Made by a program: the position numbers and the translations under genes
The notes under the pieces: generated by a model
Seen by the model: the letters and a program-made list of their open reading frames with translations, nothing else
The model's database searches: none
What the model was told of the DNA's origin: nothing
Shown here: one piece after another, positions 1 through 36,881 of the stretch
Layout: every line of letters starts with the position of its first letter
Position numbering within the stretch: the first letter of the stretch is position 1
Assembly (NCBI GenBank): GCA_938091995.1
Contig: CALKNZ010000069.1
Span: 1 to 36,881, forward strand
Origin: an uncultured Luminiphilus sp.
GTDB taxonomy: Bacteria > Pseudomonadota > Gammaproteobacteria > Pseudomonadales > Halieaceae
Length of the DNA: 36,881 nt
Reading direction: 5' to 3'

Positions 1-442
1 CGCCACCGCCGGGTAACAGGCCCAGAGTGACTTCGGGAAAACCTAGCTGCACAGATTTATCATCCCATGCCACACGATAATTACAGGCAAGCGCCAGCTC
101 CAGACCGCCGCCCAATGCCGCACCATTTATTGCGGCGGCAATGGGAACTGGAAGCTTCTCAATTCGACGCATAACGGCCTTAGTCGCCTCAACGCCATGG
201 AAAAACTCTTCGGCCGAGTCTTCGGTCACCTGGCAGAGCATGTTGAGATCGCCACCGGCAAAGAAGGTCTTTTTAGCGGAGGTCAGTACCACACCCGTCA
301 GCCCCGTTTCTGCCTCGAGCTTGTCAGCTGTTTCGCTAAGCAGGGGAAGAAACGCGTCGCTCATGGAATTGACGGGGCCATCCATATCCATAGTAATAGT
401 GACGATACCGGCGGCATCTTTTTCGTAATTAAATCCAGTCAT
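1..442 (-). CDS. FadJ-like 3-hydroxyacyl-CoA dehydrogenase / enoyl-CoA hydratase, N-terminal part (cut by window edge)
   Basis: The first 147 codons are visible and the frame stays open to base 1, so the gene is partial at its 3' end. The translation begins MTGFNYEKDAAGIVTITMD and shows a crotonase fold. An oxyanion-hole segment (TFFAGGDLN) is followed by the helix AALGGGLELALACNYR and then GFPEVTLGLLPGGGG, with the two glutamates expected of enoyl-CoA hydratases. This pattern is typical of the N-terminal half of the roughly 700-residue multifunctional beta-oxidation enzymes, although a stand-alone hydratase cannot be excluded. An AAGGA-like ribosome site precedes the ATG. The thiolase gene ends 24 bases upstream on the same strand, so the two form a thiolase-FadJ operon for fatty-acid degradation in the cytoplasm. 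Confidence 0.88.
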   Translation of the reverse strand, partial: MTGFNYEKDAAGIVTITMDMDGPVNSMSDAFLPLLSETADKLEAETGLTGVVLTSAKKTFFAGGDLNMLCQVTEDSAEEFFHGVEATKAVMRRIEKLPVPIAAAINGAALGGGLELALACNYRVAWDDKSVQLGFPEVTLGLLPGGG

Positions 443-466
443 GATAGTGATGTCCTTATCTTTGGC

Positions 467-1675
467 TTAAACGCGCTCGATGATGGTTGAAATGCCCATG
501 CCGCCACCGACACACAACGACAACATGGCGCGCTTGGCATCTCGGCGCTCGAGCTCATCGAGCATGGTGCTTACAAGGCAGCCCCCTGTGGCGCCCAACG
601 GGTGCCCCATAGCAATGGAGCCGCCATTCACGTTCGTCACCTCAGGGTCTAAATCCAGATCTTGCATGTACCGCAGTACCACAGAGGCGAAAGCTTCGTT
701 AATTTCCCAAAGATCGATGTCTGCTTTTGTCATTCCCGCCTTTTTCAGGCATTTCATTGCGGCTGGGCCAGGTCCGGTCAACATAATGATGGGGTCGGTG
801 GCGAGCACTGCTGTCGCAACAATTCGTCCCCGGGGCTTGAGCCCCAGATCTTTCGCCGCACGCTCACTACCGATCAGTACGGCTGAGGAGCCATCGACAA
901 TACCTGACGAGTTACCTGGGGTATGAACGTGGTTAATTCGATCCAGCTCTGAGTACTTATTCATAATAATGTCGTCAAAACCTAAGCCTCCGTGCATTTC
1001 GAAGGAGGCTTTGAGTTTGGCCAGACCTTCCATGGTTGTCTGGGGCTTGATGAAATCGTCGCGCTCTAAAATAGTAATGCCGCATTCGTCTTTCACGGGA
1101 ATCACAGACCCATCGAACCAGCCACTGTCCCGGGCGTGGGTTGCACGCTGCTGGGACTGTAGGGCATAAGCATCCACGTCCTCACGGGACCACCCTGCCA
1201 GGGTCGCAATCGTGTCGGCACCAATACCTTGAGGCACAAAACCGGTCTTCATAGAAAAACCCGGATCTGAGCCCATAGCGCCGCCGTTGGAGCCCATAGG
1301 CACCCGAGACATACACTCAATGCCGCCAGCAACCACTAGGTCTTCCCAGCCCGAGGCGACTTTTTGCGCCGCAATATTTACCGCTTCCAAACCTGACGCA
1401 CAAAAACGATCCAGCTGTACACCTGCTACCGATTCATCCCAGTCCGCGTTTTGCACAATCATTTTGGCAATATCGGAGCCCTGCTCACCGATAGGCGTCA
1501 CACAACCCATGACCACATCATCAACATAAGCGGTATCGAGGTCTTGTCGAGCCTGCAGCGCACGCAATAAACCACCACCGAGATCAACTGGCTTTACCTC
1601 GTGCAACGTACCGTCTTTCTTACCCTTACTACGTGGGGTGCGAACAGCGTCGTAAATGTATGCAGTCGTCGTCAT
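467..1675 (-). CDS. Acetyl-CoA C-acyltransferase (thiolase)
   Basis: This 402-residue protein has full thiolase length. It cleaves 3-ketoacyl-CoA to acetyl-CoA and a shortened acyl-CoA, or runs the reverse condensation. Visible motifs are the nucleophilic cysteine in [11 protein letters not shown] (near residue 92), NEAFA near residue 325, the catalytic histidine in [15 protein letters not shown], and the second active-site cysteine in LCVGGGMG close to the C terminus. The ATG is preceded by GGAGA at good spacing. It lies directly upstream of the FadJ-like gene, so its likely job is the last step of beta-oxidation. FadA and biosynthetic AtoB/PhaA types cannot be separated reliably by eye, so no symbol is given. 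Confidence 0.93.
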
Positions 1676-1917
1676 AATTTCTCCATAGAACGATGGGCAT
1701 TAGATTGGCTGTGCGGAAGGGACGGATTATCAACCGCTTCCCGCAAATAATTCCGGGGGGTAGAAAAACATACCCCAAGTTCAAATTCAAGTTAATTGCC
1801 CCAAGCGCAATATCGCCGAAGAGGCGCTTTACGGCGGGTAAAAACCCATCGGAAAGCGCTCATTATCAGACTGCAAACCCCATGCTAGGCTTAGGACTTT
1901 GCCGAGAGCTCAAAAAA

Positions 1918-2820
1918 ATGATCAAAAAGCTCACATTCACCCTGTCGTTACTGCTGATATGGGTTCAGCCCGTAATCGCAGAGCGAGTTTGCTTACCCGA
2001 CGGCGTTGAATTACCGGCCTCCTGGTACCTAAATTTTGAACCCCATCGTGTCATTGGCAATCTTTATGCCGTAGGCGGTGCCGACTTATCGGTTTACTTA
2101 CTCACGACTAAAGACGGCCATATTCTTATCAATACAGGGATGGAAAACTCATCGACCTTTATTAGAAGGAACATTGAGACGCTGGGTTTTAATATTAGCG
2201 ACGTCAAGATTTTGCTGGTTCAACAGGCCCATTTTGACCATACATTAGCCCTCGCAGAGCTGAAAAAATTAACCGGAGCTGAATTATGGGCTACGGCGGC
2301 TGATGCACCCATTTTAGAAGACGGCGGTAAAAGCGATCCGCACTTCGGTGAATGCAGTGACTTTCGCTTTCCGCCTGTTGAAGTAGACAGGATCATTACC
2401 GATCAAGAAGTTATTCGGCTGGGCAATCTGCGACTGAAAACACACTTGCATCCAGGTCATACCCAAGGCAGCTCTAGCTACACGTTTACGCACCGTGAAA
2501 ACAATATTTCCTACAACGTGATCGTTGCCAACATGGGATCAATTAACCAGGGCAAAAAACTTTTGTATGCCCCCACCTACGCCGCGGTAGCAGAGGACTT
2601 CGACCGAACCTACAGGGCCCAGCTCGCGTTACCCATTGATATCTGGGTAGCCGCCCATGCCAGCCAGTATGGGCGCGACAAAAAATATGAGCCTGGCCAA
2701 GTCTATAAGCCAAGTACCTTTGTCGACCCCCAAGGCTACACCGATGCTGTACTGGCGTTGCAAGCGACGTTTGTCCGGCAGCTATTGGAAGAGGCACGAG
2801 CCCCACACGCCAGGCCCTGA
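1918..2820 (+). CDS. Subclass B3-like metallo-beta-lactamase-fold hydrolase, GOB-type Gln variant, secreted
   Basis: The 300-residue protein has an N-terminal signal peptide (MIKKLTFTLSLLLIWVQPVIA). The open frame extends upstream to 1693, but that part does not look like protein, and the ATG at 1918 gives a normal B3 length. The fold signature is VQQAHFDH at residues 102-108, with HPGH at 178-181 and AAH at 245-247. In B3 enzymes the first metal ligand is normally His116; here it is Gln (Q103), while His118, Asp120 and His121 are kept. The usual Ser221 position appears to be Met206 (VANMGS). Gln116 plus Met221 is the combination known in GOB enzymes. It probably acts in the periplasm as a zinc hydrolase. 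Beta-lactamase activity is plausible but not shown by sequence alone. Confidence 0.85.
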   Translation: MIKKLTFTLSLLLIWVQPVIAERVCLPDGVELPASWYLNFEPHRVIGNLYAVGGADLSVYLLTTKDGHILINTGMENSSTFIRRNIETLGFNISDVKILLVQQAHFDHTLALAELKKLTGAELWATAADAPILEDGGKSDPHFGECSDFRFPPVEVDRIITDQEVIRLGNLRLKTHLHPGHTQGSSSYTFTHRENNISYNVIVANMGSINQGKKLLYAPTYAAVAEDFDRTYRAQLALPIDIWVAAHASQYGRDKKYEPGQVYKPSTFVDPQGYTDAVLALQATFVRQLLEEARAPHARP

Positions 2821-3081
2821 TAGGGGCTCTGAGCAACGCTTTAAGTACAACCCCTTAACAGTAAAACCCAAAAATCAGCGACTCTTAAAAACTAAGACCA
2901 AACGCAAAAAACCAGGCAACACCAGCAGCAAACAGCCTCTGTAGAGATTGTCAGCTAAATTTTCTTGCGTTTAATACAAGCCCCTAGCACTATTTATGAC
3001 GAGGTCAGAACCGCTGCGTCCCCTATAGTCGGCGGAAGATGATTTTCACCGATAGAACCCAACCCATCAGAGGTAAAAAAT

Positions 3082-3849
3082 ATGCGCTATCTATCCACTC
3101 TACTCGCTGCACTTTTCACCAGCACTTTAGCCTTCGCACAAGAAGCTGAAATGCGTTCAGAATTTGTTTACTGCTCGCTCAACCCTGAAAAAACCATGGC
3201 CGACGTGATCGCGCAAAGTCAACGTTACGGCGAATTCTCTAAAGCCAAAGGCACTAAATACGCACAGGCCGTTATGACCCCCATGCACAGTGGCGATACC
3301 AACGGCTACGATTACATTCTTTGGGGCACCTGGCCCGATGGCGAAGCCATGTACAACGAGTGGGGTTCTTATGCCAATGAGTATGCCGATTGGCTAGCAG
3401 AAAGCTCAGATGAAGCTCCAGCTGGGCCGGCATCTAAGTGCACACGATCTGTCGCTACAATTGATAGCCTCGTCAGCCGAGTGTCGATTCCAGCTGAAGA
3501 GCGTGATGACAAGCGCCCCGTACAGTTCACGCGCTGCTCCCTCAAAGACGGCGTGTCGATTGATCAGGTCTATGCGCAAGCATCCGCGAATAAAGAGATC
3601 ATGGAAGAAGGCGGTTTTAAGGGCTGGGCCATTAGCTATCTTTTCCCCTACATGGGCTTTGATGGTAAGCAAGACTTCGACTTCATGCAGGTCAACTATT
3701 GGTACTCCTTCGATTCAAGAGCTCATATGGCCGTCAACTGGCTCGACTTTGCTGAGAAAAACCCTTCAATTGAGGGTGATATGAGTCTTTTAGTGAGTTG
3801 TGAAGGTTCGAACTCTTTTGTTTATGAGTCGACGTTTAACAACCTTTAA
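3082..3849 (+). CDS. Secreted protein of unknown function with two tandem related halves
   Basis: I do not recognise a named family. The 255-residue product starts with a clear signal peptide ending in AFAQ at about residue 20, so the mature protein is exported. The ATG is preceded by AGAGG. After cleavage there are two similar segments, one starting EFVYCSLNPEK (about residues 27-130) and one starting QFTRCSLKDGV (about 148-250). Each begins with a CSL motif, continues with an amphipathic helix and a tryptophan- or tyrosine-rich strand region, and ends near another cysteine (SKC and VSC). This suggests an internal duplication with one possible disulfide per half. A dimeric alpha/beta-barrel-like fold is only a guess. 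The gene stands alone and ends at a strong terminator. Confidence 0.8.
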   Translation: MRYLSTLLAALFTSTLAFAQEAEMRSEFVYCSLNPEKTMADVIAQSQRYGEFSKAKGTKYAQAVMTPMHSGDTNGYDYILWGTWPDGEAMYNEWGSYANEYADWLAESSDEAPAGPASKCTRSVATIDSLVSRVSIPAEERDDKRPVQFTRCSLKDGVSIDQVYAQASANKEIMEEGGFKGWAISYLFPYMGFDGKQDFDFMQVNYWYSFDSRAHMAVNWLDFAEKNPSIEGDMSLLVSCEGSNSFVYESTFNNL

Positions 3850-3856
3850 ACAAAAC

Positions 3857-3895
3857 GCGGGATGCTCAACGTCAGTGAGCATCCCGCAAATTTTC
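3857..3895. terminator. Rho-independent terminator, probably bidirectional
   Basis: A perfect 12-bp stem has arms GCGGGATGCTCA and TGAGCATCCCGC around a 7-base loop. It is followed on the plus strand by AAATTTTC and flanked by A-rich sequence on the other side. It sits between the convergent secreted-protein gene, which ends at 3849, and the LysR gene, which ends at 3910, so it can serve both. Confidence 0.85.
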
Positions 3896-3909
3896 TGCCC
3901 CCTTCTCCA

Positions 3910-4833
3910 CTAGCCTAGGGGTATCACGGTGTCGCTGAGATCCCGCGTAATGACCTCTCGAATCTGAGACTGCAGCTCCTGATAAAAATGGCGCGAAGGA
4001 GCATGGCGTCGATAGAGAAAAGCATGCTCACGAAATAACTTTCCACCCTGCAATGGCTGCACGCGTAATTCCTCCGGTCGGTGAATTTCACTGCGCACAT
4101 ACAGCGCGGGCAAGAAGGCAAGGCCCATGCCCATCACCACCATTTGTCTCAGGGTGTCGAGGCTAGTGCCTTCGTAATCACTGTTTAAACGGGCACCGGT
4201 TCGCTCACAGATTCGCTCGACTTCGCGCCGGAGTGTATGACGCTCATCGACCGCAAGAATTTCCAGGCCACTGAGGTCACTCTCTGCCACGTTAGTATGG
4301 GGGGCCACCTCCATATCAACGGGGCTCGCCAAGAAAAGCGGCTCGCGAAATAGTGGTTCGCGAACGATGGAATCGGGAACCGAAGCGATGGGGCCGATGA
4401 CAATATCAAACTGGCCTTCCTCTAAGCCCTTGAGCAACATATCCGGAACTTCTTCGCGAACGTGAAGACGAAGCCGTTGAAATCGCTGATGCAATGTCGG
4501 TAATAAGCTCGGCAACAGGTAAGGCCCCAATGTTTGCGGCACCCCAAGACGATAGGTGGAGTGACTGTGGCTACTGATGAGGTGCGCGCTTTCAACAATA
4601 TTGCGCCACTGCGATAACAGTGCGAGTGCCTCCGGCAATAGCTCCCGACCCGCAGGCGTGAGTAATGTCGCATTGCGGGTGCGCTCAAAAAGGACTACGC
4701 CCAAGATTTCTTCGAGTGCGCGAAGCTGCACTGTTAGCGTGGGCTGAGTGACTCCTAGTCGCTGTGCGGCTTTACGCAATGAGCCGGCATCGGCCACTGC
4801 GGAAAAGTATTCCAACTGCCTCAAAGATGCCAT
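3910..4833 (-). CDS. LysR-family transcriptional regulator, OxyR-like but lacking the peroxidatic cysteine
   Basis: The 307-residue protein has a winged helix-turn-helix at residues 1-60 (RQLEYFSAVADAGSLRKAAQ, then VTQPTLTVQLRALEE) and a C-terminal effector domain. The effector domain resembles OxyR: the stretch DERHTLRREVERICERTGA aligns with the OxyR redox loop, and EGTSLDTLRQMVVMGMGLAFLPAL matches its distal part. The residue at the position of OxyR Cys199 is Thr200, while the Cys208 equivalent is present (Cys209), so the peroxide-sensing disulfide cannot form in the usual way. The gene diverges from the SulP gene at 5117, and an OxyR-type half-site lies between them. That context suggests it controls SulP and perhaps itself. 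The inducer is unknown. Confidence 0.9.
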   Translation of the reverse strand: MASLRQLEYFSAVADAGSLRKAAQRLGVTQPTLTVQLRALEEILGVVLFERTRNATLLTPAGRELLPEALALLSQWRNIVESAHLISSHSHSTYRLGVPQTLGPYLLPSLLPTLHQRFQRLRLHVREEVPDMLLKGLEEGQFDIVIGPIASVPDSIVREPLFREPLFLASPVDMEVAPHTNVAESDLSGLEILAVDERHTLRREVERICERTGARLNSDYEGTSLDTLRQMVVMGMGLAFLPALYVRSEIHRPEELRVQPLQGGKLFREHAFLYRRHAPSRHFYQELQSQIREVITRDLSDTVIPLG

Positions 4834-5028
4834 TTATTCGTTACTCCGTTCTCTCCGATAAGAGGCACTGACCATACAGCCGGGTCTAACACCCAGCTCT
4901 TACACACCCACTACCATTGGAACAAAACCACACTGGCCGCCAGAGAACAGGTTTTACAGAAAACTGATTGCAGGGGCACTTTGGCTCAAGCACCTGTATC
5001 TCACTGGCACCCAGCATAAAACAAACAT

Positions 5029-5043
5029 ATAGAAAAAAACTAT
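5029..5043. promoter_or_regulatory. Candidate LysR/OxyR-type operator half-site
   Basis: ATAGAAAAAAACTAT fits the OxyR half-site form ATAG-N7-CTAT and the general LysR T-N11-A rule. It lies 73 bases upstream of the SulP start and about 195 bases upstream of the divergent regulator. A second half-site at the correct spacing is not convincing. Confidence 0.4.
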
Positions 5044-5116
5044 CGCTAAATACTAAAACCTTTGATATACCATTGCACGTACATTACCCGCCTTTACTCA
5101 AACATGGAACTCATAC

Positions 5117-6745
5117 ATGCGCGCTGCGTACACTTTTGACCTCAAGCATCTCCGTGGAGATATTTACGGTGGCCTCACTGCAGGTGTCGTCGCCATCCCA
5201 CTAGCCCTAGCCTTTGGTGTGGCATCAGGGCTTGGCCCCATGGCAGGTATGTATGGGGCCATTATTGTCGGATTCTTTGCAGCTTGGCTGGGCGGCACCC
5301 CCACTAACGTATCAGGCCCAACGGGTCCTATGGTCGTGGTGCTCGCGGGCTTATTTGCCAGCCTTTCAGGAGACGTTGGACTCATTCTAACCGCAGTGGT
5401 CCTGGCGGGGGTTTTTCAGATCATCTTTGGCTTCATCAAACTGGGCGATTTTATTGCGCTCGTACCCTACCCCGTAGTGTCTGGTTTTATGAGCGGTATC
5501 GGTGTCATCATTATCATTTTGCAGCTGGACGCCACCGTCGGTCACATGGCGCCCGCGGGCACTATATCTGCGCTGAAATACCTCCCCACAGCGCTGAACG
5601 ATATCAATATGACAGCTTTGATCGTAGCCGCCATAACACTCGTTGTCGTCTATGCTTGGCCTACTGCCTGGGGTAAATACTTACCCTCCGCTCTGGCCGC
5701 TCTTTCGGCTGGCACCCTGGCCTCCCTATTTTTAGGTGAGCTACCCGTGCTGGGCGAGATTCCCAGTGGACTGCCCAGTTTCCATATGCCTATTTTTGAT
5801 CAAGATGCCATGATGCTGGTCATTGAAGCCGCCTTCATTCTCGCCGTTTTAGGTGCCATTGACAGCCTGCTGACCTCCTTGGTTGCTGACAACATGACAA
5901 GAACCCGCCATGACTCTAATCAAGAGCTGATCGGCCAAGGCATTGGCAACACTATCGCCGGCTTGTTTGGTGGCATCGCAGGTGCTGGTGCGACAATGCG
6001 AACGGTGGTGAACATCCGCTCCGGCGGTCACACCAAGATATCCGGCATGATCCACTCCGTGGTGCTCGCCGCGGTGGTCTTGGGCTTAGGACCTATTGCA
6101 GCCTATATTCCCCACGCCGCACTCGCAGGCGTGCTCATTAAAGTAGGGCTCGACATCATAGATTTCAGCTACTTGCGCAATGCCCATCGGGGTCCGCGTT
6201 GGGACTTAGCCCTCATGGCTCTAGTGCTGGGCTTAACTGTACTGGTCGATCTAATTACTGCCGTAGGAGCAGGGGTTGTATTGGCAGCACTGGCATACGT
6301 TAGACAGGTAGCTAAATCGCAACTTGAGGACCTAATGTCTCGACCCCTGACGCCGACTAGCCAAGAGGAAAAAGACTTAATCGAAGCGCTAATCGATAGG
6401 GTGACTGTTTTTGAATTTAGCGGCCCACTCAGTTTCGGAGCGGCTGCTGATGTTGGACATCATGTGCGAGAGCGGTACCGTGACGGTATGCACGCTATCG
6501 TTCTAGATTTTGGCAGAGTGCCATTTATTGATGTGTCTGCGATACGTGCGGTTGAGACCATTGCCTGTGACGCCGAGCGTGCGGGGAAGAAAGTCTATAT
6601 CACGGGAATGAGTGACGAGATCGCAGCGACTATGGCTGGACTCGGTGCAGACTGCTGTCTCGATCTTAATTCGGCACGTTACACCGATCGGTTGGAATTA
6701 CTGCGCACCTTACGAGACGAATATGCTGGCAAGCTCAACAGCTAG
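5117..6745 (+). CDS. SulP (SLC26) family anion transporter with STAS domain, probable bicarbonate or sulfate uptake
   Basis: The 542-residue inner-membrane protein has the SulP layout. An N-terminal segment (DIYGGLTAGVVAIPLALAFG) opens a chain of about 12 to 14 hydrophobic helices up to about residue 400. A cytoplasmic STAS domain follows at about 430-542, with FSGPLSFGAA and VPFIDVSAIRAVE. The core motif SGPTGPMVVV is present near residue 67. Substrates in this family include sulfate, bicarbonate and dicarboxylates, and sequence alone does not settle which. The next gene, 103 bases downstream on the same strand, is an iota-carbonic-anhydrase-like protein, so bicarbonate is the favoured substrate (inference). 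The start is supported by GGA eight bases before the ATG. An OxyR/LysR-like regulator is divergent upstream. Confidence 0.92.
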   Translation: MRAAYTFDLKHLRGDIYGGLTAGVVAIPLALAFGVASGLGPMAGMYGAIIVGFFAAWLGGTPTNVSGPTGPMVVVLAGLFASLSGDVGLILTAVVLAGVFQIIFGFIKLGDFIALVPYPVVSGFMSGIGVIIIILQLDATVGHMAPAGTISALKYLPTALNDINMTALIVAAITLVVVYAWPTAWGKYLPSALAALSAGTLASLFLGELPVLGEIPSGLPSFHMPIFDQDAMMLVIEAAFILAVLGAIDSLLTSLVADNMTRTRHDSNQELIGQGIGNTIAGLFGGIAGAGATMRTVVNIRSGGHTKISGMIHSVVLAAVVLGLGPIAAYIPHAALAGVLIKVGLDIIDFSYLRNAHRGPRWDLALMALVLGLTVLVDLITAVGAGVVLAALAYVRQVAKSQLEDLMSRPLTPTSQEEKDLIEALIDRVTVFEFSGPLSFGAAADVGHHVRERYRDGMHAIVLDFGRVPFIDVSAIRAVETIACDAERAGKKVYITGMSDEIAATMAGLGADCCLDLNSARYTDRLELLRTLRDEYAGKLNS

Positions 6746-6803
6746 TAGTGCAAGAAAAAAGCCATCACAACCGAAATAGACGTATCGTCGAAATAACCAC
6801 AGA

Positions 6804-6822
6804 GGGGTTGCAACACAACCCC
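6804..6822 (+). other. Intercistronic hairpin between SulP and the iota-CA-like gene
   Basis: Perfect 7-bp arms GGGGTTG and CAACCCC flank a CAACA loop, 26 bases before the next start codon. There is no T-run after it, so it is not a classical terminator. It may stabilise or process the mRNA between the two cistrons. Confidence 0.4.
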
Positions 6823-6848
6823 AAAACCGAAACCAGGAGAGTAAAGAA

Positions 6849-7220
6849 ATGACCAAGGAAGACATCGTGCAGCTATTTGCCAATTGGAACGCGGCGCTTC
6901 AAACCGGCGATCCGGATCAAGTGACGGCACTGTACGCAAAAGATGCCATTCTGCTACCTACTGTTTCCAATCAGGTACGGCATAACCACCCTGAAATCAG
7001 AGATTACTTTGTCAATTTTTTAAGCAAGCAACCCCAAGGCGTCATAGACGAAGCCAACACACGACACTTGGCATCGGATCTGGTGAGTAATGCCGGGGTC
7101 TATACTTTTACCTTTGGTGATGGCAACACCGTCACGGCGAGGTTTAGTTATCTTTATCAGCTAATCGAAGGTGACTGGAAAATACTGGAGCACCATAGTT
7201 CAGCTATGCCCGAGGGCTGA
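6849..7220 (+). CDS. Iota-class carbonic anhydrase-like protein (SgcJ/EcaC, CaMKII-association-domain fold)
   Basis: This 123-residue protein is a single NTF2/SnoaL-like domain. The features are an N-terminal helix (FANWNAALQTGDPDQVTALY), the strand DAILLPTVSNQVR, a middle helix with IRDYFVNFL, GVYTFTFGDG, and the C-terminal motif EHHSSAMPEG with His115-His116-Ser117-Ser118. Bacterial iota-carbonic anhydrases are commonly annotated as SgcJ/EcaC family proteins and carry the same fold and an HHSS-type tail, so I assign CO2/bicarbonate interconversion. No signal peptide is visible, so it should be cytoplasmic. AGGAG lies upstream of the ATG. It follows the SulP gene on the same strand, which fits conversion of imported bicarbonate. 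A different small-molecule role for this fold is possible but less likely. Confidence 0.8.
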   Translation: MTKEDIVQLFANWNAALQTGDPDQVTALYAKDAILLPTVSNQVRHNHPEIRDYFVNFLSKQPQGVIDEANTRHLASDLVSNAGVYTFTFGDGNTVTARFSYLYQLIEGDWKILEHHSSAMPEG

Positions 7221-7245
7221 ATAATCTAGGCAACTCTAAAGCCAT

Positions 7246-7276
7246 AAAAAAACCCCGCGCTAACGCGGGGTTTTTT
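7246..7276. terminator. Bidirectional rho-independent terminator
   Basis: A 7-bp GC stem (CCCCGCG and CGCGGGG) encloses the loop CTAA. It is flanked by seven A on the left and six T on the right, so it can terminate both the iota-CA-like gene from the left and purK from the right. Confidence 0.92.
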
Positions 7277-7294
7277 ATGAAATCCAATCAGGGT

Positions 7295-8377
7295 CTACTC
7301 GGGACCATGCAACTCATCAATAAGGTCTTTAGCCGCGTTTCGAATAACCGCGGTATCGGCTCCCAGCAAGGTAATATGCCCCACCTTGCGACCTTTTCTC
7401 AGGCCCTTGCCGTATGTCTGTATAAGACTACGCACACCGCCCTGAGGTAATAGTGCGGGGAATTTATCATCGAGTAGATTGACCATCGCCGCGGCACCCG
7501 AAAATTCCGGCTTTCGAACCGAGCCCCCCAAGGTACAAACAACATGCTGAGTAAACTGATCGGCACCCACCGCACCCATGGTCCAATGGCCCGTATTATG
7601 AACTCGGGGGGCTATCTCATTAACAATAAGCCGACCCTCGGTCACAAAAAACTCGATAGCTAAGACACCCACGTAATCCATTTCAGCCACCAAAGCATGC
7701 GCATGCTGAATCGCTTCCTCGGTCATGGAGTCGCTGACCATCGCTGGCACTAAACTACCAATTAGAATGCCGTCGCGCATGACGTTTTCAGTCATTGGAT
7801 AGGTAACAATCGATCCCAGACTATCTCTTGCGACAACAATCGCCAACTCACGTTCGATGGCAATCTCGGCTTCAGCAATAATCGGAAAACCGTCCTGGGG
7901 AATTTCTTCGGCATTTTCCACAGAGGATACTCGCCACTGCCCTCCCCCATCATAGCCGCCCAGAGTACGCTTACAGCGCAGAACACTTTGTGAAGCGGCA
8001 GTCATACCCGCGAGCAACGCCTGAGTGTTGGCCGCACAGAACCATGGAGACGTTGGAATTCCCAGAGAATCAAGCATCGCTTTTTGAGTGTCGCGTTCGC
8101 GCAGCACAACCAAAGCGTCATAGCCTGGAGCCAAACCCACGGTATCGCGAACGCGCTGTAAAATGACATCGTCAATGCTTTCTCGCTCGACGGTCACCAC
8201 GTCGCAAGCGCTTAAAAAACTTTCCAGATCTGACGCCTCAAAGATAGGGCCAAGTCCCTGGACAACGGGTATTTCATCGAGACACAAGAAAGTGACAGAC
8301 ATCCCCTGCCGATTAGCCGCCTCTCCCAGCATCTGACTAAGCTGACCACAACCAATAATACCCAGACGCTTCTTCAA
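7295..8377 (-). CDS. purK: N5-carboxyaminoimidazole ribonucleotide synthase
   Basis: The 360-residue ATP-grasp enzyme converts AIR, ATP and bicarbonate to N5-CAIR in de novo purine synthesis. It opens with the nucleotide-fold motif [16 protein letters not shown]. The central ATP-grasp segment includes [17 protein letters not shown], and the metal- and phosphate-binding part reads [15 protein letters not shown] near residues 252-266. All of these are typical of PurK. The gene starts with TTG, which overlaps the purE stop codon in the four bases TTGA, so the two are translationally coupled. Length is normal (E. coli PurK is 355). The gene ends at the shared terminator near 7260. Confidence 0.97.
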
Positions 8378-8856
8378 TCTAACGGATCCATTGGAACAGA
8401 TTCAGTTTGGGCTTCTCTGAAACGATCGAGCGCTGCAGCGATTCTCGAGTCATTGTTCGCCAGCATAGCCGCAGCAAAGAGGGCCGCGTTAGCTGCACCG
8501 GGTTGCCCAATCGCAAAAGTTGCCACCGGTACACCTTTAGGCATTTGGGCAATGGAGAGCATGGCATCGGCGCCATTAAGAACGGTTGCAGCGACTGGCA
8601 CGCCTAAGACGGGTACCGGCGTCATTGCGGCACACATACCCGGCAAATGCGCAGCACCCCCCGCCCCGGCGATAATCGCTTTAAGGCCACGATCTCGGGC
8701 TTCTCGAGCGTACTGATAGAGGCGATCGGGAGTTCTGTGCGCTGAAACGACCTTGGCTTCATAAGGAATACCAAGGGCGTCGAGCGTATTAGCCGCCGCT
8801 TCCATCACACTCCAATCAGAGCGTGAGCCCATGATGATACTCACCAAAACATCCAT
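8374..8856 (-). CDS. purE: N5-carboxyaminoimidazole ribonucleotide mutase
   Basis: The 160-residue class I PurE converts N5-CAIR to CAIR, the step after PurK. Diagnostic motifs are IIMGSRSDW near the N terminus, [13 protein letters not shown] with the active-site histidine, [11 protein letters not shown], and the C-terminal [14 protein letters not shown]. The open frame continues upstream to 8946, but the added residues are not PurE-like. They also lie across a good -10 box (TATACT), so the ATG at 8856 preceded by GAGGG is the real start. Its stop overlaps the purK start. The product is cytoplasmic and probably an octamer, as in the family. Confidence 0.96.
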
Positions 8857-8917
8857 GACGCTTACCCTCGCCCACTCTCCCGACCCTTCGGAACAGCTCT
8901 GCAATGAAAAGCGGCGC

Positions 8918-8923
8918 AGTATA
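8918..8923 (-). promoter_or_regulatory. Probable purE -10 promoter element
   Basis: TATACT on the minus strand lies about 60 bases before the purE ATG. The -35 region is weak (TGAAGC-like). It supports the downstream start choice for purE. Confidence 0.4.
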
Positions 8924-8967
8924 CCCCAAGACTTAGGGCGCTTCACCCCAGTAAATTTGTCGTCCCT

Positions 8968-8991
8968 TGAAATTTTTACGCCAAAATTTCA
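8968..8991. repeat. Perfect inverted repeat, candidate operator
   Basis: Nine-base arms TGAAATTTT and AAAATTTCA are separated by TACGCC. It lies between the divergent purE (about 112 bases from its start) and CoA-transferase (about 210 bases). It lacks the GC content of a terminator stem, so a regulator binding site is more likely. It does not match the E. coli PurR consensus. Confidence 0.4.
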
Positions 8992-9200
8992 CCAAGCCTA
9001 AAGTCAGTAATCACGATAAGACCCGGGAAGCTGGAAATTAAGAAATCCTGGCAATGATGGCAGTCATACCAAGGACCAATGCTGTGCTGGAGTCTTACTG
9101 ATGATATGGCGATACTATGGCCACCAAATCAGCAACCAGATCACGATCGAGAGATCTAACGCTCTGCGCGCACATCTTTTAGAAAACTAGGAGCCTGACC

Positions 9201-10385
9201 TTGAGCGCACTTGCAGGACTGAAAATTCTCGATCTGACCAGCATGGTGTCGGGTCCAGTTGCCGCCATGATGCTTGCCGACCAGGGAGCTCGGGTTATTA
9301 AGGTCGAACCCACGACCGGAGAGCAGATGCGACACATTGGTTCCAAGCACAATGATGTGACCGCGGCTTTCTTCTCCTGTAACCGCGGTAAAGAGTCGAT
9401 TGCCCTCGACTTAAAGTCCGATGCGGGCAAGGATATTTTACTAAAACTTGCCGAGGATGCTGATGTGTTTATACAGAACTTTCGGCCGGGCGCTATTGAG
9501 CGAATGGGTTTTAGCGAAGAGGTGCTCCGTAGCGTCAATGACCGACTCATTTACGTATCCATCAGCGGTTTTGGCGATCAGGGGCCCTATGCCGATAAAC
9601 GCGTTTATGACCCCATCATTCAAGCTTTATCTGGCGCAACGGATATCCAAGCCGATCGTGTATCGGGCAAGCCCAATATGTTTCGTATCATTTTGGCCGA
9701 TAAAGTCACCGCACTGACAGCAGCGCAGGCCATTAGCTCGGCCCTATACGCACGCGAGCAAAGCGGACGTGGGCAGCACATTCGACTCTCCATGCTCGAC
9801 GCTATGCTGTCTTTTTTCTGGCCGGAGGGCATGGGAGGCCTTACCTACGCCGAGCGAGAGTTTGATCCGAAACAGGCCGGCGGCGCAATGGACCTGATCT
9901 ACGAAACCCAAGATCGCCACATCACGGCGGGGGTTATCTCTGATAAAGAGTGGCTGGGTATGTGCCGAGCATTGGGTCGTGAAGATTGGATTGATGATGA
10001 GCGATTTATCAGTGCATCGGCACGATTTAAAAATGTCGGCGAGCGTAAGGCGCTTACCGCCGCTGAAATTTGCAAATGGGCAAGCGCCGACATTTTACAA
10101 AGATTTGAAGATGAAGGGGTTCCCTGCGCCCCTCTACTGGATCGAACAGAGTTGCTCGAGCATGAACAAATTAATGCCAACGGATCTATTAGCCGTACCG
10201 AATACGAAGGTTTTGGTGAAGTTAGACAGGCTCGTCCCGCTGCGCAGTTCAGCGACACACCGAGTAACATCGGAGGTCCAGGCCCTAAACTCGGCGAACA
10301 CGGGGTTAACCTGTTAACCGAGCTTGGCTTTAGTGCAGATGAAGTCGAGGCCCTATTAGTCAACAAGACAGTCACGGTGGGGTAA
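9201..10385 (+). CDS. CaiB/BaiF family (class III) CoA-transferase
   Basis: The 394-residue protein transfers CoA between carboxylic acids by the family III mechanism. Family marks are LKILDLTSMVSGPVAAMMLADQGARVIKVE at the N terminus, FIQNFRPGAIERMGF near residue 90, VSISGFGDQGPYA near 119-131, and the catalytic aspartate in RVYDPIIQA (about D137), followed by LDAMLSF. The start is TTG with AGGAG eight bases upstream. It heads a plus-strand group with an SDR and a TauD-type dioxygenase. The substrate is unknown. The neighbours suggest activation of an unusual organic acid for degradation rather than carnitine metabolism, because no other carnitine genes are present. Confidence 0.92.
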   Translation: MSALAGLKILDLTSMVSGPVAAMMLADQGARVIKVEPTTGEQMRHIGSKHNDVTAAFFSCNRGKESIALDLKSDAGKDILLKLAEDADVFIQNFRPGAIERMGFSEEVLRSVNDRLIYVSISGFGDQGPYADKRVYDPIIQALSGATDIQADRVSGKPNMFRIILADKVTALTAAQAISSALYAREQSGRGQHIRLSMLDAMLSFFWPEGMGGLTYAEREFDPKQAGGAMDLIYETQDRHITAGVISDKEWLGMCRALGREDWIDDERFISASARFKNVGERKALTAAEICKWASADILQRFEDEGVPCAPLLDRTELLEHEQINANGSISRTEYEGFGEVRQARPAAQFSDTPSNIGGPGPKLGEHGVNLLTELGFSADEVEALLVNKTVTVG

Positions 10386-10411
10386 ACCAAAAAAACACCG
10401 AGGAGGCTATC

Positions 10412-11182
10412 GTGAAAAAGGTTTGTTTAATCATTGGTGCAGGTGCAGGTATCGGCGGAAGTGTTGGCAACCGATTCGCCAAGGAGGGTTATCACGCAGC
10501 GTTGTGCCGACGAAGCGACGGCAATGGACTGCAGGCGCTAGTCAACCGAATTGAAGAGGAAGGCGGATCGGCCTCTGGACATTTACTCAACGCGGTGGAA
10601 GACAATGCTCTAGAAACTCTAGTGACAGCGGTTGAAAAAATAGGACCCATCGACACAGTGCTGTTTAACCTGGGCGCGCAGATCGGCAATCGCTCCCTAG
10701 AGACAACAACGCTGAAAAACTTTGAACTGGGCTGGAAAATGGCGTGCTTGGGTTTATTCAGACTGGCTAAAGCGGTCATTCCGCTAATGGAGTCTCGGGG
10801 CGGGGGCAACCTGTTGGTGACATCGGCGACAGCCGCCGTGCGTGGGAACGCCGGACAGCATTCTCACGCCGCCGCCATGGGGGGACGACGAATGCTCTGT
10901 CAAACCTTAAATGCTGAATATGCCTCACGGGGAATCCATGTGGCTCATATTATTGTAGATGGCGCGGTAGATGCCCCAGACACCTTGGGAAAGATGCTGG
11001 GAGAAACGCAATTCAACGCCTTAAGGCAGGCCCGAGGCGGCGATAAAGATGGGCTACTCTTACCAACAAAAATGGCAGAAACCTATTTTCATCTCGCACA
11101 GCAACACCGATCAGCATGGACTCATGAGCTAGATCTGCGCTCCTACACCGATCTCGCCTGGTGGAATCATGAGGTCCACTGA
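10412..11182 (+). CDS. Atypical short-chain dehydrogenase/reductase family protein lacking catalytic Tyr and Lys
   Basis: The 256-residue Rossmann protein begins KKVCLIIGAGAGIGGSVGNRF, an NAD(P)-binding glycine motif close to the classical TGxxxGIG. FNLGAQ near residue 85 replaces NNAG. The active-site serine is kept (S138 in VTSAT). The YxxxK motif is absent: the aligned stretch HAAAMGG places His152 at the Tyr position and Met156 at the Lys position. It may therefore be a divergent reductase, a hydratase-like enzyme or a non-catalytic member. It starts with GTG after GAGGAGG and lies 26 bases after the CoA-transferase gene, so they are co-transcribed. Confidence 0.87.
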   Translation: MKKVCLIIGAGAGIGGSVGNRFAKEGYHAALCRRSDGNGLQALVNRIEEEGGSASGHLLNAVEDNALETLVTAVEKIGPIDTVLFNLGAQIGNRSLETTTLKNFELGWKMACLGLFRLAKAVIPLMESRGGGNLLVTSATAAVRGNAGQHSHAAAMGGRRMLCQTLNAEYASRGIHVAHIIVDGAVDAPDTLGKMLGETQFNALRQARGGDKDGLLLPTKMAETYFHLAQQHRSAWTHELDLRSYTDLAWWNHEVH

Positions 11183-11269
11183 CATCTGATATCCTTATTG
11201 ATGAACCGTTAAATTGATGAATCGCTAGACAATCCGCAGACACGCGGCCAGCAACAACGAGGAGACCAA

Positions 11270-12118
11270 ATGCCGTTAACCGTGACTCCCAGTCAAGCAT
11301 CCTGTGGTGCCTCTATTACTGGCGTAAACTTGACGCAGGTATTGTCTGATGACTTGATCGCGGAAATCCGTAGGCATTGGCTGGAGCACAAAGTCGTAGC
11401 CTTCCCCGATCAACCCCTCACCCCCGAGCACCTTGAACGTGTCGCTCAGTGCTTTGGTGATATTGGTGAAGATCCTTTTTTTGGGCACATTGACGGCTAC
11501 CCCAATATTTGTGCCATTCAACGCAAAGCTGATGAAACAACCTCAATTTTTGCTGAGACCTTTCACAGCGATTGGAGTTTCATGGCTATCCCCCCGGCAG
11601 GGACGATGCTGTTTGGCATTACCATTCCCCCTAAAGGCGGTGACACGCTGTTCGCAGACCAGGTGAAAGCTTACGAGCAGATGCCCGATGCATTTCGGTC
11701 GCGTATCGAGCACCTTACGGCCATTCACTCCGCCGCTTTGGGCTATGCTCCCGATGGCGCCTATGGCGACCAAGATCAAACCAGTGGTCGCAGCATGATC
11801 ATCAAGCCCAGTGAGAAAGCTCGAGAAACCTGCACCCATCCTCTGATAAGAACGCACCGCGAAACCGGTAAAAAAGCCCTGTTTTCATCTGCCGCCTATA
11901 TTCAAAGCTTTGCCGATATGGATCTTGAGTCGGCACAAGGCTTGCTGATGGAGCTTTACCAATATCAAACTCAAGAACAATTTATTTATCGTCATCAGTG
12001 GCAGCCCAACATGCTGGTTATGTGGGATAACCGGTCGCTACTGCACGCCGCCACAGGGGGCTATGACGGTCACGACCGGTTACTTCACCGAATAACTATC
12101 GCTGACACCGCTTGGTGA
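11270..12118 (+). CDS. TauD/TfdA family Fe(II)/2-oxoglutarate-dependent dioxygenase
   Basis: The 282-residue protein has the full set of family residues: the HxD iron ligands in ETFHSDWSF (H99, D101), the distal histidine in WDNRSLLHAAT (H259), and the 2-oxoglutarate-binding arginine in LLHRITI (R274). The N terminus (VTPSQASCGASITGVNL) is also family-typical. It oxidises a small substrate, using 2-oxoglutarate and O2 and releasing succinate and CO2. Taurine is the classic substrate, but no taurine transport or sulfur genes are nearby, so I do not name it tauD. The start has GAGGAG seven bases upstream. It follows the SDR gene by 87 bases. Confidence 0.92.
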   Translation: MPLTVTPSQASCGASITGVNLTQVLSDDLIAEIRRHWLEHKVVAFPDQPLTPEHLERVAQCFGDIGEDPFFGHIDGYPNICAIQRKADETTSIFAETFHSDWSFMAIPPAGTMLFGITIPPKGGDTLFADQVKAYEQMPDAFRSRIEHLTAIHSAALGYAPDGAYGDQDQTSGRSMIIKPSEKARETCTHPLIRTHRETGKKALFSSAAYIQSFADMDLESAQGLLMELYQYQTQEQFIYRHQWQPNMLVMWDNRSLLHAATGGYDGHDRLLHRITIADTAW

Positions 12119-12234
12119 AAGTCCTGTCAACCCAAGCAACCTGAGTGTCACCGAAATAGGCAACGTTATCGTTTAATCGTGCGCTTGTCGGTAGCCTTGC
12201 GTATACCTGCCCGTTAAAAAAAAGCGAAACATTC

Positions 12235-13707
12235 ATGCCAATTGAAATACTGCAAGTTCTAGTCTTCATCGCAATTACCGCGCTAATTGCAGGCCTAACC
12301 TGGCGTCGCTGCAGGCAAGACACCGCACACCTAAACCCAGCAACATCAACGCGTGAGGATGTCTTTCTTGCGGGTCGCGGTCTTAGCTGGGTCGTTGTGG
12401 CTGGGTCCATCACTTTGACCAATCTCAGCACCGATCAACTGGTCGGTATGAACGGCAACCAGATGGCGCTGCTTGCATGGTGGGAACTCTCGGCGGTCGT
12501 CGGCCTCATCATTCTAGGAAAAGTTATTCTCCCCGTTTATTACCGCTATCAATGCACGACGACAACCGAGCTGTTAGAAAAGCGCTACAACGACTATCGG
12601 ATTCGAGCGCTGATTGGGCTGTTATTTCTGCTCGGAAATTTATTTATTTTCATTCCCGCCATGCTTTACAGCGGCGCGCTTTTTATGCAAACCCTATTCA
12701 ATGTTGAGCTTCCCATTATTGTCATTGCCACGGCTTTCGCCGTTGTTGGTGCTGCCTATGCCGTGCTCGGTGGCCTGAGGGCAGTCGCCATTTCAGATGC
12801 GTACAGCGGTGTTCTGTTGTTGTCCCTAGGCATGGTCGTCGTCGTTCTCGCTCTGGCAGCCATTGATTTTGATTTTTCAGGCATCCCTGCGGATCGATTA
12901 ACGCTCATTGGCAGCAATGCCTCACCCATTCCGTGGCATACCCTGCTCACCGGCATGTTGTTCATACAGATCTTTTACTGGGGCACCAACCAAACCATCA
13001 CTCAGCGCGCTATGGCTTCCCCAACGGTTGAAGAGGGTCAAAAGGGCGTTATCGCTGCAGCAGCCATTCGGTTGTTGATTATTCCGCCCATGGTTGTCAT
13101 TCCCGGCATTGTTTCGTTCAAACTTTATGGCGATATCGGAGATGCGGCTTTCGGTAGGGTTGTGGGTGATGTACTGCCGCTGTGGCTGTCGGGTGCCTTT
13201 GCCGCAGCTATCGCTGCCGCTGTGCTGACCAGCGTTAACAGTGTTTTGAACTCCTCCACAGCTCTCTACGTTTGCGATATCCATGAACGATTCATCGCAC
13301 CTGCACCCAATTTGCGCCGCTTGAATTTGATCATCACTGTGAGCTTTGTACTCATCGGTCTGGCCATGGTGCCTATCTATGCACAAGCTGACAGCATCAT
13401 AAACTTAGTTCAGGAGCTTTATGGTTTGCTGAGCATGCCCATACTTTCTGCCTTTATCGTGGGCTTATTATTTCGAGGGGTGTCTGCAGGAGCTGCAATT
13501 GTTGCCGTAATACTTGGCGTATTGCTCTACGGGTTCTTCTCCTTTGTTTGGGCGCCCTTCCATTACATTCACATGATGTTTTTCACCGTGATTTTCTGCG
13601 TGTTTGCCGCACTGCTCGTCAGTCGCTTCGTGTTTGGCACAACACCGCATTGGGCCCCTGCGATTCTGCTGGGTCAGTCAAACACTGGAACAGCTTCCGA
13701 GGCTTAA
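12235..13707 (+). CDS. Sodium:solute symporter (SSS family), vSGLT-like, probable sugar transporter
   Basis: The 490-residue integral inner-membrane protein has about 13 hydrophobic segments. The family core is clear: DVFLAGRGLSWVVVAGSITLTNLSTDQLVGMNG at residues 42-74 resembles the sodium- and sugar-binding part of Vibrio vSGLT, and YWGTNQTITQRAMAS near 250 and LTSVNSVLNSSTALYVCDI near 340 are typical. Sugars are the likely cargo because an alpha-galactosidase, galT, galK and beta-galactosidase follow immediately. The gene is also on the same strand as, and 116 bases after, the dioxygenase, so import of that operon's substrate is an alternative. No convincing ribosome site is seen before the ATG. 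Confidence 0.9.
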   Translation: MPIEILQVLVFIAITALIAGLTWRRCRQDTAHLNPATSTREDVFLAGRGLSWVVVAGSITLTNLSTDQLVGMNGNQMALLAWWELSAVVGLIILGKVILPVYYRYQCTTTTELLEKRYNDYRIRALIGLLFLLGNLFIFIPAMLYSGALFMQTLFNVELPIIVIATAFAVVGAAYAVLGGLRAVAISDAYSGVLLLSLGMVVVVLALAAIDFDFSGIPADRLTLIGSNASPIPWHTLLTGMLFIQIFYWGTNQTITQRAMASPTVEEGQKGVIAAAAIRLLIIPPMVVIPGIVSFKLYGDIGDAAFGRVVGDVLPLWLSGAFAAAIAAAVLTSVNSVLNSSTALYVCDIHERFIAPAPNLRRLNLIITVSFVLIGLAMVPIYAQADSIINLVQELYGLLSMPILSAFIVGLLFRGVSAGAAIVAVILGVLLYGFFSFVWAPFHYIHMMFFTVIFCVFAALLVSRFVFGTTPHWAPAILLGQSNTGTASEA

Positions 13708-13781
13708 TTGTTAGTGGGGGGTAACACCAACGCAAATAGCCCCTTCACGGGAATCCCTAACCAATGGGAGGGCTGAAATAC

Positions 13782-15923
13782 TTAAATCTGGGCCAAATGG
13801 TAAATAATTATGCTCTCGGGTTTTCGGATGGGGAGCGTAATACCCAACTGCATCAGCACGTCCCCCCGCCACGGGCGATGTTGTAGCGATGCGGCATGTT
13901 CACCAAGCTCAGCGCTTTCAATTGGCGGCCAGACACATCGAATTTGATATTGCGCGCGCTCATTCAACCCTTCAAAACGATAACGCATTGGGAAGGGCCG
14001 CAGCGCACTCATAAGCTGAGCATGTCCAAACAGCGCCTCGTCTTGGGTAAGCGAAATCACCCCCCAAGCCATTTCCTCTTTGGGTCGATCGAGTCGTTGT
14101 AGACGCCCCCCATGTAACAGCTGCCGATGATCTTTGTGCAGCGAAATCAAAGCCATCAAGGTATCCCTATCTCGGTCATTCAAGGTTGTGATATCCATCT
14201 CAACCCCCAAGTGCCCCCAAAAAGCCACACCGCCACGAAATACCAGATCGTGCTGCCGCCCGGTTAAATGACAGACCTTAGACCCAATATGGCAACCCAT
14301 TAGCTCTGGCGGGTAAAGCAACGAGAAACCTCTTTGCACACTCAGTCTATCGAGTGCATCGTTGCTATCTGACGGCCAAAATCGACTGACATGATTTAAA
14401 ATTCCCCAGTCAACGCGCCCGCCTCCGGAAGCGCAACTCTCTATTTCCACCTCCGGAAACGCGTTCCTAACGCGTTCGAGTAGCCGATACAATGCTCGTG
14501 TCTGGTGAGCACCCGCTGGGGAACCTTGGACGTTCCCCCCTTGATGAATATCGCGATTCATATCCCATTTCAGATAACGAATAGCCTGTCCGTTGAGTAA
14601 CGTTGCGAGCGCGTTAAATAGATAAGCCTCAACCTCGGGGCGAGTGAGATCCAACACCAATTGGTGTCGCGCTAAAATTCTTGGTGACGGATCATGATTG
14701 AGAACCCAATCTGGATGACGCCGATAAAGGTCGCTATTCGGGCTTATCATTTCTGGTTCGATCCACAAACCAAACTCCATACCATGGCGGCTGCAAGCCT
14801 CAATCAACGGTGTCAGGCCCCGGGGTAACTTGGTGGAATCTGCCCACCAATCACCGAGGGAGGTGCGATCATTGTCTCGGCCACTAAACCAGCCATCATC
14901 CAGCACAAAACGTTCCATACCCAACTTGGCGGCTTGTTCAATAAGGTTCAACAGCTTCGACTCGTTCATGTCGAAATACAGAGCTTCCCAGGTATTGATT
15001 TGCACCGGCCTGGGCTTGTCTCTGAGTGCCGCGACACTGGCAAAATCTGATCGAATCAATGCATGACACTGTGTTGAGAGACCACTCAATCCCTCACTTG
15101 TAAACACGCACCACATCAAAGGCGAGCGGTAAGAGGAACCTGGAGATAAGACAATTTCGTCAGGTGCAAGCAGCTCGCCCAACTGCAGATAACGGCGACC
15201 GTCTACCAGCTGCTCGATGTGTAGACGATAATTACCGCTCCAGGCCAAGTGACAGGCCATGGCATGACCCTGCGCCTCTGAGGTATGTCTTTCGTGGGCA
15301 ATGATACTGGCAGCGCCACGATGGGAACTTCGGCCGGTGCGATTTTCTCGCCCGTAGGCGATCTCATGAAGCGGCAGGGTTTGAGACTGAAACTCTAAAC
15401 CCCATCGTCCGCTAAAGCAGGTGCAATCTGTAAAATAATCGGGAATCGGCACTGTCAAATTACACTGGTCCAGACTCAACGGGTCTGTGCTGCTGTCATT
15501 TATCACCGTCACCGCGATTGACAGCGCCGCGCCCACGGCAGGTAGCGTTAACTCATAGTGCAAACTGACCTGAGTTATTGCACAGGTTGCTTTTAGCAAG
15601 AGCAGATCACACTGAGGCTGACTAACCGTTTCTAATTGCGAATGTAGCTGCCAACCGTGTCGCCCCCTGCGTACACTAATCCCGGGGTGCCCCAGAAACC
15701 CAGACGTGATGTCGGGCAGTAAGCTAATAGCAGGTTCATCAGGGAGTGACGCGGGCGCTTCATGCCGATCAAAAAGCACCAAATCAGCGGCTTCAAAATG
15801 TTTCAGGGGGGGGCCTAGGTAAACGATCGCCGGCAGGCGCTTGCGGCAATCTACCAATACACAGGTATCCCGGTTGACCAGTTGGTAAAACGGTTGGATC
15901 ACTGAATTTTCCGTTCCCATCAT
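13782..15923 (-). CDS. Alpha-galactosidase, glycoside hydrolase family 36
   Basis: The 713-residue enzyme has the GH36 layout: an N-terminal beta-sandwich, a central TIM barrel and a C-terminal beta domain. Barrel motifs are INTWEALYFDMNE at about 309-321, FVLDDGWFSGRDND at 339-352, and FGLWIEPEMISPNSDLY near 384-400. The nucleophile is Asp454 in YLKWDMNR, ESCASGGGRVDWG follows, and the acid/base is Asp519 in FWPSDSND. No signal peptide is present, so it acts in the cytoplasm on an imported oligosaccharide or glycoside. It converges on the symporter and diverges from galT. Two adjacent ATG codons make the exact start uncertain by one residue. It releases alpha-linked galactose for the neighbouring GalK and GalT. 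Confidence 0.96.
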   Translation of the reverse strand: MMGTENSVIQPFYQLVNRDTCVLVDCRKRLPAIVYLGPPLKHFEAADLVLFDRHEAPASLPDEPAISLLPDITSGFLGHPGISVRRGRHGWQLHSQLETVSQPQCDLLLLKATCAITQVSLHYELTLPAVGAALSIAVTVINDSSTDPLSLDQCNLTVPIPDYFTDCTCFSGRWGLEFQSQTLPLHEIAYGRENRTGRSSHRGAASIIAHERHTSEAQGHAMACHLAWSGNYRLHIEQLVDGRRYLQLGELLAPDEIVLSPGSSYRSPLMWCVFTSEGLSGLSTQCHALIRSDFASVAALRDKPRPVQINTWEALYFDMNESKLLNLIEQAAKLGMERFVLDDGWFSGRDNDRTSLGDWWADSTKLPRGLTPLIEACSRHGMEFGLWIEPEMISPNSDLYRRHPDWVLNHDPSPRILARHQLVLDLTRPEVEAYLFNALATLLNGQAIRYLKWDMNRDIHQGGNVQGSPAGAHQTRALYRLLERVRNAFPEVEIESCASGGGRVDWGILNHVSRFWPSDSNDALDRLSVQRGFSLLYPPELMGCHIGSKVCHLTGRQHDLVFRGGVAFWGHLGVEMDITTLNDRDRDTLMALISLHKDHRQLLHGGRLQRLDRPKEEMAWGVISLTQDEALFGHAQLMSALRPFPMRYRFEGLNERAQYQIRCVWPPIESAELGEHAASLQHRPWRGDVLMQLGITLPIRKPESIIIYHLAQI

Positions 15924-16037
15924 GGGGGACCCTATTTTGAAATTTTATGACACGATTATGGTTGTAAAGCACAACTCGGAGCATACCGTGACCCTTAGCT
16001 TCGGATACACTCTATCTAGTGACAGTATGGCATTACC

Positions 16038-16112
16038 ATGACAGTTCAAGCGCTATCAATTGCCGATACCGCCGGGAGAGATTTTGAGGGAAACAAGCAG
16101 CTATCGACGTAA
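16038..16112 (+). other. Possible short leader ORF overlapping the galT start
   Basis: An ATG opens 24 codons, ending TAA at 16110-16112, in a different frame from galT and spanning both candidate galT TTG starts. It has no clear ribosome site. It may be chance, a translational-coupling leader, or a trace of a sequence error at the galT 5' end. Confidence 0.2.
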
Positions 16113-17148
16113 AAATGCGTTAACCGGTGAATGGGTTCTAAGCAGTCCACAGCGGGGCAACCGACCTTGGTCAGGGGAAGCCACCGACACAAACGTTGAA
16201 AAAATGTCCACGTATGATCCCCACTGCCCGCTTTGTCCTGGCACCCATCGCTCCAACAACATACGCAATGATGATTACCTAGGGCCTTATGTTTTTAACA
16301 ACGACTTCTCGGCCCTCACCGCCCCTGATTCGGATGAAAAACTGGCCACAAGCGCCCTCGAATCGGTGAACTCCACACCCAGTTTCATATCAGAAGAAGC
16401 GGCTGAAGGTGAGTGCCGCGTGATTTGCTTTGATCATCGGCACGATCGAACCCTGGCAGACTTTGGCGTCAGTGAACTAAAAAACCTTCTCGGAATCATC
16501 CAAGGAACCTATTGCGAACTGTCCGCAAGGTACCGATGCGTTACCTTATTTGAGAACAAAGGCGCGCTGATGGGCTGCTCACAACCGCATCCACACGGAC
16601 AAATCTGGGCACATGACCACCTATCTTCAAAAGTCGCCCAGGAAGACCAGCAGCAATCATTATATTTGCAAAAAAATCGCTCAGCTTTATTAGCGGATTA
16701 TCAGAAATGGGAGTCTGAAAATGATAAGCGGGTCGTCTTTGAAAACAGCGACTGGCTGATTGTTGTTCCTTACTGGGCCGCCTGGCCTTTTGAAACGCTG
16801 CTAATCACCAAAGGAACACAAGCCGATTTTGGTGAACTGGCACCCGAAAATCTTACCACTCTGGCCCAAGCTCTAGCTGTTCTAAACCGCACCTACGATG
16901 CCCTATTTAACTGCTCTTTCCCGTATTCCATGGGTTGGCATAATGCGCCCTCAGGACAAGAGAATTCACACTGGCGACTGCATGCGCATTTTTTCCCGCC
17001 GCTGCTGAGGTCAGCCACTATTAAAAAACACATGGTGGGTTATGAAATGCTGGGAGAACCCCAGAGAGATCTCACCGTCGAGTCAGCCGCTAAAAAACTG
17101 CGTAAATTGGCAGACCCTATTAAAAAGCAACTTGCAAACCCTTTATGA
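16084..17148 (+). CDS. galT: Galactose-1-phosphate uridylyltransferase
   Basis: The enzyme exchanges UMP between UDP-glucose and galactose-1-phosphate in the Leloir pathway. Visible features are the N-terminal SYRRKNALTGEWVLSSPQR, the zinc-site CPLC (C48, C51), and the active site GCSQPHPHGQIWA with the nucleophilic His171. HAHFFPPLLRS lies near the C terminus. I chose the TTG at 16084 because GGGAG stands five bases upstream, giving 354 residues, close to E. coli GalT (348). A TTG at 16060 in the same frame lacks a ribosome site, and a stop at 16039 blocks any earlier start. The 3' end overlaps galK by ATGA. Confidence 0.96.
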   Translation: MRETSSYRRKNALTGEWVLSSPQRGNRPWSGEATDTNVEKMSTYDPHCPLCPGTHRSNNIRNDDYLGPYVFNNDFSALTAPDSDEKLATSALESVNSTPSFISEEAAEGECRVICFDHRHDRTLADFGVSELKNLLGIIQGTYCELSARYRCVTLFENKGALMGCSQPHPHGQIWAHDHLSSKVAQEDQQQSLYLQKNRSALLADYQKWESENDKRVVFENSDWLIVVPYWAAWPFETLLITKGTQADFGELAPENLTTLAQALAVLNRTYDALFNCSFPYSMGWHNAPSGQENSHWRLHAHFFPPLLRSATIKKHMVGYEMLGEPQRDLTVESAAKKLRKLADPIKKQLANPL

Positions 17149-18284
17149 GCGCGACGTTATTTAGGCAACACTTTGGTGACTCACCTGAGGGCATTGCCTC
17201 CGCCCCGGGTCGCGTCAATTTAATTGGAGAATTTACCGACTACAACGACGGTTGGGTATTACCCTGCGCTCTTGAGTTTCGTTGCCATGTTGCGTGGCGG
17301 CGCAGAGAAGACTCCAGAATCACAACGATCTCTCGCGAATATCCTGATGAGATTGACGAATTTTTAGCCGGTGATGAATATCGAGCCAGCCCGCGACCAT
17401 GGGCCAATTACGTTCGTGCGGTTGTGGCTGCCCTGAGAAAAAAAGGTTACGAATGCCAAGGCATCGACCTGGCATTGTCTAGCGATGTTCCTCAAGGCCG
17501 AGGCCTGTCCTCCTCCGCCGCACTCGAAGTTTCACTGCTAGGGGCCCTCAACTGTGCTTTTGGCTGGAATCTTGACGGCACTGAAATTGCGAAGCTTGGG
17601 CAGCTCTCTGAAAATGCTTACATTGGCTGCCAGTGCGGCATTATGGATCAGTTGATCTCGGCACAGGCGCAACCAGGCGCCGCACTACTTCTGGATTGCC
17701 AGTCTTTGGACAGCACTTCAGTGCCAATTCCCAAACAGTGGTCGATCGTTCTTTTAGATTCCAACTTCCCACGCAAATTGGTAGACAGCGAATACAACGC
17801 TAGGCGAGTTGACTGTGAAGCCGCCTGTGCTGCCATGGCGGTACCCTCCTTACGAGCCGCAGATAAAAAACTACTGACTGCCCGTAAAGATGCGATGTCT
17901 ACACAGCAGTATCAACGAGCGCGCCACGTCCTCGAAGAAAACCACCGCGTTGCTGCCACGGCATTAGCCCTGCAAAAACAAGATTTAATAGCGGTCGCTA
18001 AATGTTTAGACGAGGGACATCGCTCACTGGTCGATCGCTATGAGGTTACCGTCTCCGCTACGAACACCTTAGTCGCTATCGCAAAAGCAGCATTAGGCGA
18101 TCGTGTAGCAGCACGCCAAACAGGTGGAGGATTTGGGGGAGCCGTAGTGTGCCTTTGCCATCAGGATGACGTACCCCAACTCCTTGATGCGGTGGCCCAC
18201 GAATACACTAACAAGACTGGCCTTAAAGCCACTACTTTTGTTTGCCAGGCAGGCAGGGGGCTGGAGGTACAAAGATATGACTGA
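17145..18284 (+). CDS. galK: Galactokinase
   Basis: The 379-residue GHMP kinase phosphorylates galactose with ATP. The galactokinase signature is APGRVNLIGEFTDYNDGWVLPCALEF, where the usual GEHTDYN has Phe in place of His. The ATP loop is GRGLSSSAALEVSLLGAL near residues 118-135, and TGGGFGGAVVCL is near the C terminus. The start codon overlaps the galT stop in ATGA, so translation is coupled. The last eight bases overlap the beta-galactosidase gene. Length matches E. coli GalK (382). The product is cytoplasmic. Confidence 0.97.
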   Translation: MSATLFRQHFGDSPEGIASAPGRVNLIGEFTDYNDGWVLPCALEFRCHVAWRRREDSRITTISREYPDEIDEFLAGDEYRASPRPWANYVRAVVAALRKKGYECQGIDLALSSDVPQGRGLSSSAALEVSLLGALNCAFGWNLDGTEIAKLGQLSENAYIGCQCGIMDQLISAQAQPGAALLLDCQSLDSTSVPIPKQWSIVLLDSNFPRKLVDSEYNARRVDCEAACAAMAVPSLRAADKKLLTARKDAMSTQQYQRARHVLEENHRVAATALALQKQDLIAVAKCLDEGHRSLVDRYEVTVSATNTLVAIAKAALGDRVAARQTGGGFGGAVVCLCHQDDVPQLLDAVAHEYTNKTGLKATTFVCQAGRGLEVQRYD

Positions 18285-20286
18285 GCAGAGTTTTATGGGT
18301 GGATTTTCCCAGTTAGCGCTGGGAGTCTGTTATTACCCCGAGCACTGGCCTGAGGAGGATTGGGTAGAAGACGCCGCGCAAATGCGAGCCCTGGGACTAC
18401 GTTGCGTTAGGATCGGCGAATTTGCTTGGTCAAGACTTGAACCACAGCGCGATCAGTTTGATTTTGGCTGGCTTGATCGCGCTATTGCAACACTCGCCGC
18501 AGAGGATTTGAAGGTTGTGCTGTGCACACCGACAGCCACCCCGCCCAAATGGCTCATCGATGAATGCCCAGAAATTCTTCCTGGTGATCCGGCTAGTGGC
18601 CATGTTCGGGGCTTTGGATCCCGTCGCCACTACGACTTTTCCAGTACCGTCTATCGTGAAGAGGCCGTAAGAATATGCTCGGTTTTGGCACAGCGTTACG
18701 GTAACGACGCCCGCATCATTGGCTGGCAAACCGACAATGAGCTGTGCTGTCACGATACCGCTCACAGCCGCTCCACCGCCGCAGGTCAAGCCTTTCAACT
18801 GTGGTGTGAGTCGCGCTACGGCAACATTGATGACCTAAATACCGCCTGGGGCAACGTTTTCTGGTCTATGGAATATTTGAGCTTTGACAGCATTGAGTTG
18901 CCCTTTGGGGCCGTAACTGAGACCAATCCAGCCCACCAAATGGCCTATCGACGTTTTGCCTCGGAACAAATTTTACGCTTCCACAATGCCTGTTGTAGCG
19001 CCCTTGAAGAGCACATCCAAAATCAGTGGATTACTCATAACTTTATTCCCATGAAGGACACACAGACCGACTGCTTTGCGCTCGCGGCACCCCTAGATTT
19101 TGTGAGCTATGACAGCTATCCCTTGGGGCGCAGTGAATTTTTACTGGGTCGAGATGAGCCCGAATTGGCTCGACGCTACATGCGCACAGGACACCCAGAC
19201 TACACCGCCTTTTATCTTGATCAATGTCGAGGCTTAAAAAATCGCGGCTTCTGGATTATGGAACAGCAGCCGGGACCCGTGAATTGGGCACCGTCTAACC
19301 CCCGACCCGCTCCCGGTATGGTCGCGCTCTGGACCCTTGAAGCTATCGCTCATGGTGCCGATGTCGTGTCTTTTTTTCGCTGGCGCCAAGCTAAATTTGC
19401 ACAAGAGCAAATGCATGCAGGACTGCTTCGACCAGACCGTTCACAAAGCGACGCCTGGCATGAAATAGAAGACGTTGTGCGCGTACTGAATATCCTAAAA
19501 GAAGAATCGCTACCCCAGCCTCAGGCTCAGGTTGCCTTGGTGACTGATGTCAGTGCCCAGTGGGTGTCTGACATTGAACAACAAGGTCAGGGGGTTGAGG
19601 CTCACCGAGTCACTTTCCAGTTTTACCGGGCATTGCGCCGACTCAATGTGGCCGTCGATATTGTGAGCCACTCAGCCGATTTGTCCCATTATGCCCTGGT
19701 AATAGTGGCCTCGATGCCTATTGTTTCGGAAACCTTGCTTGAGGCTTGCGAACAATCAGACGCCACCCTGCTTTTTGGCCCTCGTTGTGGCGCCAAAACA
19801 CCCGAGTTTCAAATTCCTCCCAATAGAGCACCCGGGTTGTTAGAGCCGTGGCTCAATGTAAAGGTCAATTCTGTTGAAACTCTGCGTCCCGACGTGACCG
19901 AGCCTTTTGAATACCAGGACCAGGTATTTCAGAGTCGTCTATGGTGCGAGGATCTAACCGTCGCCGACGCCACGGTAGCAGCGTACTATCAGCAGAGCCG
20001 CCCCGCTTTGGTACGTAAAGGGCGCTGCCTCTATTTGGCCACACTCACAGATGATGCCTTCCTGCGCCAACTTCTGGGCGATTTATTGAAAGAACGGGAG
20101 GTGGTCATTTGCGAGTTACCCGAAGATGTGCGCACCATGACTCGTGGCTCGGTGACTTTTGCTTTTAATTATGGGGCAACGGCCTACACTTTAAATCGGC
20201 TTTCAGACTTGCCCTTAAACGCTGAATTTTTAGTCGGCGATGCCGTGCTAGCGCCTCGAGGGTTCAGTATTTGGCGCAGCGAATAA
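18277..20286 (+). CDS. Beta-galactosidase, glycoside hydrolase family 42
   Basis: The 669-residue enzyme has the GH42 pattern: LALGVCYYPEHWPEEDW at the N terminus, VRIGEFAWSRLEP, and TATPPKWLID. The acid/base is Glu155 in GWQTDNEL and the nucleophile is Glu329 in FWIMEQQPGPVNW. The A-domain barrel is followed by a trimerisation domain and a small C-terminal beta domain. The frame is open from 18166, but those codons lie inside galK. The ATG at 18277 with GGAGG upstream is the start, and it overlaps the galK stop by eight bases. No signal peptide is present, so it acts in the cytoplasm on imported beta-galactosides. It is the third cistron of a galT-galK-bga operon. Confidence 0.95.
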   Translation: MTEQSFMGGFSQLALGVCYYPEHWPEEDWVEDAAQMRALGLRCVRIGEFAWSRLEPQRDQFDFGWLDRAIATLAAEDLKVVLCTPTATPPKWLIDECPEILPGDPASGHVRGFGSRRHYDFSSTVYREEAVRICSVLAQRYGNDARIIGWQTDNELCCHDTAHSRSTAAGQAFQLWCESRYGNIDDLNTAWGNVFWSMEYLSFDSIELPFGAVTETNPAHQMAYRRFASEQILRFHNACCSALEEHIQNQWITHNFIPMKDTQTDCFALAAPLDFVSYDSYPLGRSEFLLGRDEPELARRYMRTGHPDYTAFYLDQCRGLKNRGFWIMEQQPGPVNWAPSNPRPAPGMVALWTLEAIAHGADVVSFFRWRQAKFAQEQMHAGLLRPDRSQSDAWHEIEDVVRVLNILKEESLPQPQAQVALVTDVSAQWVSDIEQQGQGVEAHRVTFQFYRALRRLNVAVDIVSHSADLSHYALVIVASMPIVSETLLEACEQSDATLLFGPRCGAKTPEFQIPPNRAPGLLEPWLNVKVNSVETLRPDVTEPFEYQDQVFQSRLWCEDLTVADATVAAYYQQSRPALVRKGRCLYLATLTDDAFLRQLLGDLLKEREVVICELPEDVRTMTRGSVTFAFNYGATAYTLNRLSDLPLNAEFLVGDAVLAPRGFSIWRSE

Positions 20287-20364
20287 GAATCAGCACAAAG
20301 CTTTGCCAACGGCTAACTCCCTTTGGAGGAGGCTTTGGACATTTATCCATAAAAATTCTGGCGT

Positions 20365-21348
20365 TCAGCAGGCAAGCAGCTTCTGGCGTTGTTGCTCCCA
20401 CAACCAGGCAGAATCGACAATAGCTTGCAGATCTCGTGTGGCACGCCAATCAAGAATTGTTCCGGCGCGACTCGCATCTGCAACTAATCTTGGCGGGTCT
20501 CCCGGTCTGCGAGGCCCTATTTCGTGTGGAATGGGCTGACCTATTGTTTGCTCACAGGCGCTCACAATTTCACGAACCGAGTAGCCCGCCTCGCTACCTA
20601 GATTGAGGGTGTGAAACCCTCCGTCGCGATGCAGCATTGTCATCGCTTTGAGATGAGCATCAGCGAGATCGAGCACATGAATGTAGTCCCGAACGCAGGT
20701 ACCATCTGGCGTCTCATAGTCATCGCCAAAAATAGTCAGCGTCCGATCTTCACCCGCAGCCTTGCGCAAAATGTTTGGAATTAGATGGGTTTCCGGCTCA
20801 TGCCACTCACCCCGGTGGGCGTGGGGTGCCGCTCCCGCCGCGTTAAAGTAGCGCAAGCAAACCGCGTGCATGGCGCCCTGCTGATATACGGCCGACAACA
20901 ACCGCTCCATAGCCAACTTGGTATCGCCGTAAACATTGACGGGGCTTACCGGGTGATCCTCGGATATGACCGCGGTTTGGGGATTACCGTAGACCGCCGC
21001 GGTTGACGAAAATACACAGTGATGCCAGCCGTTTTCCAGAGCAACTTCCATCAGGTTAGCCGTCCCGGTGACATTGTTTTGATAATACAAAAGCGGCTTT
21101 TGTCCTGACTCACCGACGAGCGATTTGGCAGCAAAGTGAAAAACCCCATCAAAATGTCGTTGGGACAATGCGCCGCGCAGTGCGTTGAGATCTCGAATAT
21201 CAACTTCGATCACCTCATGGCCTTCTGTGGCCCAGCGGTGACCGCTAGAAAAGTCATCGAGCACGGTGACCTGATGCTCAGCCTCGATCAGAGTGAGGAC
21301 CAGATGCGAGCCTATGTAACCTGCGCCGCCCGTGACCAAATAATGCAA
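20365..21348 (-). CDS. galE: UDP-glucose 4-epimerase
   Basis: The 327-residue extended SDR interconverts UDP-galactose and UDP-glucose, closing the Leloir cycle. It begins MHYLVTGGAGYIGSHLVLTL, an NAD-binding TGxxGxxG motif. The catalytic residues are the Ser in FSSTAAVYG (about 114-115) and Tyr140 with Lys144 in VYGDTKLAMERLL. The substrate loop reads YFNAAGAAP. The start codon is TTG, with GGAGG seven bases upstream. It is convergent with the beta-galactosidase gene. A pentanucleotide repeat lies 30 to 62 bases before the start codon and could tune its expression. Confidence 0.96.
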   Translation of the reverse strand: MHYLVTGGAGYIGSHLVLTLIEAEHQVTVLDDFSSGHRWATEGHEVIEVDIRDLNALRGALSQRHFDGVFHFAAKSLVGESGQKPLLYYQNNVTGTANLMEVALENGWHHCVFSSTAAVYGNPQTAVISEDHPVSPVNVYGDTKLAMERLLSAVYQQGAMHAVCLRYFNAAGAAPHAHRGEWHEPETHLIPNILRKAAGEDRTLTIFGDDYETPDGTCVRDYIHVLDLADAHLKAMTMLHRDGGFHTLNLGSEAGYSVREIVSACEQTIGQPIPHEIGPRRPGDPPRLVADASRAGTILDWRATRDLQAIVDSAWLWEQQRQKLLAC

Positions 21349-21674
21349 AAGCCGCCTCCAATTTTTCCGTTACCTGCTGCCGTGCCGTGCCGTGCCGTGC
21401 CGTGCCGTGCATTAGTATGGGCGATGGTTGTCTAATGTGTTGCACCAATAGTACCAAGATTGCGCAGAACGCCTCGTCCAAAAACAGGCAGAGCGCTATA
21501 ACAGCTTCTGCAGCTCTTCGGCTGAAACATTTCACACAAGTGGGCTAATCCCCGCTAATATCTTCTGTATTGAGACCAATCAGGTCCCAGTCATAACTGA
21601 CTTTTAGCGACCTTTAACCCACCCGATCAAATACAGCTAACCCACTGCGAATAAGGTTTAAAACTGTCACTCTC
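21349..21674. other. Intergenic region upstream of galE and the HDAC-like gene
   Basis: This 326-base divergent intergenic holds the galE ribosome site and the CGTGC tandem repeat (21378-21410). A weak TACTAAT -10-like element follows at about 21408-21417 on the minus strand. The remaining 250 bases contain no gene I can support. Confidence 0.5.
21378..21410. repeat. Pentanucleotide tandem repeat (CGTGC x6 plus TGC)
   Basis: Six perfect copies of CGTGC, preceded by TGC, give about 6.6 units. The tract is in the leader or promoter of galE, whose ribosome site begins 18 bases further on (toward the gene). A period of five that is not a multiple of three, in a non-coding leader, suits slipped-strand change of promoter spacing or of 5' UTR structure. 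Confidence 0.85.
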
Positions 21675-22589
21675 ATGCTGATTTACACCCATTTAGATTG
21701 TATTGAACATCGGGTTCCCTCAGGCCATCCCGAACGTCCCGAGCGACTGGCACACCTGCTAAAACACTTAGAAAATGTCGGCGTTACCGATGACTTCCCC
21801 CTACAATCTGCGCCCAAGATTGACAGCGCTCAAGTCAATAACGCCCATGAAATTCACTACTTTGCATCACTCGCCACCCAAAAGCCCCTAGAGGGTATCG
21901 AAGCGTTGGATCCAGATACATGGATGAGTCCCGGTAGCCTCGATGCCGCTGCATATGCCGCAGGTGCTGTCTGGCAGGGCGTGAATGATGTAATAGCGGG
22001 CAGAGACTCACGGGTATTCTGTGCAGTCCGCCCACCGGGGCACCATGCTGAGTACAGCAGCCCCATGGGATTTTGCTTACTAAACAGCGTTGCTATTGCG
22101 GCTATAAACGCCCTGAAAATACCGGGCATCAACAAGGTTGCTATTCTTGATTTCGATGTCCATCACGGTAATGGCACGGTCAATTTGTGCCAAGATAATC
22201 CCGATATTTTGGTGTGTTCCAGCTTTCAGCACCCTTTTTATCCCGGTCGATTTCACGAGGTAGACCGACCTAATATTGTGAATACCCCCCTACTCTCGGG
22301 TACCAAGGGGGATGCCTTTCGCCATGCCATCACCCGGGACTGGTGGCCCGCTATCCAACGTCATCAGCCCGACTTGATTTTGTTGTCCGCAGGATTTGAC
22401 GGCCACCGGGCAGATCCATTGGCCCAGTTGCAGTTGGCAGAAGCTGATTATTTCTGGATTACTCAAGAGATCGTCGCTTTGGCAAAACAATATGCACAAG
22501 GAAGAATCGTTTCCGCCTTGGAAGGGGGTTATGACCTGCAGGCGCTGGGCACATCCGTTGTGGCGCACCTTGAGGCTCTAAAAGCGTGA
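21675..22589 (+). CDS. Histone deacetylase family protein (arginase/deacetylase superfamily)
   Basis: The 304-residue zinc hydrolase starts with HLDCIEHRVPSGHPERPERL, the class II HDAC-like N-terminal mark. RPPGHHAEYSSPMGFCLLNSVAIAA carries the catalytic histidine pair, and LDFDVHHGNGT supplies zinc ligands (Asp and His). LLSAGFDGHRADPLAQL supplies the third ligand. Bacterial members remove acetyl groups from polyamines, proteins or small molecules, and the substrate cannot be chosen here. The product is cytoplasmic. It precedes the AcpH-like gene on the same strand, with a 165-base gap, and has no obvious link to the galactose genes. Confidence 0.93.
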   Translation: MLIYTHLDCIEHRVPSGHPERPERLAHLLKHLENVGVTDDFPLQSAPKIDSAQVNNAHEIHYFASLATQKPLEGIEALDPDTWMSPGSLDAAAYAAGAVWQGVNDVIAGRDSRVFCAVRPPGHHAEYSSPMGFCLLNSVAIAAINALKIPGINKVAILDFDVHHGNGTVNLCQDNPDILVCSSFQHPFYPGRFHEVDRPNIVNTPLLSGTKGDAFRHAITRDWWPAIQRHQPDLILLSAGFDGHRADPLAQLQLAEADYFWITQEIVALAKQYAQGRIVSALEGGYDLQALGTSVVAHLEALKA

Positions 22590-22754
22590 TGAATCTAGCC
22601 CTAGCGCACTTATTCTTGAAATCCTTAGCGACGACTTATTGTTCAATGTCTGCTGTGGTGCCGGCTTGTGATCCGCCGCCCATTTCTTTGTCGCGAGCAA
22701 GACGTGCAACCCCAGGAATCGCTCACGTCTGATGCCGTTCAGTATTTGCATCCC

Positions 22755-23342
22755 ATGAATTACCTCGCACACCTATTCCTCGCTGATAAAACCTCGAACA
22801 GTTTCTTGGGGAGCCTTATGGGTGACTTTGTGAAAGGCGGTATTGATTCGGCTATGCCAACTGCACTGCGAAATGCCATTGTCCAACATCGCCGCATTGA
22901 CACCTTCACCGATGCACACCCTGTCGTAAAACGCAGCAAAAACCGCATCGATCCTGAATTCAGGCGTTATGCGGGCATTTTGATCGATGTTTTCTATGAT
23001 CACTTTTTAGCCACCCGCTGGATGGATTTTAACGACCAGCCGCTGAACACCTTCACCACTGAGGTTTACGCCCGACTCAAACAGCATCGCCATTTGGCGC
23101 CCGATAGGATGCAAAGCACACTGAGTTATATGGTCGATTACGATCTGTTGGGTAGCTACCAACAGGACAATGGCATTCACCGAGCGCTCCATGGCATTGA
23201 AAGCCGACTGAAGCGGCCCAGCAAACTGAACCTTGCCATTGTTGAACTGCAACGAAATCGGGATGAGCTGCTCACCGACTTTAGGGATTATTTCCCTGCG
23301 CTTATTCAGTTTGTCATCAACGATGATAGTGGCGCTAGATGA
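22755..23342 (+). CDS. acpH: Acyl carrier protein phosphodiesterase (AcpH-like, DUF479)
   Basis: The 195-residue protein matches AcpH in length (E. coli 193) and in motifs: MNYLAHLFLADKTSNSFLGSLMGDFVKG at the N terminus, VQHRRIDTFTDAHPVV near residues 46-61, LIDVFYDHFLATRW at about 76-89, and YDLLGSY near residue 130. These conserved His and Asp residues form an HD-like metal site. AcpH removes 4'-phosphopantetheine from holo-ACP. The frame is open from 22668, but the family start is the ATG at 22755. Its ribosome site is weak. It converges on the DgcA gene 16 bases away. Confidence 0.88.
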   Translation: MNYLAHLFLADKTSNSFLGSLMGDFVKGGIDSAMPTALRNAIVQHRRIDTFTDAHPVVKRSKNRIDPEFRRYAGILIDVFYDHFLATRWMDFNDQPLNTFTTEVYARLKQHRHLAPDRMQSTLSYMVDYDLLGSYQQDNGIHRALHGIESRLKRPSKLNLAIVELQRNRDELLTDFRDYFPALIQFVINDDSGAR

Positions 23343-23358
23343 TCCTACTGATAAAGGG

Positions 23359-24333
23359 CTAACCCCACAGCTTGGCTGATGGTGGCTGAATGTGGCCATC
23401 GATAATTTCCAAGCCGTTTGGTACATCGTCGGACTGCCACAGAGGGCCATCAAGATCAACAAAATCAGCGCCCTGAGCCACCACCATAGCGGGCGCCATC
23501 GCCAGTGACGAACCCAACATATTACCGACCATGATCTGCTTACCGTGCTGATAACACCAGTCACGCATACGGAGTGCATCGGTCAGGCCTCCACATTTAT
23601 CCAGCTTAATATTGATCGCTTGATAACAGTCGGCAATACGCTCCAAGTCGCCACTCGCCTGACAAGATTCATCTGCACACAGTGCGACAGGATAATTTAA
23701 ATTCTGGAGGCGAAAGTCTTGATCTGGGTCAAGTGGTTGTTCCAGCAAAGCAACGTTAAGCCGCCTCAAATCGTCTCCCAATGACCACAGCAAGCTCTCA
23801 GACCAGCTGCCATTAGCATCGATAACGATACGAGCATCCGGGCGTGCGCCACGCACTGCCTCCAAGCAATCTAGGGTATTTTGGCCATTAAGCTTAAGTT
23901 TTAGCTGCTTTAAGTGAACAGCATCCCGAGCGCATCGAGCCATAGCCTCGGGATCATCGAGGGAAAGGGTATAAAGCGTTTCAAGAGGCTTTAAGGGAAT
24001 CGCCGTGAGTGCTGCAATACTCTGCGCCGATTGTTTTGCTTGTAAATCCCACAGCGCACAGTCCAGTCCATTGCGACTTCCACCAGGTGGCAGCAGGCCC
24101 TGTAAATCAGCGCATTTTAATGACGCTATAGTCGACTCACTGAGTTGCCCCAGCTCATCCCTCATCGAGGCAGTAGTCTCACCCCGATAATCGACGCCCA
24201 TGGTCTCAGCACGCCCCTTGAAACCATCGATGCTGAGCTCAACATGTAAAACGTCAATCTCAGTAACCGTTTCCCCTGCAGTAATAAAAGGCGCCTTCAT
24301 AGTCCATTGACGAACCGAAATATCGAGCTTCAA
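23359..24333 (-). CDS. dgcA: N-acetyl-D-glutamate racemase DgcA (enolase-superfamily dipeptide epimerase type)
   Basis: The 324-residue protein is a mandelate-racemase-type enolase with a capping domain followed by a barrel. Catalytic lysines are the KxK pair K145/K147 in LKLKLNG and K243 in INIKLDKCGG. Metal ligands are D172 (IDANGSW), E198 (LLEQPLD) and D221 (CADES). On sequence alone it would be annotated L-Ala-D/L-Glu epimerase. The preceding DUF1611/DgcN gene points to the DgcN-DgcA pair of D-glutamate catabolism, where DgcA converts N-acetyl-D-Glu to N-acetyl-L-Glu. The start is TTG with GGGAGG five bases upstream. It follows dgcN after 68 bases. Confidence 0.85.
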   Translation of the reverse strand: MKLDISVRQWTMKAPFITAGETVTEIDVLHVELSIDGFKGRAETMGVDYRGETTASMRDELGQLSESTIASLKCADLQGLLPPGGSRNGLDCALWDLQAKQSAQSIAALTAIPLKPLETLYTLSLDDPEAMARCARDAVHLKQLKLKLNGQNTLDCLEAVRGARPDARIVIDANGSWSESLLWSLGDDLRRLNVALLEQPLDPDQDFRLQNLNYPVALCADESCQASGDLERIADCYQAINIKLDKCGGLTDALRMRDWCYQHGKQIMVGNMLGSSLAMAPAMVVAQGADFVDLDGPLWQSDDVPNGLEIIDGHIQPPSAKLWG

Positions 24334-24401
24334 TTAACCTCCCTACAGGTCATGTTGTCGCACCTAACCCATCACTCCAAACCTGCAAGCCCGTAAGACC
24401 G

Positions 24402-25406
24402 CTACGTTAAAAGATTCACCCATGACGCCAAATCGTCTCGTATCGGGTCCACACAGGGCAACCCGGTTTCGCCAGAGATTTCAGCACAAAATTGGAAGGC
24501 TTCATCGGCAGCCATTGCCGAAGTATTGATACTAATCCCCACCACCCGCGCCCGGGGGTTGGTTAGGGATGCGGCCTGCTCATAGCGGCTAATACAGGTT
24601 TTAATATCGGGAATTTCGAACGTCTCATACTCGTCAATAGCCTCGCGACCCGCCTCATGGCAAAGCACTAAGGCGTCGGGCTGACTGCCGTGAAGCAAGC
24701 CCAAAGTCACCGCGGCATAAGCCGGATGAAACAAGGAACCCTGACCCTCAATAATATCCCAATGATTTTCAGCCGCATCCGGGCTCAAAAGCTCCGCGGC
24801 GCCTGCAATGAAATCTGTAACCACAGCATCGATAGGAATACCCCCGCCGGTGATCATAATGCCGGTTTGCCCCGTTGCACGAAAGGTCGCAGACATGCCC
24901 TGCTCACTCATTGCTTTGGTAAGGGCTAACGCCGTATATTTTTTTCCCACACAGCAGTCTGTGCCCACTGTCAGCAACCGTTTTCCAGTTCTTGGTCGAC
25001 CCGTAGCGATAGCAATGTTAGCTGGAGCAACGCGCACATTAATGAGTTGCTGTTGCGCCGTAATCGCGGCCGCTGCAAGCGCCGGTACCGACTGTAAATT
25101 TTGGTGCAGCCCACTGACAATGCTCAGTCCCGTGCGCACTGCATCAGCCAGTGGATTAATCCATGATGACGCTAGCGCTCCTCCAACAGGTGCAATACCA
25201 ATCAGCACACTTTTCGCACCCGCCGATACCGCCGCTGTCGGGGTCATATCAGGCAACCCCAGATCAACGGTGCACCCGGGAAGACGCCACTGACCAAGGC
25301 ATTGTTCTGGTCGCCAATCACGCACACCAATGGCAGTCTTGGCGTCCAAGGGGTTGGTAATGTCACCGAGAAAAAGTAGATGCGGCGCGGGAAGATCCAA
25401 CGGCAT
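24402..25406 (-). CDS. dgcN: D-glutamate N-acetyltransferase DgcN (DUF1611 family)
   Basis: The 334-residue protein has an N-terminal Rossmann-like domain with FLGDITNPLDAKTAIGVRDW and a C-terminal P-loop domain with LTVGTDCCVGKKYTALAL near residues 145-162. ATGQTGIMITGGGIPIDAVVTDF and HWDIIEGQGSLFHPAY follow. This is the DUF1611 layout. In marine bacteria the family member DgcN acetylates D-glutamate before DgcA racemises it. The downstream epimerase supports that role here. The ATG overlaps the stop of the upstream deacylase gene by one base (TAATG), so the genes are coupled. Confidence 0.87.
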   Translation of the reverse strand: MPLDLPAPHLLFLGDITNPLDAKTAIGVRDWRPEQCLGQWRLPGCTVDLGLPDMTPTAAVSAGAKSVLIGIAPVGGALASSWINPLADAVRTGLSIVSGLHQNLQSVPALAAAAITAQQQLINVRVAPANIAIATGRPRTGKRLLTVGTDCCVGKKYTALALTKAMSEQGMSATFRATGQTGIMITGGGIPIDAVVTDFIAGAAELLSPDAAENHWDIIEGQGSLFHPAYAAVTLGLLHGSQPDALVLCHEAGREAIDEYETFEIPDIKTCISRYEQAASLTNPRARVVGISINTSAMAADEAFQFCAEISGETGLPCVDPIRDDLASWVNLLT

Positions 25407-26938
25407 TACGGCGCGCTCGCTCGACGAATCACACGGCCAGGGTAGGCATGGGTCGGACGCCCATTCTCCATAACTCGTTCACCATTAACCCAAACCTCCC
25501 GAACTCCCACAGCAGCTAAGAAGGGTTCTGCTGTCGTAGCCCGGTCACTAATGGTGTTGGGATCAAAAAGCACCAAATCAGCCTTGTAACCGGGCTTTAT
25601 CATGCCCCGATCCTCAAGGCCCAAATGCTCTGCCGGCAGCGCTGTCATTTTGTGCACGGCGCTCTCGAGGGTAAAAAGCCCTAAATCTCGCGCATAATGA
25701 CCCAGTACCCGGGGAAAACTGCCAGCACCTCTTGGATGCCGATCCTGTAATCCCCCGTCGGTACAAATATTAGTATGAGGCCACGCCATAAGCTGTCGAA
25801 GGTCACCCTCGTCCATGCTGGTTCCAATAATCAGGTTTCCGGGTTTGCCGGTTTGTTCCTCATAGGCGATTGACTGCAGCGCCATGCGAGAGAAGGCTTC
25901 TCCGGGGCTTTCTTTGCGCAAACTGGCAATCTCAACAAGCGTTTTTCCCACATAACTGGGCTCGGCGGGAAAGTGCGTAAAAATAATCCCCTCCGGGGGC
26001 GCAAGCTCGCGCATGACCAAATCGATAGCCTGATCATCGAGGGGGTTTCTCTCGGGCAGCAAAACCATCATGTTCGACTGCCAATAGGTGTAAGGATAGA
26101 TATCGGCGGTAATATTGACGCCCTCAGCGCGAGCGTCATCGAGCCGCTCCAGCAGCGCAGTAGCGCTACCCCACAGCCGCTTCATGGCGAGTTTAATGTG
26201 GGAAATTTGTACCGGCATACCGGTAACACGCCCTATTTCAATAATCTCCTCGACACTGTCTTCGAACCAGCGGTCTTCACTTCTAAGGTGGCTTATATAA
26301 CGTCCTCCTTGTCCAGCGGTCTGCTGCGCCAATAATAAAACCTCAGCACGAGAACTATAAATGCCTGGCTCGTACTCGAGACCGGTTGATAATCCAAGAG
26401 CCCCTGACTCAAGCTCTGATCGCAGCAGCCCTGACATTAACTGCATTTGCGCTGGGGTTGCCTCACCCTGATGCCCTTTACCCATAACTGAGTCGCGCAA
26501 CGTATTGTGTCCTACATAAGCGGCGACATTAACCTTGGCGGGAGACTGCTCCAAAGCCACAAAAAAATCCTGAAGTGGATAGGGTGAACTGCCGTCCTGA
26601 CCCACGACGACGGTGGTGATGCCTTGAGTAATCTTGGGCATCGCATTGGGTTGGGCGAGAAGGCGTTCATCAGCATGGCTATGGGTATCAATAAACCCCG
26701 GGCTTAGCACAAGCCCCTGAGCGTCAATGACGGTATCGGTAGCCCGCCTCGTGAGCATACCCACGTCGGCGATGCGGTCACCAATGATGCGCAGACTAGC
26801 TGTCTGGCTGGGCCTACCAGTACCGTCGAGCAACAAGGCATTCACGATAAGCGTGTCAGCGAAAGCGGTCATCGGTAGGAGAAGACACAAACCTAGGGAT
26901 GCTAGAAACTTGAGGAAAATCTGCCTTCGCTGCCCCAT
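25406..26938 (-). CDS. Exported N-acyl-D-amino-acid deacylase family amidohydrolase
   Basis: The 510-residue protein has a signal peptide (FLKFLASLGLCLLLPMTAFA), so it acts in the periplasm. It belongs to the D-aminoacylase/D-hydantoinase-like amidohydrolases: GFIDTHSHADERLL carries the HxH metal pair near residues 100-102, QISHIKLAMK supplies a further histidine near 246, and a C-terminal composite beta domain reads GYKADLVLFDPNTI. It removes acyl groups from N-acyl-D-amino acids. With dgcN and dgcA it forms a three-gene set that could feed on acylated D-amino acids from cell walls. A D-glutamate or broader substrate range cannot be told apart. Confidence 0.9.
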   Translation of the reverse strand: MGQRRQIFLKFLASLGLCLLLPMTAFADTLIVNALLLDGTGRPSQTASLRIIGDRIADVGMLTRRATDTVIDAQGLVLSPGFIDTHSHADERLLAQPNAMPKITQGITTVVVGQDGSSPYPLQDFFVALEQSPAKVNVAAYVGHNTLRDSVMGKGHQGEATPAQMQLMSGLLRSELESGALGLSTGLEYEPGIYSSRAEVLLLAQQTAGQGGRYISHLRSEDRWFEDSVEEIIEIGRVTGMPVQISHIKLAMKRLWGSATALLERLDDARAEGVNITADIYPYTYWQSNMMVLLPERNPLDDQAIDLVMRELAPPEGIIFTHFPAEPSYVGKTLVEIASLRKESPGEAFSRMALQSIAYEEQTGKPGNLIIGTSMDEGDLRQLMAWPHTNICTDGGLQDRHPRGAGSFPRVLGHYARDLGLFTLESAVHKMTALPAEHLGLEDRGMIKPGYKADLVLFDPNTISDRATTAEPFLAAVGVREVWVNGERVMENGRPTHAYPGRVIRRASAP

Positions 26939-27056
26939 GGAGCCCCCAATTTATCCGCGACTGCTAAAACAGCACCGCTTTGGCTGATGTTGATAAGCTC
27001 TGAAGTTACAGGCCTGCTCCTCTCGGGTCTACCTCTGGTGCACCGTCACCTGAGGT

Positions 27057-28793
27057 CTACTTTAGATTCGCCTCTACGGCATCGAGGAACCCTATCATGT
27101 CGACCACCCGCTCTGTTTCTGGGTTGAGCGTTTTACCTTTTAAATCACCGGTAATCGTTCCCTGTGCCACGGTCTCAATGAGTGCCGCTTTTAAACTGCT
27201 CGCATAGTCATCAAGTGCCGCGTTATTTTCTCGTCCCGCCAATTCTTCCAGGGCATTAGCCACCGCAAAAATAAGTGCTGAGGAATTGAAGTTAGCCTCT
27301 TTGCCATCGGTTTCGAGATAACGCAGGTAAAGGTCGTGGGCGGTACCGTGAGGCGCTTCAAACAGTTTAGTACCGTCTTTACTAATAATGATCGAGCTCG
27401 CCGTAGCGAGGCTGCCACCTAGTGCGGCTGAAATATCAGAGAAGATATCGCCATCGAGGTTTTGTGCGGGATACAGCCCCCAGCGCGGTGGATCGCAAAT
27501 CATTTTACTCAACTGCCGTGAAGGCCGCATGATCATGAATGAAGGGGGTGGAGTATCGAGAGCCGCCAGTTCTTGGCGCAGTTCTAAAATAATTGAACTA
27601 TAAACCTCATCGTATTGGACGAACTCACGCTTTAAGCCAAAATAAATTTCTTTTTTATTAACCGCAGAATCTACAAAGACTTGTTCCACCCAATCTTTAA
27701 TGGCTTCGCGATCATTAGACATAAATAAAATAGGGTCATTGGCCTTCACCGACCGCGCGTGTTTTTCAACACCATCGACCTGAACTTTAATCACGCCATC
27801 TTCCGGTGCGGGCATATTGTAGCTGCCATACTGATCACCACCACCGGCACTCATTCTTGAAATTGATACGTGGGCTTTGCGCTCGGGCAAGCCATAACGC
27901 TTTAGCTGCTGAACCAGCTTGTAAAGCTTCATACCACTCACGTTGTCGGGAACGCCCCATAGCGCGCGTTCAGGCGGGTTAGAGATGATACGGGCTGCTT
28001 GTGCATCGATCAGCTCATAAAAATAAGAGAGCCCAGCAGCAGCCACTTTGTCCTTGTACTCAGCTTCATAGATTTCTTCGATAGCTGCGCGCATGACACC
28101 GTCATAACCCGGCACCACCGTATCTTTTAGACCCAAATAAATATCGCGACCTTCGGCTATAGCTCGCTGAAAAAATCGGTGCGCCCAAGCTTTAACATCG
28201 TCAATCGCATTGGTCGCCAACATCCAAGGATCACCCTTTTTAAGGCTGCGCCTGTGCACCTCTACGGGGTCGCCACTCGCGCCCACAAAGATTACCTTAG
28301 CCACTCCAGTTGCCTCTGAGAGTTCGCTGTAACTAAAATCCAGGCCGCCTGTATCCATGGTATCGACCTCAATATCACGATCGATCCATTGCGGGCGCAC
28401 ACTTTTAAGATTTCTAAATTCAATGTCTTCCCGAGTGATATTGCCGCTAATGCCTTTGCGAATAGCGCCGTTGGGCGACTTGGTGGCGAGCTTATCGAGC
28501 GCAGCCTCTTCCACCATGGGGTAGCGAGCGAGCAGCGCATCGAGCTGAGTACGGTTGACCGTCATGCCGGCATTTTTAATGCCTACACCATGAGTTTTTA
28601 GTGCCTCAATGGCTTCGACCACCACTTGCCCATTGCTGGTGAAACGCTGCTCTGCTGACAGATCGACCTCAATCAGATCAATAGAGAGACGGCTTCGGAC
28701 GAATTGCTCCAAGATGCGCTCGAAGGCAATTTGTGCCATCTCATCACCGTGCAAAACCACCAACGGTTTTTCAACTTGTATCTTGGCGCTCAC
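27057..28793 (-). CDS. Isocitrate dehydrogenase, unusual long form with internal duplication, predicted NAD-dependent
   Basis: The 578-residue protein opens like eukaryotic-type homodimeric IDH (PLVVLHGDEMAQIAFERIL, then KSPNGAIRKGISGNITRED near 105-123). It ends like it too, with NLDGDIFSDISAALGGSLATAS (D449, D453) and APHGTAHDLYLRYLETDGKE. Normal members have about 410 residues. The extra length comes from two related central segments, about 188-283 (GDPWMLATNAIDDVKAWAHRF, then IYLGLKDT) and about 353-446 (NDPILFMSNDREAIKDWVEQVF, then IYFGLKRE). In the cofactor loop the NADP-binding Arg-His after HGT is replaced by Asp-Leu (D487-L488), which predicts NAD. The start is GTG with GGGAGAG upstream. 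I recall a similar long IDH in Congregibacter but cannot check it. Confidence 0.88.
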   Translation of the reverse strand: MSAKIQVEKPLVVLHGDEMAQIAFERILEQFVRSRLSIDLIEVDLSAEQRFTSNGQVVVEAIEALKTHGVGIKNAGMTVNRTQLDALLARYPMVEEAALDKLATKSPNGAIRKGISGNITREDIEFRNLKSVRPQWIDRDIEVDTMDTGGLDFSYSELSEATGVAKVIFVGASGDPVEVHRRSLKKGDPWMLATNAIDDVKAWAHRFFQRAIAEGRDIYLGLKDTVVPGYDGVMRAAIEEIYEAEYKDKVAAAGLSYFYELIDAQAARIISNPPERALWGVPDNVSGMKLYKLVQQLKRYGLPERKAHVSISRMSAGGGDQYGSYNMPAPEDGVIKVQVDGVEKHARSVKANDPILFMSNDREAIKDWVEQVFVDSAVNKKEIYFGLKREFVQYDEVYSSIILELRQELAALDTPPPSFMIMRPSRQLSKMICDPPRWGLYPAQNLDGDIFSDISAALGGSLATASSIIISKDGTKLFEAPHGTAHDLYLRYLETDGKEANFNSSALIFAVANALEELAGRENNAALDDYASSLKAALIETVAQGTITGDLKGKTLNPETERVVDMIGFLDAVEANLK

Positions 28794-29210
28794 GGGACTC
28801 TCCCTGAATAAATTTTAGGGGTGGAAAGGTAACTTGATTGACCCCTTGTGAGAAATTGTAATGTGCGGAAAAAATGCGGCTTCAAGATGTGAATGCAACT
28901 CGCGCACACCTTGGGGGCACTGATTTTCTATTTTTTGACTAAAACAACAGGACCCCGCTTTGCAGGCCGGCCCAAGATAGGGGGCACAGCCTTGACTAGC
29001 GGTGGTCAATTTAGAGGCGTTTGGCGGAAATTTTCGAGGGTGTATCCAGCGCCAAAAACGATCCGTAGCCAAGGCGCCCTTAATGCCTTTCTGGCAAATC
29101 TGCTAGCTGACTAGCGGCTTTGAACGCAGGCGGTGGCCCCCAGAGCTTGAGGTGGATAGCGCGCTAGGGACTGTTCAAACACAATCCCTAGCTCACAGCT
29201 TGGCACCCCC
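28794..29210. other. Intergenic region without a supported gene
   Basis: This stretch between oprP and the IDH gene has two overlapping short open frames, one per strand, of 73 and 85 codons. Neither has a ribosome site or a recognisable product. It contains an inverted repeat TTGAC-N8-GTCAA at 28992-29009 and a loose 8-bp hairpin at 29163-29192 just downstream of oprP that lacks a T-run. Confidence 0.4.
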
Positions 29211-30686
29211 CTAGAAAGAAACATCCCACTGCAGTCGAACCCTATTTTCAGACTCTTTCTGCAGCAGCAACGTATCATCTAATGTGAGGTGGGAAATATC
29301 GAAGGTCAACTTATTGCGGTGGCCATTGAAGAACCAGTTCGCACCGAGAGTGAATTCTTCCCGCTCGTTGTACAGCATACGATCGGCCTTGTTAGGCTCT
29401 TTCACATAGGCATATCGCGCCGCAAACTCCAATGGCGCAGGTATCGCATCGATCCAGTTGTGGAAGAAGTAACCTGCCTGTACGTAAGCGCCGGTCAAGT
29501 CACTCTCAGTACCTTCGACGCGGTCGGTAATAAATTTGCGGTGCCATTCCTGCTGAACCGAAAAGCCACGGTACTTAAAGGCAAATTCCTGAAGACCCTG
29601 CTCGATTTTAAATTGATCGTCTTGTGCGGCAGCGGGCCTGGCAAAGCCATCAAGATTGCCACAGCCCGATGAAGACCAGCGCGTACAAGGACCTTCGTTA
29701 GTCAGACCCGCGACTGCGAAAGAGCCCGTTGGCAGCTCAGTAAACTCTACGTCGGTTTGACGCGTCTTTAACTGACGTCCTAGGAAATTCCACTGCAACC
29801 GACCCACGTATAAGTGCTCATCGGAACTGTTCTTAACACTACGACCCTCGCCGTTGAAAACGCCGGCATAATAATTAAGGTCCGCTAAACTGCCTTTAAA
29901 TAAACGCCCACGAAGCTGAACACCCACCTGGCGATCTACGGTGAAAATACGGTTCACGATTGACCGCTCTACAAATTGTTGGCGTCCCGATGAGTCGACC
30001 CGCTCACGGTTAAAGTCGACTTTCCATTGACCCATGCGAATACCGCCCCATTCCCATTTCGCCAGATCAACGCGCCAATCAATGACTCGAGCACCCGAAG
30101 ATATAGCGTCAGCATCGACGTCTCGAGCGGGTTGAAGGTCAACCTCGAAATAGTACTTGATCCATGGCTGAAAACCGTGACCCCCAATTTTCATCCGCAA
30201 ACGGCGTTGCTCAAAACTCGACGTGCTGTCTTGGTTAAAATTCTTTATTTGACGAGGATCTGAACCAAAGGGGTTGCTATAGCGAAACTGGGCCCGCCAC
30301 TGCAAATTGGTGGCAAAATTTCCGTCTCGGGTTGAAAACGCGAATCCCTTGTCACCATAGCTGGCCTTAATAAACGACTCCTCGTGCACAGACTTAGCAA
30401 CAGCCTCATCGATAGCCATTTGAATATTGTCATCCAAAGAAACATCGACCTCGAGCTCTTCCTCTCGAACAACCACAACCTCTTGAGGGGACGGCGATAG
30501 GATGTCAGCGGTTGTGAGCGTCTCCTTGCTAACCAGTCGGTCAAACTGCTCCTGGGTGATTACGCTGTTTTGCAACAGTATTTCAAGCAGTTCCTTGTCG
30601 GCCGACTGAGCGCTGTGACTACCGAGCGTGATCAGTGACAACGCTACAAACAGAAATCTTTTAGGTATTTGCTGTAGAAAGTTCAT
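29211..30686 (-). CDS. OprO/OprP-like outer-membrane phosphate porin
   Basis: The 491-residue product has a signal peptide (FLFVALSLITLGSHSAQSA) and then the helix KELLEILLQNSVITQEQFDRL, which is typical of OprP-type porins ahead of the barrel. The barrel part has alternating strands, with FQPWIKYYFEVDLQPARD and QWKVDFNRERVDSSGRQQFV (a basic, phosphate-selective type of loop), and it ends in a terminal Phe (WDVSF) as outer-membrane barrels do. The frame is open to 30716, but the ATG at 30686 starts the signal peptide. A Pho box with a -10 lies 29-62 bases upstream. The pit and DUF47 genes follow the same phosphate theme. The exact anion is inferred. Confidence 0.9.
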   Translation of the reverse strand: MNFLQQIPKRFLFVALSLITLGSHSAQSADKELLEILLQNSVITQEQFDRLVSKETLTTADILSPSPQEVVVVREEELEVDVSLDDNIQMAIDEAVAKSVHEESFIKASYGDKGFAFSTRDGNFATNLQWRAQFRYSNPFGSDPRQIKNFNQDSTSSFEQRRLRMKIGGHGFQPWIKYYFEVDLQPARDVDADAISSGARVIDWRVDLAKWEWGGIRMGQWKVDFNRERVDSSGRQQFVERSIVNRIFTVDRQVGVQLRGRLFKGSLADLNYYAGVFNGEGRSVKNSSDEHLYVGRLQWNFLGRQLKTRQTDVEFTELPTGSFAVAGLTNEGPCTRWSSSGCGNLDGFARPAAAQDDQFKIEQGLQEFAFKYRGFSVQQEWHRKFITDRVEGTESDLTGAYVQAGYFFHNWIDAIPAPLEFAARYAYVKEPNKADRMLYNEREEFTLGANWFFNGHRNKLTFDISHLTLDDTLLLQKESENRVRLQWDVSF

Positions 30687-30714
30687 TAGGCAACGCCCTT
30701 TTGAAGTTTTACGC

Positions 30715-30748
30715 AAAATATGACAGTTGTGTTTCAGTTATATTACAG
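30715..30748 (-). promoter_or_regulatory. Pho box and -10 of the oprP promoter
   Basis: Reading the minus strand, CTGTAATATAACTGAAAC (30748 to 30731) is a PhoB box with 7-base half-sites and a 4-base spacer. A third half-site CTGTCAT follows at 30726-30720 with the same 11-base period. The -10 is TATTTT at 30720-30715, ten bases after the box, the same geometry as in E. coli pstS. PhoB should activate oprP when phosphate is low. Confidence 0.8.
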
Positions 30749-30768
30749 AAAGGAGATATTTAACGGTT

Positions 30769-30786
30769 TTGTAATGCTTTTGTAAT
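30769..30786 (+). promoter_or_regulatory. Second Pho box, opposite orientation
   Basis: TTGTAATGCTTTTGTAAT on the plus strand has two perfect 7-base half-sites with an 11-base period. It points away from oprP, into a stretch with no annotated gene. It may be an upstream accessory site for oprP or may drive a transcript on the plus strand. No good -10 is seen at the usual distance. Confidence 0.55.
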
Positions 30787-31192
30787 ACTGATTCGTGCCA
30801 GTGGGTTTGCGGCGGGATAATTTCCCTCGCCGGGAAGACCTTATCGCCAATATGGAATCAATGACCCTACATCGCAAATAGAATGACAGAGAGCCCAGGG
30901 TCATCAAAACCGGTTTTTGCGCGCTAACATAAAGTGACCGGCGTTAAACCATAGGAACTAGGATACGAAGCTTTGCCAGGCTTAGAACTGCCTGAGGTTA
31001 GCGTTGAGGCTTGCTGAGAGAGCCCGAAATAAGACGAAATCTCGTGGCCCTTCACTGAAGGTATTGCCACAAGTACAGGCTCAAAGGATTTGCGAGCCCG
31101 TCGGCCGCAGGGGGGATCTGCCCCAAGAAGTGCCACCGAACCCCAATGTTCAGGTCAGACGACGGTTACACGCCTGTACAAATCCAGCATCA
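30787..31192. other. Intergenic region with possible structured RNA
   Basis: About 400 bases lie between the oprP regulatory region and the DUF47 gene. Open frames here are short, have no ribosome sites and resemble nothing I know. The sequence from about 30950 to 31160 is GC-rich with several short inverted repeats (for example GGGG-N6-CCCC at 31113-31126). That could be an RNA. It does not match tRNA, tmRNA, RNase P or 6S RNA as far as I can judge. No T-run terminator is evident. Confidence 0.3.
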
Positions 31193-31873
31193 CTAGCTAT
31201 TGGCTATGATTTGAGCTCTGTGCGCTACCTTCTCGGCGCTATCGGCGATTTCCCCCATTTGAGAAAGTAGCTGGTAGAGAAAAATAGCATCGACGGGCGA
31301 CACTGTTTCTTCATGGGCTTTAAGCTTGAAACGGAGCTTTGTCTGGATCTCATCAGACTTACGCTCTAGCTTCTCTACAGCTAACGACTTCGTCATAATT
31401 AGCTTCACGTGACGGGCGCCAAACGCTGTTCGAGACAACTCTCGCGTAGCGGAGACCACCTCCACACCCAAGCCCACACAGTCGACAATAGTCTTAATGT
31501 ACTTGGCTAACGATTTCTCTAATGGCGCGGGGAAAGCGAGTTCCCTACCCAACGATAGGCCAACCACGTCTTTCGTGTAATTGGCCATGGCGTCCTGCAT
31601 TCGCACTAACTCAAGAAGGTCTGAGCGAGAAACCGACATCCAAATGCCTCGTGGCATATTTCGACGAACGTTGCGCTTGAGATCATCAGCGATTCCCTCA
31701 AGGTCAACGATTTCCGCCTGTACTTGCGCCGCTTTCGCCCACTTCCCCGCCTGAGCAGCGTCAAAGTAATCGGGTAATTTAGCGACACACGTCGCACAAG
31801 CTTTGACATGCTCATCCAGCATGGCTAGTGGTGAACTGCTAATCACTTCAGATATCGCAGACCTAACTTCCAT
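31193..31873 (-). CDS. DUF47 / PhoU-like protein (TIGR00153 family)
   Basis: The 226-residue all-helical protein resembles the PhoU-like DUF47 proteins usually encoded beside Pit transporters. Sequence marks are SSPLAMLDEHVKACATCV, a long heptad helix AAQVQAEIVDLEGIADDLKRNVRR with the acidic metal-binding residues, and the C-terminal VEKLERKSDEIQTKLR and GEIADSAEKVAHRA. It probably modulates Pit-type phosphate uptake. The open frame starts at 31888 with TTG, but the ATG at 31873 has GAGGGG eight bases upstream and is preferred. It lies 164 bases after pit on the same strand. The product is cytoplasmic and membrane-associated by function. Confidence 0.9.
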   Translation of the reverse strand: MEVRSAISEVISSSPLAMLDEHVKACATCVAKLPDYFDAAQAGKWAKAAQVQAEIVDLEGIADDLKRNVRRNMPRGIWMSVSRSDLLELVRMQDAMANYTKDVVGLSLGRELAFPAPLEKSLAKYIKTIVDCVGLGVEVVSATRELSRTAFGARHVKLIMTKSLAVEKLERKSDEIQTKLRFKLKAHEETVSPVDAIFLYQLLSQMGEIADSAEKVAHRAQIIANS

Positions 31874-32037
31874 GATGTTGCCCCTCAAATTTATAAAAAA
31901 CTAATTGACCCAATGATGCACCGTTGCCCTGCTCGATCTAGATACGCCGACAACGTTTCGTAAAGCCAGCGCCCAGACATTGTGCTGAGCCTTTGTTCGG
32001 GCGACCGTTTGGCCAACAGCCAAGCTCATCGCTCCGG

Positions 32038-33318
32038 TTAGCCGCCAAAGATGGCTCGTAAAATAAAGAAGAATATCACGGATAAGGTCGCTCCCGCCGG
32101 CAGTGTGATCACCCAAGAGGTAACGATCGCGCCGACTGTGGGTAAGTGCAGGGCTTCTACGCCTCGGGCTAGACCGACACCCAATACGGCACCCACTAGT
32201 GTATGCGTGGTAGAAATTGGCAGCCCTGTAGCTGAAGCTAACACCACTGTCGTAGCCGCAGCGAGTTCGGCAGCAAATCCGCGACTGGGGGTCAATTCAG
32301 TAATTTTACGACCAATGGTTTGTATGACACGCCAGCCGTATGTACCCAAACCGATCACTATGCCCACCGCACCCACACCCAAAACCCACCAGGGCAATCC
32401 CGATTTTGCGACCACTTGTCCACCCGACTGGATGGTACTCACCACTGCGGCCAGAGGGCCTACGGCGTTCGCAACGTCATTTGACCCGTGAGCAAAAGCC
32501 ATCGCGCAAGCAGTGAAGATCATCAGGATACCGAACACGCGCTCCACATTTTCTGCGCTGTTAATATCGCCATCACTGGACTTAATACGACGTAGCAAAA
32601 ATGCGCCTAGCATGGCTACGGCTGCCCCCGTGAATACTGACAGTACCATGGCATTGGTGAATTTCGAGTCCATACCCAAGTCGACTTCCACGCCAATATG
32701 CTTCAAGCCCTTGAGTAAGGTCACCATGCTGATCATGAAACCCACGAGCCACATATACACAGGCACATACTTTTTGGCACGAGCAAAGGTATCTTCGTGA
32801 TCAAGAATAAAGTGCTTTACCGACATAAAGAGTAAGAATGCGATGGTTCCCGATAACAAAGGAGAGACAACCCAGCTTGCGGCAATAGCACCTACCTTGC
32901 CCCAAGCAACCGCGTCTACCGAGATGCCAACAGCGGCGAAACCCACGATAGCACCCACAATCGAGTGCGTTGTTGACACCGGCCAACCCCTCATACTGGC
33001 AACTGCCAGCCAGGTAGCTGCGGCCAGCAATGAGGCCAGCATGCCGTAAACCAAAAGTTCAGGAGTTTCTGCCAGTAAAGAGGGGTCCACAATACCTTTA
33101 CGAATTGTCGAGGTCACTTCACCACCGGCGAGGTAGGCGCCCAGAAACTCAAAAATCGCCGCAACAATAATTGCCTGCTTTAGTGTCAGGGCTCCTGCAC
33201 CAACCGAGGTCCCCATGGCATTTGCCACGTCGTTTGCGCCAATGCCCCAGGCCATGAATAAACCAAAGACACAAGCCAATGACAGCAGTACGACACCATG
33301 AGAAGCAATAATTTCCAC
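32038..33318 (-). CDS. pit: PiT family inorganic phosphate transporter
   Basis: The 426-residue inner-membrane protein has the two inverted PiT signatures: WGIGANDVANAMGTSVG near residues 25-41 and AHGSNDVANAVGPLAAV at about 274-290, with 10 to 12 hydrophobic helices. It moves phosphate, as a metal-phosphate complex with protons, or with sodium in some members. The start is GTG with an AGGGATC ribosome site. A strong PhoB promoter precedes it. The DUF47 gene follows. PhoB control of a Pit system is less usual than for PstSCAB. Confidence 0.94.
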   Translation of the reverse strand: MEIIASHGVVLLSLACVFGLFMAWGIGANDVANAMGTSVGAGALTLKQAIIVAAIFEFLGAYLAGGEVTSTIRKGIVDPSLLAETPELLVYGMLASLLAAATWLAVASMRGWPVSTTHSIVGAIVGFAAVGISVDAVAWGKVGAIAASWVVSPLLSGTIAFLLFMSVKHFILDHEDTFARAKKYVPVYMWLVGFMISMVTLLKGLKHIGVEVDLGMDSKFTNAMVLSVFTGAAVAMLGAFLLRRIKSSDGDINSAENVERVFGILMIFTACAMAFAHGSNDVANAVGPLAAVVSTIQSGGQVVAKSGLPWWVLGVGAVGIVIGLGTYGWRVIQTIGRKITELTPSRGFAAELAAATTVVLASATGLPISTTHTLVGAVLGVGLARGVEALHLPTVGAIVTSWVITLPAGATLSVIFFFILRAIFGG

Positions 33319-33354
33319 GATCTAAGATCCCTATTTGGCCCCTGTGTAGGACGC

Positions 33355-33389
33355 AGTATAGCGGCCGCAATGTTACAGCTAGATTACAA
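33355..33389 (-). promoter_or_regulatory. PhoB-dependent promoter of pit
   Basis: On the minus strand, TTGTAATCTAGCTGTAAC (33389 to 33372) is a Pho box with 7-base half-sites and a CTAG spacer. TATACT at 33360-33355 follows after 11 bases, which is the correct -10 spacing. The start codon lies about 37 bases further on. Confidence 0.85.
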
Positions 33390-33791
33390 ACAGCGTATCG
33401 GAAAAAAATAAGCTAAATATCGTTAAGCCATTGTTTTTCATAATTTTTATTGAATTATCGACAAACCTTGTCATCAAAGCCCACACACATAAGATGATCA
33501 ATCGCACGAATTATTACATTCCTTAGGCTCAATTCATCGCACAACAGAAGCAAACCCTTATGGCAAATTGCTCACTTCGTGATAAATCTACCCAACGAAT
33601 TTAAACCGCCCGATGAGTCAATTAGCGCTGCTTGCTCTAAGCCTCAGAGCCGAGTGCTCATCAGCTTGAAAATGGCCATTTTCGGTAACGCGAAGCACCA
33701 GCGTAAGACCATCGGCTGATAAAGGCACGACCCTCACATCATCTGCCTGCAAGATACTGCAACACCCTGTCAGGCTAAGCGAACAACGCCC
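33390..33791. other. Intergenic region between pit promoter and the FN3 gene
   Basis: About 400 bases, AT-rich at 33400-33600 and more GC-rich near the FN3 gene. In the same frame as the FN3 gene and beyond its stop, a 39-codon open frame (GTG at 33737 to TGA at 33618, minus strand) looks weakly protein-like but lacks a ribosome site. Nothing else is supported. Confidence 0.35.
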
Positions 33792-36700
33792 CTACGCTAT
33801 TTTCAAACGTTGAAAACCCAGCCAGCCAACCAAACCCGCCAGCACAGCCAAGAGCCAAAACGGCAGAGGGACAGGTACGATAGGTGAGGGACTGACTGGA
33901 AGCGTCACCAGTACCGGTTCTGAAGCGGGGCTATCGCCTTCGCTGTTCTGCGCTTTAAGCGTAATACTGAAGCTCTCGCCGTTGGTAAGACCAGGGATTA
34001 CGATTGGACTTACCGCGTCTACGGGGTCTAGCGGACTGTAGGTGGCACCGTCGGTACTATATAGGTAGTTGGTGATAACGTTACCGCCATCATCACCCGG
34101 AGTGAAAGCGATAGTAGCGGTGCCATTACCCGGCGTGGCTTCCAGGTCAAAGGGCGCCTCAGGTTTGCCTGAAGGCACGGCCACCGAAACAGGGTCGCTG
34201 ATTTTGCCCGGTGTGGGGTCTGCATCCAGAGGACCATTGTCAGTGAGGTTGTAGCTAATCGTGCGGCCGCTGATGCTGGCGCCCTCAATGGCACGCCACT
34301 GGCTGTCTTGATACTTATAAGCCATGCCATCAGTGGGCGGATCCTCACTCAGCATGATGGCAACGGCCACTGTCTCTCCAACATTGCAGTTCTCAAGGGT
34401 GAAATTGAGCATGTTCACGTAAGCCAGTTTCACGTTTGCCTCCAGCGCCGGTGCTGGTGCCAGTGCCGCTGTCGCGATAGAGCAGCTGCTGCCACTCTCT
34501 GGCGTAATGTTCAGGTCGATTGTCTTACCGTCGCCCGTGAGGATGATGAGCTTTGGCCGCTGCAATGTTGCGGTCACCGGAGCTGAGTTTGCCCCCCTAC
34601 CCTCGGCATTGATTGCCCTGAGTGACACGCTATAGGTCTTGCCATTGCTCAACCCGGTAATGACCAATGAGCTGGCTGTAGCTGCTGGGCTCACATCAAT
34701 CCACCTGCCGCCATTGATTTGATAGGCATAGTTAGTAATCACCGAACCATTGTCGCTTCCTGGCGTAAAGCTCACTGACAACTGCTGATCGCCAGGGGTG
34801 AGTGCAACGTCGGTGGGTGCGTCAGGGACTGATGCGCCCGACTCAGGTGTAAAATTGAGGGTTTCAGAAGGCTCGCTGAACAAAGCCTGCTCTCCAAAGC
34901 CGGTCTGCGTTTTAAGCACCACCGAGTAGGTTTGATCATTGGTAAGATCAATAAATTCGATGGGGCCGCTGCTGGTCGCAGGATTCAGCGCCACAAACGG
35001 GCCGTCATTTAAACTGATCAGGTAATTGGTAATCTCAGCGCCATTTCCCGTATTGGTATTGTCAAAATCGCAAATGGCAAATTGGTCGCCTATTTCCGCC
35101 ACGAGGTTTGTGGGTGGCAGAGGCTGCCCTACGGGGATAAAACTCATCGAAGCCGACGCATCGCTTTCGAGCGTCTCGTCTTCCAAGCCCGCGCTCACGG
35201 TGCGCATAGTCAGTGTGTAGGTTGTGCCGTTGGTCAAACCGGCAATGGTAAACGGCGCCACAATGTCACCGTCAGGGGTAGAGGTCCATTCGCCTTCATC
35301 CACTTGGTATTCATAGGCCACTACGGTTGCACCGGAGTTGTCCCCTGAGCTAAAGCTCACCGTGGCCTGCTTGTCTCCGGCGGTTACAGATTGTATGGAT
35401 GGTGGCGGGGCAATCACTGCCGGCGGCACGGCTTCAAAATCGTAGGTCGCGCCGTTGATTTCAAGAAAGTCGAGGTAGGTCGTGCTGGGTACTTTGCGCG
35501 TGCCGCCCCACCGAATGCGTTTGACCACCCGGTCACCATAAAACGAGATCCATTGGTTGAGAGTGTAGGTGGCGCCGGCATTGGCGTCATCGCTGTTGTT
35601 TTGGTTGTTATTTTTGAACAGTGACGTTGCGGGGTCCACGGTGACGATATTCCACCCATTGGTCGTAGCCAAAGGCAGATTATTGACTTGTAAATACAGC
35701 GCTTCCGCCCTCTCTCCGTCCAAACGATCGATGAGAATGCTCAACTGAGGGTATTTGCCTTTCGCGTCGTGCCACACCTCGTAGCTCAAACTCTCAATAT
35801 CATGGAGTTTACCGAGGACCCGGCCCCCAGCATTAAGATCCTCAGCTTTGATTTCTGCTCGCCAAACATCACGCGAGTTCGTGAGGCTCGCATTTAAGCT
35901 CTTGGTGGTTCCCCCGTTTTTATCAGGGATACCCGCCTGGTCACGCTTTTTTACATAGTCGGAGGAAGCGCTCGACAGATAAAATCCACGGGCGTCGGTG
36001 CTATCGACCGTCAGTGTGATGTCTGCAAAATCAGCCCGGGGACGGAAGGCCACGGTGGCGCTCTCACCCACGCCCGAATTACTCACAGCACGCAGAAACA
36101 AGGTGTCCTCAAGACCGTTTGTCAGCCCCGACGAAACAACAAACTGGTAAGGCGCTGAGAGATTGCCCAGTGAGGTCCAGGTAGCCCCACTGCCGGCGTC
36201 GCCGTTTAAGCTATATTCATAGCGCGTAATCGCACTATCACCGGGGTCACCCGGCGTAAATGTAAAGGTAATGCCCGTCTCAGTGCCAGGCTGGGCGACC
36301 AGGTCGGTCGGGGCCGCAGGAGGCAACGGCAGCAGCCCCTCAAAATTGTAGGTGACACCGTTCACCTCGATTTGATCGACGTAGGTGGTGTTTGTGGTCG
36401 CGCCGCCTCCCGACCCCGTTTGCCACCGGATTAAATTGATCCGCCGGTCGCCGTACTCGGCAATCCACTCCGACAGCGTCTTTGCTTCGGACGTTTCCCC
36501 GTCAGACAGATAAGAACTGCGGACAGGCGTGTCATCGAAGTCAATGCTGACGGCGTTCCATCCTGCGCCGAGCTGAGGCATTTGACTCATATGGACATCC
36601 AATTGCGCGATGGTTTTTCCATCGTCACTGTTGTCGTTGCGCGCCATCTGAAAACCCAGCTTGGGATAGGACCCATTACCGCTGTGGTTCACCCTGAAGC

Positions 36701-36881
36701 TGAGACTGGTCAGATCTGAGAGCCGGTCAATCTTGCGGCCGCCGTAGGCGCCGCCCTCCTCCGCTTTCACATCGGCCTTATATTGTGCAGGGTTGAGAAA
36801 AAGTCCCCACCGGTCGCCGCCTTCGCCAGTTAATGAAGCGTTGATGCTGGCGTTACCGCCGAGTCCGTCGGCAATACCGAC
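33792..36881 (-). CDS. Large fibronectin type III surface protein with choice-of-anchor U domain and C-terminal sorting tail (5' end cut)
   Basis: The reading frame is open through base 36881, giving 1029 visible residues, so the start lies outside the window. Two related beta-rich domains (visible residues about 1-182 and about 290-485) share a W-[IV]-x-x-YGDR motif and an end like YVDQIEVNGVTYNFEG. Five fibronectin III domains recur, each with the form NGxxYxxxLRAxN. Between the fourth and fifth is a choice-of-anchor U domain (about 785-900; ISGRTISYNLTDNGPLDADP). The C terminus is VPVPLPFWLLAVLAGLVGWL plus basic residues, an exosortase- or rhombosortase-like tripartite tail. It is probably exported and anchored or released at the surface. 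The function of the repeated domains is unknown. Confidence 0.88.
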   Translation of the reverse strand, partial: VGIADGLGGNASINASLTGEGGDRWGLFLNPAQYKADVKAEEGGAYGGRKIDRLSDLTSLSFRVNHSGNGSYPKLGFQMARNDNSDDGKTIAQLDVHMSQMPQLGAGWNAVSIDFDDTPVRSSYLSDGETSEAKTLSEWIAEYGDRRINLIRWQTGSGGGATTNTTYVDQIEVNGVTYNFEGLLPLPPAAPTDLVAQPGTETGITFTFTPGDPGDSAITRYEYSLNGDAGSGATWTSLGNLSAPYQFVVSSGLTNGLEDTLFLRAVSNSGVGESATVAFRPRADFADITLTVDSTDARGFYLSSASSDYVKKRDQAGIPDKNGGTTKSLNASLTNSRDVWRAEIKAEDLNAGGRVLGKLHDIESLSYEVWHDAKGKYPQLSILIDRLDGERAEALYLQVNNLPLATTNGWNIVTVDPATSLFKNNNQNNSDDANAGATYTLNQWISFYGDRVVKRIRWGGTRKVPSTTYLDFLEINGATYDFEAVPPAVIAPPPSIQSVTAGDKQATVSFSSGDNSGATVVAYEYQVDEGEWTSTPDGDIVAPFTIAGLTNGTTYTLTMRTVSAGLEDETLESDASASMSFIPVGQPLPPTNLVAEIGDQFAICDFDNTNTGNGAEITNYLISLNDGPFVALNPATSSGPIEFIDLTNDQTYSVVLKTQTGFGEQALFSEPSETLNFTPESGASVPDAPTDVALTPGDQQLSVSFTPGSDNGSVITNYAYQINGGRWIDVSPAATASSLVITGLSNGKTYSVSLRAINAEGRGANSAPVTATLQRPKLIILTGDGKTIDLNITPESGSSCSIATAALAPAPALEANVKLAYVNMLNFTLENCNVGETVAVAIMLSEDPPTDGMAYKYQDSQWRAIEGASISGRTISYNLTDNGPLDADPTPGKISDPVSVAVPSGKPEAPFDLEATPGNGTATIAFTPGDDGGNVITNYLYSTDGATYSPLDPVDAVSPIVIPGLTNGESFSITLKAQNSEGDSPASEPVLVTLPVSPSPIVPVPLPFWLLAVLAGLVGWLGFQRLKIA

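Follow-up and report, generated by a model that had tools for sequence, protein, structure and literature searches.

A SulP transporter gene paired with an iota-class carbonic anhydrase gene in Luminiphilus, a divergent LysR neighbor and a beta-class enzyme in the same slot of sister genomes

Introduction

Why does a gene for a SulP transporter lie directly beside a gene for a small protein of the iota-class carbonic anhydrase (iota-CA) type in a marine Luminiphilus genome, and what might the two products do together? The pair lies in a contig of an uncultured Luminiphilus sp. (assembly GCA_938091995.1, contig CALKNZ010000069.1), which was analyzed over its whole length of 36,881 nt and is referred to here as the window. 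A preliminary description of this DNA, made from the letters alone, had proposed a compact bicarbonate-uptake module. With a probability of roughly 80%, we read the locus as a LysR-controlled module for inorganic-carbon supply, in which the iota-CA stands in for a zinc beta-class carbonic anhydrase (beta-CA) and would do the same job.

Organization of the locus

The two genes are carried on the forward strand. The SulP-STAS open reading frame spans 5117-6745 (+, 542 residues) and is followed 103 nt later by the iota-CA-type open reading frame at 6849-7220 (+, 123 residues). Both reading frames, their common strand, the length of the gap and the C-terminal HHSSAMPEG of the smaller product agree with the preliminary description. 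An AGGAGAG ribosome-binding site (6835-6841) lies within the gap (6746-6848), and the scan gave no terminator or promoter match there, which makes co-transcription of the two genes plausible. On the other side of SulP, a LysR-family regulator gene (3910-4833, −) was recognized by its Pfam LysR_substrate (134.7 bits) and HTH_1 (76.8 bits) domains. The region between the LysR and SulP genes (4834-5116) is presumed to contain a regulated promoter; the scan of this region returned no sigma-70-type match. Downstream of the iota-CA gene, a bidirectional intrinsic terminator (7246-7276, CCCCGCG-CTAA-CGCGGGG with A and T runs) separates it from a convergent purK gene. This terminator was read by eye and is absent from the scan listing.

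The genome to which the window belongs is 2.88 Mb in size and 80.75% complete. It contains two Photo_RC matches of the pufL/M type, and searches of this 80.75% complete genome for RuBisCO and for beta-CA gave no matches.

The 123-residue protein

The best Pfam match of the 123-residue protein was CaMKII_AD (74.7 bits, cut-off 22.1), ahead of SnoaL_3 (42.4 bits) and DUF4440 (36.6 bits), and the NCBIfam SgcJ/EcaC model TIGR02246 was matched at 58.3 bits against a cut-off of 33.95. The best solved chain was 3h51 (E 1.7e-33, 47-49% identity), and ketosteroid isomerase (KSI) chains came next at 1.8e-5. An AlphaFold model, calculated from an alignment of 45 rows, reached a pLDDT of 94.2. Among the best 50 structural matches listed, this model gave TM scores of 0.96 (3h51_B) and 0.93 against 3h51, with KSI and other NTF2-like folds ranking behind at 0.65-0.82 (characterized KSI 0.65-0.70, the putative KSI 3hx8 0.80-0.82).

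The HHSS motif occupies residues 115-118 and is invariant in both alignments that were made (A1 with 20 rows, A2 with 45 rows); the optional additional His of the (H)HHSS motif is absent from this protein. The catalytic residues of KSI, which we take to be numbered Tyr14 and Asp38, align with Trp13 and Pro37. On these replacements and on the ranking of the matches, a KSI or SnoaL function was rejected. The active-site Thr, Tyr, His, Ser and two Phe of the COG4337 enzymes have been mapped to the diatom COG4875 domains, according to the relevant sections of PMC8132391 and PMC8395977. Their equivalents here are T38, Y53, F54, F57, H116 and S118, all six invariant in the 45 rows, and their spacing is that of the Thalassiosira pseudonana domains except for one residue.

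The protein has no leader. The first helix of the model starts at residue 3, and the 23 codons that precede the start in frame run back to a stop and include no ATG. An N-terminal leader is usual among the bacterial iota-CAs covered by PMC8132391, PMC8425729 and PMC7191908. The preliminary description had called the product of 6849-7220 an iota-CA, and its assignment as a leaderless member of the COG4875 type is well supported by profiles, by the modeled fold against a solved iota-CA-type structure and by the active-site residues, with catalysis being predicted. The carbonic anhydrase (CA) activity of 3h51 itself is given as unconfirmed in PMC8132391.

The SulP transporter

In the 542-residue protein both Pfam domains, Sulfate_transp (286 bits) and STAS (52.9 bits), scored above their cut-offs, and the best solved match was the transporter BicA (6ki1, E 1.8e-109). 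The NCBIfam scores were 491.2 bits for BicA, 321 for DauA and 277 for the general sulP model. Since the BicA score misses the equivalog cut-off of 880, we name the protein BicA-like and not BicA. The residues of BicA that bind Na+ and HCO3− are listed in PMC13249358, and in our alignment the equivalents of T69, D258, T262, G300, A301 and T302 are identical in the window SulP (six of six). The same six residues were found in 42/42 Luminiphilus-type SulPs, in 3/3 close SulPs that belong to two other families, and in all but one of 26 SulPs at 44-53% identity. No CA gene adjoins the genes of this last set, so the residues mark a BicA-like group and not the pairing itself. None of 26 more distant SulPs has all six; two of these come from the window's own genome and the others from relatives, the whole set covering the genus plus two further genomes of the same order. 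All 42 Luminiphilus-type SulPs carry an Arg at the position of BicA Gly304.

The BicA match and the conserved site residues support bicarbonate as the likeliest substrate on sequence grounds, consistent with the substrate first suggested for this gene. In T. pelophila, a SulP encoded at the carboxysome locus rescued CA-less Escherichia coli and another SulP failed to do so, as described in PMC12628692; membership of the SulP family alone is therefore no proof of substrate.

Conservation of the pair and its two gene orders

In a neighborhood survey of the kind proposed in the preliminary description, the pairing held at every same-genus locus with a strong iota-CA match: SulP adjoins iota-CA on the same strand at 23/23 loci, contributed by the window's own genome and 22 of 36 others. 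SulP precedes iota-CA at 7 of these loci and follows it at 16. Genome G010, with a weak iota-CA match (E 2.6e-4) and no adjoining SulP, was excluded from this count. The named-genome scan, whose loci overlap the 36-genome set so that the counts are not additive, placed the pair at 35 of the best 80 of 131 loci (12 with SulP first, 23 with iota-CA first) and found it absent from the other 45. Within these best 80 of 131 loci, the carriers are mostly Luminiphilus or Halieaceae and include Luminiphilus syltensis NOR5-1B and HTCC2080, the closest at 93%. Among the genomes scanned, the pair was seen solely in this Luminiphilus-type genus-level group.

At the 45 other named loci (3.8-16.4 kb, from the best 80 of 131) no SulP match was found, nor was there any at iota-CA loci L112-L140 within 1.5-kb flanks. 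These two results rule out, in this sample, SulP pairing as a general trait of iota-CAs. The SulP-linked iota-CA proteins form one clade (100/100), in which the iota-first clade is nested (96/97), in a tree of 82 chosen rows and few columns whose bootstrap was unsettled.

Twelve of the 36 same-genus genomes are at least 90% complete; ten of them carry iota-CA with SulP and two carry beta-CA with SulP. Nine of the 36 had no close SulP, no strong iota-CA match and no beta-CA match, and all nine are less than 90% complete. In G023 the SulP gene is truncated by the contig end.

A beta-CA in the same slot

In genomes G006, G018 and G035 a beta-CA gene occupies the slot of the iota-CA gene. The beta-CA search covered 57 genomes of the genus, and the iota-CA search covered the window's own genome and 36 others; 20 of the 57 were covered for beta-CA alone (G426, G430, G431 and G444 among them). 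Beta-CA was present in 9/57 genomes, and the arrangement LysR | beta-CA - SulP in 6/57 (G006, G018, G035, G426, G430 and G431; in G426 just the first 50 SulP residues were matched before the contig end). Five more genomes that are at least 90% complete appear in the beta-CA survey alone, among them G430, with a SulP-linked beta-CA, and G444, with two unlinked ones.

The exchange can be followed at the DNA level between G035 (beta-CA) and G016 (iota-CA). The two are 93.0% identical from the SulP start on and 89.4% identical upstream, where homology extends to roughly 100 bp beyond the LysR start. The stretch enclosed by these homologous flanks is about 690 bp long in G035, where it holds the beta-CA gene, and 568 bp long in G016, where it holds the iota-CA gene. 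A SulP tree, built by a quick method with SH-aLRT support alone, puts the genus's beta rows in three positions among the iota rows. This in-place difference is natural evidence for the function of both genes. Together, the two gene orders and the same-place exchange with beta-CA support SulP and CA as a functional pair.

Outside the genus, 29 SulP loci were examined with flanks of at most 1.5 kb. The arrangement LysR | beta-CA - SulP was found at two of them (L191 and L193), LysR-SulP with no CA at one (L192), and iota-CA beside SulP at none of the 29. Since beta-CA partners occur among these 29 loci and iota-CA partners do not, beta-CA may be the older partner of SulP. A beta-CA match was obtained in 5/36 same-genus genomes as against 20/21 genomes from other genera of the order. 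Given this rarity in the genus and frequency elsewhere, iota-CA mostly seems to be a stand-in that replaces beta-CA function in Luminiphilus. One genome, G005, has LysR-SulP with no adjoining CA seen (the contig stops some 340 nt beyond SulP), no iota-CA match and a beta-CA elsewhere, and another, G009, has an iota-CA plus an unlinked beta-CA.

The LysR and purK neighbors

The product of the LysR gene is OxyR-like in NCBIfam, at a score under that model's cut-off, and the gene is divergent from the SulP-CA genes. Of the 35 named SulP-iota loci, 32 carry a divergent homologue (47-92% identical) at a distance of 121-529 bp from the unit. Two of the remaining three have too short an upstream sequence, and L062 has no LysR within 3 kb. 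LysR genes also adjoin the beta-CA versions of the unit (46-51% identity). The LysR gene is the third member of the module. Thus, the SulP and CA part of the compact module held up, and the earlier outline of it was incomplete in overlooking LysR.

The preliminary description had also named the neighboring PurK among the carboxylases that the pair might supply. Both purK and purE are close to the module in L182, L184 and L189, which share the window's gene order, and neither was found near it in seven stretches examined from the other sub-clade (L177, L178, L179, L183, L185, L186 and L187). The convergent orientation of purK, the intervening bidirectional terminator and its absence from those seven stretches led us to reject purK as a part of the module, and the proposed link lacks support.

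A model for inorganic-carbon supply and its alternatives

We propose that the SulP, probably a secondary transporter like BicA, would import bicarbonate and that the leaderless iota-CA, in the cytosol, would equilibrate CO2 and bicarbonate behind it. Respired CO2 would thereby be trapped and HCO3−-dependent carboxylases supplied, in a host that has photosynthetic reaction-centre genes and gave no RuBisCO match. LysR may sense a metabolite that reflects the carbon state of the cell.

SulP proteins differ in substrate, and this one might carry another anion (sulfate, a dicarboxylate or chloride), with the CA merely setting the local pH or anion balance. The missed BicA cut-off and the Arg that replaces Gly304 in all of the paired SulPs would fit such a role. 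We nevertheless consider it rather improbable, because all of the listed BicA ligand residues are kept here and in none of the 26 more distant SulPs, and because a CA of one class or the other is the usual partner of this SulP. SLC26 proteins can also act as exchangers, and the module might therefore face outward, the CA hydrating respired CO2 and the SulP exporting or exchanging bicarbonate for pH control. The finding that COG4337 iota-CAs hydrate CO2 with no obvious dehydration, as reported in PMC8132391, would suit this direction. Against it, BicA is described as an Na+/HCO3− importer in PMC13249358, the carboxysome-locus SulP of T. pelophila raised intracellular dissolved inorganic carbon (DIC) in E. 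coli in the experiments of PMC12628692, and the listed sodium-site residues of BicA are retained; we regard the outward direction as unlikely, and it is the alternative to which we give most weight.

The remaining alternatives concern the identity of the small protein and the meaning of the adjacency. Matches to SnoaL and DUF4440 profiles, and the second rank of KSI chains by sequence and of KSI and NTF2-like folds by structure, would be expected if the 123-residue protein were another NTF2-fold enzyme (a ketosteroid isomerase, a SnoaL-type protein or an oxidoreductase). However, 3h51 is well ahead on both scales, the KSI catalytic positions are replaced, all 45 aligned relatives share HHSS, T38 and Y53, and a beta-CA substitutes for the protein in sister genomes, which together make another enzyme very improbable. 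We give still less credence to neutral inheritance, by which the adjacency within one genus would be functionally uninformative. It is true that the paired loci all belong to a single genus-level group and that their iota-CAs form one clade, but adjacency persisted when the gene order changed, and a non-homologous CA occupies the exact position of the iota-CA in three parts of the genus SulP tree. The inward supply module is therefore the reading that we carry forward.

Relation to known systems

SulP and beta-CA pairs and fusions were reportedly described by Felce and Saier in 2004. A CA3-SulP operon of M. capsulatus has been proposed to function in bicarbonate transport (PMC11423575, in its account of that operon). 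The window shares with these systems a CA gene that adjoins a SulP gene and a proposed transport of bicarbonate. It differs in that its CA is of the iota class, its genome gave no RuBisCO match, a divergent LysR gene is present and sister genomes carry beta-CA versions at the same place. With BicA the window SulP has in common the SulP-STAS layout and the six listed Na+/HCO3− residues, and it differs in its NCBIfam score (491 bits, cut-off 880), in the Arg at Gly304 and in having a CA gene as partner. Similarly, the CaMKII_AD/NTF2 fold, HHSS and the catalytic Thr, Tyr, His and Ser are shared with the COG4875 iota-CAs (T. pseudonana LCIP63, Burkholderia territorii BteCA and X. campestris 3h51), from which the window protein differs in being leaderless and in the SulP gene beside its own.

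SulP with beta-CA is thus already known, and SulP with iota-CA, including the in-place exchange, appears to be new. No SulP-iota pair was among the matches listed in a literature search of titles and abstract openings, with subscription journals mostly outside its range. The sister genomes with iota-CA or beta-CA between near-identical flanks constitute a natural matched pair, in which both CAs should do the same job. The model also offers a concrete system for inorganic-carbon supply in a genus of which at least the window's genome has reaction-centre genes and gave no RuBisCO match.

Zinc-sparing neighborhoods of other iota-CAs

As a class, beta-CAs are zinc enzymes. The metal need of COG4875 iota-CAs is disputed in the published accounts cited here. 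BteCA of B. territorii was EDTA-sensitive and was restored by Zn or Ca (PMC7191908), which is evidence against zinc independence. The diatom enzyme was reactivated by Mn in PMC8132391 and is also reported as active without metal in PMC8395977, and the COG4337 relatives are described as metal-free in PMC8132391. The neighborhoods of leaderless iota-CAs elsewhere predict an answer.

At least one of ten zinc-sparing marker genes lies near a leaderless iota-CA gene at 20 of the 45 loci without SulP among the best 80 of 131, a descriptive figure as the markers were drawn from the neighbors of the same loci. The markers were found at 0/35 SulP loci, the sole control of like length, and at 1/29 short-flank loci (L112-L140). 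By their Pfam and/or NCBIfam names they are CobW/ZigA, QueD-type PTPS, DUF3299, FolE2, a Fur-family protein, ThrRS, HisI, a dihydroorotase fragment and a MacB-like permease; the tenth we take to be DUF2796. The best NCBIfam model of the Fur-family marker is Zur, under its cut-off, and some of the marker matches are weak (ZigA 26-30%, ThrRS 33-39%). The 20 marker-bearing loci are mostly from gammaproteobacteria, several of them close kin. A scan with what we assume to be the Zur-box consensus listed ten matches of at least 16/22, two of them overlapping, in 8 of 25 loci, compared with 0-0.8 expected per locus; the signal is weak, and all except two of the matches are over 1.6 kb away from the iota-CA gene on its upstream side. 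The same assumed consensus gave no match of at least 16/22 in the window.

Haas et al. (2009) counted HisI, PyrC, gamma-Cam, ThrRS, QueD and FolE2 among the Zur-linked zinc-enzyme paralogues or isozymes, some of which retain zinc ligands, in the sections of PMC2770081 drawn on here. The other leaderless iota-CAs resemble this set in lying near ZigA/COG0523, FolE2, QueD, HisI, PyrC, ThrRS and Zur-like genes, and differ from it in that the CA in PMC2770081 is a gamma-CA; the 35 SulP-linked loci are without such neighbors. A full-text search for literature linking iota-CA to zinc, Zur or COG0523 found none among the matches listed.

These neighborhoods suggest that the leaderless iota-CA is zinc-independent. 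A broader and more tentative proposal, which we place somewhat short of even odds, is that the enzyme is zinc-independent (perhaps metal-free) and biased toward hydration, originated as a zinc-sparing back-up in marine Zur-type clusters and moved into the LysR-SulP module of Luminiphilus, displacing a zinc beta-CA. If so, inorganic-carbon supply in Luminiphilus would no longer depend on zinc, a scarce metal in the surface ocean, and an iota-CA that is poor at dehydration would not leak imported bicarbonate as CO2.

A search of the window's genome for alpha-CA gave no matches; the same search was positive in just 1 of 14 control genomes. The genome also encodes a gamma-CA-like hexapeptide protein (37% identity).

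Residues and genes around the SulP transporter

At the position of Gly304 in BicA, the cyanobacterial Na+/HCO3- transporter used here for residue numbering, the alignment placed an Arg in all of the paired-type SulPs (42/42) and in 25/26 SulPs of 44-53% identity. The sequence around the equivalent position in the window SulP (5117-6745) is IAGAGATMRTVVNIRS. Judged from this substitution, sodium dependence might be changed relative to BicA.

A gamma-CA-like hexapeptide gene lies immediately past SulP in six stretches of the other Luminiphilus-type sub-clade (L177, L179, L183, L185, L186 and L187), and its top NCBIfam model was gamma carbonic anhydrase, with a score below the cut-off. In these stretches one transporter is therefore flanked by two CA-type genes. 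A 139-aa ORF on the same strand as SulP was also observed in L179 (9530-9949) and L185 (8929-9348), and it overlaps the SulP end or comes after it.

Neighbors of iota-CA outside the SulP group

ZigA/COG0523, FolE2, QueD-like, HisI, ThrRS, PyrC-like or Zur-like genes were found close to leaderless iota-CA at 20 of the 45 loci without SulP (L067-L111). By their gene content, these surroundings are of a zinc-sparing kind, a context for which the literature matches listed included no published account. Among the 29 loci with short (1.5-kb) flanks (L112-L140), the only match to the ten markers, themselves picked from neighbors of the surveyed iota-CA loci, was a QueD-like gene (43%) located 340 bp from the leader-bearing iota-CA of L121.

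Other genes of the window

The window also encodes a metallo-beta-lactamase-fold protein (1693-2820; Pfam Lactamase_B, 50 bits) and a 255-aa protein (3082-3849) that returned no match in a Pfam search and is probably secreted. Its counterpart in the same-genus genome G015 (87% identity) also adjoins LysR.
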